Origin: a virus
Reading direction: 5' to 3' (one strand)
DNA: 57,687 nucleotides
IMG/VR virus record: IMGVR_UViG_3300045952_000066
Coordinates: 1 to 57,687 of that record
Shown here: positions 1-57,687 of the stretch, in pieces
How the letters are laid out: every line of letters starts with the position of its first letter
How positions within the stretch are numbered: position 1 is the stretch's first letter
Notes under the pieces: model-generated
Database searches by the model: none
The model's input: the letters and a program-made list of their open reading frames with translations, nothing else
Told to the model about the DNA's origin: nothing
Made by a program: the position numbers and the translations under genes

Positions 1-177
1 GTCGGGCTGGCGTCGGGCTGGGCTGGGCTGGCGTCGGGCTGGGCTGGGCTGGCGTCGGGCTGGGCTGGGCTGGGTCGAGCGTCGGGCTGGGCTGGGCTGG
101 GCTGGCGTCGGGCTGGGCTGGGCTGGGTCGAGCGTCGGGCTGGGCTGGGCTGGGCTGGCGTCGGGCTGGGCTGGGCT
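1..177. repeat. (GGGCT)n higher-order tandem repeat
   Basis: G-rich tandem repeat cut by the window edge. It is built from GGGCT pentamers organised into longer units that all start GTCGGGCTGG. Unit lengths in order are 11, 21, 21, 27, 26, 27, 26 and 19 bases; the 27-base units end GGGTCGAGC. Runs of four GGG tracts spaced by CT could form G-quadruplexes on the plus strand. The repeat lies beyond the minus-strand terminator at 187-212, so it is probably not coding. Assembly collapse or expansion is possible. Confidence 0.9.
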
Positions 178-212
178 AAAACAGAACGGGCGCCCGTGTT
201 ACCGGGCGCCCG
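178..212 (-). terminator. Rho-independent terminator ending the leftmost operon
   Basis: Two copies of the 10-base palindrome CGGGCGCCCG (187-196 and 203-212) pair as a perfect 10-bp stem with a 6-base loop. On the minus strand the stem is followed by the T-rich TTCTGTTTT. It sits 28 bases after the stop of the gene at 241-396, so it should end the leftward transcript. Confidence 0.75.
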
Positions 213-240
213 TGGTTGGTTCGATCTATCGCCGCGCGTC

Positions 241-396
241 TTATTCCGCGTCGGGGATGTCAGCGGGTAAAGGGTCATAAGGGTACATCAAATCCGGCGT
301 CCAATCGCACATGCAATTTTCAATGTAATCGGCGCCGCATGTCGGGCAAAAAGCCCATTGTTCGTCATCAGTCAGCCATCTATCGAAATCGGTCAT
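241..396 (-). CDS. Small Cys-rich protein (51 aa), putative zinc ribbon
   Basis: Short open frame read by hand, starting ATG at 396 and ending TAA at 241. The middle of the protein carries CPTCG and, eleven residues on, CMCDW, a plausible four-cysteine zinc knuckle; the ends are acidic. An AGGACA-like sequence precedes the start, and the gene follows the DUF7227-like gene at 421-1194 in the same direction with a 24-base gap, then a terminator. Function is unknown. The Cys pattern and context support a real gene. Confidence 0.6.
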   Translation of the reverse strand: MTDFDRWLTDDEQWAFCPTCGADYIENCMCDWTPDLMYPYDPLPADIPDAE

Positions 397-420
397 TGTC
401 GTATGTCCTGTCCTGTCCGT

Positions 421-1194
421 TTAGAGTGAGATCTGAATCAACGTCGGCGCCGTCTGGAAATTGCGGGCGCCCGACCCATGCACGATGATTGCAATGTCTT
501 TTCTAGGATCATCGGCGCCCGTGGTTCCCGCACAGAGCTTGCAATTCTCGCATGTCGTCTTATGGTCGGCCTCGTCCGACGCCGGACAAATGATCTCAGA
601 ATGGCGCATAGATTCATCAGCCGAACGGACGCGGAAAGTACGCCAACCGCGCGTTTTGGCTTCGATGTAATCGTGGGGATTGTCGCACGACGCCATGAAA
701 TAACGCCTATAGGCGTCATACTCCGCATGTCGCCATTGGTGGGTGTACCCTGTCCACCCGTCGGACACTGTCGCAAGTGCAGACACGATGTGAAGCGGAA
801 TCAAGACAGGTTCGCCATAGGCGCCGAATCGGATCTTACGACCCTGGAAAACTGCCCGGTAACCGTCGGGCGCCAGTGCGGGATACTTCCCAGCCCGATA
901 CGCACGCCATACAGCTAAAGGCGCCTGAACGACGCGGACATAGCATGTCCGTCCGACGTTCCTAGTGGTGCCGTCATCGCCTAATACTTCAATCGTGCCA
1001 CGATGCGGACAGTCAAAACAGACAACGTCATCGGCGCCCGTTTTGGTGGCGGTGACAGGGTCGACATCCCGATTCAAGATCCACAATTGAACCATGTTGC
1101 CTGTTTTGGGATTGTGCGTTTTGATGGTCGCGACAATCACAATGTTGGGTGTCTCAAGTAGCAAGTAGCCCGTCGGGCGTTTTTTATTGGTCAT
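421..1194 (-). CDS. DUF7227-like conserved phage protein
   Basis: The 257-aa product matches, from memory, a protein family very common in phages of diverse bacteria (DUF7227 type). Recognisable blocks are KTGNMVQLWIL near the N-terminus, a CFDCPHRG cysteine pair, PLAVWRAYRAGKYP, GWTGYTHQWR, MASCDNP, GWRTFRVR, CPASDEA and CENCKLC, then IAIIVHG at the C-terminus. The conserved cysteines suggest metal binding. No activity is known to me. Its 585-bp upstream region holds the iteron array, so its expression could be tied to replication. Confidence 0.85.
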   Translation of the reverse strand: MTNKKRPTGYLLLETPNIVIVATIKTHNPKTGNMVQLWILNRDVDPVTATKTGADDVVCFDCPHRGTIEVLGDDGTTRNVGRTCYVRVVQAPLAVWRAYRAGKYPALAPDGYRAVFQGRKIRFGAYGEPVLIPLHIVSALATVSDGWTGYTHQWRHAEYDAYRRYFMASCDNPHDYIEAKTRGWRTFRVRSADESMRHSEIICPASDEADHKTTCENCKLCAGTTGADDPRKDIAIIVHGSGARNFQTAPTLIQISL

Positions 1195-1258
1195 ACCAGC
1201 TATCAGACCATTGACATAGCTATCCTGTCGCGGTACTAATGAGGCGCCCGCGCGTTTC

Positions 1259-1288
1259 AGGCGCCCGAAGGCGCCCGAAGGCGCCCGA
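1259..1288. repeat. Three tandem 10-bp AGGCGCCCGA repeats
   Basis: AGGCGCCCGA occurs three times head to tail at 1259, 1269 and 1279, with a further AGGCGCCCG at 1242. The core GGCGCCCG recurs often in the first 1.3 kb, including in the terminator arms at 187-212. Confidence 0.8.
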
Positions 1289-1376
1289 CAGGGGCTAAGT
1301 TGTTGAAACGCCAGGTCTTAGCTGTTCACGCCTCAAAAGTGGCGTCCGAATCGGGCGCTTCACTCGAGGGTAAATG

Positions 1377-1409
1377 CCGTGGTTTCAATCGGTTGGACCG
1401 AAACCGCGG
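1377..1409. other. Hairpin next to the iteron array
   Basis: CCGTGGTTTC (1377-1386) pairs with GAAACCGCGG (1400-1409), giving a 10-bp stem with one G-T wobble and a 13-base loop. It ends 8 bases before the first iteron, so it is likely part of the same cis element. Confidence 0.6.
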
Positions 1410-1416
1410 GCTAAGT

Positions 1417-1604
1417 AGCTGATTCTGAAGGCGTTAGCTATCTGCTTGATTCCAGGGCACTTAGTTATCTGCCTGATTCTAAAGGCTTTAGTCAAGTGCT
1501 TTAGAATCAAGGCTTTACCAAGTGCCTGATTCGATTGCACTTACGCAAGTGTCTGATTCGGAAGGAGTTAGCTAAACCGCTGATTCTAAAGGGGTAGAGG
1601 CCAT
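1417..1604. repeat. Seven 27-bp iterons, candidate replication origin
   Basis: The core TGATTC starts at 1420, 1447, 1474, 1527, 1554 and 1581, an exact 27-bp phase. The fourth unit (1498-1523) is degenerate and carries the inverted core GAATC. The unit reads roughly GCYTGATTC, two variable bases, AAGG, variable, TTAG, then about five bases. An inverted GAATCA follows at 1613. Phased direct repeats beside a hairpin and an AT-rich tract are the classic layout of an iteron origin. An operator array for the downstream gene is the alternative. Confidence 0.7.
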
Positions 1605-1779
1605 CCCCAATGGAATCAGCGGGTTACCGGAAATCACGGTGTGGGGAGTGTGGAGGGGGCGTTTCCTATTATTCCCGCCAAGTGAAACGCAATTTGAAAA
1701 AGTGATTTGGGTCCGAACTTTTCCTATGTGGGGGCCGACCCTACAGGGCCTTCTATTAAATTAACGTGCCGGCCTTGGG

Positions 1780-1986
1780 TTAGTCGGGCCAGATATAGTC
1801 CGCGCTCTTGACCGTGTAGTTAGCAACCTTCCGTTCCTGGTCGGTGTCGATCAATTCGAGCACGACCTGGACCGGCGGCTTGAGAGCGCACGGTCGCATC
1901 CGCAGGGTCTGGGTAGCAGGCGCAGGCGCGTCGTCGGCCCACATGAAGTGGTAGGGTTTGCCGTCGAGGAAGAACTCACCGATCAT
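1780..1986 (-). CDS. Hypothetical protein (68 aa)
   Basis: The likely start is ATG at 1986, giving a protein that begins MIGEFFLDGKPYHFMW and has a regular beta-like pattern through VVLELIDTDQERKVANYT, ending YIWPD. A longer frame opens upstream at 2205 but its extra residues are Arg/Ser/Pro-rich and look non-coding. No strong Shine-Dalgarno is seen. I do not recognise the family. It is the last gene before the iteron-bearing non-coding region. Confidence 0.5.
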   Translation of the reverse strand: MIGEFFLDGKPYHFMWADDAPAPATQTLRMRPCALKPPVQVVLELIDTDQERKVANYTVKSADYIWPD

Positions 1987-2259
1987 GGCTTGCCGCAGTG
2001 ACGGGCGCCTGGAGGACAGGGGGCGACGACCGATCAGCCGCCGCCCCTGTTGCCCAGCCCCGGCGAAGTCGTGCGGGACCGGGTTCGGCGCGTGATCCCT
2101 CCTCAACGGGAGTTGCTGATGGGATAGGCGCCGAAGCTTGCATCGCGAGTGCCTTGCAGATGGATCGTGTGCGCGGGATGTCCGATGACTTCGGAGTGAG
2201 GGCACTCCCGCGAGGCCCGGTGCGGTTCAAGCGATTGGCCTGATCATACCAAAACAAAA
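1987..2259. other. Intergenic stretch with only a doubtful small ORF
   Basis: About 270 bases between the terminator at 2260-2286 and the gene at 1780-1986. A minus-strand frame at 1976-2143 could encode 55 residues starting MQASAPIPSATP, overlapping the next gene by 11 bases, but its composition (Ala, Arg, Pro) is that of a chance frame. No tRNA fold was found. Confidence 0.4.
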
Positions 2260-2286
2260 GGCCCGCCAGCATGACGCCAGCGGGCC
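2250..2286 (-). terminator. Rho-independent terminator
   Basis: GGCCCGC (2260-2266) and GCGGGCC (2280-2286) form a 7-bp GC stem. On the minus strand the stem is followed by TTTTGTTTT. It lies 50 bases past the stop of the gene at 2336-2560 and ends that operon. Confidence 0.8.
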
Positions 2287-2335
2287 GACAGAAAGGAACC
2301 ATTCAACCGTACTATCCGAAGACGGATCTATTCTA

Positions 2336-2560
2336 TCAGGGAGGACCCATAGGAGGACCCTCCTCCTCGACCGTGGGCAACATGCCGCCCTTGCGTTCCA
2401 AGAGTTCCCAGACCTTCCGGCGCATCGAAGCGTAGGGCTTGCCGTCGCGTTCGGTCCAGTCCTGATAGTCGCCCTCGCCCCAGCCCTGCGCGTCAGCGAT
2501 AGCAGCCATGCGGTTGATCAGATCAAGCTCATGCCGGGTGAACTGAATCCGCTTCGCCAT
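2336..2560 (-). CDS. Hypothetical protein (74 aa)
   Basis: Starts MAKRIQFTRHELDLINRMAAIADAQGWGEGDYQDW and ends with an acidic, proline-rich tail (EEEGPPMGPP). The N-terminal half is predicted helical and resembles small phage proteins that begin with a helix-rich DNA-metabolism module, but I cannot name the family. GGAGGG is placed well before the ATG, and the stop of the preceding gene abuts the start, so it is translated in a tightly packed operon. It is the last gene before a terminator. Confidence 0.7.
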   Translation of the reverse strand: MAKRIQFTRHELDLINRMAAIADAQGWGEGDYQDWTERDGKPYASMRRKVWELLERKGGMLPTVEEEGPPMGPP

Positions 2561-2737
2561 CTACTGGCCCTCCTGCGCGTCGGCGCCGTAGTCGTGCTCG
2601 ACCTCGTCCAGGTCGGCCATTGCCATCCCGTGGATGAACGACGCGATGTCGGCGCGGGTGGCCTTCTTCCAGCCGAAGCGATGCATGATCGCGGCACGCA
2701 TGGTGTCGGAGATCTCGAATGTGACGGTGACCTTCAT
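2561..2737 (-). CDS. Small conserved phage-type protein (58 aa)
   Basis: Starts MKVTVTFEISDTMRAAI. The ATG at 2737 overlaps the stop of the upstream gene as ATGA, which decides the start over an alternative four codons earlier. The pattern of a beta strand (KVTVTFEI), an amphipathic helix (DTMRAAIMHRFG) and KATRADIASFIHG looks like a small regulatory or accessory fold known from other phage genomes. No activity is known. Confidence 0.7.
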   Translation of the reverse strand: MKVTVTFEISDTMRAAIMHRFGWKKATRADIASFIHGMAMADLDEVEHDYGADAQEGQ

Positions 2738-3114
2738 CGTCCTGTCCAATCTTTCGCCCGCTTGATCCGGCTGGCGTGGAACTCGCCAATCGGCGTGAGC
2801 ACCCTGTCCGGTCGGCTATGCGCCGGTCCCGATTCGCGGCACTCGAAACCGGGCGCCGCGTTGCAGCCGCGCACGGTGCAGGGGAAGTCGAGCGGCGTCG
2901 GCTCCTTGGCCTTGCGCCGCTTCTCCATGCACTTCACGCACCGGCAGTTGTTGACCTTCGAGTTGTGCTTCGCCCAGAGCACGCCGCCCGTGTAGCTCTT
3001 GCGCTGGGCGCCTCGACGGCGCCCGACCTCCGCGTACAGCACGTCGTTGGGGATGGTGGACATGTCGAGGTCCCGCGTCCACTTCGATCCCGGCAATTCA
3101 AACGTGGCGCCCAT
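2734..3114 (-). CDS. Cys-rich phage protein (126 aa)
   Basis: Starts MGATFELPGSKWTRDLDM at 3114, where TGATG couples it to the upstream gene. Two cysteine clusters stand out: CRCVKCMEKRRKAKEPTPLDFPCTVRGC in the middle and FECRESGPAHSRPDR later. PCTVRGCNAAPGFECR with the downstream His suits the phage zinc-finger fold (zf-C2HC-like, C-x5-C-x6-C) often seen in small phage proteins. The C-terminus is basic (ASRIKRAKDWTGR). It is probably a nucleic-acid-binding accessory protein; this is inference. Confidence 0.7.
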   Translation of the reverse strand: MGATFELPGSKWTRDLDMSTIPNDVLYAEVGRRRGAQRKSYTGGVLWAKHNSKVNNCRCVKCMEKRRKAKEPTPLDFPCTVRGCNAAPGFECRESGPAHSRPDRVLTPIGEFHASRIKRAKDWTGR

Positions 3115-3371
3115 CAGGCCACCTCCTTGACCAACCGACCGCAGAGCCAGCACCGTGTCTGGCCTTCCTCGACCACGGTGCGCTCCGCGCCGCCGGGGCA
3201 ATCACAGACGGCCAGCCGCTCCTGCATGTACACGTCAGCTTCGGCGGCGTCGACCACGCCTTCGCCCATGCACGTCGGGCAGTCCAGGGTCACCTCCGAC
3301 CCTGGAGCGCCATCGTCAAACGTCACTTCCTTTGTGCCCTTGCACTGCGGGCAGATGATGTCAGCGGCCAT
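3114..3371 (-). CDS. DnaJ-type zinc-finger protein (85 aa)
   Basis: Starts MAADIICPQCKGTKEV. It carries two CxxCxG repeats (CPQCKG and CPTCMGEG), the hallmark of the DnaJ central zinc finger, then a second cysteine set CDCPGG and CWLCGRL. The start at 3371 overlaps the upstream stop by one base. Such small DnaJ-CR-like proteins are common in phages; a chaperone or nucleic-acid role cannot be told from sequence. Confidence 0.75.
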   Translation of the reverse strand: MAADIICPQCKGTKEVTFDDGAPGSEVTLDCPTCMGEGVVDAAEADVYMQERLAVCDCPGGAERTVVEEGQTRCWLCGRLVKEVA

Positions 3372-3931
3372 TACTTTTTCACCTCCATTAGATCGATCAG
3401 GGTCAGCACGCTGGCGCCGCACGGTGTCGCCCAGATGACATCGGCATTGTGGTTCAGAATGTAGCGGACGGCGCCCGACTCGCGCTCCTCGTAGTCGCGC
3501 CACTCCTCGTCGTCGTAGAGGACGTAGATGCAGCCCTCGCCAAACTCCACGATGGAGCCGAAGCAGGCGCCCTCATCGCAGGCGCCGACCACGCGCCCGT
3601 GGAGCGCCATGATCGCGCGACGGCAGGCGTCGGGATCGTCGCCCTCGTAGACCTGGATCGCGTCGTTGTCGGAGCAGGGATCGGCCACTGCGTGAACCCA
3701 GACGCTATACCGCTTGTTGGGCGGCTCCCGGTCCTCGACCTTCTCATGCTCACACCATGCGACGAGGCAGGGGTAGCCTGCCTCTTCGCTGTAGCCTTCC
3801 AGCGGCCTGACGGCGCGGGCGCACATGTCGTTGTGGTAGCTCTGGTCCTCGAATCGAAGCTCCCGCAGAAACTGCGGGAACTCGATGCTGGGCCACTCGC
3901 GGAAACCGTTCGGAACGGCGGCGGGAATCAT
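3371..3931 (-). CDS. Hypothetical protein (186 aa)
   Basis: An acidic protein with many aromatic residues and scattered cysteines. It contains a central KRYSVWVHAVADPCSDNDAIQVY segment and IYVLYDDEEWRDYEERESG near the C-terminus. No family is recognised. Stop/start overlaps at both ends (TAATG with the downstream gene, ATGA with the upstream one) make it a firm operon member. Confidence 0.7.
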   Translation of the reverse strand: MIPAAVPNGFREWPSIEFPQFLRELRFEDQSYHNDMCARAVRPLEGYSEEAGYPCLVAWCEHEKVEDREPPNKRYSVWVHAVADPCSDNDAIQVYEGDDPDACRRAIMALHGRVVGACDEGACFGSIVEFGEGCIYVLYDDEEWRDYEERESGAVRYILNHNADVIWATPCGASVLTLIDLMEVKK

Positions 3932-4137
3932 TCGGCTTGTCCTCTCTCTTTCTTCTGAGCCAACTCGACGGCCTGCGCCAGCGCACGCGAGAGCATGTCA
4001 GCCTCGCGGATCGACAGACGCGCCCGATAGCGCGGGATGGTGACTTCGGGCGAGGGCAGTTCGCCCTCGCGCCGGTAAGCTTCGGAGTGAACTCCGGTGA
4101 CCACGTTGCAGAATGCGTTGACGGCGTAACGGGCCAT
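3928..4137 (-). CDS. Hypothetical protein (69 aa)
   Basis: Starts MARYAVNAFCNVVTGVHSEAYRREG at 4137, with a TAATG overlap from upstream. The second half is helical (SIREADMLSRALAQAVELAQKKERGQ). A longer frame to 4521 is rejected because its extra 128 residues are Arg/His-rich. No family recognised. Confidence 0.65.
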   Translation of the reverse strand: MARYAVNAFCNVVTGVHSEAYRREGELPSPEVTIPRYRARLSIREADMLSRALAQAVELAQKKERGQAE

Positions 4138-4496
4138 TAGCGGGACTCCGTCAGGTTCAACGAGATCAGGTAGGCGTCCACCAGGACACCCTTTTCCATG
4201 CGCCCGCGCCAGGAGCCGCCAGCGCGGAGATGCTCTGCGATGAAGGCCGCGACCTCGTCGGTGACCTTGAGCGTCAGCGTCTTCTCGCCGCCGGTAAAGC
4301 GGGCGGTGTAGCGGTCGGACTTGGCGTCGTGCGCGACGGCGACGACGGTGGACAAGTCGATGGGGGCATTCAGCCCAGCCGTGATCTCTCTGGCCTTCCT
4401 CTCGCGGGCGTTGGCAACGGACTGCCAGTCGCCATCCTTGAACTGCGTGCGGTCGATCTGCGCGTCCGTTTCGGCAGTGATGTACACGATCCTCAT
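4137..4496 (-). CDS. Hypothetical protein (119 aa)
   Basis: Starts MRIVYITAETDAQIDRTQF. It is mixed alpha/beta with KTLTLKVTDEVAAFIAEHL near the middle and a C-terminal VLVDAYLISLN strand. The start at 4496 overlaps the upstream stop by one base. I do not recognise a family. Confidence 0.65.
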   Translation of the reverse strand: MRIVYITAETDAQIDRTQFKDGDWQSVANARERKAREITAGLNAPIDLSTVVAVAHDAKSDRYTARFTGGEKTLTLKVTDEVAAFIAEHLRAGGSWRGRMEKGVLVDAYLISLNLTESR

Positions 4497-4765
4497 TAGC
4501 GGCGGCTCCTTGCCATCGCATCGGAGCAGTGCTCCATCACTTGCTCGTATTCGGCCATGAGGGCCTGGACACGGCGAAGCCGGTCGAAGTGCTCGTCCTG
4601 CGCCCGCTCCATCGCGCCAGCGGCCTGCGGATAGTAATCGCGCCCGTTGGGAGCGGCCTGCTGCATTTGGCGCATGGCCTCTTGCAGCGCATTGTAGGCG
4701 GCTTCGGCCTGATCGTAGAGCGATTGGGCCGACGTGCCGTTCATGTGAACTGTCGGTAAAGTCAT
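4496..4765 (-). CDS. Helical hypothetical protein (89 aa)
   Basis: Starts MTLPTVHMNGTSAQSLYDQAEAAYN and is almost wholly helical, with a Gln/Met/Ala-rich heptad-like centre (YNALQEAMRQMQQAAP) and a second long helix (ERAQDEHFDRLRRVQALMAEY), so it probably forms a coiled coil. It is the first gene of the operon that follows the terminator at 4822-4841; its promoter must lie in the 57 bases between. No function is recognised. Confidence 0.65.
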   Translation of the reverse strand: MTLPTVHMNGTSAQSLYDQAEAAYNALQEAMRQMQQAAPNGRDYYPQAAGAMERAQDEHFDRLRRVQALMAEYEQVMEHCSDAMARSRR

Positions 4766-4814
4766 ACGACAAGAGTATAGCACATGCACGCATCTGGCAG
4801 ATGCACGCATCAAA

Positions 4815-4841
4815 TGAAAAAGCCCTCCCCGAAGGGAGGGC
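4815..4841 (-). terminator. Rho-independent terminator with TTCG loop
   Basis: GCCCTCCC (4822-4829) and GGGAGGGC (4834-4841) form a perfect 8-bp stem closed by a TTCG tetraloop on the minus strand and followed by TTTTT. It lies 27 bases past the stop of the gene at 4868-5023. Confidence 0.9.
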
Positions 4842-4867
4842 CGGTTGGATCGTTTGTCGAAGCCGGG

Positions 4868-5023
4868 TTACTCCTGCCTGGAGCCGCTCTGTTGCTGGGC
4901 GTTGGTCGCGTTGCCGTTCTGGATCTGCTCACGCGCTTCGGCGTCGGGAAGATCGATAGACTCTCCTTTGCGCCGTTGCTGGCCGTCCTTGGACGTGAAA
5001 TCCTTTTGCACTTGAACTCGCAT
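4868..5023 (-). CDS. Small conserved phage protein (51 aa)
   Basis: Starts MRVQVQKDFTSKDGQQRRKG and continues to a SIDLPDAEAREQIQNGNA block, then a Gln/Ser-rich tail. This is the pattern of a small phage protein (short beta module VxVxKDF..G, then DLPDxxAxxxIxxGxA) that often sits near head genes. GGAGG lies 9 bases before the ATG at 5023. A terminator follows. The frame is short but signals and family-like pattern are good. Confidence 0.75.
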   Translation of the reverse strand: MRVQVQKDFTSKDGQQRRKGESIDLPDAEAREQIQNGNATNAQQQSGSRQE

Positions 5024-5094
5024 TCGCGTGTTCCTCCGACCTCTAAGTCTATCGACCGTTGTCTTCCGGCTCCGTCTTTGACTTCACGTTCCCG

Positions 5095-5637
5095 CTACCG
5101 GACCATGCGGATGATGGCCGCAGTGACCGGGCGCCGCCGGGTGTGATCCCGCCAGTCGGGCGCGTTCCGATAGGCGCGGTCAATGATGCGGTCGTACTCG
5201 ACCACGACGCCGCTCTTGAGCCTGCACTCCCAAGTGTTCTCGCCGCCGTAGGGGCCGACGATGGCCGGTCCCGTGAGGATGTCTTTCTGCGGTCGTTCGG
5301 CCTGCCCAATGGAGAAGTCTCCGAACAGATGGTCGGTGGCCGCGATCAGGTGGCCGCTCCATTTGCCTTCCTGTTTTCCGAAGCCGATGCCCACTGCCCA
5401 GGAGCCATCCGAAAAGTCGGTCGGGATCGCGTTGCCTTGAGCCTCGAGCTTCTGGTCGTAGGTCCGGTTGTACACGACGGCGCGGACGGACAGAGGCCAG
5501 ACCGCGATGCCGAAGTATTCGGCTACGTCCATCACGATGCGCGTGGTGAGCACGCAGAGGTCGCGCCGCTCGAATATCTTCTCCAGCGCGGGCGCGAGGA
5601 CCGGCGCGAGTCGGCGGAAGAGTTCCTGGCCGGTCAT
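5095..5637 (-). CDS. Conserved phage protein with possible Cys-His-Asp papain-like core
   Basis: The 180-aa protein starts MTGQELFRRLAPVLAPALEK. Conserved-looking blocks are DLCVLTTRIVMDVAEYFGI, VWPLSVRAVVYN, then WSGHLIAATDHLFGDFSIGQ followed by a RP doublet. The order Cys, GHL, then FGDFS/Q resembles transglutaminase- or papain-like folds and a family I have seen in other phages. A hydrolase role is inference only. The start at 5637 overlaps the upstream stop as ATGA. Confidence 0.65.
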   Translation of the reverse strand: MTGQELFRRLAPVLAPALEKIFERRDLCVLTTRIVMDVAEYFGIAVWPLSVRAVVYNRTYDQKLEAQGNAIPTDFSDGSWAVGIGFGKQEGKWSGHLIAATDHLFGDFSIGQAERPQKDILTGPAIVGPYGGENTWECRLKSGVVVEYDRIIDRAYRNAPDWRDHTRRRPVTAAIIRMVR

Positions 5638-5777
5638 GCGCGTTCGATCTTCCGGTAATACTCCACCGTCTCGTCCACGGCTTCGTTCACCACTGCCTTG
5701 ATCTCCTTGGGATCGACGCCGCACCCGATCAGCCGGTCGATCAGAATGTAGATGGCGTCCAGTTGTGGTCCGGTCAT
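5634..5777 (-). CDS. Small helical protein (47 aa)
   Basis: Read by hand: MTGPQLDAIYILIDRLIGCG followed by an acidic helix ending YYRKIERA. It overlaps the start of the 180-aa gene as ATGA and the stop of the next gene upstream in the same way, which is strong support for a real gene despite its size. Function unknown. Confidence 0.6.
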   Translation of the reverse strand: MTGPQLDAIYILIDRLIGCGVDPKEIKAVVNEAVDETVEYYRKIERA

Positions 5778-5923
5778 TTCGGCAGAGTGTCGATCAGAAT
5801 ATCGATCTCATCGCGCAGGGCCTGAAGATTCTCCCGCGCTCTCGCCGCATCGACCGTCTGGTCGTTGAACAGTCGGCTGATGGCCTCACGCGCCTGCCGA
5901 AACAGTCTCTCGTTGTTGGTCAC
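5774..5923 (-). CDS. Small helical protein with GTG start (49 aa)
   Basis: GTG at 5923 is preceded by GGAGG at a short spacing; the ATG one base upstream would hit a stop at once. The product (TNNERLFRQAREAISRLF, then DAARARENLQALRDEIDILID) is two amphipathic helices, probably a helical hairpin or coiled coil. It overlaps the next gene by four bases. Function unknown. Confidence 0.55.
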   Translation of the reverse strand: MTNNERLFRQAREAISRLFNDQTVDAARARENLQALRDEIDILIDTLPK

Positions 5924-5933
5924 ATTCCCTCCA

Positions 5934-6185
5934 TCATCCGCCCCAGTCCATTTGCGACTCCTCGCACGGCTCGTATGCGTCCTCCGCTACGATGATCGGC
6001 GGCATCCCGGCGTCGATGCGCCGCTGGTTGAATCGCGCCATGCACTGAGCGCAGATCGGCTCACGGTCGCCTGCCGGATCGACGTGGCCGTTCTTCATCC
6101 GGATGCTGGGAACTTTCATCGGGTTGTAGTTGCTGACGATCTGCCTGCATATGCCGCAGGCCGAAGTCGCGCCAATATATCCCAT
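5934..6185 (-). CDS. Conserved Cys-rich phage protein (83 aa)
   Basis: Starts MGYIGATSACGICRQIVSNY. CGIC near the N-terminus and CAQC about 32 residues later form a four-cysteine zinc site; between them is KVPSIRMKNG, and the C-terminus has the DAYEPCEES block. I recognise this as a small phage protein family found in many tailed phages, without a known job. Confidence 0.75.
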   Translation of the reverse strand: MGYIGATSACGICRQIVSNYNPMKVPSIRMKNGHVDPAGDREPICAQCMARFNQRRIDAGMPPIIVAEDAYEPCEESQMDWGG

Positions 6186-6191
6186 CGTCGT

Positions 6192-6608
6192 TTACCCTTC
6201 CCTCCGCGCCTTACGCTGACGAGCCGCCGCCACCTTGGCGACTGCGCGGATCGCTCGTCGGCCTGGAGCTTTGATCTCGCGCAGGCCATGCGCCGCCGCT
6301 TCGGCTCCGCTCTTGAAGAGCCGCACGGTGCGCTTCGGGATCTTGAGGACGCCTCGACCGAACGCAATCGCGAAGCGGAGCGCCAGGAGTTCATAGCCGC
6401 GAGGCGCCGCGTCATGGCACTGCGCCCAGCCGGTGCAGACGAAATCCGGCGACGTGTGACAGTGAAAGATGAGCGGAGGTTGCGCCCCGGTCGGCTTGTC
6501 GTACTCCGGAAGCTTCTCGTACTCATGCGCCGCCCAGACGCCGGAAGGCACGTCGCGGCGGTAGGGGCACGTCTCGCAGGGTTCGGTGCGGCATCGGAGC
6601 TTGCTCAT
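6192..6608 (-). CDS. DUF6283-like phage protein
   Basis: The 138-aa protein starts MSKLRCRTEPCETCPYRRDVPSG and carries WAAHEYEKLPEYD, FHCHTSP and CTGWAQCHD. The pattern C-x2-CPYR, then CH, then C-x5-CH matches the DUF6283 family of phage proteins, probably a metal-binding domain. The C-terminal third is basic and Ala-rich. Its start overlaps the upstream stop by four bases. Confidence 0.8.
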   Translation of the reverse strand: MSKLRCRTEPCETCPYRRDVPSGVWAAHEYEKLPEYDKPTGAQPPLIFHCHTSPDFVCTGWAQCHDAAPRGYELLALRFAIAFGRGVLKIPKRTVRLFKSGAEAAAHGLREIKAPGRRAIRAVAKVAAARQRKARREG

Positions 6609-7450
6609 GAGGCTTCTTCCTTCGGCGGCTTAACCTTGTAGTCCGAAATAACGGCGCCCTTCTTCTCCGTGCCGCGCGTATGCATGGGAACCCAGAATCG
6701 CCCGTGGATGCCGCGACCAAAGAGGCCGGGGCCGCTCTCCGGATAGTAGGCGAAGTGCCCCCGGCAAATGTGGAGCGCCCGCTCCAGGCCCTCCGATTCG
6801 ATACGCCCTTTGGTTCGCAGGAGCCGCTTTAACGAGCCTAGCTCCAGCGTCTGGTACTTCAGCATGGGCGGCTTGCCTCGCTCGATGTTTCGCTTTGCCA
6901 GTTTCGGTGGCGGCGCGTGCTCGATACGGGTGACGTTCTTGCAGTGCATGAACATGATAGCCAGGACGAAGACTACTGAGGTGCCGTGAATCGAGCGGTC
7001 GAAGTCAATCTCAGGCTCCAACTCCTCGTGATAGTTGAGACTCTTCCAATAGCTGGACTCATCGTCGCGTAGTTCGTTGCCTTGCTCATCGAACCGGGAG
7101 CAATGAACGGCGATACATCTGGCTTCGGGGCGCCGTTCGCCGCCAACAAAGAACGCGATATCTGTCCACCACTCCTTGCCGCGTCGTTCCTGAACATGTG
7201 CGCCCATGTGGACAGTGTCGCCGCCGTTCGGTAATGGCGCATGAAATTCCATCCAGAATTCCGGAAATGGCGGCGGGAGCAAAGCGAGATCATGCGGCTG
7301 GGGTTCATGCCGGTGCGCCTTGAAGTAGTCGTAGACGTTATCGACGCGCACGATTGGTATCCGTCGAAGCCGCTGACGAAGCTCCTCAACCGTATCGAAC
7401 GGATTGTCGATGACCGATAGCGCCTGGAGCAATTCCGCAAAGTTCGGCAT
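6605..7450 (-). CDS. Conserved phage protein, first of two paralogues
   Basis: The 281-aa protein starts MPNFAELLQALSVIDNPF at 7450 with a TGATG coupling; a longer frame to 7549 is rejected as basic, low-quality sequence. C-terminal blocks are FMHCKNV, LERALHICRGHFAYY and GLFGRGIHGRFWVPMHTRGTE. The LHICRGHF motif is shared with the gene at 8519-9439, and both belong to a family I have seen in many phages with no known function. The arrangement of conserved Cys, His and aromatic residues suggests a catalytic or metal-binding site; this is inference. Confidence 0.75.
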   Translation of the reverse strand: MPNFAELLQALSVIDNPFDTVEELRQRLRRIPIVRVDNVYDYFKAHRHEPQPHDLALLPPPFPEFWMEFHAPLPNGGDTVHMGAHVQERRGKEWWTDIAFFVGGERRPEARCIAVHCSRFDEQGNELRDDESSYWKSLNYHEELEPEIDFDRSIHGTSVVFVLAIMFMHCKNVTRIEHAPPPKLAKRNIERGKPPMLKYQTLELGSLKRLLRTKGRIESEGLERALHICRGHFAYYPESGPGLFGRGIHGRFWVPMHTRGTEKKGAVISDYKVKPPKEEAS

Positions 7451-7626
7451 CACAGTTCCTTGACCTCCAGTCCCGGCCCCAGCGATTCGAGCCAGCGGAA
7501 CAGATTCTCCATCGGCTGGCCCAGGAACTTCTCGACAATCGGAGCGCACTGGCCGATGACGCCGTTGTCATCGACATCGATCTGAACGGTCATCTTGGGA
7601 TGCGACACCCAGAGGCGATGCGTCAT
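7450..7626 (-). CDS. Hypothetical protein (58 aa)
   Basis: Starts MTHRLWVSHPKMTVQIDV with beta-like alternation, then VIGQCAPIVEKFLGQPMENLFRWLESLG, a probable helix. TGATG overlaps couple it on both sides to the 281-aa gene and to the membrane micro-protein at 7626-7766. No family recognised. Confidence 0.65.
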   Translation of the reverse strand: MTHRLWVSHPKMTVQIDVDDNGVIGQCAPIVEKFLGQPMENLFRWLESLGPGLEVKEL

Positions 7627-7766
7627 CAGTCGAACACTCCTCGCTGGATGCGCTCCAGCGCGGCCTTGAATCCCTTGCGGTAGCCGACCGTGATGCCGAA
7701 GCGGAAGCCCAGGAGGGCCACCACGGCGCCGCCGATCCACGCGATGAGGAACACGGTCCAGTCCAT
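7626..7766 (-). CDS. Single-pass membrane micro-protein (46 aa)
   Basis: Read by hand: MDWTVFLIAWIGGAVVALLG is a strong transmembrane helix beginning at the N-terminus, followed by FRFGITVGYRKG and a basic amphipathic tail. Stop/start overlap with the 58-aa gene supports it. It could be a holin-like or superinfection-exclusion protein, but nothing specific shows this. Confidence 0.6.
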   Translation of the reverse strand: MDWTVFLIAWIGGAVVALLGFRFGITVGYRKGFKAALERIQRGVFD

Positions 7767-7789
7767 AATCAAACCAGGAGGGCAGTATC

Positions 7790-7948
7790 ATGCCTCTGAA
7801 AAAGGGCTACTCGAAAGCCTCGATGTCGAAGAACATCAAGACCGAAAAACGGGCTGGCCGCTCGACCAAGCAAGCCGTCGCCATCGCGTACAGTGTCGCG
7901 CGGAAGGCCGCGAAGAAAGCAGGCAAGAGGCCGAAGCATCTGCGGTGA
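7790..7948 (+). CDS. Small basic conserved protein on the opposite strand (52 aa)
   Basis: One of only three plus-strand genes I could support. ATG at 7790 has AGGAGGG placed 7-13 bases before it. The product starts MPLKKGYSKASMSKNIKTEK and ends in a basic helix around KQAVAIAYSVARKAAKK. I recognise the MPLKKGxSxxxIxxNI...KQAVAIAxxxARKA pattern as a widespread tiny protein of phages and bacteria, function unknown. It sits between convergently and divergently placed minus-strand genes, as a moron would. Confidence 0.8.
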   Translation: MPLKKGYSKASMSKNIKTEKRAGRSTKQAVAIAYSVARKAAKKAGKRPKHLR

Positions 7949-8016
7949 GGTCGAAATTTCCGCCGCCCAAAAATTTTTGCCGGTGAATCGAATCCGGTTT
8001 GAAACCATATGCGGAC

Positions 8017-8232
8017 CTACTTGAACGGCCAGTGCGGCTCGTACCGCTCCTCTTCCTTCGCGATGTTCAGGTAGTCGATGAGAAACGAGAGAAGGTGCCG
8101 CGCGTTGGAGCACTGAGCTTCGGCATGATTCCAGTTCCGTTCCTCGATAGCAGTCTGCGCCCCTTCAATCTGACCGGCGACTCTTCTCAGCCGCTCGATG
8201 AGCGCCTCGCGCATTTCGTTCGTCACTGCCAT
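8017..8232 (-). CDS. Hypothetical helical protein (71 aa)
   Basis: Starts MAVTNEMREALIERLRRVAGQ and is helical throughout (IEGAQTAIEERNW, NARHLLSFLIDYLNIAKEEE). It may be a four-helix or coiled-coil protein. ATG at 8232 lies inside the end of the upstream gene (10-base overlap). No family recognised. Confidence 0.65.
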   Translation of the reverse strand: MAVTNEMREALIERLRRVAGQIEGAQTAIEERNWNHAEAQCSNARHLLSFLIDYLNIAKEEERYEPHWPFK

Positions 8233-8522
8233 TCCCTCCGTTTCTCCCGCGTGACCCATTCGGCCAACTCAACCAGTTCGCGTAGACGCGGATCACGCCT
8301 GAGGATGCGGCGCCGCTCTTCTCGCGCCACCGGCTGCGGATGGAGCTTGGCGTCATAGCGACTCAACGCGCCGCAGTACAGGCAGACCACAAGGTTGCCC
8401 GGTTCCGGCTGGGGATGCTCATCGTTGCCCATGCCGGTCGCGCCGCTGGCGGGCCGCTTGCACTTCGGGCAAACCGCGCCTTCGATCTTCCGCTTAACTG
8501 AGGAGACGTGGATTTCCTTCAC
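8223..8522 (-). CDS. Zinc-ribbon phage protein with GTG start (99 aa)
   Basis: GTG at 8522 overlaps the stop of the upstream gene as GTGA and follows a GGTAAAGG stretch. The product has CPKCKRPAS and, 24 residues on, CLYCGAL, a typical zinc ribbon, then an arginine-rich tail (REERRRILRRDPRLRELVEL). Probably nucleic-acid binding; function unknown. Confidence 0.65.
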   Translation of the reverse strand: MKEIHVSSVKRKIEGAVCPKCKRPASGATGMGNDEHPQPEPGNLVVCLYCGALSRYDAKLHPQPVAREERRRILRRDPRLRELVELAEWVTREKRREWQ

Positions 8523-9439
8523 ACCTTTACCTCGACCTCGCGCGGCGGCGCCTTGGTCCCGCGCGTCCCGCGCACCACTGACGGCGTCCAGACCAACTGG
8601 TGATACCGCCCGAATAGCCCGCGCCCCTCGCGATAGTCCTTGAAGTGCCCTCTGCAAATGTGAAGGGCCTTCTGCACGCCGACCTCGTTAGATCGTCCCT
8701 CCTGGCGCAGAATCTGCTTCAGCGGCTCGATGACCAGCGTCTTGTACGGCGTCGGCTCGATGCCGTGGCGGGCCTTGTACTTTTTCACCAGCGGCGCCGG
8801 GATGCGATTGTCGTTCAGCCTGACATTCTTGCAGTGGAGGAAGCTGACGGCGAGGAAGGCCGGATTGAACCACGCCATCAGCCTGACCATCTGCTCCTCA
8901 TGCCGCCCGCCCGTGAACGCTTGCATCCAGGGTCGATCTACCAGCCTGCCTTCGGCGTCCACTGCCATGAACACGGCGCCGTGCGATCCGTCTGCGGCGA
9001 TGCCGTGCCGCCGGTAGTCGATGAAGAGTTCGCACCAGTAGATCCACTTCACGTTGTCGGGCACGTCGGTGCCTTTGAACTCGCCCTGCTCCAGCGCGTG
9101 GAGGTACATGCCGCACCGACCGTTCGGGACCGGCTGAGTCGAGTCGCCCGCCTCTTTCGAGTGGATCAGCCGTGGCAGGCGATGCTCACACCAGAAGTGC
9201 TTGAACGGCGGCGCGAGGTTCGGGAAGTCCGTCGAGAGGTCCCAGTATTCCTGGTCGCTGGCGGTGTAGTAGTAGTCGCTGACGTTGTCGATCAGGAGCA
9301 CCGGCAGATCGGGAGAGCGGATCGCTTCCATCACCTTGCCGGTGTGTTCGCGCCACTGGCTGAACAGATGCGGCGCGATCCAGATGGGCGCGTTGATGCG
9401 GACGCCGGGTGTTCGGATGTCATCGATGAATCGGGACAT
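8519..9439 (-). CDS. Conserved phage protein, second of two paralogues
   Basis: The 306-aa protein starts MSRFIDDIRTPGVRINAPIW. It shares SFLHCKNV, VQKALHICRGHFKDY and GLFGRYHQLVWTPSVVRGT with the 281-aa protein at 6605-7450, while the N-terminal halves differ. From memory this is a widespread phage family of unknown role. The pair with diverged N-termini suggests duplication and specialisation, or recruitment of two members. Confidence 0.75.
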   Translation of the reverse strand: MSRFIDDIRTPGVRINAPIWIAPHLFSQWREHTGKVMEAIRSPDLPVLLIDNVSDYYYTASDQEYWDLSTDFPNLAPPFKHFWCEHRLPRLIHSKEAGDSTQPVPNGRCGMYLHALEQGEFKGTDVPDNVKWIYWCELFIDYRRHGIAADGSHGAVFMAVDAEGRLVDRPWMQAFTGGRHEEQMVRLMAWFNPAFLAVSFLHCKNVRLNDNRIPAPLVKKYKARHGIEPTPYKTLVIEPLKQILRQEGRSNEVGVQKALHICRGHFKDYREGRGLFGRYHQLVWTPSVVRGTRGTKAPPREVEVKV

Positions 9440-9442
9440 GGT

Positions 9443-9685
9443 CTACTGTTCCTGCACCTCTTCACGCGCGGCTTCCATGAGCCACTGCTCCAGAATCTGC
9501 ACGACGGCCCACTTGCCTTTCGGAAACCACTCCCGACGATCTGCGCTCTCGCGGAGCAGGAAGTAGATCCAGCCCCACGCCAGCAAGGTATTGTCGTTGC
9601 CCAGGAAGCTCAACTCCTGGCCCCAGTTATCCTGCGCCCAGCGGTGCAGACCGGCCTGCGTCTCTTGTGAGAACCTCTCGATCAT
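9443..9685 (-). CDS. Hypothetical protein (80 aa)
   Basis: Starts MIERFSQETQAGLHRWAQDN. Helical, tryptophan-rich (LLAWGWIYFLLRESADRREWFPKGKW), ending in an acidic helix. The start at 9685 is chosen over 9826 because the extra residues are of chance composition. No family recognised. Confidence 0.65.
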   Translation of the reverse strand: MIERFSQETQAGLHRWAQDNWGQELSFLGNDNTLLAWGWIYFLLRESADRREWFPKGKWAVVQILEQWLMEAAREEVQEQ

Positions 9686-9693
9686 AACGACTC

Positions 9694-9918
9694 TCAGTTG
9701 GCCGCGATCTGGCACAGAGCGCACCGGACGTGGCCCCCCATCAAGGCCAGCGGACTGCCCTGACCGGACACCAAGACGACGTGGCCGCAGTTGAGGAAGA
9801 CTACCGCGCCGACCGGCAGAGGGCATACGACCAGGATCTTGCGATGGTAGGGATCGAACGGCGGCTGGAAGCGAACCTCCATCCTGCCGTACCGGGCATC
9901 AAGCTCGTCATCGTCCAT
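9694..9918 (-). CDS. Hypothetical protein with a C-terminal CxxC (74 aa)
   Basis: Starts MDDDELDARYGRMEVRFQPP at 9918. The second half is beta-rich (KILVVCPLPVGAVVFLNCGHVVLVSG) and ends HVRCALCQIAAN, giving C-x-GH and CALC as a possible zinc site. An in-frame GTG at 10074 overlaps the previous stop as GTGA and would add 52 residues, but that stretch covers two large inverted repeats and reads as basic low-quality sequence, so the shorter form is preferred. Confidence 0.55.
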   Translation of the reverse strand: MDDDELDARYGRMEVRFQPPFDPYHRKILVVCPLPVGAVVFLNCGHVVLVSGQGSPLALMGGHVRCALCQIAAN

Positions 9919-9942
9919 CGACGGCCTTCTCTTCCTTCGGGC

Positions 9943-10003
9943 GGCGAGTCCGGAGAGCGAAGCGTCGTGCCCCACTTCGCCCCATAATCTCTCCGGACTC
10001 GCC
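9943..10003. other. Perfect 15-bp inverted repeat (first of a pair)
   Basis: GGCGAGTCCGGAGAG (9943-9957) is exactly complementary to CTCTCCGGACTCGCC (9989-10003), with a 31-base loop. A further CGAAG/CTTCG pair (9958-9962 and 9975-9979) extends the stem into the loop. It lies in the gap between the genes at 9694-9918 and 10071-10409. Confidence 0.85.
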
Positions 10004-10009
10004 ACAAAA

Positions 10010-10060
10010 CGGCGGGAACCGGCGTCACCTCCCCCGAAGTTAAACCGCCGGTTCCCGCCG
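10010..10060. other. Perfect 15-bp inverted repeat (second of a pair)
   Basis: CGGCGGGAACCGGCG (10010-10024) is exactly complementary to CGCCGGTTCCCGCCG (10046-10060) with a 21-base loop. On the minus strand it is followed by TTTTG, so it could terminate leftward transcripts. The loop contains GGGGGAGG, a buried ribosome-binding-like sequence, so a translation-control role is possible. Confidence 0.85.
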
Positions 10061-10070
10061 GGTTCAATGC

Positions 10071-10409
10071 TCACGCCGCGCCTTTAGCTTTCGGCATGAC
10101 GTGAACGGAGCCTTTCTTCGCCGGGATCTTCAGGTTGTACGCAGTGGGATCGAAGTACGCAGTCAGCGGGAGCGTTGGGTCTTTCCTGAAGATGTCCACG
10201 TTGTGAAACTCGTTCCAGGCGTCCATCCCGGCCTGCGTGACCTTGAAGCCATGGCCGGGATAATACGCGATGTACTTGTTGTAGAGCATGGACCGGAAGG
10301 GCCGCTGATCGAAGGTCTGGGCCTCATCGAGGCGCATGTACTGACGGCTGGACATCTGCATGAAGTGCTCCAGCATGGCGCGTTTGCGCCAGGAAAACAG
10401 GACACTCAT
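10071..10409 (-). CDS. Hypothetical protein (112 aa)
   Basis: Starts MSVLFSWRKRAMLEHFMQM at 10409 (ATGA overlap with upstream). It has RQYMRLDEAQTFDQRPFRSML, then YYPGHGFKVTQAGMDAWNEFH, which looks like the recognition helix and wing of a small winged-helix fold, and a basic C-terminus. A DNA-binding role is possible but unproved. Confidence 0.65.
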   Translation of the reverse strand: MSVLFSWRKRAMLEHFMQMSSRQYMRLDEAQTFDQRPFRSMLYNKYIAYYPGHGFKVTQAGMDAWNEFHNVDIFRKDPTLPLTAYFDPTAYNLKIPAKKGSVHVMPKAKGAA

Positions 10410-10636
10410 GATTGCGCCTTTCCGAATTTCTCCTCGCGCTTCGCGCTGGCGAGGACACTCTTGCTGACATCGGTGTCGATCAGGGATTGCCCGCCGCCAC
10501 GGATCGTGCCGTCCGGTTCCCGCTTGCCGCACTGCACGACGATGGCGTCACCCGCGTTGATGCCGGTCTTCCTCTTTAGCGCCAGCCTCACGATGTAGAG
10601 GATGATGATCCGCTCCAGCGCCTGAAGGCTGCTCAT
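10406..10636 (-). CDS. Hypothetical protein (76 aa)
   Basis: Starts MSSLQALERIIILYIVRLALKRKTG, a hydrophobic then basic helix, followed by a beta-like INAGDAIVVQCGKREPDG. Four-base overlaps on both sides place it in the operon. No family recognised. Confidence 0.6.
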   Translation of the reverse strand: MSSLQALERIIILYIVRLALKRKTGINAGDAIVVQCGKREPDGTIRGGGQSLIDTDVSKSVLASAKREEKFGKAQS

Positions 10637-10842
10637 ACGATGTTCACCTCCAGCGCGGGCGGCGCGACCGGATCGAATCTCGCGTGAGCATCGACATGCG
10701 GATTGAAGTGCTTGCTGACGATCTTGACGCCGTTCTCTGTCGGGTAGATCGCCCCGATCAGGCCGCGCGTCGGATGGTAGATCTCGATGATCAAACCGCG
10801 ATCCTGATCAGTGGCGTGCATGGTCGGCCAGAGGTGCGTCAT
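10633..10842 (-). CDS. Hypothetical protein (69 aa)
   Basis: Starts MTHLWPTMHATDQDRGLI. The core RGLIIEIYHPTRGLIGAIYP is two beta strands, followed by ENGVKIVSKHFNPHVDAH and a C-terminal strand ALEVNIV. A compact beta fold is likely. ATGA overlaps the stop of the 162-aa gene upstream. No family recognised. Confidence 0.65.
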   Translation of the reverse strand: MTHLWPTMHATDQDRGLIIEIYHPTRGLIGAIYPTENGVKIVSKHFNPHVDAHARFDPVAPPALEVNIV

Positions 10843-11327
10843 GCCGCCGCCGCTTTCTGCGCTCTCGCGGCTTGCACCTTCGCTAGCCATGCGGCGTGGC
10901 CGGGATGGTTCTGGTTCGCCGGATGGTTCGGCTGTTTCGGCTTCGCCATCTTCACGGTCGGCTTCTCCGCTTTCCACTCCGCGCGTGTGATGGTCGCCTT
11001 GGCCTTCTGATCCTTCTTGCGCTGGCCCTTCAGGAATCGCCGCCGCATCTCTGCCTTCCGTTGTTGCGGCGTGAGCTTCGACCAGTATTTCTGGCTGTTC
11101 TGGCCGTTCGCTACGCTTCGTCTGCTTTGCTCTGGCGCGTGCCCGTTCTGCAAGCCCGCCAGCCGCGCCTTGAACGCATCGATCTGCGCCTGCAAGATCT
11201 CGACGGCGTGAACCATTCCCGGCAGCATCGCCGCTATGCCCATCTGGGCGTATGTAGCAATATCGTTGTCAGGTTGTCGTCTCTTCAACAGAACCTCCTC
11301 GTCGGTCAGGCCCCGTACTTCGCCCAT
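10839..11327 (-). CDS. Basic hypothetical protein (162 aa)
   Basis: Starts MGEVRGLTDEEVLLKRRQPD. An N-terminal helical part (MVHAVEILQAQIDAFKARL) is followed by a very Lys/Arg/Gln-rich half with KYWSKLTPQQRKAEMRRRF and KPKQPNHPANQNHP, ending in AARAQKAAAA. This resembles small phage nucleic-acid-binding proteins with a disordered basic tail. The 89 bases upstream contain CCGTGG/CCACGG repeats and may hold its promoter. Confidence 0.65.
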   Translation of the reverse strand: MGEVRGLTDEEVLLKRRQPDNDIATYAQMGIAAMLPGMVHAVEILQAQIDAFKARLAGLQNGHAPEQSRRSVANGQNSQKYWSKLTPQQRKAEMRRRFLKGQRKKDQKAKATITRAEWKAEKPTVKMAKPKQPNHPANQNHPGHAAWLAKVQAARAQKAAAA

Positions 11328-11416
11328 TCCAACATGATCCGCGCACGATTGTATACCGTGGACGTATCGAATGCCACGGCATATGTGACTCGCGTGGTTT
11401 CGCTATGACCGTTCGA

Positions 11417-11788
11417 TCACTTGACGCGGCACTTGCACGGCCTCGCGAAGTCGGCCTCATACTCGCGCAAGCCGCCGATGCTGACGGGCCGGGTGACCGA
11501 CACCCAGCCGCTTCCATTGCAGACCTGGCAGTCCGGATTCCCGGCGATGACCTTTGGCCTCTGCATACCGTTCGCGCGGCGCAACAGTTCGGCGGGAGTC
11601 GGACATCGCTCGTCGGTGTCGACCACGTCACTGATCAGACGCATGATGAACTTGCCGTCCGTCTCAGAGATTCGCCGCAGAGCGCGGCGCAATTCCTTCT
11701 GGGCTTCCGGAATCATCGGGTATCGCGGAAGCCCGCTCATGCGCTCGATCTGCTGATCGTAGAATTCGTCAGCCAGCAACTTTTTCAC
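11417..11788 (-). CDS. Zinc-binding protein downstream of the replication initiator (123 aa)
   Basis: The likely start is GTG at 11788, which has GGAGG six bases before it and overlaps the end of the initiator-like gene by 20 bases. The product starts VKKLLADEFYDQQIERM, with RISETDGKFIMRLISDVVDTDERCPTPAELL and then CQVCNGSGW and CKCRVK, a DnaJ-like zinc-binding pattern. Such a gene directly after a phage wHTH initiator is often a helicase-loader-type partner. Here that is inference from position only. Confidence 0.6.
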   Translation of the reverse strand: MKKLLADEFYDQQIERMSGLPRYPMIPEAQKELRRALRRISETDGKFIMRLISDVVDTDERCPTPAELLRRANGMQRPKVIAGNPDCQVCNGSGWVSVTRPVSIGGLREYEADFARPCKCRVK

Positions 11789-12698
11789 GCCATACCTCCG
11801 GATCTTGTCCGTACTCGCGGAGCGCATCCCACTGCTCGTTCTCCGCGAGAGTTCGGTAATACCGCTGGTCTGATTCGGCCATCTCCTGGTTGCGCCGCTT
11901 CATGTAGCCTTCCCGCTGGATGCCCTTCCGTTGAGGCGCCGGATACTTCCATTCGCCGCTGGCGAACCAACGCCACAACTGGGGGATAAACCTCTCGACA
12001 GGCAACATGGCCCAATGCGCTCTCCAGGTCGCGTGGTGACGCCGGATGGTCGCGATGGTCACCTCGAGGTCAGCGGACGCAGCCAGGAGCCGCTGGGCCT
12101 CTTCTACGGCCCTCCCAGGATTCCCCGGCTCCGGATGGTTGGGAATCAATTCCTCGACCAGTTCGCGGGCTTCCTGCGGTCGCCTCTGAGGAGCGGCGTG
12201 TTCTTCCCCTCCCCTCCCCTCCTCGCACGGCGCCGCCGCCGCCGACCTCTCCTCCGGTTCCACTACAGTACGGAGTTTGGCGTCGGCGTCGGTGTTCTTC
12301 TTCTTTTTCTGGTTCTCTAAAAACATCTGGTTCATATAAGGAAGCGGAGCTTCATACGCGGCATTTTTGCCGCTTGGGCACGCGGCATTTTTGCTCCGTG
12401 GGGAAGCGGCATTCTTGCGCTCGATGTCGTCGTGAAGGTCGTATCGCCAGCCGTGCAGGCCCCGGTGGCCGGTGACCCAGCCCGCCAGCCGAAGCTCCCG
12501 CATCCGGCGCGTGATGGTTGCCTCATCCACTCCCAGCACCTTGGCGAGGGTGCGGCGGCGAGGATTGCACTGGCCGGTGGCCCGGTTCTTGTATGTCTTA
12601 AGACATTGGAAGAGACGGTAAGCGCCGTTTGAGACATCCTTCGCGCGAACGTAACTTGCCGGTGACAAAACAAACGGTATGATTCCTGTAGTACTCAC
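11769..12698 (-). CDS. wHTH replication-initiator-like protein
   Basis: The 309-aa protein uses GTG at 12698, preceded by GAGGAGA; the longer frame to 12872 would run through the upstream terminator. The N-terminal domain carries VLSPASYVRAKDVSNGAYRL, then RRRTLAKVLGVDEATITRRM, a clear helix-turn-helix as in phage O-type and DnaD-associated initiators, then GWVTGHRGLHGWRYDL as the wing. A charged linker leads to a second helical domain (ELVEELIPNHPE...RHHATWRAHWAMLPVERFIPQLWRW). It is probably the origin-binding replication protein, but no direct iteron contact can be shown. Confidence 0.65.
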   Translation of the reverse strand: MSTTGIIPFVLSPASYVRAKDVSNGAYRLFQCLKTYKNRATGQCNPRRRTLAKVLGVDEATITRRMRELRLAGWVTGHRGLHGWRYDLHDDIERKNAASPRSKNAACPSGKNAAYEAPLPYMNQMFLENQKKKKNTDADAKLRTVVEPEERSAAAAPCEEGRGGEEHAAPQRRPQEARELVEELIPNHPEPGNPGRAVEEAQRLLAASADLEVTIATIRRHHATWRAHWAMLPVERFIPQLWRWFASGEWKYPAPQRKGIQREGYMKRRNQEMAESDQRYYRTLAENEQWDALREYGQDPEVWREKVAG

Positions 12699-12759
12699 AA
12701 GTCTTCTCCTCAAAAACCTCGAAAAGCTTTGGCGGGAAGATTTGAAACAGAACGGCGTG

Positions 12760-12789
12760 CGGCGCGACTCCATCGGAGGGATCGCGCCG
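12760..12789 (-). terminator. Probable terminator hairpin
   Basis: CGGCGCGA (12760-12767) and TCGCGCCG (12782-12789) form a perfect 8-bp stem with a 14-base loop that contains a smaller CTCC/GGAG stem. It follows the stop of the VRR-NUC gene (12797). The T-run is weak (TTCTGTTT further on). Confidence 0.6.
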
Positions 12790-12796
12790 TTTGCTT

Positions 12797-13201
12797 TTAG
12801 GGCGCCCGTGGCATCGCGGCCAGGAGTCGCGCCCACTCGACCTTGGCGCTTTCCTGGTGGCCGTCGAGCCACCTGACGAGAGACTCCACGCTATCGACCG
12901 TGCAGATCGCGAGTCGGTAGCCCAGGAAGATCTCCCGGTGCTTTGCTGCCTGCTCTATTGAGGCGCCCTCGCCAGGACGCTTCACCTCAAGCAGGAAGCC
13001 TGGATAGACGCAGTGGATCGCGCCGTAGTCGGGAGTGCCCTTCTCGACGCCTTTGATCCACCGCTTGCCATCGATGGTCTTGAAGGTCCCGGCGTGCAGC
13101 CGCGCAGGCCAGTAGGACCGGAGCCGCAACAGATCGAGGCACGCCTTCTCGATGTCGTTCTCGACCACTTTCACGCGCGGCGGTGTGAGCCGGAAGGTCA
13201 C
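12797..13201 (-). CDS. VRR-NUC domain nuclease
   Basis: The 134-aa protein starts GTG at 13201, overlapping the radical SAM stop as GTGA. It shows ENDIEKACLDLLRLRSYWP at the N-terminus, then GTPDYGAIHCVYPGFLLEVKRP with the PD and ExK catalytic residues, and SIEQAAKHREI. This is the standard VRR-NUC (PD-(D/E)xK superfamily) layout, a structure-specific or restriction-like nuclease common in phages. Length fits a stand-alone domain. Confidence 0.85.
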   Translation of the reverse strand: MTFRLTPPRVKVVENDIEKACLDLLRLRSYWPARLHAGTFKTIDGKRWIKGVEKGTPDYGAIHCVYPGFLLEVKRPGEGASIEQAAKHREIFLGYRLAICTVDSVESLVRWLDGHQESAKVEWARLLAAMPRAP

Positions 13202-14166
13202 TGGAGAACCTCCAGCAACGGGAAGGTCGGCGCGGGCTTCAGGTAGATGGGCTGATACTTCGCGCCGGTCCAGTCCTTCCATGCGATCCGCTTGTCGTAG
13301 GCGCCCAGGACCCAGCGTTGGAAGCCGACCAACTCAGCCGTCCGCACGTAGGGCATCGGGTACGGCCTCGCGCCGAACTCGCGCAGGCGCCGCCGCCGGT
13401 AGTCGCGGTCCTCGTGCGTCTCACCGGGCCAGTAGCCGATGAGCATGTAGACCAGGAGATGGTTCGGTCGCACGCCATGCCGCGTCAGAGCCTCAAGACC
13501 GGCGAACAATCGAGCCTCGTCCTTGCGGTTGTCCCATGCGGTGTACAGGCGCGGGCGGTCGAAGTGCGAGTCGTAGTAGCGGACGGAAGCCGCCGCCGCC
13601 GCCGTCTCGTCGTTCAAGAATCGCGCGTTGATTCCCTGCGTGAAGTTGACGCGGAACGTGCCGGCGATGAGTTCATCGATGCGGTCGCGCCATCGCGGCT
13701 GGCCGAAGAAGTCGTTGTCGAGGAGCGTGATGTCGCGCGGGTGCGGCTCTCCGCGCCAGATGTCGAAGATCGACCGCTCCTCGCGCACGGCGCCTTCCTT
13801 CGACGGCACGACGCAGAACGGACACCGGAGCCGACACCCGCGTTGCGAGAAGCCGATGGAGGGCCGGTAGTCGGGATAGATGGAGTAGTCCTGCTCCCGC
13901 GTCGTGATGCCGACTTCCTCCAGCGTGATGTTGGAGGTCCCGGTCCCGCCGATGACCGCGCCGGGATACTCGCGGAGCACCCGGTCTACCGCCGGTCGCG
14001 TCTTCTGAAAGATCGCGGACGCATACACGCGATCCCACTCCTGGTCCCACAACTCGCGTTCGCCGCCCCGGCGCAGCACGACCTCGTCGCCGCGATGGTG
14101 CGCCGCGATTCGCATCAGTGCCACGTTGGGGAGCTTCCCGTCGAGTTGGAGCAGGAGCACGCGCAT
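13198..14166 (-). CDS. Radical SAM protein
   Basis: The 322-aa protein starts MRVLLLQLDGKLPNVALMRIA. Residues 1-90 look like a Rossmann-type, B12-binding-domain-like module without an obvious cobalamin motif. The radical SAM cluster motif is RGCRLRCPFC (Cys 111, 115 and 118, C-x3-C-x2-C). Further blocks are LDNDFFGQP, NFTQGINARF, YTAWDNRKDE and VYMLIGYWPGET. I recognise this as a radical SAM family found in many phages whose substrate is unknown. A stop/start overlap couples it to the VRR-NUC gene. A far longer upstream frame is rejected. Confidence 0.85.
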   Translation of the reverse strand: MRVLLLQLDGKLPNVALMRIAAHHRGDEVVLRRGGERELWDQEWDRVYASAIFQKTRPAVDRVLREYPGAVIGGTGTSNITLEEVGITTREQDYSIYPDYRPSIGFSQRGCRLRCPFCVVPSKEGAVREERSIFDIWRGEPHPRDITLLDNDFFGQPRWRDRIDELIAGTFRVNFTQGINARFLNDETAAAAASVRYYDSHFDRPRLYTAWDNRKDEARLFAGLEALTRHGVRPNHLLVYMLIGYWPGETHEDRDYRRRRLREFGARPYPMPYVRTAELVGFQRWVLGAYDKRIAWKDWTGAKYQPIYLKPAPTFPLLEVLQ

Positions 14167-14366
14167 CAGAGGCCGTTCCTCTCCTCCGCTGCATCGCGGA
14201 TCTCGATGCCCTGCCGGTCGCAGAACTGGGCGAGCTCCGCCCACTCCTCGCCGTTGAAGTCGAAGACGCCGACCACATGCCATCGGTCGCCGCGCTTCAG
14301 CTTCAGACGGCCATGCACCGACTGGTCCTCGCGGTAGCGGACAACGAATCTGGCCTCGACGCTCAT
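14166..14366 (-). CDS. Hypothetical protein before the radical SAM gene (66 aa)
   Basis: Starts MSVEARFVVRYREDQSVHG and continues LKLKRGDRWHVVGVFDFNGEEWAEL, a beta-rich fold, with an acidic C-terminus. The stop overlaps the radical SAM ATG, so the two are translationally coupled. No family recognised. Confidence 0.65.
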   Translation of the reverse strand: MSVEARFVVRYREDQSVHGRLKLKRGDRWHVVGVFDFNGEEWAELAQFCDRQGIEIRDAAEERNGL

Positions 14367-14488
14367 GGGCGTCTCCTGAAGAGCCGGAAGCGCACGAACC
14401 GGATGACGGCGACTGAGATGGCCGCGCCGATGAACACCCAGATCGCAACGTCGAGCACGATGGCGATGCTGGCGAGGTCTTCACGCAT
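14363..14488 (-). CDS. Membrane micro-protein (41 aa)
   Basis: Read by hand: MREDLASIAIVLDVAIWVFI begins a single transmembrane helix (to about residue 30), followed by a basic tail FVRFRLFRRRP on what would be the cytoplasmic side. It overlaps the stop of the beta-helix gene (TGATG) and the next start (ATGA). Function unknown. Confidence 0.6.
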   Translation of the reverse strand: MREDLASIAIVLDVAIWVFIGAAISVAVIRFVRFRLFRRRP

Positions 14489-15795
14489 CACGACGCCTTG
14501 CCGATCATCCGCAGGATCTGCGCGATGAGAAGGACGAGATCGAAGTCCACGACCGGGCGAGTGAGTTGTTGTGTCGCGCCGCCCTGCACGTTGATGCCGC
14601 TATTGCCCTGCCCCATCTCGACGGAGCCAGCGTTCTCGAATGTGAGGTTGCTGTTGTTCAGTTCCAACGACCACTGGTTGTTGCCGCTGATGGTCATGTT
14701 CCTGAACTGGGAGTTGGTCACGTACTGCAAGGCGCCCAGCCGCTTGCAGTTCTCAAACTTGCAGTCGTGGATGTTCAGGTTGGCGTTGCCCTGCCCGCTG
14801 ACGATGTAGAAGCCCCCGAACGAAGTCCCGTCCGCGCCGCAGTTCTTCGATACGTGGCCTCTGACTTCGATGATTGGATCGACGTTACTGCCCTCGATCA
14901 TGAATCCGGCATTGCCGGTGTCGGCGGCGAGATTGTTCTCAAACAGAGCGGCGTCGGCAGGGCCTCGCGGAATGAACTTGTAAGCCGACCCATGCTGGCG
15001 AACCTCGTAGACTTCGTTGTCGTGAAAGTGAGGCCCGTTGGCTTCGGCAATGATGCCGCTATGGCCCGTCCGCTCGACCCTGTTGTGGTGGATATGCGGC
15101 TTGGAGTCGCGGCGCGAATCGCTGACGCCCAGCCAGATGCCCCTGACTTCCGGCCCGGTGTCATGCACATGGCAGTAGCCGATCTCCGTCTCGATGCACT
15201 GTTCGCCGTAGATTCCGGCCCACGGCGCCCCGGCGGGATTCTGCGCGACGTTCCACGCCTCGCAGTGCAGCACCCGGCCACGGGTGGACTTGCAGAGGAA
15301 CACGCCGCCAGCCTGCTTGCCGTTGCAATTGAACTTCAGCGCGTCGAACGACGAGTCGTTGAAGCCCTCCGCGTAGACCATCGCGGCGAACGGGCCGGTG
15401 TACGCTCCGTTGCCGATGGCCTTGAAGCCGCCGCCGTTGGTGCTGGTGATCTTGACGTTGGTCTTGCCCATCACCCGCAGGCCCTGCGTATTGATTGCCG
15501 CCGTTCCGCGAATGTCGTAGATGGCGTTCGACGGTTGCTGGTTGATCCAGTTCTGGAGCGAAGAGGTGTCGTCGTTCCCGCTGGCTTGATACGTCTTCAC
15601 CGGACGGTCATCCGGCGGCTGGGGATCGGGAGGATCGGGAGGATCGGGAGGATTCTGGTCGAAGGTGATCTCCACGGTCTTGAGGCATTTCTGGCAGTAG
15701 ACCCACGGTGGATTGTCCACGACCGGAATGAATGCGTGCGGCGTATTGTCCACCGGGCACTTTTCAGTGATCGATTCCAGCACTGCTTGCGGCAT
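14488..15795 (-). CDS. Right-handed beta-helix protein
   Basis: The 435-aa protein starts MPQAVLESITEKCPVDNTPH. It has an N-terminal CxxC ribbon (YCQKCLKTVEI), a short Pro/Asp linker made of DPPDPPDP, then parallel-beta-helix-like sequence with repeated hits such as IHHNRVERTGHSGI, FHDNEVYEV and LFENNLAAD. The last 20 residues (VVDFDLVLLIAQILRMIGKA) are a hydrophobic helix. Such folds occur in tailspikes, depolymerases and epimerases. It lies far from the tail genes, so a virion role is uncertain. The ATG has GAGGAGGG well placed. Confidence 0.75.
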   Translation of the reverse strand: MPQAVLESITEKCPVDNTPHAFIPVVDNPPWVYCQKCLKTVEITFDQNPPDPPDPPDPQPPDDRPVKTYQASGNDDTSSLQNWINQQPSNAIYDIRGTAAINTQGLRVMGKTNVKITSTNGGGFKAIGNGAYTGPFAAMVYAEGFNDSSFDALKFNCNGKQAGGVFLCKSTRGRVLHCEAWNVAQNPAGAPWAGIYGEQCIETEIGYCHVHDTGPEVRGIWLGVSDSRRDSKPHIHHNRVERTGHSGIIAEANGPHFHDNEVYEVRQHGSAYKFIPRGPADAALFENNLAADTGNAGFMIEGSNVDPIIEVRGHVSKNCGADGTSFGGFYIVSGQGNANLNIHDCKFENCKRLGALQYVTNSQFRNMTISGNNQWSLELNNSNLTFENAGSVEMGQGNSGINVQGGATQQLTRPVVDFDLVLLIAQILRMIGKAS

Positions 15796-16123
15796 GTACC
15801 TTTCCCTCCTCGATGAGTTCTTCGATGGCCTGACGACAATGCGGGCAGACGACGGTCAGCGATTCGAGATGTAGATCGATCCGCCCGCGCCGGTCGTTGA
15901 CATGCACGTCGCGCCCGCAGAAGGTCTTCTCGACCGTGAACGCCTTGACGTGCCGCACGCCGCTCTGCGCGACAGTGATCAGTTCGCCGTCGCCCGCGAC
16001 GACCTTGCGGAGAGCTTCGGCCTGGATGCGCCGCACCTCCGCGTCGGACCTCTTGGTCAGGCAGGCCATGCAGGCCAGCAGAGGCTCCGGAATCGGGTGA
16101 TTGCAGGACCGGCAGACTCTCAT
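15764..16123 (-). CDS. Double zinc-ribbon protein (119 aa)
   Basis: Starts MRVCRSCNHPIPEPLLACMAC, giving CRSC and CMAC at the N-terminus, and ends with VVCPHCRQAIEELIEEG, a further CxxC. The middle is mixed alpha/beta (ELITVAQSGVRHVKAFTVEKTFCGRDVHVND). Possibly a nucleic-acid-binding or regulatory protein. It overlaps the start of the beta-helix gene by 32 bases. Confidence 0.65.
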   Translation of the reverse strand: MRVCRSCNHPIPEPLLACMACLTKRSDAEVRRIQAEALRKVVAGDGELITVAQSGVRHVKAFTVEKTFCGRDVHVNDRRGRIDLHLESLTVVCPHCRQAIEELIEEGKVHAASSAGIDH

Positions 16124-16299
16124 TCGATGGGCCTCTCTCCGCTCTCGTAGGCAGAGCGCGACCGATACCATCCGCGATTCGAGGGAGCGTCCGCGTAGTA
16201 GGCGCCGCACTGGCAGGACGCCGCGAGTGACATGATGCCGATTGAGACGGAGCGTTCGCAGCACGGACAGACGACGACGACCCAGAAGAGATTGCTCAT
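16120..16299 (-). CDS. Small zinc-ribbon protein (59 aa)
   Basis: Starts MSNLFWVVVVCPCCERSVSI and carries CPCC then CQCG about 18 residues on, a classic zinc-ribbon spacing. ATGA overlap with the gene upstream and four-base overlap with the gene at 15764-16123 support it. Function unknown. Confidence 0.65.
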   Translation of the reverse strand: MSNLFWVVVVCPCCERSVSIGIMSLAASCQCGAYYADAPSNRGWYRSRSAYESGERPIE

Positions 16300-16457
16300 G
16301 GCTCCCTCCAGACCCAGCCCAGGAGCAGCCAATACCAGAACCGGCGCCAGAGGTTCGGCATCGGGCGGGCGCAGTGAACGGTGAGGCACGACGATGCGTG
16401 CAGGACGGAGCGCACGGGCGGCTCCGTGATGATCAGCATGTGGAAGTGCTGGTTCAT
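16296..16457 (-). CDS. Small membrane-associated protein coupled to the methyltransferase (53 aa)
   Basis: Read by hand: it starts MNQHFHMLIITEPPVRS, ends with an aromatic stretch WRRFWYWLLLGWVWREP that could sit in a membrane, and has two cysteines in between. The ATG at 16457 overlaps the methyltransferase stop as ATGA, so the two are coupled. No family recognised. Confidence 0.55.
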   Translation of the reverse strand: MNQHFHMLIITEPPVRSVLHASSCLTVHCARPMPNLWRRFWYWLLLGWVWREP

Positions 16458-17908
16458 CTCAGCACCCCAAGTCTCCTAGCAAGCACCGTAAAGACTGCCG
16501 CTGCCTGGAGAGGTACGACTGCATTTCCGACGCACTGAAGGCGTGGTCGACGCTCGACCAGCCAACGGGCAGTCCCATCAGCCAGTCCTCGAATGACGGA
16601 CTCAGCCTCTTGCGAAAGATCCGCTTCCGTAATTTGTAGGGCGAGGGCAAGCGTGAGCGTAACCGGCGACAGAGCAGGCGCAAGATCCGGACGCGCCGCG
16701 AGAATGGCAGGCCATCGAGGATCGTTGGGACCGGGCGCGAAGAGGGGAAGCTCGTCACCTGATCCGCGATGTAGAGTTGTCTCTGCGGGTGCTCTGCTCG
16801 AGGCCCCTGCTCGTGCCAGTCGCGCGTGTTCGGCGTGCGCCAGTGGTGCTCGATGAAGTTGGGCAACTGCTCCCCCTTCAGGTTGTCGTGCCGCTCCAGG
16901 CGCGTCCGCGCGTTCGGGTCGCGCGAGTCCCTCGACGCTGGCGTCGGCCACTGCCGGATCGCGTCGACCAAGGTCGTGCCGGAATGCATCACGCCCGTCG
17001 TCGTCGTGTGCCGCGCCGTCTCCTCCGCATCGCGCGTGTTCGGCGTCGGCCATAGCTCGACCTGATTCGCGAGGTCCACCGTCCGCTTGACGCCATTCGC
17101 ATCCATCCCCTTCCGCGCGACCGTCGCCGGATCGAGCTTGTTGCCGCCGCCCATCGTGCGCGGCGTCTGCCACTGCTCCGTCTGCTCCGCGATGGTCACC
17201 TGATGGCCCGCGTCCCGCGAGGTCGTCCTGGTCCTCACGCCGCCGGTCTTCGGCACGTCCGGAGTGCGCCACTCCTCCGTCTTCCGCTCCAGGTCCTGGC
17301 CGCTCTGGTGGCCGTTCGCCGCCGCGGCGCCCCTCGACCCATGTCCCGTGATCGAGCAGCCGGTGTCGGGAGACGGCCAGGAAGAACGTGCGGAGCCGAC
17401 CGTGGCTGGCTCCCACGTCGGAAGCGCGTAAACTTCCCCACGCGACATCGAACCCCAGCGCGGCCAGATCCCTGAGAACGGCGCCCATTCCGCCCACAGC
17501 GTCATCTGCGGCGTCATCCACGTCGAGCGGTTCGTCAGCAGGGCTATCGGTGTCCCGCAGGATTCCGGAGACGTTCTCTCCGAAGAAGTAGGGCGCTCCG
17601 GATTCATCGAGCACGCGGGCGATGTCGGACCAGATCCACCGCTCGTCGTTGACGCCTCGCCTGCGACCGGCGACGGAGTGAGGCTGGCACGGCCAGCCCG
17701 CAACGACGCAATCCACGAGGCCACGGAGGGGTCGTCCATCGAATCCCAGGACATCGCGGAAGACCTTCGCCTGCGGGAACGCTCTTCGGAAGCGCCGCGC
17801 CGCCTGGGGGTCTTTCTCGACGCCAGCGATGCAGCGATATCGGGGGAATGCGATCTCAACAGCCAAGTCAAGGGAGCCTATCCCCGCGCAGAGCGATAGC
17901 CCGTTCAT
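16454..17908 (-). CDS. C5-cytosine DNA methyltransferase (484 aa)
   Basis: Starts ATG at 17908. Motif I is NGLSLCAGIGSLDLAVE (residues 2-18), the catalytic PCQ lies at 73-75 (Cys 74), ENV at 111-113, the motif VIII region is GFDVAWGSLRASDVGASHGRLRTFF, and motif X is QCVGNAVVPLQAAAVF at the C-terminus. A long Ala/Asp/Arg-rich insert with recurring ADA/AHA units lies between VIII and X. The enzyme methylates cytosine, and in phages it usually protects the genome from host restriction. No cognate endonuclease was recognised. The whole second half is also open in another frame. Confidence 0.9.
   Translation of the reverse strand: MNGLSLCAGIGSLDLAVEIAFPRYRCIAGVEKDPQAARRFRRAFPQAKVFRDVLGFDGRPLRGLVDCVVAGWPCQPHSVAGRRRGVNDERWIWSDIARVLDESGAPYFFGENVSGILRDTDSPADEPLDVDDAADDAVGGMGAVLRDLAALGFDVAWGSLRASDVGASHGRLRTFFLAVSRHRLLDHGTWVEGRRGGERPPERPGPGAEDGGVAHSGRAEDRRREDQDDLAGRGPSGDHRGADGAVADAAHDGRRQQARSGDGRAEGDGCEWRQADGGPRESGRAMADAEHARCGGDGAAHDDDGRDAFRHDLGRRDPAVADASVEGLARPERADAPGAARQPEGGAVAQLHRAPLAHAEHARLARAGASSRAPAETTLHRGSGDELPLFAPGPNDPRWPAILAARPDLAPALSPVTLTLALALQITEADLSQEAESVIRGLADGTARWLVERRPRLQCVGNAVVPLQAAAVFTVLARRLGVLR
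16459..17505 (-). CDS. Second-frame ORF inside the methyltransferase gene (348 aa)
   Basis: A different frame of the same DNA encodes, from ATG 17505, a protein beginning MTLWAEWAPFSGIWPRWGSM. It contains a SRGEVYALPTWEP block, five WxTP repeats (WRTPDV, WQTPRTMG, WPTPNTRD, WPTPASRD, WRTPNTRDW) and LSPSFEDWLMGLPVGWSS at the end. I recognise the W-P-x-x-G-M, LPxLxP, WPTPxxRD and VEWLMGxPxGW set as a family commonly annotated near phage cytosine methyltransferases. It ends five bases from the methyltransferase stop. It may be a real overprinted gene, a frameshift product, or a conserved shadow. Confidence 0.5.
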   Translation of the reverse strand: MTLWAEWAPFSGIWPRWGSMSRGEVYALPTWEPATVGSARSSWPSPDTGCSITGHGSRGAAAANGHQSGQDLERKTEEWRTPDVPKTGGVRTRTTSRDAGHQVTIAEQTEQWQTPRTMGGGNKLDPATVARKGMDANGVKRTVDLANQVELWPTPNTRDAEETARHTTTTGVMHSGTTLVDAIRQWPTPASRDSRDPNARTRLERHDNLKGEQLPNFIEHHWRTPNTRDWHEQGPRAEHPQRQLYIADQVTSFPSSRPVPTILDGLPFSRRVRILRLLCRRLRSRLPSPYKLRKRIFRKRLSPSFEDWLMGLPVGWSSVDHAFSASEMQSYLSRQRQSLRCLLGDLGC

Positions 17909-18341
17909 GCACTGCCGCCTTTCCCGGCTTGCTGCCTCTGGTTCGGTTGTCGAAGTTGCGATGGCAAGGAACGCAGAGACGCCGGTAGTCAGAAGGATCG
18001 TCGTAACGTCCCGTCTGGTTCGCCCACTCGTATCGCCGCCCCGGATCATCCAGGCTGCATTCCTCGCATCGTTGAGGGGCGCCCCGAAGCGCGTACACGC
18101 GAAGGTGGAGGGCTTGATAGTCAGCGGCGCCGCCCTTCCATGAAGGACACCTTGCGCCCCTGCCATCCCGCTTCACTGCTCGTCGTGGCGGGATGCCGTA
18201 ACGCTTTAGGTCACGCTGAATCTTGTGAAGACTGACAGAGAAGTGATCAGCGATTTCTTGCTGGCTCCGACTTTGCTCGACGTAGAGTTCAACGAGTCGC
18301 GCACGGTCGCAGGCCGGGACGCATGTATAGCGATTAGCCAT
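17868..18341 (-). CDS. HNH-like endonuclease with N-terminal HTH (157 aa)
   Basis: Starts MANRYTCVPACDRARLVELYVEQ with a helix-turn-helix (SQQEIADHFSVSLHKIQRDL) at residues 25-46. The C-terminal half has CEECSLDDPGRRYEWANQTGRYDD, then YRRLCVPCHRNFDNR, the two CxxC pairs and the N-to-H core of an HNH/zinc-finger nuclease, although the usual first His of the fold is replaced (EW). Such genes are often homing endonucleases. It overlaps the methyltransferase start by 41 bases and has a good SD. Confidence 0.7.
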   Translation of the reverse strand: MANRYTCVPACDRARLVELYVEQSRSQQEIADHFSVSLHKIQRDLKRYGIPPRRAVKRDGRGARCPSWKGGAADYQALHLRVYALRGAPQRCEECSLDDPGRRYEWANQTGRYDDPSDYRRLCVPCHRNFDNRTRGSKPGKAAVHERAIALRGDRLP

Positions 18342-18351
18342 TCAGGCATCC

Positions 18352-18397
18352 TCCACAGGAGAGTGCCGATTCCGGCGCAGAGGGAGAGGCCATTTAC
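18352..18397 (-). pseudogene. Methyltransferase motif I remnant upstream of the HNH gene
   Basis: Just before the HNH gene, one frame reads VNGLSLCAGIGTLLW, identical over ten residues to motif I of the methyltransferase (NGLSLCAGIG). The codons differ mainly at third positions, so it is not a fresh copy. It breaks off within 15 residues. Its CTGTGGAGGAT segment supplies the Shine-Dalgarno of the HNH gene. Confidence 0.65.
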
Positions 18398-18414
18398 ACT
18401 TCCCGCATCTGCCC

Positions 18415-18456
18415 CAAAAAGCACAAAGCCCCCGAAGCCGCGAGGGCGTCGGGGGC
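18415..18456 (-). terminator. Rho-independent terminator after the recombinase operon
   Basis: GCCCCCGA (18428-18435) and TCGGGGGC (18449-18456) form a perfect 8-bp stem, followed on the minus strand by TTTGTGCTTTTT. It lies about 30 bases past the recombinase stop and ends the early operon. Confidence 0.85.
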
Positions 18457-18485
18457 CAGTGTCTCAAGGAGACTGAGGCGCGGTG

Positions 18486-20168
18486 TCACGCGATGCGCCT
18501 CTTGATTTCAAAAGGGATAGCAGTTAAACAAGTGTGAGGGGCGTGAACACCCCCCTCACAGTTGTTTGAGGTATGCCGGGAACCCGCGCCGGGTTCCGGC
18601 AGGGGCATCGGAATCGCCCCGGTAATCGTCACTTCGCCGTCCGCGTACACTGCCTTAAAATCCTGAATGCTCTCCAGAATACTCCTGCGGTGCTCGAATT
18701 TGACAGGCTTGTTTTTGGGGTCCGCGATGCGGCGCAGGGCGGCTTCGGCCTGACGCTCTGACGGGATGGACACAACCTTGCCCGCTTCCTTGAGGTCGGC
18801 CTGAACCTCGCGCAGACGCTTCTGTTTCGCAAGGATGTCAGCCGTCGCCTTGACCGGGTCACCGGCGCCCTCGCTGATCATGTGCTGCAAACCGCCGATG
18901 GACGCCTGAAGGTTCTGCGCTTCCTTCTCCAGCCGCTTGGTGACGCCCGTGTTCACCTCCCGCGCCTTGTAGAAAGCCGTCGCGGATTCGATGAACGTCG
19001 CCGGAACGGTGATCGTCTCCCAGACGGCGTCGAACGCGACCGGCTCGATCAGGTGAACGCCGACACGACGTAGCCTGCAAGGCCCGGTGTGTGTCCGCGA
19101 GTCCTCGTAGTGCTTGCAGCCATAGACCGGATAACGTGCGCCGCGAGAGCCAGCCGTGCCGTTGGAGCACATGCGGTGACCGGCCTTGTCGAACAGAAAG
19201 TGCGAGAGCAGATACTTCCGCTTCGGCGGGCGCCCGTTGGTCCGCTCCGGAGCGTTCTGGTTGACGCGCTGCACCTCCAGCCAGAACTCCTTCTCGATGA
19301 TGGCGCCGCACGGGATGATGCGACCGATGCGCTGGTGCTCTCCGCAGTACGTCGAGTTGACGAGCATCTGGCGGATGACGCGAGGCACCCACAGTCCCGG
19401 CGGAACCCAGACGGCCTTGCCCGTCTCCGGATCTTTCTTTCCCCAGTAGCCGTTCGACAGAATGCCCTTCGCGTTGAGCGCGTGCGTGATCTTGGCGATT
19501 GTCCAGCCGGTGCGGCGCCAGCCGTAGACCATCTCGACCACGTTCCGCTTGCTGATCCCCTCGACGTTGGTCATCGCCGGATCGATCACCAGCTTCCGGC
19601 CATCCGGCGTCTGGATGTTCAGCATCCCGTAGCACGCCATGCCGTGATCGAGCATCCCGGCGTCGAGGTTGAGCAGCCGCTGATCCATCGAGCGGCCCAG
19701 GATCTCGTGCCACTCCGCGCTGGCCTGCCCCATCGCTTGCCAGCACTTGCTCTTGCCTTCCCGCGTGCTGGTGTCGACCACGCCTTCGCGCACCGACCAG
19801 ATGAGCTTGCCCGCGTGAGTGAAGCGGTCCAGCATCGCGGTCTGTCCGAACTCCAACGCGGGACGGAGCAGACGGTCCAGAGCGGAGAGGCCGATGCCGT
19901 CGATATCCGGCGAGGCGAGTTCGTCCAGAACTCGCTGCATCTGCTCGTTGGTCAGGGTGTCGGTTCCGCTGACGCCCTGAAGCTCCAGCGTGCGGACGAT
20001 GATCGCGCCAAACTTCGCTTCCAGCTTCTTCTGGTCGGCGCGTTGGCGGGCCACGTCCTGGCGATTGCCAGAGACGCGGATGACCATGATGATCCGCGGC
20101 GTCGTCGGGACGACCTTGGCGGCGAAGTTGAATCCCTTAGCGGTCGTTCTTTTCATTGGCGCCGTCAT
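18486..20168 (-). CDS. Large serine recombinase (integrase, 560 aa)
   Basis: The N-terminal resolvase domain has MVIRVSGNRQDVARQRADQ with the likely nucleophile Ser 33 and Arg 31, and later GLSALDRLLRP. The recombinase domain follows (KRNVVEMVYGWRRTGWTIAKI, ALNAKGILSNG). The zinc-ribbon region (LLSHFLFDKAGHRMC...YPVYGCKHY...CRLRRVG) lacks the usual first CxxC pair. A coiled-coil segment (RLEKEAQNLQASIGGLQ) precedes the C-terminus. It is probably the phage integrase, cutting attP and attB; no att site was identified. ATG 20168 is preceded by AGAGG; a TTG just upstream is possible. Confidence 0.85.
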   Translation of the reverse strand: MTAPMKRTTAKGFNFAAKVVPTTPRIIMVIRVSGNRQDVARQRADQKKLEAKFGAIIVRTLELQGVSGTDTLTNEQMQRVLDELASPDIDGIGLSALDRLLRPALEFGQTAMLDRFTHAGKLIWSVREGVVDTSTREGKSKCWQAMGQASAEWHEILGRSMDQRLLNLDAGMLDHGMACYGMLNIQTPDGRKLVIDPAMTNVEGISKRNVVEMVYGWRRTGWTIAKITHALNAKGILSNGYWGKKDPETGKAVWVPPGLWVPRVIRQMLVNSTYCGEHQRIGRIIPCGAIIEKEFWLEVQRVNQNAPERTNGRPPKRKYLLSHFLFDKAGHRMCSNGTAGSRGARYPVYGCKHYEDSRTHTGPCRLRRVGVHLIEPVAFDAVWETITVPATFIESATAFYKAREVNTGVTKRLEKEAQNLQASIGGLQHMISEGAGDPVKATADILAKQKRLREVQADLKEAGKVVSIPSERQAEAALRRIADPKNKPVKFEHRRSILESIQDFKAVYADGEVTITGAIPMPLPEPGAGSRHTSNNCEGGVHAPHTCLTAIPFEIKRRIA

Positions 20169-20322
20169 CAACGTCGACCTCTCGTGCGGCTTCGATCTCG
20201 TCCACGATCCGCACTAGATTCTCCATGAAGGCGTCTGCGGCCTGCGGATTGACCACGGTCTTGAGCCGGTTCGTCGCCTTGACCGGCGGCTCGTCGGGGG
20301 GTTCCGGCCTGCGGCGCGTCAT
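20137..20322 (-). CDS. Small acidic protein overlapping the recombinase start (61 aa)
   Basis: Starts MTRRRPEPPDEPPVKATNRL, with a helical NPQAADAFMENLVRIVDEIEAA core and an acidic end. It overlaps the recombinase start by 32 bases and lies inside the tail of the gene at 20168-20536. A small gene beside a serine integrase may be a directionality factor, but that is inference. Confidence 0.5.
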   Translation of the reverse strand: MTRRRPEPPDEPPVKATNRLKTVVNPQAADAFMENLVRIVDEIEAAREVDVDDGANEKNDR

Positions 20323-20536
20323 TGCAGAACCTCGCGAGGAGATCGATCTGCGCCTGGAACCTCTCCATAGCCTTCCTCGCCAGCAGACAACGCGCCGTCG
20401 CGACATCCTCGACGCCGCTCGATTCCTGGCGCAGGACGTACTTGGAGTCGCGGTAGATGAGCCAGAGCATCTTGCCGCGACGTTGAAGGGAACCGGCCCC
20501 TCTGGGCCATCCCTTCGGGTTTTGAGTTTCGGTCAT
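20168..20536 (-). CDS. Arm-type DNA-binding domain protein upstream of the recombinase (122 aa)
   Basis: Starts MTETQNPKGWPRGAGSLQRR. The segment RGAGSLQRRGKMLWLIYRDSKYVLRQESSGVEDVATARCLLARK matches the N-terminal arm-binding (AP2-like) fold typical of tyrosine integrases (G-S-x-x-x-R-G-x-x-W, R-x-x-S-S-G), here as a separate protein. After about residue 72 the frame is basic and runs 155 bases into the next gene, so its real end is uncertain. It may bind att arms. Confidence 0.55.
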   Translation of the reverse strand: MTETQNPKGWPRGAGSLQRRGKMLWLIYRDSKYVLRQESSGVEDVATARCLLARKAMERFQAQIDLLARFCNDAPQAGTPRRAAGQGDEPAQDRGQSAGRRRLHGESSADRGRDRSRTRGRR

Positions 20537-20545
20537 GCGTATAGC

Positions 20546-20755
20546 TTAACATGATTTCTCTACATTGTGAGGGGGCCTTGCCGTGGAGGTCCATTCCGCC
20601 CGCCGCCGCTCTGCGAATGCGTCGAACGTGTTCCGCTTCGGCTTTGCCTGCGCTTCCGCAGATCTCAACTCCAAGTCGAGTGTGCTCTGCGCGTAGTCGG
20701 CCATGCCCTTGCCAGAGCCAGCCCGTCGCGCCTGACCCAGTGTGCCCCGCGTCAT
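20546..20755 (-). CDS. Hypothetical protein (69 aa)
   Basis: Starts MTRGTLGQARRAGSGKGMAD and continues helical (YAQSTLDLELRSAEAQA, NTFDAFAERRRAEWTSTAR). ATGA overlap with the gene upstream. No family recognised. Confidence 0.55.
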   Translation of the reverse strand: MTRGTLGQARRAGSGKGMADYAQSTLDLELRSAEAQAKPKRNTFDAFAERRRAEWTSTARPPHNVEKSC

Positions 20756-20958
20756 CGCCGCACCGCCGCGCTCTTCGCCATCACCGCCGTCACGATCTTG
20801 TCCTCCAGGCCCGCGTCGAGCTTGTCCGCGTGAAGGTCCCAGCCCGCCACCGGCCCGACCACTTCCTGAACGATCACCGACCGCAGGGTCGCCCGCTCGT
20901 CCTCGTTGAACTGATCGCGGATCGCCTGCCACGTTCGCTTGCTGATGAAGAGCATCAC
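20752..20958 (-). CDS. Hypothetical protein (68 aa)
   Basis: GTG at 20958 overlaps the upstream stop; the next codon is ATG, so either can start. The protein reads MLFISKRTWQAIRDQFNEDERATL, then VVGPVAGWDLHADKLDAG and a C-terminal helix. No family recognised. Confidence 0.6.
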   Translation of the reverse strand: MMLFISKRTWQAIRDQFNEDERATLRSVIVQEVVGPVAGWDLHADKLDAGLEDKIVTAVMAKSAAVRR

Positions 20959-21188
20959 GCCCCCTGCCGCCGCTGGACTTCCCGCGCCATCGCTTCCTGG
21001 TAGTCGTTGATCACGTCGAAAACCTTCATCGCGATTTCCGGCGGCATGAACATCTTGAGCGTCACCTCTGAGGGCACGCGCGGGTACGTCTCCAGGCCGA
21101 CCTGGAGAACCTGGAGGACGCCTTCGATGGCGTCATCGAATCCCTTCTGCCACTGCGTCAGCCGTTCCTTCTTGAGTTCGTTTTCCAT
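20955..21188 (-). CDS. Helical hypothetical protein (77 aa)
   Basis: Starts MENELKKERLTQWQKGFDD and alternates helices around PRVPSEVTLKMFMPPEIAMK. Overlaps on both sides (TAATG from upstream, GTGA downstream). No family recognised. Confidence 0.65.
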   Translation of the reverse strand: MENELKKERLTQWQKGFDDAIEGVLQVLQVGLETYPRVPSEVTLKMFMPPEIAMKVFDVINDYQEAMAREVQRRQGA

Positions 21189-21502
21189 TACCCCTCCCTG
21201 ACCATCTTCATGGCGAGCTGCGTTCTGCTATGCACGCCCGTCTTTTGAAAGATCCGGTTCATGTAGACCTTGATCGAGCCTTCCGTCAGGGCCAACGCGC
21301 CCGCGATCTGCTTGTTCAGCATCCCCTCCATCACGCATCCGACGACCTGACGCTCCCGTGGCGAGAGCGGCCCCTCGACTCGTCGCGGCGCATAGTCGCG
21401 CGGCGGCTTCCGGCAGTTCACGCACAACCTCGCCGGAAACCAGCAAGGCCCGCCGCACCGATAGCACGTCCGATCCGGCGGCGTGTGCTGGGCGAGGATC
21501 AA
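21188..21502 (-). CDS. LuxR/GerE-type HTH protein with zinc ribbon (104 aa)
   Basis: Residues 12-32 hold CYRCGGPCWF and LCVNCRKP, a four-cysteine ribbon. The C-terminal 60 residues are a clear GerE helix-turn-helix: LSPRERQVVGCVMEGMLNKQIA, then LTEGSIKVYMNRIFQKTGVHSRTQL. Such HTH proteins usually activate transcription. The start is MILAQHTPPDRTCYRC. It may control the late or middle genes; no target site is known. Short stop/start overlaps link it to both neighbours. Confidence 0.85.
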   Translation of the reverse strand: MILAQHTPPDRTCYRCGGPCWFPARLCVNCRKPPRDYAPRRVEGPLSPRERQVVGCVMEGMLNKQIAGALALTEGSIKVYMNRIFQKTGVHSRTQLAMKMVREG

Positions 21503-21570
21503 TGGGCCTTCTCCTCGCGCATGACGTGAGCCTTCACGATCTCGTCTTCGGTTTGCATCATAAAGCTCAC
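21499..21570 (-). CDS. Possible 23-aa micro-protein
   Basis: GTG at 21570 overlaps the upstream stop as GTGA, and the frame ends overlapping the LuxR-like start as ATGA. The product is VSFMMQTEDEIVKAHVMREE plus three residues. Size alone keeps confidence low; the double overlap is the only support. Confidence 0.35.
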   Translation of the reverse strand: MSFMMQTEDEIVKAHVMREEKAH

Positions 21571-22220
21571 GCCGCCGGAAGCCACGGCTCGACGGCCAGC
21601 CGCTTCCGCGCCAGATCCTCCATCGCTATCGCGCCTTCCTTCCGCGCCAGATCCTCGAGGATCGGCATCCCGCTGACAATGGACGCCAGCACCTCCTCGC
21701 GAGTCGCCACGCGCCCCTCCGCGTACCACTCGACCGTGACCGGCGGGCCGACCTCGATTAGCGGCTTGCCGTCAGAGTCGCGCCAGACGCGATAGCTATG
21801 CGTGATCCAGACCGCGATGCATCCTGGGTTGCGGAGGATCGGGCATCCCGCGACGTTCTCCTGGGTCTGCCGCGTTAGATCGTCCTCGCGCCGCACCATG
21901 TGAGGCCGCGAGAGGAACGGGCAGAACTGCGCCGACCAGCGGGCGCACTCCGCGTGACAGGGCGGCTCCGACGTGGTCAGGTTGATGCAGCACATGGGGC
22001 CGATGCAGAACGCGAGGTAGCTCCCGACCCTGTCGCCGCAGACCCAGCACCGCTTCTGCTGCACGCACCGCGCCCAGTGCGCCTGCGACATGAAGCGGAA
22101 GTCGCGGACGCCTTTGATGGTGTCGACAAACGCCGGGATCGGATAGCCTCGCTCATCGATGGGCAGATCCTGCATCCGGATCGGCAGGGCGCCCAGTTCA
22201 GGCCGCAGTGGATGCTGCAT
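21567..22220 (-). CDS. Cys-rich conserved phage protein (217 aa)
   Basis: Starts MQHPLRPELGALPIRMQDLP. Blocks RGYPIPAFVDTI, RCWVCGDRVGSYLAFCIGPMCCINLTTS, EPPCHAECARWSAQFCPFL and RPHMVRR are the signature, from memory, of a common phage protein family with no known function. The many cysteines suggest zinc binding. The C-terminal half has VWITHSYRVWRDSDGKPLIEVG and a helical end. Confidence 0.75.
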   Translation of the reverse strand: MQHPLRPELGALPIRMQDLPIDERGYPIPAFVDTIKGVRDFRFMSQAHWARCVQQKRCWVCGDRVGSYLAFCIGPMCCINLTTSEPPCHAECARWSAQFCPFLSRPHMVRREDDLTRQTQENVAGCPILRNPGCIAVWITHSYRVWRDSDGKPLIEVGPPVTVEWYAEGRVATREEVLASIVSGMPILEDLARKEGAIAMEDLARKRLAVEPWLPAA

Positions 22221-22560
22221 GGTTCACCTCCCGCGCCACCCAGACGGACGCTTTTCTCCCGCTCCTGGTAGGGCGCTTCGCGCTGGCGCGCTCGATCAGT
22301 TCTGCCTTCCATAGCTCGACGCGCCGGGGCCTCTGCGTCGATGGATTCATGCTCAACGCGACCTGGACCTCGTCGTCGGTCGCGCCGGTCGCGCCGCATC
22401 GCCGGATGTAAGCCAGCACCTCGCCGCGCAACGACTCCGCATCCGGCTCGATCAGTTCGGCGGCTTCGCGGCTGGTGTCGGAGTGCTCCTGGTAGGGCGC
22501 TTCCGGCCCGCCATCGAAGTCGGGGCCGTCGTAGAAGTTGAAGTCTTCCTGGTAGCTCAT
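22198..22560 (-). CDS. Putative winged-helix protein (120 aa)
   Basis: Starts MSYQEDFNFYDGPDFDGGPE, an acidic leader, then HSDTSREAAELIEP and a wHTH-like module: RGEVLAYIRRCGATGATDDEVQVALSMN, RRVELWKAELIERASAKRPTRSGRKASVWVA. This is the layout of small phage DNA-binding regulators. It overlaps the next gene by 23 bases. Confidence 0.6.
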   Translation of the reverse strand: MSYQEDFNFYDGPDFDGGPEAPYQEHSDTSREAAELIEPDAESLRGEVLAYIRRCGATGATDDEVQVALSMNPSTQRPRRVELWKAELIERASAKRPTRSGRKASVWVAREVNHAASTAA

Positions 22561-22567
22561 TCGACTG

Positions 22568-23158
22568 TCACTCGTCAAATAAACGGTCCTGGCCTTCGCA
22601 GGGCCAGATCCGCCGCCGCCGATGCGGCTTGTATTGAGGCTTCGGCGGGCGCTTTGCGCGTTTGCTCCACCCGTTTACGATTGCCTCTGATCTCCAAGGG
22701 AGCACCGGCTGCTCCGGTGTCCCAGGCCCTCGCTCCCAAAAACCTCGTCCGGAGATCGAGGCTTGAAACATGCCTTCCCCGGTGACGGCATAGGCGCCGT
22801 GCTTCTCCAGTTCCGGATCTGAGCGGCCATCATGATGAGTCGCCCATGTGCAGCCGCATTCGCCCATGACGAAGCCGTGAAAGACGCGCGGCAATGCCCA
22901 GTCGAGGTTCACGCGGAAAAAGTCGTTCGAGATGTAGTCCGACTGATGACGCTGCATCAGCATCGCCTCGACTGTCCGCGCCGTGACATTGTCCGGAAAC
23001 CGAAAGAGCGCGATGACATAGCAGGGGGCCGAACACCCATACGCCAGTTGCTCGAAACGCTTGGAGCCGTCGCGCATCAGCCCGATCTTGAGCGCGTTCC
23101 GATCAGGAAAGCCGACGACGTAAACATACGTGTCTGCCTGCCAAAGCTCGTCCTTCAA
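22568..23158 (-). CDS. T5orf172/GIY-YIG-like nuclease domain protein (196 aa)
   Basis: TTG at 23158 has GGAGGAGC directly before it and a TTGA overlap with the upstream stop; an ATG at 23188 is the alternative. TYVYVVGFPDRNALKIGLMR, RFEQLAYGCSAPCYVIALF and AMLMQRHQSDYISNDFFRV match the T5orf172 (MUG113) type of GIY-YIG fold. The C-terminus is basic with PHRRRRIW. A DNA-binding or nicking role is possible. Confidence 0.65.
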   Translation of the reverse strand: MKDELWQADTYVYVVGFPDRNALKIGLMRDGSKRFEQLAYGCSAPCYVIALFRFPDNVTARTVEAMLMQRHQSDYISNDFFRVNLDWALPRVFHGFVMGECGCTWATHHDGRSDPELEKHGAYAVTGEGMFQASISGRGFWERGPGTPEQPVLPWRSEAIVNGWSKRAKRPPKPQYKPHRRRRIWPCEGQDRLFDE

Positions 23159-23325
23159 CGCTCCTCCATCGCGCCGCAGGCGCGGCATCGAGTGACGACG
23201 GCCCGCCGGTATTCCTTGCCGCCGTCAGGGCTGGTCACGCCCGTCTCGCACACGGCCTCCACGTCGTAGAGGTCGTCGGAGCCGCACACGTAACAGCCGT
23301 CACTGGTTTGGCTCTGGCCGGTCAT
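23155..23325 (-). CDS. Small zinc-ribbon protein (56 aa)
   Basis: Read by hand: starts MTGQSQTSDGCYVCGSDDLY, with CYVCG near the N-terminus and CRACGAME near the C-terminus, a complete ribbon. It overlaps the TTG start downstream by four bases and the end of the gene upstream by 26. Function unknown. Confidence 0.65.
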   Translation of the reverse strand: MTGQSQTSDGCYVCGSDDLYDVEAVCETGVTSPDGGKEYRRAVVTRCRACGAMEER

Positions 23326-23671
23326 CGGGCCGATCCTCGAATAGCCGCTCCTGCTTCTCCTGCCACGTCAGCGGCTCGTACCGCAGGGTCTTGTTGGTGT
23401 CGAGGCGCAGGATCTTCGCCTGATCGGCGCCCTTCTCCACGACTCGCATCACCTCGACCTCGATGGACCTTGAGCCGGTGATGATCATCTCCGCGAGTTC
23501 GGTGATGCGCTTCTCGCAGGCCCTCGTCCGGTGCGAGATCTCCGCGATGGTCGTCTGCCGCTCGACGCGGATGCCTGCCAGTTCCTTCTCGACCAACGCG
23601 AGTTCATCGCCGCACTTCAGGATTTCTACCGTCGTCAGCGGCTCCTGCACCATCTCGAATTGACTGGGCAT
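23300..23671 (-). CDS. Coiled-coil protein beside RecT (123 aa)
   Basis: Starts MPSQFEMVQEPLTTVEILKC. The main part (ELALVEKELAGIRVERQTTI and on) is a long helix with heptad-like leucines and valines, followed by a Lys/Glu-rich end. It abuts the recT-like gene. It may be an accessory recombination factor; no family recognised. Confidence 0.65.
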   Translation of the reverse strand: MPSQFEMVQEPLTTVEILKCGDELALVEKELAGIRVERQTTIAEISHRTRACEKRITELAEMIITGSRSIEVEVMRVVEKGADQAKILRLDTNKTLRYEPLTWQEKQERLFEDRPDDRPEPNQ

Positions 23672-24628
23672 CTACTCTCCCTCTCCCGGCTCTCGCGCCG
23701 GTTCATCGAGGAACGAATCCTGCTTCAGCACGTCGCGCAGAGAGGGTCGCGCGGGCCGCTCTGCCTGCGGATCGGACACGTACTTCGCTTCGGCATCGAC
23801 CGCCAGGTCTGGCGATTGCAAGTCGGCGGGCAACTCTTCCGGCGCGGCGTCTTCGACCGGCACAACGTCGAGAGCTTCCTCCTGAACCACGCCGCCGCGC
23901 AGGACGTGCGGCGCGTAATACTTCTTTACCCGCGCGATACACCGCCAGTAGTACATGTCCTGCGGCCACTGCTTGTACATCGCCTTTTCGGAGAGCTTGA
24001 TGGTGCGGCCCTCCTCGCGCGTGTCGATGGTAGAAGCGTCCATCTCCGTGAACGACACCGACGCCTGCTCTCCCGTGCCGGGTTCCCTGATCGGCTCGTA
24101 GGATTGCGTGGAGCGGTTCCAGCGCGAGAGCCAGAGCGTGCAGCCGATGCACTTCTTCAGGGCCATGCCCTTGTAGGTCACGTCCTCGTGATAGAACTGC
24201 GGCTCCCACATGATGCCTGCGGCGCGGAGCTTCCCGGCGACGATACTGTTCTCGACGGCGGGCTTGCCGTTCACGATGTAGATCGAACTGATCGCGTCTG
24301 CGTCGGTCATCCCCCAGTTCTTCCCGAACATCAGCTTCAGCGTGAGCAGGGCCAGCAGTTGCTGGGGATTCTGCCTCTGCGTCTGGTTCTGGCTGAACGA
24401 ACCGGAGGTCATCAGGTCCATTGCCATCGCGCGGTACTGCGCGTAGGTCTGCCGCGCGACCTCGACTTCCGCGAGTTGCGCGATCAGGTTGTCGCGCCTC
24501 TCTCCCGGCCCCATCAGGATCAGTTGGTCGGCGGTGATGCGCGGCGGCTTGTCGAGCGCACGCTGCATGGGCGACACGGTCGCAGGCGCCGTGTCGGGCG
24601 CGTCAGTGGTTGGAGGTTGCGGTTGCAC
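23672..24628 (-). CDS. RecT-type single-strand annealing protein
   Basis: The 318-aa protein has a Pro-rich leader, then PPRITADQLILMGPGERRD, ARQTYAQYRAMAMDLMTSG, QQLLALLTLKLMFGKNWGMTDADAISSIYIVNGKPAV and YHEDVTYKGMALKKC, then MYKQWPQDMYYWRCIARVKKYYAPHV, as in RecT/Bet annealing proteins. It pairs with the YqaJ-like exonuclease at 24866-25855, separated only by a small zinc-ribbon gene. The C-terminus is acidic and low-complexity. Confidence 0.75.
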   Translation of the reverse strand: MQPQPPTTDAPDTAPATVSPMQRALDKPPRITADQLILMGPGERRDNLIAQLAEVEVARQTYAQYRAMAMDLMTSGSFSQNQTQRQNPQQLLALLTLKLMFGKNWGMTDADAISSIYIVNGKPAVENSIVAGKLRAAGIMWEPQFYHEDVTYKGMALKKCIGCTLWLSRWNRSTQSYEPIREPGTGEQASVSFTEMDASTIDTREEGRTIKLSEKAMYKQWPQDMYYWRCIARVKKYYAPHVLRGGVVQEEALDVVPVEDAAPEELPADLQSPDLAVDAEAKYVSDPQAERPARPSLRDVLKQDSFLDEPAREPGEGE

Positions 24629-24869
24629 GTTTCCCCTTTCTGAATCGGTCCCTGTCGGGACAGTCGATGAAGTGGTTCTGGCCCTCTGCGGTATAGGGCA
24701 CGCTCTTGTTGGTGCGCGGATGGTGGACGAACCGGATCGCCGCGCCGCAAGCCTTGCAGGAAGCCCAAGGCCCGCCGATCTGATCGAGCAGATGCGTCAT
24801 GCGCTCCCGCGCGTCGGCCAGCTTCTGCTCCACGTCGCAGTAGTCGTTGTTCGCGGGATCGCCGTTCAC
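24603..24869 (-). CDS. Zinc-ribbon protein between recombination genes (88 aa)
   Basis: Starts MNGDPANNDYCDVEQKLADAR. A helical N-terminus leads to CKACGAAIRFVHHPRTNK, then GQNHFIDCPDRDRF, a CxxC plus His/Cys ribbon often seen in small phage proteins next to recombination genes. It overlaps the exonuclease-type gene stop by four bases and the recT-type start by 26. Function unknown. Confidence 0.7.
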   Translation of the reverse strand: MNGDPANNDYCDVEQKLADARERMTHLLDQIGGPWASCKACGAAIRFVHHPRTNKSVPYTAEGQNHFIDCPDRDRFRKGKRATATSNH

Positions 24870-25855
24870 GCCGCCGCTCCTTCCTCGCCTTCGACCTCGA
24901 GGTGGCCCTGCTTGGAAGCCTTGTAGGCCGCAGAGTTGAAATAGATCCGGCGCGCGCCGGGTTTGGTGCGGGTGTAGAACTCCTCCAGCCGCTGGCGCTC
25001 TGCCGGATCTTCGATGAACTTCTGGCGCAGGGCAATCGCCATCGACTGCCAGTCGGTGACCGCACTGTCCTTGGTCTTCTTCCAGGTGAACTTGCCGCCG
25101 CCCGCCGACCAGCGCAAGCCCTCGTTGTCACCGATGGCTTCCTTCAGCCGGTTCTCCAGTAGCCGCCGATGCTCGATGAACTCGTCCTGGCAGATGCGGA
25201 GCGTCTCGTAGTCTTGCAGGACCAGGATCTCCGCGTCGGTCGCCTCGCGCAGGGGCTGGCGCTCTCGCGGGTGCCTCTGTTGCAGCCACTGCGTAGCCAC
25301 CATCGAGCCGTCGATGGGCACTTCCTCCTCGCCCACGACGTAGCGGTTCCAGGCGTTGGTCAGGCGCCGGATGACCTTCTGCTCGATCTCCGCATCGCGG
25401 TAGACGGTGAAGGTCGTCGGCGCGGCGCCGCGAAGCGAGACGGCGAAGTCCCAGCAGTCGTATTCGGAGACGGCCATGTAGACGACGGCCTGAAGCTGGT
25501 AGTAGAGCGGCGGGCCGTCCTCCCACTCGTCGCCAAACCCGGCGGCATACTTGGCGTCGACGCCGCGCCGTTCGGTCGCCACGGTGGCGTCGTAGGTCGC
25601 GACCAGCGGGTGCTCCGGATGCTTGATGGTCTGGTGCTCCAGAATCAGTTCGCACCCGTGCTGCTCCGCGTAGCTCTGGAGGATCGGCCCTTCCAGCAAC
25701 TGGCCCCAGCGCATGACCGGCGTCGGCTCCGCTGGCGGGAGCAGGCCCTTCTTCTCCGCGACGACCGCCCACAACGAGCGATAGGGACTGAGGCCCATGA
25801 CCGGCGCCGCGTCACTGCCGCCGAAGCCTTGCTTGCGAATCTCCGGATCGATCAT
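24866..25855 (-). CDS. YqaJ-type phage exonuclease
   Basis: The 329-aa protein starts MIDPEIRKQGFGGSDAAPVMG at 25855; longer upstream sequence is rejected. Motifs are GGSDAAPVMGLSPY, MRWGQLLEGPIL, HPLVATYDATV, VDAKYAAGF and YYQLQAVVYM, the order of the YqaJ/lambda exonuclease (PD-(D/E)xK) fold with a D-x-K catalytic pair. It should resect DNA 5'-3' and feed single strands to the RecT-type protein. ATGA overlap with the gene upstream. Confidence 0.8.
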   Translation of the reverse strand: MIDPEIRKQGFGGSDAAPVMGLSPYRSLWAVVAEKKGLLPPAEPTPVMRWGQLLEGPILQSYAEQHGCELILEHQTIKHPEHPLVATYDATVATERRGVDAKYAAGFGDEWEDGPPLYYQLQAVVYMAVSEYDCWDFAVSLRGAAPTTFTVYRDAEIEQKVIRRLTNAWNRYVVGEEEVPIDGSMVATQWLQQRHPRERQPLREATDAEILVLQDYETLRICQDEFIEHRRLLENRLKEAIGDNEGLRWSAGGGKFTWKKTKDSAVTDWQSMAIALRQKFIEDPAERQRLEEFYTRTKPGARRIYFNSAAYKASKQGHLEVEGEEGAAA

Positions 25856-26010
25856 CGAATCCTCTCCAGTTGCAGCCGCGCGTAGTACAGGTAGGCGCAC
25901 CGCAGGCAGGACCAGAAGCCGTCGCAGAATCGCGTGCCCAGCCGCCGATGGCAGAGATCGCAGACGTAGCGGTCTGGAACGGAGACACACGTCTCCTGTT
26001 CGGCTTGCAT
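25852..26010 (-). CDS. Small zinc-ribbon protein (52 aa)
   Basis: Read by hand: MQAEQETCVSVPDRYVCDLC, then RFCDGFWSCLRCAYL, giving two CxxC pairs. The ATG at 26010 lies 27 bases after the stop of the RHH-like gene; the stop overlaps the exonuclease ATG. Function unknown. Confidence 0.65.
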   Translation of the reverse strand: MQAEQETCVSVPDRYVCDLCHRRLGTRFCDGFWSCLRCAYLYYARLQLERIR

Positions 26011-26036
26011 CGCTGGGTTCCTTTTCTGCGGAAGAA

Positions 26037-26273
26037 TTAGGCCGACACGGGCATCGGCACGGTCTGCGCCTTCTCTGCCTTGCGCTTGACCGGCTTGGGT
26101 TCCTGTTCCTGGTCACGCTTCGCCGCGATCAGTTCGTTGATCAGCCGCGCGGGCGGCACGTAGACGCCCTCGACCGACCGCCGCTTGGCGCATTCGCCCC
26201 GAAGCCATTTAAGATTGGGCTTCGTTAAAAGCACCGTGATCCTGGGCGGCACATTTTGTCTGGTATTGGACAT
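26037..26273 (-). CDS. Ribbon-helix-helix-like regulator, first early gene (78 aa)
   Basis: Starts MSNTRQNVPPRITVLLTKPN. The strand RITVLL followed by PNLKWLRGECAKRRSVEG and PPARLINELIAAKRD is the strand-helix-helix shape of an Arc/MetJ-type repressor; the tail is Lys/Pro/Gln-rich. It is the first gene after the strong promoter at 26408-26436, like a Cro-type early regulator opposite the XRE gene. DNA binding is inference from the fold pattern. Confidence 0.65.
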   Translation of the reverse strand: MSNTRQNVPPRITVLLTKPNLKWLRGECAKRRSVEGVYVPPARLINELIAAKRDQEQEPKPVKRKAEKAQTVPMPVSA

Positions 26274-26407
26274 TGATTCCTCACAAAAACGAACGCGCGA
26301 ACACACGACTACTGCACAATTGTTCGCTGTTAATTAACTTGTTCCCGCGCGACAAGTGCTGGAGGTAGGAAGGTTCTGACTTCGCTTGAATTTCGCGGCT
26401 GACTGAG

Positions 26408-26436
26408 ATCCTAATCCCGACCGGCGAATCTGTCAA
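26408..26436 (-). promoter_or_regulatory. Consensus sigma70-type promoter of the early operon
   Basis: On the minus strand TTGACA (26431-26436 plus coordinates) is a perfect -35 box, followed by exactly 17 bases and TAGGAT (26408-26413), a 4/6 match to TATAAT. A run of A residues lies just upstream of the -35. The start site would be about 130 bases before the RHH-like gene. Confidence 0.7.
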
Positions 26437-26480
26437 GCCCCTTTTTTTAATCAATGGGTTAGCGTGATTTTCATGAGACA

Positions 26481-26516
26481 TTCATGCGACTTTTTCTCAC
26501 ATGAAAGTCGCACGAA
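26481..26516. promoter_or_regulatory. Operator-like inverted repeat by the early promoter
   Basis: TTCATGCGACTTT (26481-26493) and AAAGTCGCACGAA (26504-26516) are complementary except at one base, with a 10-base spacer; the inner 9 bases per arm are perfect. Partial half-sites flank it (TCATGAGAC at 26471, GAAAGTCAC at 26515). The site ends about 45 bases upstream of the -35 box and fits a dimeric repressor. Confidence 0.65.
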
Positions 26517-26552
26517 AGTCACACTACATCTGAGCGTGGATCTGTTTTTTTA

Positions 26553-26651
26553 ACACGCCTACGTAGGTGTAACGACTGATCGCTTCAGGGGTAGAGGGCG
26601 TGCGCGTATCCACCGTGGCAACATCCACCGTGGCTACACGCCACGTAGGTG
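26553..26651. repeat. Operator-like repeats before the XRE gene
   Basis: CCTACGTAGG (26558-26567) is a perfect palindrome within ACACGCCTACGTAGGTG, which recurs without one T as ACACGCCACGTAGGTG at 26636-26651. Between them ATCCACCGTGGC is repeated at 26608 and 26623, 15 bases apart, with the odd palindrome CCACCGTGG inside. These sites lie directly before the XRE start codon. Confidence 0.65.
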
Positions 26652-26671
26652 ATGTAGCCTTTTTAGCAGAG

Positions 26672-26941
26672 ATGAAAGAGCCGTCTGAGGCGGCGCTCCG
26701 GGTGGCGTTTGGGAAGGCCATCCGACAACTGAGGCATGACCGCAAATTGGCGCAGGAGAACTTGGCCGCATTGGCCCAACTGGATCGGGCATACATGGGA
26801 GGGCTGGAACGCGGGAAGCACGCTCCGACGATTATCACGGTTCGCAAGATCGCACATGGCCTGCGAATCACCCCAGCCCATATCATGCGTGAGTGGGAGC
26901 GGCATGTGAAGTATCCGCCGAACAACAACGCGAACACGTAG
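26672..26941 (+). CDS. XRE-family (Cro/CI-type) repressor (89 aa)
   Basis: ATG 26672 begins MKEPSEAALRVAFGKAIRQL. The helix-turn-helix is LAQENLAALAQLDRAYMGGLERG, then TITVRKIAHGLRITPAHI. GTG at 26600 would lengthen the protein, but that extension consists of the operator repeats, so the ATG is preferred. The only regulator on the plus strand, it faces the early promoter and is the likely lysogeny repressor. Confidence 0.85.
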   Translation: MKEPSEAALRVAFGKAIRQLRHDRKLAQENLAALAQLDRAYMGGLERGKHAPTIITVRKIAHGLRITPAHIMREWERHVKYPPNNNANT

Positions 26942-26966
26942 CGTTCGTCCCTCCCCCCCCCATCGA

Positions 26967-26986
26967 CCGGGGCCTTGCGGCCCCGG
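26967..26986. terminator. Convergent terminator hairpin
   Basis: CCGGGGCC (26967-26974), loop TTGC, GGCCCCGG (26979-26986): a perfect 8-bp stem between the convergent XRE gene and the last late gene. No T-run on either side, so strength is uncertain. Confidence 0.55.
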
Positions 26987-27001
26987 CGCTATTGGTGTCC
27001 T

Positions 27002-27367
27002 TCAGAAGAGCTTGTTGACGATGCTCTCGACGGCAGTCTGCAAGCCAGCATCGCTGACGCCGGTCCCGTCGATCTGCACGGCAGGCGTCATCACCACGGC
27101 TGGCTGAAGCTCCGTGGCTTCCATGTCTGGCTGCTTCATGGTCGCATAGGCCCATGTCGTGCGCGTCTTGTGCGCGGCGGTCGTGATCGGCTCGTTGAGG
27201 ATGTAGTCGGCATATTTCAGGCAGGCCACCTTGATCCGGCCCCGGAAGATCGAGTCCGTCATGAGCATGGCGCTCTGCTCATACGTCAGAACGTCCTGCG
27301 GCGTCGGCGTCGGCGGCGTCGTTGTCGGCGTGGTCGGCGGCGTGGTTGGCGGCGTTGTCGGTGTCAT
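27002..27367 (-). CDS. Conserved phage protein, last late gene (121 aa)
   Basis: ATG 27367 is preceded by AGGAGAG; an in-frame ATG at 27424 would add 19 residues starting MVLKSFVIAI. A Thr/Pro-rich leader (MTPTTPPTTPP) is followed by IFRGRIKVACLKYADYILNE, AHKTRTTWAYATMKQPDM and VQIDGTGVSDAGLQTAVESIVN. I recognise this as a small protein often found at the end of siphophage tail operons, of unknown role. Confidence 0.7.
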   Translation of the reverse strand: MTPTTPPTTPPTTPTTTPPTPTPQDVLTYEQSAMLMTDSIFRGRIKVACLKYADYILNEPITTAAHKTRTTWAYATMKQPDMEATELQPAVVMTPAVQIDGTGVSDAGLQTAVESIVNKLF

Positions 27368-27433
27368 CGGTTTCTCTCCTTTGAAAAGTCTCAGTATCGC
27401 GATCACAAAACTCTTGAGGACCATTCCTCCTCC

Positions 27434-28201
27434 TCAGTAGCGCGGCCTTCGCACGCGCTCCCACAGATGCTCTGGCGGCGTCCCGACGCCGCGACTCGCG
27501 ACCCTCACCTTGGAAGATCCGGAGCCGACGAAGCGCAACGACGCCGATCCCGAGGAGGCCACCATCACATGACTGCGGCCCTCGTCCCAGATGAAGATCA
27601 ACTCCGCGAGGCCGGTGGACGCCACCCGCACTTTGCTCTCGCCCAGAGCGAGGATCGCCTGCGGCGTGTACGTGCCTGCGCCGCCGGATGCGATGCGGAC
27701 GGCTGACGCGCCGGTCCCGATGAAGGCCATCGCGCCCGCGCCGCCGGATGCGACCAGGACGGTCGATGCGCCGGTCCCGCTGAAGACCAGGAAGCCCGCG
27801 CCGACCGACGCAGTGCCAATCGAGCTTGCGCCGTCGCCCGTGCGCGGGAGCGGAGTGTACTCGCCTGCGCCACCGGAGCCGACAGAGATCATACTGTCGC
27901 CCCAGCCGAAGCGTGGAGCGTAGTTGATCCCCTCGCCGGTCGATCCGACGAAGACGGTGGAGAGGCCCGCCCCACTGCCAAGGTCCATCTCCCCGGCGCC
28001 GGATGAGCCGACGAGAACGGTAGCGGTCCCGATTCCGATCAGGCCAATGTCAGGACCGAAGCCGCCCTCTCCGAAGCCGCCCTCTCCGTATACGGCTTCC
28101 ATGAAGATGATCGTGAGCAGATCTTCCTGGCTGAGAAATTGGCCGACGCCGCTCTCCGCGACCAGGACACCGGACGATCCTGCTCCAACGACATCCGCCA
28201 T
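27434..28201 (-). CDS. Tandem-repeat beta protein (255 aa)
   Basis: Starts MADVVGAGSSGVLVAESGVG and consists of about ten repeats of roughly 21 residues around the pattern GxGxSxVxVASGGAG, for example GTGASTVLVASGGAGAM and GESKVRVASTGLAE, separated by variable hydrophobic stretches. The regular strand-turn pattern predicts a repetitive beta structure, as in fibre shafts or adhesins. It sits among the fibre genes. No family recognised. Confidence 0.7.
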   Translation of the reverse strand: MADVVGAGSSGVLVAESGVGQFLSQEDLLTIIFMEAVYGEGGFGEGGFGPDIGLIGIGTATVLVGSSGAGEMDLGSGAGLSTVFVGSTGEGINYAPRFGWGDSMISVGSGGAGEYTPLPRTGDGASSIGTASVGAGFLVFSGTGASTVLVASGGAGAMAFIGTGASAVRIASGGAGTYTPQAILALGESKVRVASTGLAELIFIWDEGRSHVMVASSGSASLRFVGSGSSKVRVASRGVGTPPEHLWERVRRPRY

Positions 28202-28210
28202 CGTGATCCT

Positions 28211-29122
28211 CTATTTGCCTGTCACTACTGCGTCCTTGGCTTTTTGCAGAGCCGCTTCCGCCGCCGCGAGATTCGCCCGCGCCTTCTGCACGTCTGGCGT
28301 GGGGTAAGCGTCGAGAACCGGCGCCAGCGTCCGCTGAATGTTCGCGGCGAAGTAGCTCCACCAGTCGGGATACTTGTAGAGCGGCTTCCCGGTGGCGTCG
28401 AGGCCCGCCCGCTCGTACTCCACCATGAATTTCTGGATCGACGCGATCACCTCTGCCGGGACCGTGAAGCACCGTTGCGTCTTGTTGATCTCCGCGCAGA
28501 CCTTTGTCGGCGTCGGCGGCGGGTACGGCCCCTGCTCCGACTGGATGGTGATATTGATGATCGCCTGCGCCTTCTGCCCGCCGCTATCGCCCACCACTAC
28601 CGATACCGGCGCGTTGGTGACCGGCGCAGTGGGAGTCCCGCTGATCACTTCGCCGTTGAGCGCCAGTCCTGGGGGCATGACTTGATTGGCGACTAGCGCC
28701 CACGTATACGGCTCCGCGCCGCCCGCTGCGGTGAGCGTCAGCATGAACGCTTTCCCGACCATCCCCGGCATCGGATTGCGTGGCGCGGTGACCGTGAGGA
28801 CTTCCTGTATCCGCAACGAGACGCGGATCTGCCCGGTGCGCTGCGGATTGCTGGAGTCGGTGACCATCGGAAAGACATCCATCATGAAGCTCTGAGTCGG
28901 CGTGCCGGATATTGTCGCCACGCCGTTCACCGTGTTCCCCAGCGCGAGGCCGGAAGGCAATCCCGATACGGTCCACTTGTGAGGCGCAGTGCCGTCTTTC
29001 ACCCACAACTCGATCTTCATGGGCATCCCGACGACGCCGATTGGATTGCCCGTGAACCCGGCATTGTTCAGCGGTGTCTGCGCGTAAGCGGCGACTGCCG
29101 CAAAGACGAGCCATAGTTTCAT
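28211..29122 (-). CDS. Secreted-type Ig-like domain protein in the fibre region (303 aa)
   Basis: Starts MKLWLVFAAVAAYAQTPLNN, a plausible Sec signal peptide with cleavage near AYA-QT. Two Ig-like (He_PIG/cadherin-like) modules follow: PHKWTVSGLPSGLALG...VATISGTPTQS, then MPGMVGKAFMLTLTAAGG...VISGTPTAPVTN. The C-terminal part has EINKTQRCFTVPAEV and a long helix (QKARANLAAAEAALQKAKDA). Probably a receptor-binding or host-derived adhesin; an export signal on a phage fibre protein is unusual. Confidence 0.7.
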   Translation of the reverse strand: MKLWLVFAAVAAYAQTPLNNAGFTGNPIGVVGMPMKIELWVKDGTAPHKWTVSGLPSGLALGNTVNGVATISGTPTQSFMMDVFPMVTDSSNPQRTGQIRVSLRIQEVLTVTAPRNPMPGMVGKAFMLTLTAAGGAEPYTWALVANQVMPPGLALNGEVISGTPTAPVTNAPVSVVVGDSGGQKAQAIINITIQSEQGPYPPPTPTKVCAEINKTQRCFTVPAEVIASIQKFMVEYERAGLDATGKPLYKYPDWWSYFAANIQRTLAPVLDAYPTPDVQKARANLAAAEAALQKAKDAVVTGK

Positions 29123-29130
29123 AGAGCCTC

Positions 29131-30273
29131 TCAGTAATTCGTTACTTGGGGCCGACTGCGGAGGTAGCCGGTCTGGTAGTATGTCCAACCGGCTGCAAGC
29201 CCTCCGTTATCGACCACGTACACGTAGCCGTGCAATGGCGGTCTGCTCAGTTGGAACGGCTTGAACATGATCCGCACCACAGCGGTCACGTCGGTGCCCG
29301 ACTTGGAGAAGTAGCTGCTTGGCGTGTCCACCTGACAGGTGATGTTCTGCGGGTAATTGCCCGTTCCCATCGTGATCGCTCCCTGCCAGCCGCCGCCGTC
29401 GCCCGACAGGTGGAAGTAGTTGCCGTTGGGGTACATCAGGAAGTAGCAGGCTTGGTTGGCGTCGACGCCGTTGTTGATCAGGATGTGCATGTAGTTGATG
29501 TTTCCGTAGCCGTCCGCGTCCCTGACCGTGGCGCTGACGTAGAACCAAGTGTTATAGGCGACGTTGGCCGGGATGCCGCTCAGACCGATGGTCTGCGGCG
29601 TATTGTTCACGGTGTAGGTGATCTCGACCCTGCCAGCAATCCCGGCATTTCCTCCGCTCTCGCCGTTTCCACCCTGACATCCGCCGCCTGGAGCAGCACA
29701 TGCAGGGTTAAACCCGCTACCCTGGTTGTTCGAGCCGCCGCCGCTGCCGCCCCAGCCGCCGCAACCATCGCCCCAGTCGCATGTTTCTCCCTGGTTGCCT
29801 TGCTGGCCGCTTTGCCTGAAGTCGCCGGTGCTGGTGTTATACGAGCCGCCGCCGCCGCCGCCGCCCGAACCCCAGCCGCCCTCGTTCTGATGGTTGAACC
29901 ACCCGCCGCCGCCGCCGTACCCACCGTCCGCTACGCAGTGCGATCCAAAAGAAGAGTCGCCGGAGTCACCGCCGTTTGATCTTGGAGATCCTGCGCCGCC
30001 GCCGCCGCCGACCGTGACTGTGATTTGCTGGCCCGCCGATACTGCGATGCTGTTCCTGACAGCGTATGCGCCGCCGCCTCCCCCTCCTCCGCCGCCGCAC
30101 CGCTGGCTCTCGCAGAACCCGCCGCCGCCGCCGCCGCCCGCGCCCCAGCATTTCGCCTGGATGGCCGTCACGCCGGAAGGCACGGTGAAGGTCGTTGAAC
30201 CCGGTGTATTCCACGTCTGCGTCACGCCGAAGGCCGACGCCGCGAATAGAAGAAGCGTTGTCAGTAGTCTCAT
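29131..30273 (-). CDS. Glycine-rich fibre protein with signal peptide (380 aa)
   Basis: Starts MRLLTTLLLFAASAFGVTQT, a Sec-type signal peptide with cleavage after AFG. The next region has QTWNTPGSTTFTVPSGVTAI and CWGAGGGGGGG, the start of a glycine-rich domain as in phage tail-tip adhesins, with many GGGG runs and paired cysteines. The C-terminal half (QTIGLSGIPANVAYNTWFYV and on) looks beta-rich. ATG 30273 is used; the upstream frame is Arg/Gln-rich and rejected. Confidence 0.7.
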   Translation of the reverse strand: MRLLTTLLLFAASAFGVTQTWNTPGSTTFTVPSGVTAIQAKCWGAGGGGGGGFCESQRCGGGGGGGGGAYAVRNSIAVSAGQQITVTVGGGGGAGSPRSNGGDSGDSSFGSHCVADGGYGGGGGWFNHQNEGGWGSGGGGGGGSYNTSTGDFRQSGQQGNQGETCDWGDGCGGWGGSGGGSNNQGSGFNPACAAPGGGCQGGNGESGGNAGIAGRVEITYTVNNTPQTIGLSGIPANVAYNTWFYVSATVRDADGYGNINYMHILINNGVDANQACYFLMYPNGNYFHLSGDGGGWQGAITMGTGNYPQNITCQVDTPSSYFSKSGTDVTAVVRIMFKPFQLSRPPLHGYVYVVDNGGLAAGWTYYQTGYLRSRPQVTNY

Positions 30274-30278
30274 GCTGG

Positions 30279-31898
30279 TCACCAGTTTGTGTAGTAGCGG
30301 TAGCCGATCCGGATGGACTTGGCAGAGCCGCTGATCACGTAGGCTCCGACGAACATCCCGACCGGGATGACGTGGTAGCCGTTGTTGATGTTTGTGGACT
30401 GCGACCCATTGCACGCGAGGTTGCCGTTGATGAAGTCGCCGCCGTCGTTGCGCCGCAGATTGATCGTGGCGTCGTTGGTGTCCGACCAGCACTGCACCTG
30501 ATCGATGACGCTCTGCACGTTCTGCGGCTGGAAGACGCCCCAGACGACCACGCCGGTCTGGAGCGCGAGGTACGGATCGTTGAGAGCGAACGAGCCGGTC
30601 CAGCGGCGCACGTTCACGACCTGTCGGGCCGCGTTGTCGAGACTGCCGTAGCGATAGAATCCATCGCCACTGTTCACAACAAAGCTGGAGATAGCCGGGT
30701 TCTCGATACCGTTGCTGGAGTTGAAGTAGCCACCCATGATGTAGCCGTTGCCCTGCGTGCGGACAACCTTGTTGGCTTCATTGTTGGTGCCACCGTGAAC
30801 GACCAGCCCACCCACGGCATTCGCGTTGTCGGCGGTATCCACCAGCCCGTTCTGGCCCGCATCGCAGGACGTTGCCCAGGAACCGGAGCAGCCGACCTCG
30901 AACATGCGGACACCCGCTCCCGTCGCGTTGTTGAGAAACGCAGGCTTCCCGGTCACGCCGGTATACGGCACGCTTCCCGCGCTCCCCGCGCTCCCTGATG
31001 CGTTGCCGGTGATGTGAATGGTATAGGTCCCGGTGAGAGCATCAGCGGCGCCCTGAACGTGTGAACTGGCGTGCGCGGACGGAGCGAACGTCGCGGGCTT
31101 GCCGCTGACGCCGGTCCACGGCACTGCGGTCGCGTTGGTGGCATTGGTCGCGTTGGTGGCGGTCGTGGCCGTCGCCGCGTTGCCGCTGATCCCGATGCTG
31201 TACGTGCCGCTGGTGATCTTGCTGGAGTAGTCGCCCACCGTCGAGAGGTCCGCGACCGGGTGTGTGTGCGCGGATGGCGTGAAGGTCGATGGGACGCCGC
31301 TCAGTTTTCCCCACGCGAGGCCGGTGATCCATGCGGGATTGTTGTAGCTTCCCGTCGTGTAGACGCCGTTGGTGACGGTGTCCGCGTTGCCAGCGAGAGG
31401 CCCGCTGAATCCCGTAGCCGTGATGGTCCCGGCGAACACGTTGCTCCGCGTCAGGAGCGCCGTGTTCAGAAAGCCCGCGCCCAGCCCGTTCTGGATCGCC
31501 TTCACTTCAGCGGCTAGCTGGTTGTGATAGTTCTCGTCGTTGAGGATCTGGACCGGCGTCCCGTTGGCGTGCGCCCGCGCCGGTCCATGTATGCCGCGCC
31601 CGCCCGCGCAGACGGTGACCGTAGCCCCCGACGCAGAGCAGATCTTGATCACCTCTGCGGTCGTGCCGCTCCCCAGCGTGTAGTACGCGGGAGCGCAGAA
31701 CGTGACGCCGCTGGCGACGGAGAACGACAGGACCGAATCGTTGATCCCTCCGTCCAGCGTCGAGCGGGCGCTATTGCACGCCACGCCCAGCGTGGTGTCG
31801 GTGGCGACGGACGCAGGGAACGCCGCCGGTCGCGGGTTCCCGTTCTGTTGCGCGAGGACGATGCACGCGCAGAGAAACACGGAGAGGAGTTGTCGCAT
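30279..31898 (-). CDS. Tail-fibre-like protein with N-terminal signal (539 aa)
   Basis: Starts MRQLLSVFLCACIVLAQQNG with a hydrophobic leader and a lipobox-like LCAC. The middle has fibre-like repeats: ITATGFSGPLAGNADTV, SAHTHPVADLST, SIGISGNAATATTATNATNA and SVPYTGVTGKP. The C-terminal 200 residues are mixed beta (VRRWTGSFALNDPYLALQTG, SIRIGYRYYTNW). This is the typical shaft of a phage tail fibre, but the leader is odd. Confidence 0.75.
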   Translation of the reverse strand: MRQLLSVFLCACIVLAQQNGNPRPAAFPASVATDTTLGVACNSARSTLDGGINDSVLSFSVASGVTFCAPAYYTLGSGTTAEVIKICSASGATVTVCAGGRGIHGPARAHANGTPVQILNDENYHNQLAAEVKAIQNGLGAGFLNTALLTRSNVFAGTITATGFSGPLAGNADTVTNGVYTTGSYNNPAWITGLAWGKLSGVPSTFTPSAHTHPVADLSTVGDYSSKITSGTYSIGISGNAATATTATNATNATNATAVPWTGVSGKPATFAPSAHASSHVQGAADALTGTYTIHITGNASGSAGSAGSVPYTGVTGKPAFLNNATGAGVRMFEVGCSGSWATSCDAGQNGLVDTADNANAVGGLVVHGGTNNEANKVVRTQGNGYIMGGYFNSSNGIENPAISSFVVNSGDGFYRYGSLDNAARQVVNVRRWTGSFALNDPYLALQTGVVVWGVFQPQNVQSVIDQVQCWSDTNDATINLRRNDGGDFINGNLACNGSQSTNINNGYHVIPVGMFVGAYVISGSAKSIRIGYRYYTNW

Positions 31899-32308
31899 TA
31901 CTGGCCTGCTTTCAGAACCGTGAACGAATAGCTGTTGATGGACACCTTCGCATTGACCTGGATGTCGATGCTATTCAGATTGAGGTTGAAGCCCGCGCCG
32001 ACGCCGACCGTTCCATCGAAGACCGGGGCGCCGCCCGACGTGAAGAACCGACACCAGGATGCCTGCCCGGTCGCCACCGCAGTGCCGTCCGCGATTGGGT
32101 TGGCGGCGGCTACACCTCCAGCGGCGCCGCCGAATGCGGGATTCCCAAGAGCGTGGCTGGAGAGCAGGACCTGGCCGGTGATTGCAGTGTCGCCGTTCGC
32201 CGGTTTCGCGCCGTCGTAGATCTTGAGCGTGCCGCCGTTGCATTGCGTCAGACCGGCGTTCGCCATCGCGTTCGCCATCGCATCGGTGATTTGAGTGTCG
32301 AGTGCCAT
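31898..32308 (-). CDS. Small structural phage protein (136 aa)
   Basis: Starts MALDTQITDAMANAMANAGL, followed by GGTLKIYDGAKPANGDTAITG, QASWCRFFTSGGAP and a beta-rich end (LNLNSIDIQVNAKVSINSYSFTVLKA). I recognise this small protein as a family near the ends of phage tail-fibre operons, probably a virion or fibre-tip component. The stop overlaps the fibre gene start. Confidence 0.7.
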   Translation of the reverse strand: MALDTQITDAMANAMANAGLTQCNGGTLKIYDGAKPANGDTAITGQVLLSSHALGNPAFGGAAGGVAAANPIADGTAVATGQASWCRFFTSGGAPVFDGTVGVGAGFNLNLNSIDIQVNAKVSINSYSFTVLKAGQ

Positions 32309-32326
32309 GTTGGTTCTCCTGTTTGA

Positions 32327-32716
32327 TTAGCCCTGCGGTGTCACCGGCAATTGCGGTGGCGGCGTCGGAGCCGGTGGCGTCGGAGCCGGTGGCGTCGGAG
32401 CCGGTGGCGTCTGGGCTGGCGGCGCCGGGGCCGGTGGAGTTCCGCCGACGCGCTTTGGCCGCGCCATGTCTTTAATCTCTTTCTCGATCTTCTGCGCCGC
32501 TTCCAACTGTGCGCGGAGTGATGGCGGCGGGTACTGCTTTACGACTTGGTGAATGGTTTGGTGAACGGCGTCTTCGATAAAGGCGTCTGGTGTCGGATAG
32601 AGCTTGGTCATGACTTGAGCGCCGGTAACCGGATCGTTGGTGACGCGGATCTGCGTGGCGATGTACTGCTCGATGCTCCAGACCACGTCCTGCGGAATGT
32701 CTAGGACGATCTGCAT
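32327..32716 (-). CDS. Fibre-region hypothetical protein with Pro-rich tail (129 aa)
   Basis: Starts MQIVLDIPQDVVWSIEQYIA and has a helical body (FIEDAVHQTIHQVVKQY, LEAAQKIEKEIKDMARPKR), then a tail of PAPTPPAPTPP repeats encoded by 15-bp tandem repeats. GGAGAGG lies before the ATG. Its first 245 bases overlap the previous, much longer gene in another frame. Confidence 0.65.
   Translation of the reverse strand: MQIVLDIPQDVVWSIEQYIATQIRVTNDPVTGAQVMTKLYPTPDAFIEDAVHQTIHQVVKQYPPPSLRAQLEAAQKIEKEIKDMARPKRVGGTPPAPAPPAQTPPAPTPPAPTPPAPTPPPQLPVTPQG
32364..32408. repeat. 15-bp tandem repeats coding the Pro-rich tail
   Basis: GTCGGAGCCGGTGGC repeats three times (32364, 32379, 32394) with degenerate copies on both sides. 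On the minus strand it encodes PPAPT units. Slippage at this site could vary tail length. Confidence 0.85.
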
Positions 32717-35700
32717 TGGGTGTCTCCTCTCCTTCTCGCTCTCGTAGCGGGATCTCTCCGATATAGGTCACGATGCCGTTGGTGAATGTGACTGACCGGC
32801 CATCCCTGTCGATAATCGTGCCGCTCTTGCCGTCCGCTACCTGGAAGATGCCGAACGATTGCGCTCGACACATGGCAGTCGAGGTCGTTTGAACGAACTG
32901 AACGCTGGTGTACTCCTGCGCGTAGCTTCCCGCTGGCTGGTAGTTGCCCTTCGGCTGGTAGAGACTGTCCAGTTCCGTGCCGTTGCGGTAGATGTAGCGG
33001 AAGTAGCCGTCGCGGCTGCTATTGATGGTTTCGGTGTTCTGAATTTTGACCGACAGAAAGTTGGCATTCAAGCTGGAATCGACCATCGTGTACGCGCCCA
33101 GCTTGTAGGTGGCAAAAGGACCGCTACCGTATCCGCTATTGGAGGTGACCCAGCCAGCCAAGGTTTCAAAGTTCCCGCCGCCCGTCAACTGGACGCCCCC
33201 GGTGCCGGTGAACTTCACCGGGGTCGCGCCGGTCACGGTCATTTCTCCCACGGTCAGCTTGCTGAAGTTGAGCGATTTGATTTGCGTGTCGGTGAGACTG
33301 TCGCCTTTCACCTTCACGGTTGGTCCGCGCTCCAGTGTAGTTTCGTCGGAAGAGAAGATGATTTGGTTGCCGCTGGTAGTCAACCCTGCGCCCTGATCGA
33401 CGCGGATGCTGGTCGTTCCGGTGATCCCGATGCCGATTGTGATGGTGGCTCCATTGGCTCCGACAGTCAGCGGCCCGCCCGTGTCTGGCTTAAAGCGGAT
33501 GGCGCCGGTGTCCACGGCAATGCCGTTGCCACTTCCAACGACGATGCCGTTGGAGTCGAGTCCCATACCGGAGACGCCGCCCAGCCTAATCTTGATCCTG
33601 GTGGAATCGCCTGACGGATACATGATCCCGTCACTGAGGCCGACCGCCACGCCGCTGGCGTCCACGCCCAGCCCGCCGTTGACCTTGACATCGATGTCAC
33701 CGTTGTAGAGTACAGTGCCTCTGGCGACACGCACGGCAATGCCGTCCGATTGAACCTTTGTCCCGGCGTTCGCCCCGATCTTGACCTGGATACCCTCAGT
33801 TGCGCCACGCTTGATGCCAGCCGCGCCATCCACCTTGACCTGGATGGCTCCGTCCGCGCCGAACTCCGTGCCGCTGGCTACTCCGGTGAGAGGCTCCAGC
33901 GCGTCGGTGCCGCTGACGAACACTTGCCCGCGCCCGATCTTGATCGCGCCTTTCTTGTTGACATCGATCTCCATGCCGGGACCGGGCAAAAACTTGAGCG
34001 GCCCGCCGGTCTTGATGAGTCCATCGGAAGCGTTGACCTCGAGCAGTGGCCCCTTGAACGTCTGCCCCTCGCCAAGGTTGAGAGTTAGATCGCGCCCAGC
34101 GGCGGCTTGTCCTGCGCCGCGCCGCACGCGCAGATGGCCGCGCATCAGTCCGGACGCGCCACCGTCCGTATGGACATCGACACCCTCGCCCTCGTCGGTC
34201 TTGAGATCCAGGTTGCCGTTGGTGATCCGGTGCGGGCGATTGGGATCGAGCGGGATCGTGACGCCGGGAATCCTGGTGGACGGATTGAGGATCGGACCCT
34301 TGAGCAAGCTGTGATCGAGATCGAGCACCACGTCGAAGTACGGACGCTGGGCTGGCGTCGTCTGTCCGACTCCTGCGCTCCAGACGTTCTGCTGCGTCAG
34401 CGTGCCGCCGAATCCGTAGGGGTCGTAGCGCGAACCGATGTACTGCTTGAAGCGCACGATATTGTCGGGATTGAGCGTCGTGCCCAGAGGGTCCTGCGGC
34501 GTCGGCGCGAGATATTTATCCGGCACGTCCCACAGAAGGTCGTTCTCGATGTACACCCGGTTGGAGCGCGGGATGCGGTGGACGCTACTGTCGTCGTCAT
34601 CCGTGAACGCCATCTCTTCGGGATGCTGCCCGCCGCCGACGAACGTCGCCGGATTCCCCGGCGTCTGGTAGTGGCCGGTCTGGATCGTCCACCGCGCGAA
34701 GAAGAACTCGTCCTCATGCGTGAAGGGCAGGACGGAGTACAGGTGACCCCAGCCGTACTTCCCGGCCTTCGGCCCGTCGCCGTAGATGATCCAGTCGATG
34801 TAGGAGACGGCCACGCCCGCGCCCACGCTCCCGACCACGTCGTTGGTCGGTTCGGGCGGCGGATTGACGGTGAACCGGCTCGTCCGGATCGCGCCGGATC
34901 GGCTGGTGTCTTCGCCGTCGAGGAGGTTGCCGGGGGCCACCAGGACGGACCACTCCTGCGGGAAGTCGGTCGGCGGATAGACCGCCGTGTTCCAGTCGCC
35001 GCGCTCTCCCAAGTAGACCGTCGTGGCGCCAGCCGGGATGCTCACCGACTTCTGCCAGAGGTCGGCGCCGCCTTTGTTCAGCAGGAGCGTGACGTTCTGC
35101 GCCTGCGGGAAGTTCACGGTCACCGCGACGACCATCCGCAGAGCGCCGCCATCATCCTTCCAGCGTTCGCGGTAGCGCGGATCGCTCGTCGGGAGCGTGC
35201 TGGCATCGACCGCAGTTGCCGTCGCCGCCGGTCCACCGGGAATGGTCTGCGTCTTGCCGGGAAGCGTGATCTGGATGTCGTAGGGTTCGCTGGGAACGTC
35301 TGCTTCAGTGAAGCCGGTGAACCGGAGGTAGCAGTTCGCGATTGGTTGCGGCTGCAACTGGATGCGCCCGTCCACGATATGGAACGGGATCTCAGAGCCG
35401 GTCGCCGGGACCTCGTAGGTGCGGAGGATCGCCGTAGACGCGGGCGTCCCTGGATAGCGGAACTCGACATCGACGTGATGCAGTAGCGCGTAATCCGGAT
35501 GGAGCGTCGGCAGATGGATCGAGCCGTCGAAGACTGCGGCCACGCCACTGCCCCACGGTTCGCCGGTCGGCTGGTACACGTCAGCGGTGACCGGCGGCGG
35601 CTTCTGGATGCCGCCACCTGTCGGCGGCGAAGCTCCACCTTGCGCCACGATCACGCGGAGCTCGCACTGTTTGGTGGCGACGGCGGGATCTTCCCACGGC

Positions 35701-36869
35701 TTCAGGCCCGGTTGCGGCGCCACGCGATTGATCGCGTACACCTGGATGTCGAACCCGGCGCCGCCCTCTCCATAGGGACCGCCCAGATCCCCGAAGTGCT
35801 GGACGCCGTTGATGGGCAGTTCGTCCTTGAACGGATGCGGCGGGCCGAAGGGGAAAGCGAACGCGCCGTTGAAATCATAGAGGACGAGTTGGATGTACCA
35901 CGTATTGACGCCAAGCTGACCGGCAGAGCCGGGATACGCGCGAGTGGTGTCCACGCGGACGTATTCGAGATACCAGTCGTGACTGCCATCGGCCCATACC
36001 CGGTCGTAGGGGAACGTGCCGCCGACGCCGGGAGGGACTTTGACATCGGCGGGCGCGATCATGCCCGGTGACGGCGGCTGCACCTTGACCACGCTGAACG
36101 GCAGGCTGGTGACCGCTCCCTGCGTCGGCGCGACGGACGCATCGATGGTTCCGCGCTCTACGGTGATCGTCCACTGCTCGTCCTTGAGCGGCGTGAACAG
36201 ATTGGTATTGGCGCCCTCGCCGCCGATCCGGATCTGATCGCTCCGGTGCCAGCCGTGCCAGATGCGTTCCGGCATCACACTGTCGGCGGGATGGTTCGTC
36301 CAGACCGTGCAATAGAACGGCGCGTTCTGAGTGGTCACCGTGGCGGTCGCCGTCACCACGGAATGCACGTTGCGGTCTGGCTCGTCCTGCCAGCGGTCCA
36401 CCGTGTACTCGCGGCCCGTCACGGTCCCGATACTGAGCGCAGGGAGCGTCAGCGGGATGTCGAACGGATTCGGCCCGCTGATGTCTTCCTTGCTGAAGCT
36501 GGTGAACCGCAGGATGCAATCCTCGACGGCGTCCTCGCCCAGCAGAATGCGGTCGTCGGACAGGCCGGTGTAATCGATGAACGACGCGCCGCCCTCTGGC
36601 CGGAAGTAGCGCCCGATCAGCACAGAGACGCCGCGCTTCACGGTCGGCGGATAGACCAGTTCCACGTCAACGTGGTCCCAGTTGCCCAGCGCGACCGGCA
36701 GATCGATGCGCCCGTTGAAGACGGCGGCGGTGTCGTGGCTGGTGATCCGCCCGGTGATGCTGGTCAGGATGGCGGTAACGTCGGGCGGCTTGATGACGCC
36801 CGTCCCGGTCCCGCCCGTGGTGGAGCCTCGCTCGTAGATCCAGGTGCCGACTTTGGTCGATTCAGGCAT
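32472..36869 (-). CDS. Giant tail-tip or central-fibre protein (1465 aa)
   Basis: Starts MPESTKVGTWIYERGSTTGG. Residues up to about 700 are beta-sandwich-like with repeats (HVDVELVYPP...GVSVLIGRY and HVDVEFRYPG), then a repetitive region of short beta units (GGLGVDASGVAVGLSDGI and similar) like fibre shafts, and TVTGATPVKFTGTGGVQLTGGG near the end. By position it follows the tail-hub genes, like lambda gpJ and side fibres. The frame runs about 80 residues into the next gene (after IGEIPLRERE) with basic, low-quality sequence. Confidence 0.75.
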   Translation of the reverse strand: MPESTKVGTWIYERGSTTGGTGTGVIKPPDVTAILTSITGRITSHDTAAVFNGRIDLPVALGNWDHVDVELVYPPTVKRGVSVLIGRYFRPEGGASFIDYTGLSDDRILLGEDAVEDCILRFTSFSKEDISGPNPFDIPLTLPALSIGTVTGREYTVDRWQDEPDRNVHSVVTATATVTTQNAPFYCTVWTNHPADSVMPERIWHGWHRSDQIRIGGEGANTNLFTPLKDEQWTITVERGTIDASVAPTQGAVTSLPFSVVKVQPPSPGMIAPADVKVPPGVGGTFPYDRVWADGSHDWYLEYVRVDTTRAYPGSAGQLGVNTWYIQLVLYDFNGAFAFPFGPPHPFKDELPINGVQHFGDLGGPYGEGGAGFDIQVYAINRVAPQPGLKPWEDPAVATKQCELRVIVAQGGASPPTGGGIQKPPPVTADVYQPTGEPWGSGVAAVFDGSIHLPTLHPDYALLHHVDVEFRYPGTPASTAILRTYEVPATGSEIPFHIVDGRIQLQPQPIANCYLRFTGFTEADVPSEPYDIQITLPGKTQTIPGGPAATATAVDASTLPTSDPRYRERWKDDGGALRMVVAVTVNFPQAQNVTLLLNKGGADLWQKSVSIPAGATTVYLGERGDWNTAVYPPTDFPQEWSVLVAPGNLLDGEDTSRSGAIRTSRFTVNPPPEPTNDVVGSVGAGVAVSYIDWIIYGDGPKAGKYGWGHLYSVLPFTHEDEFFFARWTIQTGHYQTPGNPATFVGGGQHPEEMAFTDDDDSSVHRIPRSNRVYIENDLLWDVPDKYLAPTPQDPLGTTLNPDNIVRFKQYIGSRYDPYGFGGTLTQQNVWSAGVGQTTPAQRPYFDVVLDLDHSLLKGPILNPSTRIPGVTIPLDPNRPHRITNGNLDLKTDEGEGVDVHTDGGASGLMRGHLRVRRGAGQAAAGRDLTLNLGEGQTFKGPLLEVNASDGLIKTGGPLKFLPGPGMEIDVNKKGAIKIGRGQVFVSGTDALEPLTGVASGTEFGADGAIQVKVDGAAGIKRGATEGIQVKIGANAGTKVQSDGIAVRVARGTVLYNGDIDVKVNGGLGVDASGVAVGLSDGIMYPSGDSTRIKIRLGGVSGMGLDSNGIVVGSGNGIAVDTGAIRFKPDTGGPLTVGANGATITIGIGITGTTSIRVDQGAGLTTSGNQIIFSSDETTLERGPTVKVKGDSLTDTQIKSLNFSKLTVGEMTVTGATPVKFTGTGGVQLTGGGNFETLAGWVTSNSGYGSGPFATYKLGAYTMVDSSLNANFLSVKIQNTETINSSRDGYFRYIYRNGTELDSLYQPKGNYQPAGSYAQEYTSVQFVQTTSTAMCRAQSFGIFQVADGKSGTIIDRDGRSVTFTNGIVTYIGEIPLREREGEETPNADRPRHSAGRGLEHRAVHRHADPRHQRSGYRRSSHDQALSDTRRLYRRRRSPNHSPSRKAVPAAITPRTVGSGAEDRERD

Positions 36870-36873
36870 AGGA

Positions 36874-39800
36874 CTACCCTGCGGTCACTCTGATGGTTTC
36901 CTGAGGAGCCACCGTCACTGCCGCGTTGCCGTCGAAGAGAAGCTCGTCGGTCGCGCAGTGGACGATGAGGTTGTTAGGTCCATTATCGTTCGAGAAATAG
37001 AGCGTGCGGCCCTGATATACGGCCAGCGGCATCAACTGCACCTCCACGTCGTTGTCGGTCGTGTCGGCGCGGACAGTATGGTCGGTCGCGAACACTTCCC
37101 ACGGCTGGCCGGTGTCCGGATCGAATCGCGGCGGTCCCACCTCGCGCACGGTCGGCGGCTGGCCGTAGATGAAGATCTCGCGGTAGACGGCGAACTCTTC
37201 ATGCGAGATCCGGCCCGCGCGATCTACCAGGAAGCCGCCCACCAACGCGACCAGCGTGGCGAGGTTGTCGACGCGGACTCTCAACTCGAAAGCCTGCTTC
37301 GGTCGCGGGACCAGCAGTTCGCTGGTGACGCCCGCGTAGTCCCAGTCGTGCGCCTCGATGATGCCGATGGAGGTCGCGTCCGGTTGCGTCTCCCACGGTG
37401 GCTCCACGGTGACGCGGATGTTTGTGTTCGCGGTGATCGCGCGGACCTGACCGGCGCCCTTGCCGCGCAGGATGCGATACAGGCGCCCGATCTCCTCGTC
37501 GGGACGCAGGCCCTCCGTGTCGGGGAATTGCAGGCGCCCGACGCTGTTATTCCAGAGAGGGTCTTCGACCCAATCCGTGCCGGCGATTGCGCCAATGGAG
37601 CGCACGATGAGCACGTCGCCCTTTTCGACGGAGTCGGCTTGGTCGGCGCGGACGCAATCCGGCGTCACGGTGAACGTGCCGGTCGCCGGATCGAATGCGG
37701 TGATCTCGAAATTCCAGAGCGGCGCCGATCCATCGCTGAGATCCGCGAGAGCGGAGAGGTATCGCTTCGGCGGGCCGACCCAGTTGTCGGTGGCGCCGAT
37801 GAAGTTGTCGGCCTGGATCTTGTTCGGCGCGGTGACGCCGGTCACCAGGACGCCCGCGACTCCGGAGTGCCAGACGTGCTTCGCCGCGATCCTCACGCGC
37901 TCTGCGGCGGCGTCGGGCAGTTGCTGGGTCATGGGCGCGAGGAAGCCGGTGTACTCGTAGCTCACGGGCGGCGCCCCCAGCGTCTGGGCTTGCAGGGCGA
38001 TGCGCCGCCGGTCGGTCCCGATGTAGAGGTCCCAGCCCGCCCACGTTCCGCTGGGCGCCGGGAGCATCGAGATGGTGAGCTTCTGATCGGTCACGCCTTC
38101 CGGAATCCAGATCGCGTAGAGGTTCGACGGCGCGGATGGCGCGTTGGTCAGATCGAACTGCGTGACCGCGACGTACACCGTGACCGGCCCGGAGATATGC
38201 CCGCCCGCCGACCGGGCCACGCCCGTGATGCGCGGCTGCACGGGCGCGGCGAAGTGGTTGATCACCTCCTCGCCGCCGACCCAGATGGCCGGTGACCAGA
38301 CGCCGTCACGCTGAATGTTGTAGTCCTGCCAGAGGTCGAAGGTGCGCTCTCTGGGATCGGGATAGAGTGGATCGCCGGGGAACGGCGCGACGTGGTTCGG
38401 CATCCAGGCGAGGCCGCTGATGCTCTGCAACAGTTCCGGCGGGACCGGCTTGGCCGCAACGTCGGCTGGCTTGGGGCCGAAGGCGAGGTCGTACATCGAG
38501 TCGGTCGTGCATGTCGCCTGGATGTCGATGGAGAAGTCGGGATTCAGGACCCAGCCGGTCACCCGGCCCTCGCCGCGCCCGCCGGGGAGCCGGTCGTGAT
38601 CCATGCTGACGATGTCGCCGCACATGGTCCGCAGGGCCAGGAGGGTCGTCCGGAAGCGGAGGTCCCGCGCCTTGACCTGTTCCGCGAGGCCGACGCCGCC
38701 AAGCTCTTCGCGCAGGCGCGTGGTGATGACGCGGGCGCACTGGCTCTTGTTGCTGACGCCGACGAAGGCCATCGTGCTCTGGAGGTATTGCGGCGTGTCG
38801 GTCGCCTCGCCCAGCCAGAGCGCGTGATCGATGTCATAGATGGTGACGCTATTGAGGCCCCAGTCGAACTCATCGTCTCCGAACTCTCCGATGAGCCAAT
38901 TGAACCGGGGCACGACCGGCGAGGCTTCCAGGCTCCTGAACAGGATGTTCGCGCGGGTGAAGGCGTTGCCCGCGAGAACCGAAGAGTTGACGCGGATGCC
39001 GATCCAGAGCCGCCCGTGGACGAACGTGTAATAGCCGAGGCAACAGTTCAGAATTTCGGTGAGCCAGTCCTTCAGAGGCTTCCGCTCTTTCAGCACGCCA
39101 CGGAACGGAAACTGCCGCTCGTTGATGGCCGGTGTGATCAGGCTGGGCACGTACTTGTCGCAGATCTCTGCGGCGGCGATGCAGGACTCGACGTTGACGA
39201 AATCCTCCATCACCGACGCCGGGATGTCGTCGGCGCGGGATGGATCGACGCGCAGGCCGATTGCTCTGAGATAGACGTTGACCGCGACCCAGACGGGATT
39301 GGAGAGCGCGTTGACCCAGACGCGCGTTCCCGGCGCCGTCCAGGTCCAGCCCCCGATGCCTTCGGTCACCGTGACCGTCATGGCCCGGTCGGACACCGGG
39401 GCAAGCTGCAAGCCTGCCTCGTCGGTCCTGCGGATCTCCGCGAAGGCCACGCCTGCCGCGTAGCTGGCCTGCGGCGGGACCGTCCCTCCCCACGGCGCCT
39501 GATCGAGAGCGAAGAAGTCGGCGGTCGCCGCCGGATCGGTGCCCAGGATGCCGCGCCACCCGCCCCTCTTCTTTGGATCGTGCGGCGGCTGCTCATCGAG
39601 CTTGTGCGCGATCAGGTTCGATGAATAGGAGCCGATGGGGCCTTCGCCGACGATGCCCAACGCGCTGTAGAACTCGCTCTCGTCGCGGCCTGCGGCCACG
39701 TCGCAGACGACCTTCATCGCGATGTCGGTGTAGATCTCCTGAAGCGGACGCTGGTAGACGGACTCCTCCGCGACGGTGACGCTCTGGATGCGCGACCGCC

Positions 39801-40857
39801 CGACGCCCAAGCTCCCCAGAGCTATCGCCATCGGATTGATGCGGACATCCTGCGGCAATGCGACGACGCCGCCGAAGCTCTTGGGCACGCCTCGCGCCAC
39901 GCACGCCGCGAAGTCTTTCGGGCAGTCGGGGAACGACGACGTGCTGGGACAGTGCGGCCCCTTGTATTTCTTCCAGCACGTTCTGCTGATCTGGCGCCAC
40001 GGGTACGCGAGGGTCAACTCGAATAGCCCGTCCGACGCGGGCAGGATGAACGTGCCATCGCTGGTCAGCGTCCACGGTCGCGCGTAGCCCATCCAGAGGT
40101 CGATCAGATAGCCGGTGTTTATGTGGTAGAGCGCGAACGCGACATCGGCCCGGTAGAGGTTGGTCGCGTTCGCGTACTTGACGAACACGTCGTCCGCGTT
40201 GCCGAAGCTGAAGGTGGCCGAATCGCTGGCCTCGTTGAGCGTCTGCGAGATGCCGCCCCATTCGAGCAGACGCGGGAGAAACAGGTTGGCCGCGCCGTTG
40301 ATGGTGCATCGCTGGTTGCTGATCCGCAGGACATCGCTCGTCCCTCGCGGATAGATGGTGACCAGCGGGATGAACCGCTGCACCTGATCCTCCAGCGCGG
40401 GCGTGAGCACGTCGTCGGGGAATCGCGTCACGCGCTCCGCGACGTTGTAGTTCGGCGTCGAGGTCGGGACCTCGAGGAGAGTTAGCCCGCCGACCGACGC
40501 GAGATATGCGGTCAGATGCGCGAAGTCCAGGTTCGGATTCTCGTATCGCGCAGTTAGTAACTCATTGCCGCCAGGTCCGTGATAAGTGAATGGAAACTGC
40601 GCGTACTGTCCCTGCGCCTGCTGCCAGTGGCCCCTCAGGTTGTTGTAGTCGTCGCACGACAGATGATCGCGATGGATGCGGAACCGGCGCGTCCCGCTCC
40701 CCAGCAAGTAGCGTTGCTCAGTCTTGAGGCCCGGTTGATCGAAGACGTGCGTAACGACTTGCGGCTCGTAATCGACGCCGCTCCCATAGTCGATGCCGAG
40801 AGGAAACGCGCCGATCACCGGAGGATCTGGGATGGGAACCGCGCCGAGGTAGTCCAC
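36874..40857 (-). CDS. Tail-hub protein with L-type cysteine motif (1327 aa)
   Basis: Starts MDYLGAVPIPDPPVIGAFPL. N-terminal 110 residues resemble DUF2460-like tail proteins (FDQPGLKTEQRYLL, YHGPGGNELLTARY). Around residues 280-330 is TCWKKYKGPHCPSTSSFPDC, then DFAACVARG and FGGVVALPQ, the four-cysteine, FeS-binding motif of lambda gpL and BR0599 proteins. Later parts include hub-like domains (WLIGEFGDDEFDWG, LLALRTMCGDIVSMDHDRLPG) and a C-terminal fibre-like part. It seems to combine several lambda tail-tip functions (L and parts of J) in one chain. Confidence 0.75.
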   Translation of the reverse strand: MDYLGAVPIPDPPVIGAFPLGIDYGSGVDYEPQVVTHVFDQPGLKTEQRYLLGSGTRRFRIHRDHLSCDDYNNLRGHWQQAQGQYAQFPFTYHGPGGNELLTARYENPNLDFAHLTAYLASVGGLTLLEVPTSTPNYNVAERVTRFPDDVLTPALEDQVQRFIPLVTIYPRGTSDVLRISNQRCTINGAANLFLPRLLEWGGISQTLNEASDSATFSFGNADDVFVKYANATNLYRADVAFALYHINTGYLIDLWMGYARPWTLTSDGTFILPASDGLFELTLAYPWRQISRTCWKKYKGPHCPSTSSFPDCPKDFAACVARGVPKSFGGVVALPQDVRINPMAIALGSLGVGRSRIQSVTVAEESVYQRPLQEIYTDIAMKVVCDVAAGRDESEFYSALGIVGEGPIGSYSSNLIAHKLDEQPPHDPKKRGGWRGILGTDPAATADFFALDQAPWGGTVPPQASYAAGVAFAEIRRTDEAGLQLAPVSDRAMTVTVTEGIGGWTWTAPGTRVWVNALSNPVWVAVNVYLRAIGLRVDPSRADDIPASVMEDFVNVESCIAAAEICDKYVPSLITPAINERQFPFRGVLKERKPLKDWLTEILNCCLGYYTFVHGRLWIGIRVNSSVLAGNAFTRANILFRSLEASPVVPRFNWLIGEFGDDEFDWGLNSVTIYDIDHALWLGEATDTPQYLQSTMAFVGVSNKSQCARVITTRLREELGGVGLAEQVKARDLRFRTTLLALRTMCGDIVSMDHDRLPGGRGEGRVTGWVLNPDFSIDIQATCTTDSMYDLAFGPKPADVAAKPVPPELLQSISGLAWMPNHVAPFPGDPLYPDPRERTFDLWQDYNIQRDGVWSPAIWVGGEEVINHFAAPVQPRITGVARSAGGHISGPVTVYVAVTQFDLTNAPSAPSNLYAIWIPEGVTDQKLTISMLPAPSGTWAGWDLYIGTDRRRIALQAQTLGAPPVSYEYTGFLAPMTQQLPDAAAERVRIAAKHVWHSGVAGVLVTGVTAPNKIQADNFIGATDNWVGPPKRYLSALADLSDGSAPLWNFEITAFDPATGTFTVTPDCVRADQADSVEKGDVLIVRSIGAIAGTDWVEDPLWNNSVGRLQFPDTEGLRPDEEIGRLYRILRGKGAGQVRAITANTNIRVTVEPPWETQPDATSIGIIEAHDWDYAGVTSELLVPRPKQAFELRVRVDNLATLVALVGGFLVDRAGRISHEEFAVYREIFIYGQPPTVREVGPPRFDPDTGQPWEVFATDHTVRADTTDNDVEVQLMPLAVYQGRTLYFSNDNGPNNLIVHCATDELLFDGNAAVTVAPQETIRVTAG

Positions 40858-40858
40858 C

Positions 40859-41254
40859 TCACGTCACCTCCCTCATGCCCAGAGACACCTCGCTCCGACC
40901 GACGCCGACCTGATCGCTCCAGTTGCCGTCCCAGACGACCGTGTATCTGCCCACGGGATTCTCGCCGGTCGGATCGGGCTTGAACGGCGGGACCGTCTCG
41001 CGCGGCAAGTAGAAATAGAACGGCGCGACCAGATGCGCCTTGAAGAACGTCCAGAGCGTCGTGTAGCTGGCGGGCGTCACCCGCCGGGTGATCCGGAAGA
41101 AGTGGCGCGGGTTCAGAACCAGCGCGGCCCGGTCGCTCGATCCGTCCGGATAGCGGTTGACGAATGCCTCGACGCGAAGCTCTTCCTGAAGCGCCGTGTA
41201 GAAGCCAGCGGGCAGGACATCGACCGGCGCGGCGGGCTTGATGTTACCGGGCAT
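40859..41254 (-). CDS. Minor tail protein, gpM-like by position (131 aa)
   Basis: Starts MPGNIKPAAPVDVLPAGFYT. It has VEAFVNRYPDGSSDRAALVL, ITRRVTPASYTTLWTFFKAH and FYFYLPRETVPPF, then GRYTVVWDGNWSDQVGVGRSEV, a beta-rich tail-tip type. It lies between the tape measure and the L-type gene, where lambda has M. Confidence 0.65.
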   Translation of the reverse strand: MPGNIKPAAPVDVLPAGFYTALQEELRVEAFVNRYPDGSSDRAALVLNPRHFFRITRRVTPASYTTLWTFFKAHLVAPFYFYLPRETVPPFKPDPTGENPVGRYTVVWDGNWSDQVGVGRSEVSLGMREVT

Positions 41255-41285
41255 TCCGGCCCCCTTTGGTATCCTGGTAGAACGT

Positions 41286-41534
41286 ATGTTTTCCGACACT
41301 CAATGGAAGGCCGCAGGCGTCGTTCTCCTTCTGGCCGTCCTCTGCATCGCCGGTCTGTTCTGGATGGAGTCGCGGCGTCAGCCCGAATGGCGCGTGTATG
41401 AAACCTTCAGCGATGGTTCCGTTATGGAGATCAAACAGGCGTGCCCCGACTGCGAACTGCTGACTCGCGTCCGCAAAGGCGACAAGATCATCGGCGCTCC
41501 GTTTGTGGCAGTGCCCGCCAAGGCGAAGAAGTAG
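41286..41534 (+). CDS. Plus-strand membrane protein in the tail module (82 aa)
   Basis: ATG 41286 opens MFSDTQWKAAGVVLLLAVLC, a transmembrane helix to about residue 27, then MESRRQPEWRVYETFSDGSV and a CPDC motif. The gene sits in the small gap between the tape measure and the gpM-like gene, against the transcription direction. It may be a moron (for example superinfection exclusion) or a lysis accessory; neither is shown. The RBS is weak. Confidence 0.6.
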   Translation: MFSDTQWKAAGVVLLLAVLCIAGLFWMESRRQPEWRVYETFSDGSVMEIKQACPDCELLTRVRKGDKIIGAPFVAVPAKAKK

Positions 41535-41539
41535 CTCCA

Positions 41540-44500
41540 TCACGCCATCACCGTGGAAGGCTCCAGCAACGCGCCCGTCTGCGCCGCCCTGCCTTGTCCT
41601 GACCGCGCCGCCGTCGTGTTCGCGGCGCCGACTGCGCCGGGATTGTTGCCCAGCACCTGGACGACCTGACCGCTGAACAGGCTGGTCGCCTGTTGCGGAT
41701 TGAGTTGGAGGAACATCGGGTTCGGCCCCTGGAGCGCGTTCGCCACCTGAGTCGTCGTCGTGCCGACGTAGGGATTCGCGACCATGCGCCCGTTGCTGTA
41801 GACCGGCTGAAGCTGAAGCCCTCCCGCCGCGCTCTGCGCGAACGTCGCGCCGTACATCTGGCGCGGCATCCCGCCCACTCCCTGATTGGTGTTCAGCGCA
41901 TAGAGGCGCACCATCTCCTGCACCTCAGGCGAGAACACCGCCATGCGGAGGTCGCCGCCGAACCGCTGGTCCGCGATCTGGACGACCTGTTCGCGGATCG
42001 ATCTATCCACGATATCGACGCCGTAGGCGTTGCGGATAAGGCGCCTGACCTGTTCCTCCTTGGGCTTCCGGAAGTGCCGCACAAGAGTGGCGATGCCGCC
42101 CGCCGCCGCGCCCGCGATCAAGCCGACTCCCGCGCCGATCAGGGCGCCCATCGGCCCGAACATGGCGCCGATCATAAAGCCGATCCCAGCCCCGGCGAGA
42201 GCGCCGCCGCCGATGCTCATCGCCGCGCCCGTGACACCGCCACGCTTGTAGCCAGCCGCAAACAGGCCCAGACCGGCTCCAGCCACAGCGCCAGCCACCG
42301 GGTGGCCGACCATCTTGCCCAGCCCGTACCCGGCGAGGGCGCCACCGGCAATGCCCATCAGACCGGCTCTGACGCCTCGCTTGCTACTGAGGGCGCCCGC
42401 CATGAACATCGGCGTGCCGACCGCCGCCGCCATCGCGCCCATGCCGGGACTGTTCAGCATGGCGCCCAGCTTCTGCCGCCCGGTCAACTGCGCCCACGGC
42501 TTGGTCGAGATCGCGCCAGTCACCGGATCGCGGACCTGGACCGGCTTGCCGATATTCAACGACTCGCGCATGGCCTGGACGCTCTGCGACCACTGGCCGC
42601 GCACGCCGCCGCCGCCGGTCGCGCCGGTCGCGCCGACGCCCGCAACGTCTGCGGCGGAACCGCTCCTCGCGGACCACGCCTCACGCGCCGCGTCGGTGAC
42701 GATGGCGTCGACATCGCGCCCGACGACCTCGCGGTTTCGCGATTCCTGGGTCGCGTAGGTGACATCGGTCTGGGCCGATCCGTAGATGGTCGGCGCCGTC
42801 TGCCCCATGCCGGGGAACCACGGGCCGCGCCACGGGCCGCGCGGGAACTGCGTCTTGAAGCCGCCGAAGATTCCGGCGAGTTGCGCCGTCATCGAGTTGG
42901 TCACGATGGTCTTCATCACGCCCAGCATCGTGTTCTTCATCAGGTTGCCGAGGCTCTGCCAGACGCTCCGCGACCTGTCGAGCAAGGCGTCCCACATGTC
43001 TCCGATGAAGCCCTTGATCTCCCCGAACATCTCCTCCTGTTGCTGGATGATCACGTCGTTGGTCTGCGACCAGCCCTGCAATCGCGCGACCTGGAGCGCG
43101 GTGTCGGCGTCGAGCCAGATGCCCTCGATTCGTTCCGTGGTCCGCTTCGTCTCCTCGATGATGCTGGCTTCCGACGTTGCGTTGTTGTTGCGGAACACGC
43201 GCAGGCGTTCGTTCTCTGCCGCGATCTGCGCGTCCCTCGTCTTCTCGATGCGGACGCGCTCCACGTCGGTGATGTCGGCAATGTTCTGCATCCGCTCCTG
43301 CGGCGTGCGCGGGCGCCGCGCGTAGAGATAGCCGCCCTCAAGCGTGGCCGTCCGGTTGATCCGCAGAAGCTCCATCTGGATGGACTCCTCCATCAGTTGC
43401 TTCCGCTCCTCCAGAATGATCCCGTTGGTTTCGCGTTCGCCCTCGACGCGGATGCGCTTCTCCTCGTTCTTCCGGAACTCCGCGAGTTTCAGGATGTCGG
43501 CGTTCGCGGCGTCCGCGTATCTCTGCTGCTCCTGGCGGATCTGCTCTTCGGACTTCCGCGCCTTCCGGCCCGCTTCCCTGATGCCCTTGAGTTGGAGATC
43601 CCCGACGCGCTTGATCTCTTCTTCCTTCGCGGCGACGTTGGTCCGCATCTCCTCGACGTTGGCTTCGGTTCGGAGCCTCACCAGTTCGCGTTGACCGGCG
43701 AAGGTGTGATCGCGCAACTTCTCCATTTCGGCAATCGCGGTTTGCCGTTGCGCCTTGGCGATATCCTCGTTGAGCTTGGCCTGCTCCCGGCGCGACTCCT
43801 CCTCGCGTTTCGTCACCTCCGTATTGACATCCAGCCAGAGGGCCTTGCGGTAGATCGCGATGGCCTGATCGTTGCCCTTGACCTTGCGGAAGTACTGCTC
43901 GTAATCGCTGGTCAACGCGGATATCGTCTCCTGGCCCGCTTTCCGGTTGCGGACTTGCGCCTCTTCCAAGACGGTCATCGCCTGCTCGACTTGCCGCTTC
44001 ATCTCCTCGACATCGACCTTCGGCAGGCCCGCTTTCAGCCGCGCGATCTCCTCCGGTGTCGCGGGACCATAGCCCGCCCCGGCGGCTTTCTGCTGCGCTT
44101 CGGCTTTGGCCCTGCTGCTCGACAGGTATTGGAGAACGGCGCCGCCCAGCAATCCGACGACGATGGCGATGAGGCCGACCGGCCCGCCGACCAGCCCCAG
44201 CAATCCGGCCAGCGCGGCGCGGACGCCGGTCGCCGCGACCACTTCGGTCGCCACGCCGGTCGCCGCTCCAGCCGCCGCCGCCGCGCCTGCTCCCGCCACG
44301 GCGCCCCCGGCTTTGCCCAGAGCCGTCTGCGCGACCTTCTGCGCCGCTACCGTCGCCGCTGCATTCGCCGCCGCTTCCGTCGCGATCTTGGCCGCTTCCT
44401 TCGCCGCCGCATTTGCAGCCGCCCTGCGGGCCATCGCGCCTGCCAGAGCCTCGCCTGCAAGCCCGCCCGCGACCGATGTCGCCACTTCCTTTGCGACCGC

Positions 44501-45721
44501 TTTGGCGGTTTCCTTTGCCGCCGCTTTCGCCGCCGTCGCCGCCGCCGCTCTCGCCGCCGCTTCGGTGGCCGCTTTGGTCGCCGTCTCTACCGCCGCCTCT
44601 GCGCTCCGTCTCGCGACCGCCGACGTAGCAGCCGCCGCCGCGCCGCCGAGGCCCAGCGTGCCACGGGCGCCCGCCGCCGCCGCTCCTGCCCCTGCCGCCG
44701 CCGCGCCTGCGCCCGCGCCTTTCAGGAGTCCGCCGATGCTCCTCCAGGCGCCGAAGCCGGTCGTCACGACGGAGATCGCCAGACCCAGCGCGATGATCGC
44801 GCCGGTAAGCCCGCCGATCAGAACGGTGATGTCTTTGATCGGCCCCGGCAGTCGGTCGAAGATGTCGAGAAGCCTCCCGAACATGTTGACCAGACTCGAC
44901 GCGAAGTCGAGGAGCTTGATGAACGACGGCCCCAGCTTCTTGTCGAGGTCGGCGGCGGTATTGATCACCTGATTCTGGAGCCGGTTCGACGCCGCTTCGA
45001 CGGACACCAGCGCGTCCTTCGCCGCCGCGCCGTTGGTCTTCACCGAGAGCATCGCCAGCGCGTACCGGACGAACGCTTCAGGGTCCATCTGCCGCGCCGA
45101 CGATTTCAGTTCGGCCAGCGTCTTGCCGAGGCCCTCCGCTGCTTCCTGCGGGAGGTTCATCTTCACGCTGGCGAAGATCGCCTGGATGCTCTTGGCGGTA
45201 GGGTTGAACGATGCGCCGACCTTGGACAGGGCTTCGGTGAAAGCTTCCATGCTATCGACGCCTTTGATGCCGTATGCGGCGGTGATGTCGAGGACGTACT
45301 GCATGTTCTTGGCGAGATCCTTCGCCGGGATGCCCGCCGCTTGCATCGAGAACGACATTCTGGCGAGTTGGTCTTGGAGCACACCGGCCCGCTCCGCTAG
45401 GGCCTTCAACTCCTCCAACTGATCGCTCAATCCGGCGCGGGAGAACTGGCGCACGATCCGGTTCCACTCCTCGCCCATGCCGATCAGTTGCTGGAAGCCT
45501 CGCGCGACTCCCAGCGCGGCGACGGCGCGGGCCAGCTTCGCCATCTCGTCGGCGGTGTCATGCACCGACACGTTGACCGACTGCATCCCCTTCGCGGCCT
45601 GCTTGGTGGCCTTCTCAGAGGTCGAGCCTACGTTCGCGAGTTTTTGGTTGAGAGCATCGATGTCCCGGCCCGCTTCCTCTCCCTGGAATTGGACCTGGAT
45701 GTAAATGCGATTCGTCGCCAT
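41540..45721 (-). CDS. Tape measure protein (1393 aa)
   Basis: Starts MATNRIYIQVQFQGEEAGRD. The N-terminal part is helical (IDALNQKLANVGSTSEKATK), then FQQLIGMGEEWNRIVRQFSR and the tape-measure-type KMNLPQEAAEGLGKTLAEL. Around residues 300-345 lies a hydrophobic segment (GPIKDITVLIGGLTGAIIAL). An unusually long Ala/Gly/Lys-rich stretch follows, then coiled-coil regions, and glycine-rich hydrophobic repeats near the C-terminus. The length sets tail length; at about 0.15 nm per residue it predicts a tail near 210 nm. Confidence 0.9.
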   Translation of the reverse strand: MATNRIYIQVQFQGEEAGRDIDALNQKLANVGSTSEKATKQAAKGMQSVNVSVHDTADEMAKLARAVAALGVARGFQQLIGMGEEWNRIVRQFSRAGLSDQLEELKALAERAGVLQDQLARMSFSMQAAGIPAKDLAKNMQYVLDITAAYGIKGVDSMEAFTEALSKVGASFNPTAKSIQAIFASVKMNLPQEAAEGLGKTLAELKSSARQMDPEAFVRYALAMLSVKTNGAAAKDALVSVEAASNRLQNQVINTAADLDKKLGPSFIKLLDFASSLVNMFGRLLDIFDRLPGPIKDITVLIGGLTGAIIALGLAISVVTTGFGAWRSIGGLLKGAGAGAAAAGAGAAAAGARGTLGLGGAAAAATSAVARRSAEAAVETATKAATEAAARAAAATAAKAAAKETAKAVAKEVATSVAGGLAGEALAGAMARRAAANAAAKEAAKIATEAAANAAATVAAQKVAQTALGKAGGAVAGAGAAAAAGAATGVATEVVAATGVRAALAGLLGLVGGPVGLIAIVVGLLGGAVLQYLSSSRAKAEAQQKAAGAGYGPATPEEIARLKAGLPKVDVEEMKRQVEQAMTVLEEAQVRNRKAGQETISALTSDYEQYFRKVKGNDQAIAIYRKALWLDVNTEVTKREEESRREQAKLNEDIAKAQRQTAIAEMEKLRDHTFAGQRELVRLRTEANVEEMRTNVAAKEEEIKRVGDLQLKGIREAGRKARKSEEQIRQEQQRYADAANADILKLAEFRKNEEKRIRVEGERETNGIILEERKQLMEESIQMELLRINRTATLEGGYLYARRPRTPQERMQNIADITDVERVRIEKTRDAQIAAENERLRVFRNNNATSEASIIEETKRTTERIEGIWLDADTALQVARLQGWSQTNDVIIQQQEEMFGEIKGFIGDMWDALLDRSRSVWQSLGNLMKNTMLGVMKTIVTNSMTAQLAGIFGGFKTQFPRGPWRGPWFPGMGQTAPTIYGSAQTDVTYATQESRNREVVGRDVDAIVTDAAREAWSARSGSAADVAGVGATGATGGGGVRGQWSQSVQAMRESLNIGKPVQVRDPVTGAISTKPWAQLTGRQKLGAMLNSPGMGAMAAAVGTPMFMAGALSSKRGVRAGLMGIAGGALAGYGLGKMVGHPVAGAVAGAGLGLFAAGYKRGGVTGAAMSIGGGALAGAGIGFMIGAMFGPMGALIGAGVGLIAGAAAGGIATLVRHFRKPKEEQVRRLIRNAYGVDIVDRSIREQVVQIADQRFGGDLRMAVFSPEVQEMVRLYALNTNQGVGGMPRQMYGATFAQSAAGGLQLQPVYSNGRMVANPYVGTTTTQVANALQGPNPMFLQLNPQQATSLFSGQVVQVLGNNPGAVGAANTTAARSGQGRAAQTGALLEPSTVMA

Positions 45722-46700
45722 TATCGGCCCCGATGCTGCGACTGCTTACGGACTTCTTCGGCCTGGAAGGCTTCCCGCTCTTCAGCCAATTGGCGCAGGA
45801 GCAGGAAGGCGTGGTACGGAATCTGATTGAGCGTCACGGCTACTCCCGTCTGCATCGCGAAGTCGAGGTCGATCACCGATTGCAGGAGCAAGCCCCCAGG
45901 AGACTCCAAATAGTTGTGGAGGAGCAGCGAAGGGCAACCCTCGCATGGCAACGCGGAAGGCCCTGCGTCTGGCTCCTCTGTCAGGACGTAGGGGCAATGT
46001 TGCGGCGTCGGGCAGAGGTCTTTCTGCCGTAGCAGCCGGTTGATGATGAATCGGGGCGAAGGACATTCCGGCCATTCCCCGCCGGTTAAAAATTTGTGTC
46101 ATCCCTCTTCGGCCCCAAGTTCTGGTCGATCACGTCCACCACTGACCGCGCGACGGCGTCCTTATGCACGCCGGGAATCCCGTTCGCGTAGTCGGACGAT
46201 CTACCGCCGCACTGGTCGTAGAGCCGCGCCCCGGCGTCGGGCGCGACCCTCAGTTCTTGCTGGTTGAAGGGCAGATCGAGCAGCCGGAAACCGGCGCGTC
46301 GGAACGAGAGCACCTGATCGGCGGTCGGGATCTTCATGCGGTGGCGCACGCTCCCGACGACCGTCATCATCTCGACTTCGGCTTCCTCTCCTTCGATCTG
46401 CACGTTGAACACGTCGGCGGTCGAGATGGTCGTCAGCACTTGCGCGGCTTCGGCTGGCGTCATCTCCGGAGCGCCGTTGAGAGCGATGGCCTTGTACAGC
46501 TTCACGTCGGCCTCGCCCGGTTCGGGCGGAACAGTCTCTGAGACGCCGCGCCCCAGCCGCCGGATGATGATCTTGCGCGACCGGGCGCGGGCGCTCCATT
46601 CCTCGTCGGTCGGGAAGCGCACCGCGATGGTCTGCGGCGCTCCTCCCGTCGAGGCGACTTGCGCCGGGAATGCGTATTCTGCTTGGCTATCGAATTTCAT
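45721..46700 (-). CDS. Frameshifted tail assembly chaperone GT (326 aa)
   Basis: Product of a -1 shift at A_AAT_TTT (46089-46095), directly before the stop of the G-type frame. The shifted frame reads on without a stop for 122 residues: LTGGEWPECPSPRFIINRLL, then CPTPQHCPYVL, PCEGCPSLLLHNYLESPGG and a helical end. The T part has five cysteines in C and CxxC patterns. In lambda, GT binds the tape measure; the same location and slip site fit here. A short frame to 45951 without the shift would leave no start. Confidence 0.8.
46086..46700 (-). CDS. Tail assembly chaperone, G-type frame (204 aa)
   Basis: Starts MKFDSQAEYAFPAQVASTGG. It has AVRFPTDEEWSARARSRKII, a helix of LYKAIALNGAPEMTPAEAAQVL, TISTADVFNVQIEGEEAEVEM, and ends GPKRDDTNF at the slip site. 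This is the G-type chaperone that coats the tape measure during assembly; most ribosomes should stop here. Gene order between the tail tube and the tape measure agrees. Confidence 0.75.
   Translation of the reverse strand: MKFDSQAEYAFPAQVASTGGAPQTIAVRFPTDEEWSARARSRKIIIRRLGRGVSETVPPEPGEADVKLYKAIALNGAPEMTPAEAAQVLTTISTADVFNVQIEGEEAEVEMMTVVGSVRHRMKIPTADQVLSFRRAGFRLLDLPFNQQELRVAPDAGARLYDQCGGRSSDYANGIPGVHKDAVARSVVDVIDQNLGPKRDDTNF
46089..46095 (-). promoter_or_regulatory. -1 ribosomal frameshift site (A_AAT_TTT)
   Basis: The minus strand reads ACA AAT TTT TAA in the G frame; AAATTTT is an XXXYYYZ heptamer in the correct phase. The -1 frame continues for 122 codons. Confidence 0.8.
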
Positions 46701-46850
46701 CTAGACCCTCGTCGTGACCAGCCACGCCAGCGTGAGCAACGCCAGCCCAGCGGCCACCCAATTGATCGACCTGTTTGCGGGCCACTGCGCGTTGACCGTT
46801 CCGATCAGGAACATCAACAGGCCCAGGATCACCAGGACGCTTACGAGCAT
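46701..46850 (-). CDS. Two-helix membrane protein between tail genes (49 aa)
   Basis: Read by hand: MLVSVLVILGLLMFLIGTVN is the first transmembrane helix, then INWVAAGLALLTLAWLVTT the second. AGGAGGAGG lies before the ATG. Size and two-helix topology fit a class II-like holin or an unrelated membrane protein. Position between V- and G-type genes is unusual. Function unknown. Confidence 0.65.
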   Translation of the reverse strand: MLVSVLVILGLLMFLIGTVNAQWPANRSINWVAAGLALLTLAWLVTTRV

Positions 46851-46862
46851 GACCTCCTCCTT

Positions 46863-48005
46863 TTAGGTGAGTCCGAGAATTCCGGACTTCTCCGTGGTCG
46901 CGGAGAGCGTCACGTAGTCGCCGGTCGGCGGCTTGAGGGGAGTCACGACGCAATCCACGGTGACGATGCCATCGGATTCGCCGTTGACGACGGCGGTAAA
47001 GACGGCGCGAGGGAAGTTGACGCTGAAGCCGTGCTTGGCGGGACCGGCGCCGATGGTCGCGCCGGTCGTGCTGATGGTGACCGACCCTTCGTTCCCCGGC
47101 GCGGGCGTCATCAGCAGAGCGTATTCGGGAGAGCCTTTCAGAGCGCGGGCGACGAAGCGCAACGACACCTCGCGGGAGCCGTACTCCATGCGCCCTCTGA
47201 TCGCGTATCCGTTCTGCGTTCCGGAGCCGGGATAGAGTCCGGACGGCAGGCGCACGTTGTTCGCCCAGCGAAGCTCCGCAGAGATGAACGACGCCGACAT
47301 CACGTAGTCGATCCCCAGGATGCTGATGGTCGCGCTGGCCGCATTGAGGAAGTGTTCCGGCTCGATGGCGGGCCACGGTGTGATGCCGGATGGCGCGAGG
47401 GTCTTGCCGGTGCCGACCGTGTTCACGCTGACTCTGCAATTTGCGCGGCCAGGTCCCGACTCCATCGTCAGCGTCCAGTCGTTGACGACCATGCCGACCA
47501 TCGCGCGGTCCACGACCGAATCCGGTTGCGGTCTGATCTGTTCGGCATACGTGAACGCCGGAAGGTTGAGACAGTTCACGACGGGATCGGACGGCACTGC
47601 GGTGTAGGTATTGCTGGCCTTGGTCGCCTTGCCGGTCGTGAAGCAGAAGAGCCATGCGAGGAATTCCGACGAGCAGAACTTCTCGATGGTGGCGGCGGTG
47701 TCGATGTTCGTCGGGAAGGTCTGCGTCGGGAACTCGTCGCCTTTGCCGATGTCGTCGGCGTCGGTTTCGTTGACCGGCGTCACCACGCCAAGGGCCGGGT
47801 TGGTCTTGGTGAGGGACCACATTTCCGCTGGCGTGTTCGGCGTCGGCAGATCGGCCTGCGCGACGAACCCGAAGGCAATCTTCGTCTCGCGGACGTTGGC
47901 AGGGCAGGAAGTGGGGCCTGCCAGCAGGCCGGGATCTACTGGCGGCGGCGTCACGTCGAGCGGCGCGACGGGCGCATTGTGCGCGGGCGGGCGCGGTGTA
48001 GCCAT
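46863..48005 (-). CDS. Major tail tube protein, V-like (380 aa)
   Basis: Starts MATPRPPAHNAPVAPLDVTP, Pro-rich. It has FGFVAQADLPTPNTPAEMWS, a central FSVNFPRAVFTAVV and many beta strands (ASFISAELRWANNV, REVSLRFVARALK). The fold pattern and the location between U-like and G-type genes support the tail tube subunit, larger than lambda gpV. Confidence 0.65.
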   Translation of the reverse strand: MATPRPPAHNAPVAPLDVTPPPVDPGLLAGPTSCPANVRETKIAFGFVAQADLPTPNTPAEMWSLTKTNPALGVVTPVNETDADDIGKGDEFPTQTFPTNIDTAATIEKFCSSEFLAWLFCFTTGKATKASNTYTAVPSDPVVNCLNLPAFTYAEQIRPQPDSVVDRAMVGMVVNDWTLTMESGPGRANCRVSVNTVGTGKTLAPSGITPWPAIEPEHFLNAASATISILGIDYVMSASFISAELRWANNVRLPSGLYPGSGTQNGYAIRGRMEYGSREVSLRFVARALKGSPEYALLMTPAPGNEGSVTISTTGATIGAGPAKHGFSVNFPRAVFTAVVNGESDGIVTVDCVVTPLKPPTGDYVTLSATTEKSGILGLT

Positions 48006-48006
48006 G

Positions 48007-48465
48007 TTATGCGTCTCCTGTTTCTTTGGTTTCGGTTTGGATCGTCCAGTAATCGATCTGTTCCGGATCGCTCACGCGCGTGAGCAGCATGACGCTGGTG
48101 GGATCGACGCCAGCCATCACCGGGCAGAAGTACCAGCGTTGCCCGTCGCCTGGATCGGGCACGCCGCGCATGATGTCATCGATGATCTTGAAGGTCGTCT
48201 GCCCTTTCTGCGGGCGCACGTAGAACTCGACGCGATGCAGCCAGCGGGCCATCTCGCCTTCGGTCTGAATCGATTCGACGGCGGCGACGACCACGGTTCC
48301 CGGCGCCATCGAGTACTTGGCGGATTCCAGGTTCTGACGAACGGGATTGCTATCGATGTACGCGATGATCGACGCCGGGACCGGCGGCTCGAGGTCCGCG
48401 ACCAGCGGCTGGATGCGCCGCAGAGCGTCCACTATCGCGTTCGTCAGATCCGCCAGACTAACCAT
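48007..48465 (-). CDS. Tail terminator-like protein, U-like (152 aa)
   Basis: Starts MVSLADLTNAIVDALRRIQP and has VVVAAVESIQTEGEMARWLH, EFYVRPQKGQTTFKIIDD and WYFCPVMAGVDPTSVMLLT, the alpha/beta layout of tail terminator proteins. The stop is one base before the tail-tube gene. Assignment rests on gene order. Confidence 0.6.
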   Translation of the reverse strand: MVSLADLTNAIVDALRRIQPLVADLEPPVPASIIAYIDSNPVRQNLESAKYSMAPGTVVVAAVESIQTEGEMARWLHRVEFYVRPQKGQTTFKIIDDIMRGVPDPGDGQRWYFCPVMAGVDPTSVMLLTRVSDPEQIDYWTIQTETKETGDA

Positions 48466-48898
48466 TGACCTGATACCAAGCGTTTTTCGCCAGAGCGCCG
48501 TAAGCGGTCTGCACGTCCCTGTAGAGCGCGGCCTGATCCGATCCGGAGAGGCCGATCATTTCCTCATGCAATTGCGCCTGCCTCGCGTGCTGCCGCGCCT
48601 CGCGCGAGGTGTTCTCCGCTCTGATCACGCCGTTGATGGCCTTCCGCAAGATGAAGTTCTTGAGCATGACGCCGGTCAGATTGTTGTCGCGGTAGGGCCG
48701 ACCGACGTTGCGGACCTTCTTCTTGATGAACACGTACTTCTTGTTGAGCGGCTTGGCCTGTTGCCCGTTCGCGTTGATGTGTTTCTCCCAGCGGGCCTTC
48801 TGCTCCTTGACCATGCGGTTGCCGATCCTGGTCAGCTTCCCGTTGTCGAGGTTCGGCTTCTTGACGTGGCCGGTGCGCGGAACGTTGACCTTGACCAT
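48458..48898 (-). CDS. Tail completion protein, Z/gp10-like (146 aa)
   Basis: Starts MVKVNVPRTGHVKKPNLDNG. It is basic and helical, with KARWEKHINANGQQAKPLNKK, NLTGVMLKNFILRKAINGVIR and SREARQHARQAQLHEE, as in HK97-gp10/Z-type neck proteins. Overlaps join it to its neighbours by 8 and 1 bases. Confidence 0.6.
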   Translation of the reverse strand: MVKVNVPRTGHVKKPNLDNGKLTRIGNRMVKEQKARWEKHINANGQQAKPLNKKYVFIKKKVRNVGRPYRDNNLTGVMLKNFILRKAINGVIRAENTSREARQHARQAQLHEEMIGLSGSDQAALYRDVQTAYGALAKNAWYQVNG

Positions 48899-49377
48899 CA
48901 GGCCCCTCCTGACGGGTTTTGCAGCACGACGTTGGACGCGCCGTACTTGTAGGCGTCGACGCGCACGACCTCGTAGATTGAGCCGTTCGACGCCACCGTG
49001 TCGCCCACTGCGGGCGGCGCCGGGAGATGCCGGTTGAGCACCTGGATATGCGAGTAGCGCCCCGGCGAGACATCCTCGTCTTCGGCGCCCTCCTTCCACA
49101 TGACGCTGATCGGCCATGCGTCGTCGGGATTGCCCGCGATGCGGTACTCGACATCGCGCCGGAACTCCGTCATCAGGGCTTCCCAGAGCATCGGAACGTG
49201 GACGGACGTGAAGCGGTCGACGCCCGAATCGAGGTCACCCGCCGCGCGAATTCCGGCCCTTGGCGACAAGCCGGAAAACGCGCTGGGTCGGGGATTGCCT
49301 GCGCGTCCCGCCGTGTTAGCGCGCGCCGACAAATGCGAGAAAGGCCCGATGAACGGGTTGGTGTAGCCCTTCGCCAC
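48898..49377 (-). CDS. Head-tail joining protein, FII-like by position (159 aa)
   Basis: Starts MAKGYTNPFIGPFSHLSARA. The N-terminal half is Ala/Gly-rich; the C-terminal half has ALMTEFRRDVEYRI, MWKEGAEDEDVSPGRYSHIQ and VGDTVASNGSIYEVVRVDAY, a small beta-barrel like lambda FII. Assignment is by order. Confidence 0.55.
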   Translation of the reverse strand: MAKGYTNPFIGPFSHLSARANTAGRAGNPRPSAFSGLSPRAGIRAAGDLDSGVDRFTSVHVPMLWEALMTEFRRDVEYRIAGNPDDAWPISVMWKEGAEDEDVSPGRYSHIQVLNRHLPAPPAVGDTVASNGSIYEVVRVDAYKYGASNVVLQNPSGGA

Positions 49378-50393
49378 TAGATCACCTTGGCTTTGAACGA
49401 AGCGTTGGGCCTGTACGGGACCAGGAGCGGCGCCGACTGCAACAGAATGAAGCGCACGCTGGGGTCAGGCTCCACCCACGACTTGACGTAATACGGCACG
49501 GCCTGGAGTCCCGCCTCTTCGTCGCGGATGGCGCCGTAGGCGCGGACGCCGTCGAGTTGCTGAGACGCCATGATCACCGAATCGATGGGGAGGATCGGCT
49601 TCTCAGTGCTATCGGCGGGATCGACGTACCACGACGCATAGACGTAGATGTCGAAGCCGTCGATGTTCCCGATGAAGGTCCCGCCCTCCGTCGAGCCAGC
49701 CGCGTTGAGCGAGAGCGTGGTGCTCGTCCCGCGCCGGATGTCGAGCCGCTCTTTGACATCGGCGTGATTGCGGAAGACCTTCCAGACGGCCAGCGGCATG
49801 ATCACGTCGGTCATGTAAATGCCGGTCGATTGCAGCCCGATCTGCGCCCAGTCCTGTAGATCGTCCAGCGGATGCGATCCGGCGGCGCTCCAGAGCGTGG
49901 CGGCGGTGATGGTGTTTCCGGGGGCGCGTTGAAAGTCCACGATGGCCTGCGGGTACTTGTCGCCCACGATGGTCACCTTGCCGGTCGAGAGGATCTCGCC
50001 CGCCATGACCTCCTGGCGCCGTTGCAGCATGTTGACTTGGTCTTCCATGTCCATCGCGATCAGAGCGCGTTGCCGGTCCATCGGACTCATCGTGCCGCCC
50101 CAGTTCTCGCCTGCCGACCGCTTGAACGGGCGCAGCATGTCGAAGACTCTCTTGTCCTTGACATAAGCTGGCCGGAAGCTTCCCGTCCGGTATCCCGGCG
50201 AGGCCACGATCTGGCCTTCCACCAGGAACGAGACGAACGGCGAGATGCGCCGTGTGCCATCGACCACGTCGAAGTGGATCTCCTCGCTCTGTTCGCTTTG
50301 CACGGTCTGGAAGTAGCGTTCGAGCAGAAACTGTGTGCTTCCCTTCAGGCTCGTCACCACGCGATTGAGCGTGCCTGTGCTCCAGAGGTCCAT
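49377..50393 (-). CDS. Major capsid protein, gpE family (338 aa)
   Basis: Starts MDLWSTGTLNRVVTSLKGST. Blocks FHNDVV-like HFDVVDGTRRISPFVSFLVE, RPFKRSAGENWGGTMSPMDR, MDMEDQVNMLQRRQEVMAGE and VDFQRAPGNT match the lambda gpE family, and the C-terminus ends KSWVEPDPSVRFILLQSAPL then VPYRPNASFKAKVI. Length close to lambda gpE (341 aa). It forms the capsid shell together with gpD. Confidence 0.9.
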   Translation of the reverse strand: MDLWSTGTLNRVVTSLKGSTQFLLERYFQTVQSEQSEEIHFDVVDGTRRISPFVSFLVEGQIVASPGYRTGSFRPAYVKDKRVFDMLRPFKRSAGENWGGTMSPMDRQRALIAMDMEDQVNMLQRRQEVMAGEILSTGKVTIVGDKYPQAIVDFQRAPGNTITAATLWSAAGSHPLDDLQDWAQIGLQSTGIYMTDVIMPLAVWKVFRNHADVKERLDIRRGTSTTLSLNAAGSTEGGTFIGNIDGFDIYVYASWYVDPADSTEKPILPIDSVIMASQQLDGVRAYGAIRDEEAGLQAVPYYVKSWVEPDPSVRFILLQSAPLLVPYRPNASFKAKVI

Positions 50394-50434
50394 GTGACTC
50401 TCCTACGCGGCGGGAGTTAGAGGTGAAGGGTCAT

Positions 50435-50474
50435 GCCGCCTGACCGGGTCGTCGCCAGACGCCGGTCAGACGGC
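50435..50474. other. Hairpin between decoration and capsid genes
   Basis: GCCGCCTGACCGG (50435-50447) pairs with CCGGTCAGACGGC (50462-50474): 13 positions with one mismatch and a 14-base loop. No T-run, so it is more likely an RNA-processing or attenuation hairpin than a terminator. Confidence 0.7.
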
Positions 50475-50488
50475 GCTACTCGATGCGA

Positions 50489-51181
50489 TTACTTGCGATG
50501 CGGTTCGGGCGGCTTCGGAGGCGGCGGCTTGGGAACGTCCGTCCGCTTCTCCTTCGGCTCCTTCTCTGCTTGCTCCTCCGCGAACTCTTCGGCGGCGATG
50601 CCCAACGCGCTGGTCGCGAGGCCGGGATTGTCGGCCTTCTCGTCCTGCGTCAAATACTGGAACGGCGAATCCGATGGCGGCTGCTTCTCCTCCTCGACGG
50701 CTTCCTCCGTCTCTTTCGCGGCGGCGCGGGCCTTCTTCAGGTTCGCGATGGCTTCCTTCGCTTCGGCCTCTGTCGGGACCGACTTGGCGAGACTGCCGTC
50801 CGCGATGATGACGCTCTCGATGTAGATGCCGACATCGCGCAGGGCTTCGGTGCAGTCGGCGTGCGACAAGGCTCCCGGCCACTGGATGGCGTCGGCCTTC
50901 ATCCTGCCGGTGAGATAGACGCCTGCCTGCACGGTCGCGGTGCTGGCGTCCACGTCATCGACCAGGACGCAGTTGCAGTCGGCGGCGGCGGCGGGCACGG
51001 TGATGACGCCGGTCGCCGCGACGATCTTGAGGATGGCGCCGCGTTTGAGGATGCCGATCCCCGACGCCACGGTGCCCTTGCGCGAGGTCACGTCGTGACC
51101 GTCCGCGAGGAGCGGCGACAGGAATACCGGCGTCTGAAAGCCGAATGTGGCTTTGCTGATGGGGTCATAGGTAGCGGGCAT
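50489..51181 (-). CDS. Head decoration protein, gpD family, with long tail (230 aa)
   Basis: Starts MPATYDPISKATFGFQTPVF and has the gpD-like GTVASGIGILKRGAILKIVA, VYLTGRMKADAIQW and a helix (ALRDVGIYIESVII). After about residue 130 comes an extra region not in lambda gpD: Glu/Ala/Lys-rich helix (AEAKEAIANLKKARAAAKE), then a Pro-rich end. It sits where lambda has D. Confidence 0.8.
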   Translation of the reverse strand: MPATYDPISKATFGFQTPVFLSPLLADGHDVTSRKGTVASGIGILKRGAILKIVAATGVITVPAAAADCNCVLVDDVDASTATVQAGVYLTGRMKADAIQWPGALSHADCTEALRDVGIYIESVIIADGSLAKSVPTEAEAKEAIANLKKARAAAKETEEAVEEEKQPPSDSPFQYLTQDEKADNPGLATSALGIAAEEFAEEQAEKEPKEKRTDVPKPPPPKPPEPHRK

Positions 51182-51196
51182 GAGTACACTCCTTTC

Positions 51197-51604
51197 TTAC
51201 GCGGCGCTATGGCGCCGATCCTTCGGGACGAACGCCAGGATCTTGGCGGCTTCGCTGGCTTCGGTGTCCGGTTCCTGCTCACCCGTGCCGACCTTCGGGT
51301 TCGCCACCTTCGCCATCTGCGCGGCCAGCGGATCGACCGGCGCGGCGGCGGCGGGCGCGACCGGCGAGGCCGCGAGGATCTTCTTGGCCTCTTCGGGCGA
51401 CATGCTGGTTTCGAGAGCCAGCGTGCGGGCGAGAGCTTCGCGGCCCGTGGCTTCGGGCGCGTTCAGGATGGCCGCGATGCGCTGGCGTTCGGGCGCCCGC
51501 AGATCTTCGGCGTGGATGACGCGGGCGGGCGCAGGCGCCGCAGGAACGGGTTCGGGTGGAGCCACCGGGACCGGAGCCGCCGGGGGCTGGGGATTGTCTG
51601 CCAT
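51197..51604 (-). CDS. Nested scaffold protein (Nu3-like) from an internal start (135 aa)
   Basis: ATG at 51604 (Met 294 of the protease frame) is preceded by AAGGAGGAAATAACG, a near-ideal ribosome-binding site at the correct spacing. The product starts MADNPQPPAAPVPVAPPEP and is mostly Pro/Ala-rich and helical, ending like the protease. This matches lambda Nu3 in C. Confidence 0.75.
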   Translation of the reverse strand: MADNPQPPAAPVPVAPPEPVPAAPAPARVIHAEDLRAPERQRIAAILNAPEATGREALARTLALETSMSPEEAKKILAASPVAPAAAAPVDPLAAQMAKVANPKVGTGEQEPDTEASEAAKILAFVPKDRRHSAA

Positions 51605-52483
51605 CGTTATTTCCTCCTTCACTGAAACGGTCGTAGCGCGTGGCGTGGACTCAGCCGCCAGACGCGCTACCAGCGGCTCGAAAGTTCCGATCTCGTCGGC
51701 CATGCCCGCCGCGACGGCGTCTCTGGCGATGAGCATCTTGCCCTGCCCGAAGCGGGCCTCAACGGTTTCCGTTGAGACGCCGCGAAACGCGGCCATGCGA
51801 CCGATGAAGATCTCCGCGAGAGCGTCGACTCGCGCCAGGATCTGCGACCGGCCCTCGTCCGTCGCTGGATCGGGCCGCTTGTACGGAGACTTGCTCGACA
51901 CGATCTCGTAGTTCTTGACTCCCTGCCGCTCCTGCGCGGCGCGATTGTCGCGGATCGACGCCACCACGCCCAGAGAGCCAAGCTCACTCGACTCCGACGC
52001 GACCACATGCGGCGCCGCCAGAGCCAGCCAGAGGCCACCGGACGCGGCCATGTTGTCCACGTATGCGGTCACCGGCTTCACCTTGCTCCCGGCGCGGATC
52101 TGGTCCGCGAATTCCTGAATGCCCGCGATCTCGCCGCCGGGAGAGTCCACCTCGAGCAGGATGCTCTTGACTTGCGGGTTCTCCAGCGCGGCCTGGAAGC
52201 TGTTCGCCAGCACCTGGACGCTGGTCGCGCCGCTCACTTCGGTGACGAGGTTCGCGTAGCGGAAGAGCGGCCCGGTGACGCCCAGGATCGCGACGTTGTT
52301 GCGGATCTCGACTCCATTGCCTGCATTGTCGAGCGGTCGGCCCAGCTTCGCCGCGACGGCCTCAAGATCCACCGTCCCGGCCTGCTCGACGCGGGCGATG
52401 AGGTTCTCCATGTCTTCGGCCTTCATCACCCACGGACGGTTGTGGAGCTCGCCCAGAATGCGGAGCAACGCGGAGCGCGGCAT
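51197..52483 (-). CDS. Capsid maturation protease, gpC/S49 family (428 aa)
   Basis: Starts MPRSALLRILGELHNRPWVM. Serine-protease signature DSPGG at 113-117 and the catalytic Ser 148 in NMAASGGLWLAL, then SSKSPYKRPDP. After residue 293 a Pro/Ala-rich and helical C-terminal part is the scaffold domain, which is also made separately from an internal start. It cleaves the scaffold and itself during head maturation. Confidence 0.9.
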   Translation of the reverse strand: MPRSALLRILGELHNRPWVMKAEDMENLIARVEQAGTVDLEAVAAKLGRPLDNAGNGVEIRNNVAILGVTGPLFRYANLVTEVSGATSVQVLANSFQAALENPQVKSILLEVDSPGGEIAGIQEFADQIRAGSKVKPVTAYVDNMAASGGLWLALAAPHVVASESSELGSLGVVASIRDNRAAQERQGVKNYEIVSSKSPYKRPDPATDEGRSQILARVDALAEIFIGRMAAFRGVSTETVEARFGQGKMLIARDAVAAGMADEIGTFEPLVARLAAESTPRATTVSVKEEITMADNPQPPAAPVPVAPPEPVPAAPAPARVIHAEDLRAPERQRIAAILNAPEATGREALARTLALETSMSPEEAKKILAASPVAPAAAAPVDPLAAQMAKVANPKVGTGEQEPDTEASEAAKILAFVPKDRRHSAA

Positions 52484-54252
52484 TATGCGTCCTCCTCCTC
52501 TTTGCTCTCGTCGTCTTCGTCGTCGTCCACGTCGTCGGACTCCTCGTCGGGCGTCTCCTCCTCTTCCTCGTCGTCCTCTTCCTCTTCCTCGTCGGGCTTC
52601 TCCTGCGGCGGCGTTCCGGCCATCGGCGCGGGCATGAGATTCAACTGGCGCATCCGCTCCAGTTCCAAGGCCCGCTGATCGAGAACCTCAACCCAGTCGA
52701 GGCCCTGTTCGGCGCATTCCATCTCAAGCGTCGAGATCATGTTGGTCATCCTTATCTGCGCGGCGTTCGCCTCTTTGACGGCGTCGGTGTAGCCGCGTCC
52801 CGGCCCCAGCCATTTGCACTTGAGATAGAGCGGCATCAACTCGTAGAAGTCGGGGGCTTCGATCAGGCCAGCGTTGACGACCTCCTCCAGCCAGAGCTTG
52901 TAGACCGGCGAGGCCCAATACGTTCCCAGCCACTGGCGCCGCGCCAGGAAGAATCGCCACGCCTCATTCAACGCGGCGCGCGCCGACGAATAGTTGGTTT
53001 TCGAGAAATCCTTGTAGACCAACTCATACGGCAGGCCCAGCGCGGCGCCGATCTGTCGCGAGATCGACTCGACAAACGCCGGGTATGTGTTCGGTGGCCG
53101 GTTCGGCGTGTACGGCGTGAGCTTGTCGCCGGGATACAAGGGGATAAAAGTGCCCCCTTCCATCTGCGGTCGGTACTCGCCTTTCGAGGCCAAATAGGCG
53201 TTCGGATCGCCGCCCATCAACTCCGCGATGCCCGCAGGGTCCATCGGCGTCTCGATCACGCCCGCGACCAGCGAGTTCACGATGGCCGACTGTAGCTCCG
53301 TCCGCTGGTAACTATCCAACATGCGGAACTGCTCGATGATCGGCGTGAGCACCGGCTTCCCGCGCGACTGATCCACGCGATCCTTCGAGAAGATATGCAG
53401 CACCCGCTTGCGGCCCCAGTCGGTTTCCGCCGGGATGCGCTCCCACTCGACAATTCCGCGATTCGCGAACAGACCTCCAGCGGTGAGCGTCAGATACCAG
53501 ATCTCCAGACCGCTCCAGGTCGGGTTCTTCAGGACGTGGTACGCGAGAGGCTTGCCGTAGTCATCGAACTCGATGCCGCCGCGCAGGTTCAGGGTGCTCT
53601 GCTCGAAATTGGGGTTGCACAAGCGGTCGGTGTCGACCAGTTGCACGCACGTCTTGAACGGCGTGTCCGGTCGATCTAACCAGAGCGGCAACGCGAGGGC
53701 CTCGCCGTTCTGGAGCGAGGACCGGAACACCAACTGCGTCATCTGCGCGAACGTCATCTGACCGGCGGCGTCACACGCCATTGTGTTCGCCCACGTCGCC
53801 CAGAGGCTCTCGACGCCTCGCGCCCACTCTTCCGCCCACTGGATGTCCCGCCCCAGAGCGCGGTAATCCGGCATCGCGGCGAGGCGCAGGCCCGTGCCGA
53901 CCGTGTTATCGGTGAGCGTCTGGAACGTCCCGCTGGCGATGCCGTTGTTGCGGTCGAGGTCCCGGCTCCGCGCGATCAGCAGATCCTGCTCTGGCAGAAG
54001 CTCCACGTCGGCGGGCGCCCGCTCCGGTTGCCAGTTGGTCAGTTGCTTCCGGGTACGGCTGGCCCCGGCGTATGCGGTGTCGCGGTAGCGGGCTAGCTGG
54101 GCGCCGAAGCGAATCCCCGGCGCGGAAGGAGGATTCGTCCAGCGTCCCAGGAGCCGCGCCAGTAGACCATGCCTTGGAGCTACTGGCGCGGCGGTCGTCG
54201 CGACGGCCCGACGAGGTTCGCGACGATTCTGCAAGGTCGGTGTCATGGGCAC
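52483..54252 (-). CDS. Portal protein, gpB family (589 aa)
   Basis: Starts MPMTPTLQNRREPRRAVATT. Blocks RARSRDLDRNNGIASGTFQT-like region, TLTDNTVGTGLRLAAMPDY, LVFRSSLQNGEALALPLWL and GLPYELVYKDFSKTNYSSAR are characteristic of lambda gpB portals. The last 40 residues are almost all Glu and Asp. It forms the portal ring for DNA entry and overlaps the gpC start. Confidence 0.9.
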   Translation of the reverse strand: MPMTPTLQNRREPRRAVATTAAPVAPRHGLLARLLGRWTNPPSAPGIRFGAQLARYRDTAYAGASRTRKQLTNWQPERAPADVELLPEQDLLIARSRDLDRNNGIASGTFQTLTDNTVGTGLRLAAMPDYRALGRDIQWAEEWARGVESLWATWANTMACDAAGQMTFAQMTQLVFRSSLQNGEALALPLWLDRPDTPFKTCVQLVDTDRLCNPNFEQSTLNLRGGIEFDDYGKPLAYHVLKNPTWSGLEIWYLTLTAGGLFANRGIVEWERIPAETDWGRKRVLHIFSKDRVDQSRGKPVLTPIIEQFRMLDSYQRTELQSAIVNSLVAGVIETPMDPAGIAELMGGDPNAYLASKGEYRPQMEGGTFIPLYPGDKLTPYTPNRPPNTYPAFVESISRQIGAALGLPYELVYKDFSKTNYSSARAALNEAWRFFLARRQWLGTYWASPVYKLWLEEVVNAGLIEAPDFYELMPLYLKCKWLGPGRGYTDAVKEANAAQIRMTNMISTLEMECAEQGLDWVEVLDQRALELERMRQLNLMPAPMAGTPPQEKPDEEEEEDDEEEEETPDEESDDVDDDEDDESKEEEDA

Positions 54253-54764
54253 GCCTCGATGCTGATCGGCCTGCGGCGCATCGTGACCGCAGAGGTCGGA
54301 TCGATTTGGCCCTTCAACCAGTCAATGAACCGCTGGAGGTCCGCGATGTTCGTCTGGTTATAAACGACGCGCCCAAGCTGGGGCGTCTCGATGGCGACGA
54401 CGGCCTGACCGGCGGCATAGCGGGCCATCTGCGCCGACGCCTGCAAGAGCAGTTCCGCGTAGGGATTGATCGGCGTGACCGGCGTGACCGGCGCGACCGG
54501 CGCCGCCTCAACCGTAGCGGCGGCTTGCCCTGAGACGCCGTTGGAGGTGGCCGTAATGGTCGCGGCCCCGGCGGATATGCCGGTGACGAGTCCTTGGGAA
54601 TCGACCGACGCGACCAGCGGATCGGATGACGCCCATACGCTCGTCAGCGTCATGTCCGCGCTATCGCCGTTGCTGTAGACTTCGGTCGCGGAGAACTGTT
54701 GCTCCTCCCCGGCAGTGATCGTGACGGTGACCGGCGTGACGAGTACGTGTGCGATAGCGGGCAT
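54243..54764 (-). CDS. Fusion of BIG2 Ig domain and gpW-like head-tail joining protein (173 aa)
   Basis: Residues 1-88 are a BIG2-type Ig-like domain (VTPVTVTITAGEEQQFSATE, ASSDPLVASVDSQGLVTGIS, GAATITATSNGVSG). A Pro/Val linker follows, then a gpW-like part (YAELLLQASAQMARYAAGQA, VYNQTNIADLQRFIDWLKGQ). Lambda W is 68 residues, so the BIG2 part is an addition. It overlaps the portal start by 10 bases. Confidence 0.75.
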   Translation of the reverse strand: MPAIAHVLVTPVTVTITAGEEQQFSATEVYSNGDSADMTLTSVWASSDPLVASVDSQGLVTGISAGAATITATSNGVSGQAAATVEAAPVAPVTPVTPINPYAELLLQASAQMARYAAGQAVVAIETPQLGRVVYNQTNIADLQRFIDWLKGQIDPTSAVTMRRRPISIEACP

Positions 54765-54766
54765 TC

Positions 54767-54922
54767 TCAGTCGTCCTTCTCACTCGCCCACTCGAATGCC
54801 TCGTAGGTTTCGCGGTCCCATCCTTCGGCAATCAGGTCGGGGCATTCGCGGGCGAACTCCTCGTCCAGGCGGGCCTCTTCCAGTTCCGCTTGCTCAAGCT
54901 GATACTGCTTCATGAAGCCCAT
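54767..54922 (-). CDS. Small acidic protein between terminase and W (51 aa)
   Basis: Read by hand: MGFMKQYQLEQAELEEARLD, then FARECPDLIAEGWDRETYEA, acidic and helical. It lies 3 bases after the large terminase stop and 2 bases before the W start. Function unknown. Confidence 0.6.
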   Translation of the reverse strand: MGFMKQYQLEQAELEEARLDEEFARECPDLIAEGWDRETYEAFEWASEKDD

Positions 54923-54925
54923 CGG

Positions 54926-56851
54926 TTACTCCAGCCAATCGTGGCTCGATGACATCGAGCGGAACCTTGGAACAGGCGAGGACGCCTTTGTTTGCGGGCC
55001 TGCGGACGCGCCCGTGGTTGCCGGTCTGGCGGTCTGATTCGGATCGCTCAACTCCTTCTCCATGCCGTCCCATCGCTCCGGTTTCCAACTCTCGAAACGC
55101 AACGACGCGGCGGCGGCTCTCGCATACACGCGACAGTCGAGAGCCTCGTTGCGGTCGCGGATCGGCTCCCACTTGCTGATGCGCCTGCCCGCCACAGTGC
55201 GCGTGATCAGAGCTTCTGCGGTCAACTGCTCGAAATACTCCTTCCCATACGCCGGGAAGTGGCAGAAGCCGACCGGCCATTCCTCGCCTTTCGCGAGATC
55301 CGGCACGGGCTGGCGCAACCAGCGGTACAACTCCTCCTTCGCGATATTGGTATTGCAGGGCCACAATCGGATGCCCCACTTCACGCGCGATCCGGTGGGA
55401 CCGGCCTCGATCAACGAGGGTGCGCTGACGAGGTTGGGCCTTGTCGTCTGCCCTTTAATCGCCATCACGCGCTGGCGCGACTGCTTCCTGATCCAGTCGT
55501 AGCAGGCCATCGTCTGAAAGCCGGTGTCCACGCCCATGCGGCGGATCTTGATCGGCTGGCCGTACTCCGTCCGGAAGTCTTCATCGAGCAGTTCGGAGAG
55601 TTGCGCCCAGACTTGCGGCTGGTTCGTCTCGCCGTCGAAGCGCCGGTAGTCCACCGACCACGACTCCTTGTTCCGGCCCCACGCGACGACTTCCACCTCG
55701 ATGCGCCGAAGCTGCACGTCCACGCCTGCGGTGAGCACCAGCCCGCCGCGAGGCACGACGCCGACCTCGTAGCCCTCGCGCCGCTCGTACAGCCGCTCCG
55801 CGTCGGGCACTTCGGAAGCGTCCGCGTAGGGCAGGCCCAGCACCGTGTTCCAGAACACCTGGAGCTTCTCCGGATCGCGACCGGCCTTCTCCCGCTTCTC
55901 CGCAACCTCGCCCCAACTCAACCAGCCGACCGGCGAGTTCAGCGAGGGCAGATGGTAGCCGTGGATCTTCGGGTTCGGGACGCGATGCCGCCACTGGCCG
56001 CGCTGGAGCATCCACTCCTTCGCGTAGTTCTCAATCGGGCGGGCGCACGCCTCGCAGTGATACTTCGCGAGATGCGGCTGACCCTTCGGCCAGCGCAATT
56101 GCTCGAATGCGAGGACCAGGAACTCGCCGCAGTGCGGGCACGGCATCCACCACTGCGCCTGAGAGCTTTCCTCGTAGAACCGCTCGATCCGGCTCCGACC
56201 GCTCACGACCGGCGTCGAGGTGATCAGGATCTTCCGGCGCGGGAAGTTCGACGTGCGGGCAATCGCGAGATCGCAGGGGTCGCCCTCGCCGCCGACATCG
56301 CCGCCATATCCGTCCACCTCATCGAGGAACAGATACCGCACCGGCATCGAGCGCAGGCCCTTCGGTGAGTTCGCGCCGACCAGCACCAGGACGCCGCCGG
56401 GGAACTCCTTCGCGAGGACGCTGTTTCCGCCGTCTCTCGCGCGTGGCGCCGCCACCAGCCCTCGCAACGCGGGCGAGTCATCGATCAGCGGCTGGATGCG
56501 CTGGCGCGAGTTGCGCTTCGCCATGTCGGTCGTCGGCTGCACGGCCATCATCGGCCCCGGCGCCATGTGCATGTTGAAGCCGGTCCAGTTGTTGCCGCAC
56601 TCCGTCTTGCCGATCTGCGATCCGGCCATCACGATGACCATCTGCACCCGGCTCGACGGCGACAGGTCGTCCATGATGTCGCGCAAGTACGGCACGCGCG
56701 ACGTGCGCCACGGGCCGGGTTCCGGCGACGACCGCTCCGTCAGCATCCGGTAGCGGTCGGCCCATTCGCTGATCTTCAGCAGAGGCTCCGGTCGGAGCGC
56801 GGCCAGCGCGGCCCCCCGGTACACCTCGACGCCGGTCAGCATGGGCGTCAT
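54926..56851 (-). CDS. Large terminase subunit, GpA family (641 aa)
   Basis: Starts MTPMLTGVEVYRGAALAALR. The ATPase Walker A is AGSQIGKTE (residues 76-84), Walker B is YLFLDEVDGY with Asp 177 and Glu 178, and STP follows. A zinc ribbon inside the protein has CPHC (238-241) and CEAC (266-269). The nuclease part has GVDVQ (Asp 378), VDTG (Asp 442) and a late RNEALDCRVYARAA. It cuts and packages DNA with the small subunit, in cos-type phages. Confidence 0.95.
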   Translation of the reverse strand: MTPMLTGVEVYRGAALAALRPEPLLKISEWADRYRMLTERSSPEPGPWRTSRVPYLRDIMDDLSPSSRVQMVIVMAGSQIGKTECGNNWTGFNMHMAPGPMMAVQPTTDMAKRNSRQRIQPLIDDSPALRGLVAAPRARDGGNSVLAKEFPGGVLVLVGANSPKGLRSMPVRYLFLDEVDGYGGDVGGEGDPCDLAIARTSNFPRRKILITSTPVVSGRSRIERFYEESSQAQWWMPCPHCGEFLVLAFEQLRWPKGQPHLAKYHCEACARPIENYAKEWMLQRGQWRHRVPNPKIHGYHLPSLNSPVGWLSWGEVAEKREKAGRDPEKLQVFWNTVLGLPYADASEVPDAERLYERREGYEVGVVPRGGLVLTAGVDVQLRRIEVEVVAWGRNKESWSVDYRRFDGETNQPQVWAQLSELLDEDFRTEYGQPIKIRRMGVDTGFQTMACYDWIRKQSRQRVMAIKGQTTRPNLVSAPSLIEAGPTGSRVKWGIRLWPCNTNIAKEELYRWLRQPVPDLAKGEEWPVGFCHFPAYGKEYFEQLTAEALITRTVAGRRISKWEPIRDRNEALDCRVYARAAAASLRFESWKPERWDGMEKELSDPNQTARPATTGASAGPQTKASSPVPRFRSMSSSHDWLE

Positions 56852-57363
56852 GCCGCTTTGCCCTCCTGGGCCGCAAACGTCTCCAGAGTGCGGCGCAGCT
56901 CGCCCTCTAATAGCTCGTAAATGGTCGCCTCATCGGTCTGGCCGACTAACTGACCGGATAGGCGGGCGGGCACGTTCAGGATCGCGTCACGCAACTGCCG
57001 GTAGAGCCGCGAGGCTTCCTTCTCCACGTCGGCCCGCGTCACGACCTCGCCGCGCCGAAGCTGTAGCTCCAGGCTCCTGCGCTGGGCGTCATACACCTCG
57101 CGCAACGCGCGGGCCTGCGTGTAGGTCATCCCCGGCACGGCTTCGGTCGGAGCAGGCTCACCCGGTGAGCCACCCCTCGCGATCAGCTTCGGCCCCGGTC
57201 GCGCCTGCGCCGCGTCGGTGTTCTCCAGCCACTGCCGGTCGGCCTCGTCGGAGTCGATCTGGTTGTCGCCGGTCAACGCGATCCGGCCCGCCGCGATTGC
57301 GTACTGCACCGCCGTCGTGTCGCATCCGCGATGAGCCGCGTAGGCGGCGATTCCCAGAAGCAT
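56848..57363 (-). CDS. Small terminase subunit, Nu1-like (171 aa)
   Basis: Starts MLLGIAAYAAHRGCDTTAVQ, a winged-HTH-like N-terminus (GCDTTAVQYAIAAGRIALTG), then a charged linker and a helical C-terminus (ASRLYRQLRDAILNVPARL, TIYELLEGELRRTLETFA) that should bind the large subunit. It binds cosB in lambda. It overlaps the large-subunit start by 4 bases. Confidence 0.85.
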   Translation of the reverse strand: MLLGIAAYAAHRGCDTTAVQYAIAAGRIALTGDNQIDSDEADRQWLENTDAAQARPGPKLIARGGSPGEPAPTEAVPGMTYTQARALREVYDAQRRSLELQLRRGEVVTRADVEKEASRLYRQLRDAILNVPARLSGQLVGQTDEATIYELLEGELRRTLETFAAQEGKAA

Positions 57364-57458
57364 GAATACACCTTGCAGTCAAGCGCAGATGGGAGTACCA
57401 TTCTGCAAAGCGGTTCAGCACTGATTGGATTTTTCTGAGGGCTAGAGAAGGCAGATCT

Positions 57459-57488
57459 GGGTCGTCTGGTATCAGACGGCCCTTTTCG
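57459..57488 (+). terminator. Plus-strand terminator-like hairpin
   Basis: GGGTCGTCTG (57459-57468) pairs with CAGACGGCCC (57473-57482): 10 pairs with one G-T, loop GTAT, followed on the plus strand by TTTTCG. It would block rightward transcripts; its true role may be structural in cos. Confidence 0.6.
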
Positions 57489-57551
57489 TTGCACAGTACC
57501 AGCACTTCCTCAAGAAGTCAACAAGATAGCCGCTCCCCAGTACCGCCGGGA

Positions 57552-57639
57552 CTTGATTTCCCCGTAAATCCCTGAAACTGTTGACTTTCCGGAATTCCTC
57601 GTTCTCCGAGCCGTGATTTTCGCGTAAGTCGTTGAAAGA
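57552..57639. repeat. Two 28-bp imperfect direct repeats 60 bp apart
   Basis: 57552-57579 and 57612-57639 match at 20 of 28 positions, sharing TGATTT, CGTAA and TGAAA at the same offsets. They lie about 190 and 250 bases upstream of the small terminase gene and are candidates for terminase-binding (R) sites. Confidence 0.5.
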
Positions 57640-57687
57640 AGCGGATTTAGCCACTCGCACAGGTTCCGTTGTGCGGGCGGCGAAGCC

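Follow-up and report, generated by a model that had tools for sequence, protein, structure and literature searches.

A phage methyltransferase gene with two selected reading frames, probably encoding two chains of one C5-cytosine methyltransferase

The methyltransferase locus and its two frames

The stretch of DNA analysed here (below, the window) comprises 57,687 nt of a viral record (IMG/VR IMGVR_UViG_3300045952_000066, positions 1 to 57,687). Its minus strand carries a putative methyltransferase gene with two long, overlapping open reading frames, called A and B (Table 1). Frame B is one base out of register with A: its codons start on the second position of A codons, and in the relatives too it is always +1 to A. 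As a sequence-only reading of the window had proposed, the two frames belong to different families. Frame A matches PF00145 (E 1.5e-25, the match spanning residues 87-267 in the long ORF) and phrog_363 (E 1.5e-45); frame B matches phrog_1008, for which A gives no match at E<=1. Searches with frame B found no match in Pfam or NCBIfam, and no meaningful one among PDB sequences. The same reading had the frames stopping within five bases of each other, as they do (at 16454 and 16459), and the peptides WPTPNTRD and MADAEHAR encoded by the same bases, which is the case at 17052.

Table 1. Features of the methyltransferase locus in the window; triplets of counts are substitutions at A1/A2/A3 in 18 homologous pairs.
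Feature	Positions	Strand	Basis
Frame A (alpha), C5-cytosine methyltransferase, 484 aa, ATG 17908	16454..17908	minus	PF00145, phrog_363; in relatives, N and X regions constrained in frame A
Motif I (LSLCAGIGSLDLAVE), frame A	17855..17899	minus	sequence reading
Motif IV, catalytic PCQ (VVAGWPCQPHSVAG), frame A	17666..17707	minus	PC invariant in frame A alignment of relatives
Motif VI (GENV), frame A	17564..17587	minus	sequence reading and alignment
Motif VIII (LRASDVGASHGRLRTFF), frame A; frame B reading is the WPRWGSM..ALPTWEP region	17381..17431	minus	alignment and sequence
FAPGP block (FAPGPNDPRWPAILAARPDLAPAL), frame A, kept in relatives	16670..16741	minus	invariant alignment columns; dual constraint 67/31/77
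Motif X (GNAVVPLQ), frame A	16505..16528	minus	A-frame constraint 34/27/92 in relatives
Frame B (beta), open, offset by one base from A	16459..17871	minus	phrog_1008 E 7e-23
Repeat region (W-x-T/S-P units), frame B, presumed target recognition	16807..17379	minus	B-frame constraint, window against L012 and 18 pairs
Motif IX-like block LSPSFEDWLMGLPVGWS (LNPxFVEWLMGWPxGW), frame B	16555..16605	minus	B-leaning constraint 59/21/41
HNH endonuclease gene inserted at methyltransferase 5' end	17868..18341	minus	phrog_8446 E 4e-19
Relic of old methyltransferase start (GTGTAAATGGCCTCTCCCTCTGCGCCGGAATCGGCACTC), near-identical to L012 start (GTGTGAATGGCCTCTCC..)	18361..18399	minus	window/L012 comparison

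Frame A has motifs I-VIII, among them motifs I, IV (PCQ), VI (ENV) and VIII by which C5-cytosine DNA methyltransferases are recognized, and a closing motif X of the GNxVxP type. Homology places its start at ATG 17908; the longer ORF, to 18166, extends into the upstream HNH gene. The sequence-only reading had taken it for a complete methyltransferase, from motif I to motif X. Motifs I-VIII and X are indeed present, but the counterpart of motif IX (LSPSFEDWLMGLPVGW) lies in frame B, and neither that motif nor a target-recognition domain was found in the frame A chain. An alignment of relatives shows no conserved frame A sequence between motif VIII and the FAPGP block, so that frame A appears to have no target-recognition domain of its own.

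The relevant part of frame B extends from about 17400 to 16462. It contains six W-x-(T/S)-P units (at 17379, 17271, 17172, 17052, 16950, and 16842), spaced 33-40 residues apart; the repeats had been noticed from the sequence alone, but were counted as five. They presumably form the target-recognition region, judging from their position between motifs VIII and IX and from the length of the array, which differs among near relatives by in-frame blocks. The downstream block is called motif IX-like on the grounds of its order and spacing in single-frame homologues and of a weak match to plant DRM, the sole methyltransferase matched by a IX-X profile in the PDB (E about 1, aligned over the LLGFP...GN stretch). 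Two other stretches of frame B are readings forced by conserved frame A motifs. One, SxPxPTxxDG, is that of the FAPGP motif. The other, WPRWGSM...ALPTWEP, had been taken for family motifs of frame B, but is the +1 reading of motif VIII, where A is the constrained frame; its openness nevertheless goes beyond chance, since synonymous shuffles (described below) predict many stops in this region, where there are none, and control genes show no such depletion.

Structure models were obtained for a single-frame homologue and for frame B. The AlphaFold model of the homologue (L123) matches M.HhaI along its length (E 3e-13). It is confident at residues 1-160 and at about 280-360, with pLDDT 25-40 and no confident fold in the repeat region. 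Frame B of the window, modelled alone, gives a low-confidence fold (pTM 0.29).

Elsewhere in the window, 18486-20171 encodes a serine recombinase (Resolvase and Recombinase domains) that is about 99% identical in the nearest relative, L012, and 13198-14484 a protein resembling Radical SAM enzymes (phrog_9298, E 1.7e-42; the match to Pfam Radical_SAM is under the cut-off).

Selection and stop codons in the two frames

Substitutions were counted by codon phase in 18 homologous pairs, no two of which share a member; counts are given in the order A1/A2/A3, where A1 = B3 and A3 = B2. Along the gene the selected frame is A over motifs I-VIII (339/202/686), B over the repeats (463/192/143, p 3e-49), both over the FAPGP and motif IX-like blocks, the latter leaning toward B, and A again at motif X (counts for these short blocks in Table 1). 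In the repeats the substitutions pile up at A1, which is the third position of B codons, so that B is the frame under selection there. At third, first, and second positions, substitutions stand in a ratio of 3.4:1.7:1 for A in motifs I-VIII; the corresponding ratio for B in the repeats, 3.2:1.3:1, is similar, a pattern to be expected if a single frame is constrained. Between the window and L012, 13/8/33 substitutions fall in motifs I-VIII and 26/10/4 in the repeats, and the best segments have 88% identity in frame B vs. 64% in frame A. The comparison of substitution phases in homologues, which the sequence-only reading had proposed as a check, thus finds amino-acid selection on frame B in the repeats (463 substitutions at B3, against 192 at B1 and 143 at B2). 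That reading would have been contradicted by neutral change in frame B, with stops appearing in relatives whose methyltransferase stays intact. The opposite was found: in five relatives (L089, L092, L098, L102, and L106) it is frame A that has stops in the repeats, 3-12 of them (about the chance number or somewhat fewer), with frame B open and motif X kept in frame A.

Stop codons were compared with the numbers expected from synonymous-codon shuffles that preserve the protein of the constrained frame; codon use is likewise retained, whereas codon context is not. The loci were found through frame B, and the openness of B in the repeats, being set by this selection of data, was left out as evidence. 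In the 80 viral loci, frame B has 36 stops over motifs I-VIII where 180 are expected, and is stop-free in 61 loci (8.1 expected); frame A has 43 over the repeats where 268.5 are expected, and is stop-free in 75 (8.9 expected). The third-frame controls for these regions are near expectation (356/425 and 399/378, observed/expected). Results for 72 bacterial loci are similar: 16/153 for B in the N-terminal part and 12/184 for A in the repeats, with third-frame controls at 369/408 and 269/259. Because the shuffles ignore codon context, negative controls bear on that point; no depletion of stops in the +1 frame was seen in single-frame homologues (55 observed vs. 52 expected) or in other genes of the window (224 vs. 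212). The unconstrained stretches of both frames are therefore kept open, as two co-extensive polypeptides would require.

Frameshifts from sequencing error were considered, but are confined to single loci (L027/L067, L055, and L145), in which either the two frames shift jointly or the N-terminal part is broken; they are not general.

Relatives, variant layouts, and start codons

An alignment of frame B led to 80 viral contigs, of which about 73 have the same layout; of 80 bacterial loci retrieved with the motif IX block, 75 have it. The phages include Acidovorax phages Alfacinha1/3, Synechococcus and Microcystis phages, and several of low G+C content: Paenibacillus phage Shelly (47%), phage C75C1 (46%), and Acinetobacter phage ABMM1 (49%). 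The bacterial loci come from Alphaproteobacteria, Myxococcus, Acidobacteria, Chloroflexi, Verrucomicrobia, Planctomycetes, and Streptomyces; E. coli prophages have the layout too. A search of plasmids gave two distant matches only.

Annotation of these loci is uneven. In Alfacinha1/3 (L002, L003), gp46, annotated as “cytosine-specific methyltransferase,” is frame B, and the frame with the catalytic motifs is unannotated. In E. coli ECCTRSRTH03 (L227, 1063-2232), the gene is recorded as two pseudogene fragments (CI675_RS25670 and CI675_RS25665), yet frame A is a single open frame and frame B is intact; the annotation was probably misled by the unconstrained middle of frame A.

Other arrangements of the same pieces occur. 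In what is called here the class I variant (Heather gp35/gp36, DarthPhader gp21/gp22, L095, L099, L138, L141, and L142), the N-terminal motifs are in one frame and the repeats, motif IX, and motif X in the +1 frame. Single-frame forms from mycobacteriophages (L117-L137) unite motifs I-VIII, repeats, IX, and X in a single polypeptide, which shows that the segments divided between frames A and B elsewhere belong to one enzyme; the split forms L138, L141, and L142 fall within the same mycobacteriophage group. In three further mycobacteriophage loci (L139, L140, and L146) the array is divided: the +1 frame has the first WPTP-type repeats, and frame 0 has the later ones together with motif X. Repeats seem to flip frame during evolution.

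In the five relatives with stops in frame A, this frame is interrupted between motifs VIII and X, so motif X would need a third start or some other route there. Four of them (L089, L092, L102, and L106) have an ATG 87-95 codons before the A stop with a Shine-Dalgarno (SD)-like sequence ahead of it; in L098 this is weak. On this basis all five may be three-piece methyltransferases, the least certain step of the interpretation.

Twin starts of the AUGUG, GUGUG, or AUGNNAUG kind, with one ribosome-binding site and two frames, are found in the family. In 54 of the 80 viral loci a B ATG is no more than 8 nt away from the A start: 32 have ATGTG, in 12 the B start precedes that of A by five bases (as in ATGACATG/ATGGCGTG), and in 10 it follows by four (as in GTGAATG). 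Among 75 bacterial loci, 45 have twin starts, with GTG counted for B as well. E. coli ribosomes are able to translate both frames from AUGUG or GUGUG; rnpA-rpmH has been named as the only described natural twin-start pair (PMC9841429).

The window itself lacks a twin start. Frame B has stops at 17907 and 17880, so there is no B start beside the A start, and the start of B must be internal, at or below 17871. ATG 17754 or 17739 is the likeliest candidate; ATGs at the same offsets are also present in L012, L015, and L016. An internal B start is not confined to the window: in one clade (L024, L034, L039, L053, and L058), a stop precedes the start of B, which is a conserved ATG lying 142 nt inside A.

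Comparison with L012, an empty site without the HNH insert, accounts for the difference. As far as the start region, the upstream DNA of the two is about 99% identical. Beyond the HNH gene the window retains a relic of the old start, and the first ~48 nt of its methyltransferase gene are re-coded relative to L012 with the peptide kept. Insertion of the HNH gene removed the twin start, leaving frame B to start inside the gene. The insertion has the look of a homing-type event that carried a re-coded target.

A two-chain methyltransferase and its alternatives

Selection on two frames, the switch of the selected frame along the gene, the openness of both frames, and the twin starts were computed directly. 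From these we infer, with good though not complete confidence, that the gene encodes two proteins in overlapping frames which together form one C5-cytosine DNA methyltransferase. The alpha chain (frame A) would provide cofactor binding and catalysis (motifs I-VIII), the FAPGP block, and the closing motif X, and over the repeats would be a free linker without sequence constraint. The beta chain (frame B) would be an unconstrained passenger over motifs I-VIII and would then supply the repeats, as presumed target-recognition region, and motif IX. The two would be initiated separately and then assemble into one methyltransferase able to modify DNA. In most relatives a single ribosome-binding site would serve both of the twin start codons, the B ATG overlapping or adjoining the A GTG or ATG, so that both subunits would come from the same message; in the window, B would start inside the gene after the HNH insertion.

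The sequence-only reading had left three options: overprinting, a programmed frameshift swapping the C-terminus, or a second family existing only as a shadow of the methyltransferase. Overprinting in the sense of true dual coding is supported by amino-acid selection on frame B in the repeats and by both frames being kept open; the likely reason for it, which was not among these options, is that each frame encodes one of two subunits complementing each other in a single enzyme. Programmed frameshifting, with a +1 shift from A to B after motif VIII and a -1 shift back before motif X to join motifs I-VIII, repeats, IX, and X into a single chain, seems unlikely. The constrained segments do add up to the normal linear order found in single-frame mycobacteriophage homologues, and frameshifting would account for the frame A stops of the five relatives without a third start. 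However, a site-specific shift requires neither A to be open through the repeats nor B through motifs I-VIII; the frames would need to be open on the used side of the shift site alone, and both are strongly open beyond it. The twin start codons of two thirds of the viral relatives would be pointless, FAPGP (A) and motif IX (B) overlap on the same DNA under dual constraint, and two opposite shifts would be needed at conserved places across very diverse phages.

Two unrelated functions, with A a self-sufficient methyltransferase and B overprinted in some other role (e.g., as a regulator or anti-restriction protein), are a still less probable explanation. Every catalytic motif is within frame A, frame B has no Pfam domain, and its repeats have no confident fold; but the motif IX-like block belongs to frame B, and the stretch of frame A from VIII to FAPGP is free of sequence constraint. 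The repeats and this block, moreover, share one chain with motif X in class I and single-frame relatives, making them methyltransferase parts. Hardly any weight is given to the third explanation, that frame B is a by-product of A codons, of high G+C content (0.67 for the gene), and of homology to single-frame relatives. It does hold locally, for the stretches that motif VIII and FAPGP force on frame B, but is contradicted for the frame as a whole by the substitution phases in the repeats, the depletion of stops against shuffles, the persistence of the layout at 44-49% G+C, the intact frame B of the five relatives with frame A stops, and the position of motif X in the B frame in class I relatives.

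The proposed two-chain enzyme has partial precedents. The large-subunit gene of M.EcoHK31I (YGGCCR) also contains, in another frame, the coding sequence of the small subunit. M.EcoHK31I and M.AquI are two-chain C5 methyltransferases; in the former, motifs I-VIII and X are in the large subunit and IX in the small, with the predicted target-recognition domain (TRD) placed in the large subunit, while M.AquI alpha has I-VIII and beta has the distal variable region and IX-X (PMC3404938). The window resembles M.EcoHK31I in having motifs I-VIII and X in frame A and a IX-like block in frame B (motif IX by single-frame comparison, with a weak direct match), and in having the frame of a second polypeptide inside the gene of the first, both under selection and open. 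It differs in that the selected repeats are in the small-subunit frame. In the literature found, neither twin starts nor a wide phage spread is described for M.EcoHK31I. M.AquI has the split after motif VIII in common with the window, and its layout is that of class I relatives (Heather gp35/gp36, DarthPhader gp21/gp22, L138, and L141), whereas in the window motif X is in the alpha frame and most of the gene lies within the overlap of the two frames. The monomeric M.HhaI and M.HaeIII (PF00145) share the catalytic motifs of alpha, and the single-frame homologue model matches M.HhaI, but they are one chain in one frame, whereas motif IX and the presumed recognition region of the window are in the other frame.

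For the starts, the nearest parallels are rnpA-rpmH (AUGGAUG) and AUGUG/GUGUG in E. coli, likewise with one ribosome-binding site, two start codons, and two frames (PMC9841429). The former is one described natural pair, whereas here there are two long co-extensive frames, probably parts of one enzyme, in dozens of lineages. In one phage genus the internal frame has already been annotated: Paenibacillus phage Shelly has gp55 and a “g55 internal gene,” gp56, that matches phrog_1008 (8e-74). No function or generality is claimed for it in the record or in the Paenibacillus phage papers checked, and a search of open-licence literature for this methyltransferase family gave nothing beyond reviews of M.EcoHK31I and M.AquI. 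Two-chain C5 methyltransferases are already known, but the scale and the twin-start layout appear to be undescribed so far.

It seems reasonably likely that the relatives make up a very large phage and prophage class of two-subunit C5 methyltransferases, with nearly co-extensive frames, twin starts, one message, recognition repeats in the second frame, and some lineages in three pieces (I-VIII; repeats and IX; X). Annotation usually records just one of the two frames, and if the two-chain interpretation is right, this annotated frame expressed alone should yield an inactive enzyme. The interpretation would also explain the seemingly disordered Asp/Ala/Gly/Arg-rich middles of phage methyltransferases, pseudogene calls such as that in E. 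coli (CI675_RS25670/25665), and the annotation of phrog_1008 as an orphan neighbour. AUGUG-type twin starts as a device for co-synthesis of subunits would become a testable idea, and the family would offer ample natural data for the study of overprinting, including switches of the selected frame within one gene. What has been an oddity of M.EcoHK31I would then be a widespread architecture, with long same-strand overlapping genes functional in both frames in the phages and prophages of many phyla.

Follow-up and report, generated by a model that had tools for sequence, protein, structure and literature searches.

A predicted G/G-T pair ahead of the tape measure gene

Two overlapping reading frames on the minus strand of a virus record, here called G and T, encode, with a probability that we put at about 90%, a pair of tail assembly chaperones that arises through −1 programmed frameshifting. 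The window analyzed is the whole 57,687-nucleotide stretch of IMG/VR record IMGVR_UViG_3300045952_000066 (57.7 kb, 64% G+C), whose head genes are of the lambda type (gpA terminase, lambda portal, S49 protease, and capsid protein E). G/GT frameshifted tail assembly chaperones are a class defined by arrangement; both mechanism and arrangement are known in lambda and many other tailed phages, and the G and T sequences are generally dissimilar (PMC5009743). In the window, G (46086–46700, minus strand, 204 aa) ends at the stop TAA in 46088–46086 and is conserved in relatives, and T (45721–46089, minus strand) extends it in the −1 frame by 122 codons after the shift and a stop TAA at 45723–45721. 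The overlapping frames lie just upstream of the gene for a tape measure protein of 1393 aa (41540–45721, minus strand; PHROG 167, tail length tape measure protein, E = 6.1e-15), the T stop and the tape measure ATG sharing a base (TAATG). On the other side of G, a gene for 380 aa (46863–48005, minus strand) is a candidate major tail protein by its position; family searches gave no match naming its product, and it shares 41% identity with its positional counterpart in a Bryobacterales provirus (L116). The genes thus follow the order candidate major tail protein, G, T, and tape measure, with a 49-aa ORF between the first two.

The last codons of G read GAT GAC ACA AAT TTT TAA. As a sequence-only reading of this DNA had claimed, the heptamer A_AAT_TTT (46095–46089, minus strand) is in phase and sits directly ahead of the G stop, and the −1 frame is then open for 122 codons with no suitably placed start of its own. 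This frame is shut by a TGA three codons upstream, and its earliest possible start is a TTG at 45951, which is T codon 48. Among 5,806 codon positions in the structural genes of the window, A_AAT_TTT is the sole in-frame XXXYYYZ with Y = A or T. When the T of the window was compared with those of five relatives, most differences affected third codon positions when read in the −1 frame (e.g., 32/22/55), as in a translated protein. Two other features of the junction were considered and set aside: an ORF in the +1 frame with an ATG at 46102 is not conserved, its open stretch past the G stop ranging from 6 to 125 codons, and an AGAGGG just upstream of the slip site of the window is not conserved in relatives.

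In the mechanism that we propose, most ribosomes would halt at the TAA and release G (204 aa), while a minority would slip by −1 on A_AAT_TTT, with Asn re-pairing from AAU to AAA and Phe from UUU to UUU, and continue with UUA as the next codon to give a G-T fusion of 326 aa. By analogy with lambda, the tape measure protein would be covered by many copies of G and few of G-T, with the T part recruiting the major tail protein until the tube reaches the right length, after which G and G-T would leave.

Neither protein could be linked to a known family. Pfam, PHROG, PDB-sequence and fold searches returned no family for G or T, and profiles of the two (58 rows) showed no match to the single lambda G and T sequences with hhalign (probability < 1%). 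The AlphaFold2 models are confident, G being predicted as alpha/beta (pLDDT 91.0) and T as helical (pLDDT 92.5), and neither had a convincing match in the PDB, nor did G in BFVD. As no fold or sequence connects G or T to solved chaperones, the chaperone role is drawn from the arrangement. The earlier description of the pair as lambda-type is therefore apt for the arrangement and the presumed way of working and was not borne out by the sequence comparison, though a distant homology may exist.

Relatives occur mainly in Acidobacteriota

T was recovered at 26 loci in IMG/VR and G in 272 matches, of which we kept 80, and no relatives of G or T were found in annotated phage genomes. In GTDB genomes, the G profile detected 30 loci, nearly all in Acidobacteriota and mostly in Bryobacterales; the T profile alone detected nothing there. 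G was present in 45 of 257 genomes from the order of L116, versus 4 of 396 genomes drawn from its phylum. The nearest relatives of the window are metagenome contigs, and those relatives with known hosts belong mostly to Bryobacterales (Acidobacteriota). One Acidobacteriota-type G/T pair (L122) was located in a contig binned as an Anaerolineales MAG, reflecting either a wider host range or wrong binning.

T carries four invariant cysteines

T of the window has five cysteine codons, which the sequence-only reading had described as zinc-like in spacing and unlike lambda T. The comparison with lambda was correct, as lambda T has no cysteines, and the spacing claim applies to four of the five. Numbering the slip-site Phe as residue 1, C27 (46014–46012), C33 (45996–45994), C50 (45945–45943), and C53 (45936–45934), all encoded on the minus strand within 45934–46014, are invariant in 58 aligned relatives and are spaced C-x5-C-x16-C-x2-C in the window; the fifth (C10, in WPEC) is confined to the window and contigs nearly identical to it. 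Seven residues are invariant in this alignment (W7, P8, C27, C33, C50, C53, and P54), and the four-cysteine pattern is kept in 111 of 114 T sequences. Four invariant metal-type ligands in 58 proteins are what a zinc-binding Cys4 domain would have, and we consider T to be a small predicted helical domain whose four-cysteine site most likely holds zinc. The T of the window had no match in Pfam, zinc-finger families included, and no convincing fold match.

An iron–sulfur cluster or a disulfide pair in place of zinc is a less likely, though not negligible, reading of the same cysteines. Four relatives of T, the T of the window not among them, gave a weak match to the 4Fe-2S loop of endonuclease III (best E = 0.003), but this match is driven by the cysteines, and several relatives (L170, L171, L173, L177, and L178) interrupt the site between the second and third core cysteines with a plain zinc-ribbon pattern (CxxCG...CPxCG). 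Moreover, lambda gpG and gpGT are not found in the virion (PMC5009743), and T therefore probably acts in the reducing cytoplasm, which counts against a cluster or a disulfide. A similar expansion was observed in the T proteins of a divergent group around L128, with extra CxxC pairs and an HxxxC replacing the last CxxC.

Slip motifs are conserved while their sequences are interchanged

We classified 116 distinct junctions, namely a first set of 85 and 31 that were fetched and checked after the rule had been set. At all 116, an in-phase slip motif occupies the same place as the heptamer of the window and T starts after it in the −1 frame; no junction was left without a motif. These comprise 91 canonical X_XXY_YYZ heptamers of nine kinds, 20 U_UUU tetramers, and five weak C_CCG tetramers. 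By comparison, canonical heptamers were found at only 5 of 13,940 other in-frame positions in the G genes of the relatives, and NNT_TTT at 4. An apparent absence of the motif in four loci did not survive re-reading: in L126 and L091, the site lies upstream of a displaced stop, and L128 and L130 have only C_CCG. T is interrupted at a later point in two loci (L119 and L172).

The slip site is conserved, but the heptamer sequence itself is often swapped. On a G tree built without the last six residues of G, motif class changed at least 18 times, with at least seven changes between the UUU and AAC types. The sister loci L100 (C_CCA_AAC) and L120 (G_GGA_AAC), for example, differ in their CCC and GGG, and both remain slippery. 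The stop codon has also drifted. At four distinct junctions, it lies 4–13 codons downstream with the slip motif at the old place, either A_AAT_TTT with the stop eight codons on (L126 and L184) or T_TTT with the stop four (L180) or 13 (L091) codons on, and the −1 frame of these four runs through the old slip position. In addition, Phe at the slip codon was encoded by TTT in 38 cases and TTC in 2 in the first set, as compared to 46 and 269, respectively, elsewhere in G. Taken together, the conservation of the motif, the swaps of class, the drift of the stop, and the bias for TTT point to selection for slippage, as amino acids alone do not explain them; on the evidence of these comparisons, the slip motifs are under selection for the shift itself.

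The least well explained junctions belong to the divergent G/T group (L128, L130, L167, L168, L175, L176, and L185), in which the conserved string GAC CCG GAA TAG contains a C_CCG tetramer, since C_CCG was only 1.8- to 3.6-fold over background (PMC4066793).

Which kind of slip takes place is a separate question. At the site in the window, the Asn and Phe tRNAs can re-pair in tandem, and heptamers of the form H_HH.U_UU.Y rank with the better −1 motifs in E. coli (PMC4066793). The Phe tRNA on UUU could instead slip by −1 in the P site with the G stop in the A site and no tandem slip; the two routes would yield the same peptide. The motif abuts the stop at 81 of the 116 junctions, and tandem re-pairing fails at the 20 sites that have only U_UUU, both of which favor this second route. 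However, one to 13 sense codons separate motif and stop at the other 35 (L126, L184, L180, and L091 among them), so that a stop in the A site cannot be required, and U_UUU and U_UUC function in E. coli as A-site tetramers, U_UUU being a known single-tRNA site (PMC4066793). We therefore regard a slip of this kind as rather improbable in general, although a stop codon in the A site may aid the shift.

T could alternatively be translated on its own, through re-initiation at the G stop or coupling to it and with no frameshift, which would need a start near the junction. Such a codon, a TTG overlapping the stop or just ahead of it, is present in three relatives (L024, L044, and L076), but 72 of the 85 first-set relatives, that is, the window and 71 others, lack any start codon (ATG, GTG, or TTG) ahead of the conserved WP motif in the −1 frame, and the conservation of slip motifs would then have no reason. 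The case named in advance as speaking against frameshifting, an altered heptamer with intact frames and a separate T start, was accordingly not encountered in these 72, and the altered heptamers proved to be other slippery motifs. Production of T by programmed frameshifting is by far the better account, and re-initiation is very unlikely. Even less credible is a slip of the polymerase during transcription of the A3T5 run, or the splitting of one gene by a sequencing error or by decay. The site does consist of a short A and T run, but five identical bases are few for polymerase slippage, relatives have CCCAAAC or GGGAAAC in the same place, and neither an error nor a dead gene would recur in more than 100 independent contigs whose two frames are both constrained at the protein level.

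RNA structure behind the slip site

We looked for stimulatory RNA structures by recoding T synonymously and refolding the 10–13 codons after the slip site. In relatives of the AAC type, this RNA was more structured than expected (mean z −2.35, 15 thinned sequences), whereas the excess was weak in the UUU type (mean z −0.58, 29 sequences). The same test revealed no excess further downstream, and no sign of a selected hairpin downstream of the site in the window (z +0.76). In the AAC type, one stem pair showed compensatory changes in 8 of 27 sequences, in columns that are also constrained by codons. A CCGGC/GCCGG hairpin after the stop, which had been noticed by eye, was dropped, as covariation did not support it in the UUU type (covariation term +0.21); the hairpin under selection in the AAC type is another one. 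The association between hairpin and slip type cannot be told apart from shared descent, with only two to four independent pairs available. We tentatively propose that the strength of the slip site is traded against RNA structure, AAC-type sites (C_CCA_AAC and G_GGA_AAC) working with a selected hairpin directly behind them and UUU-type sites, such as that of the window, largely without one, lineages switching between the two, and that T is a metal-dependent tail nucleator, a combined picture that we hold to be possible rather than probable. If T does act in this way, tail assembly would depend on zinc.

Comparison with known frameshift sites

The locus resembles lambda G/GT in its place between the genes for the major tail protein (here a candidate) and the tape measure, in an in-phase X_XXY_YYZ near the end of G (G_GGA_AAG in lambda), in having no need of a separate T start and, by analogy, in a short product accompanied by a rare −1 fusion. 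It differs in that G has 204 aa versus 140 in lambda, in that the motif abuts the stop, and in the four invariant cysteines of T.

The 20 relatives with U_UUU are similar to the Z_ZZN frameshift sites of bacterial insertion sequences (U_UU.[U,C]; PMC4066793), which are likewise single-tRNA −1 sites, except that here tetramers and full heptamers interchange at one position of one gene family, beside the stop. Some relatives read G_GGT_TTT_TAG or GAT_TTT_TAG. A heptamer ending in UUU and followed at once by UAG or UAA is shared with the −1 sites of luteoviruses and dianthoviruses, where the stop comes straight after the heptamer (e.g., GGGUUUUUAG and GGAUUUUUAG); these are plant RNA viruses whose sites lie in the polymerase gene and work with long-range RNA structures, and no relation is implied.

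G/GT frameshifting itself is known. The sources searched held no record of the G and T protein families, of a cysteine-bearing T, or of a natural series of interchanged slip sites, which we take to be new. Its more than 100 members are naturally occurring versions of a single −1 site in phages from a poorly studied phylum; motif class has changed at least 18 times among them and the stop has moved several times, so that the determinants of frameshift efficiency outside E. coli could be examined with material already at hand. G and T, both outside Pfam and PHROG models, gain a testable role, and the predicted metal site falls in the part of the chaperone that is thought to recruit the tail tube.

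Other features of the locus

The 49-aa ORF ahead of G (46701–46850, minus strand) has two likely membrane segments, and most close relatives encode the same small protein (GTVNxQxPAxRxINWxxAGLALLTLAW) at this position. A 98-aa ORF on the plus strand (41238–41534), with a membrane segment and a CPDC motif, is located between the tape measure gene and the tail gene that follows, and runs against the direction of the tail operon; as a minus-strand ORF overlaps it, at most one of the two is likely real.

In 22 of the 65 relatives that were checked, the start of the longest downstream ORF is not within 300 nt of T, which counts against the chaperone reading, as do the weak C_CCG motif of the L128 group and the lack of a selected hairpin in the window. 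Some Bryobacterales proviruses (L116:5876–6522, also L076 and others) have approximately 600 bases or more between T and the tape measure gene, with no clear plus-strand gene in this gap, which could possibly house a cargo gene on the opposite strand.
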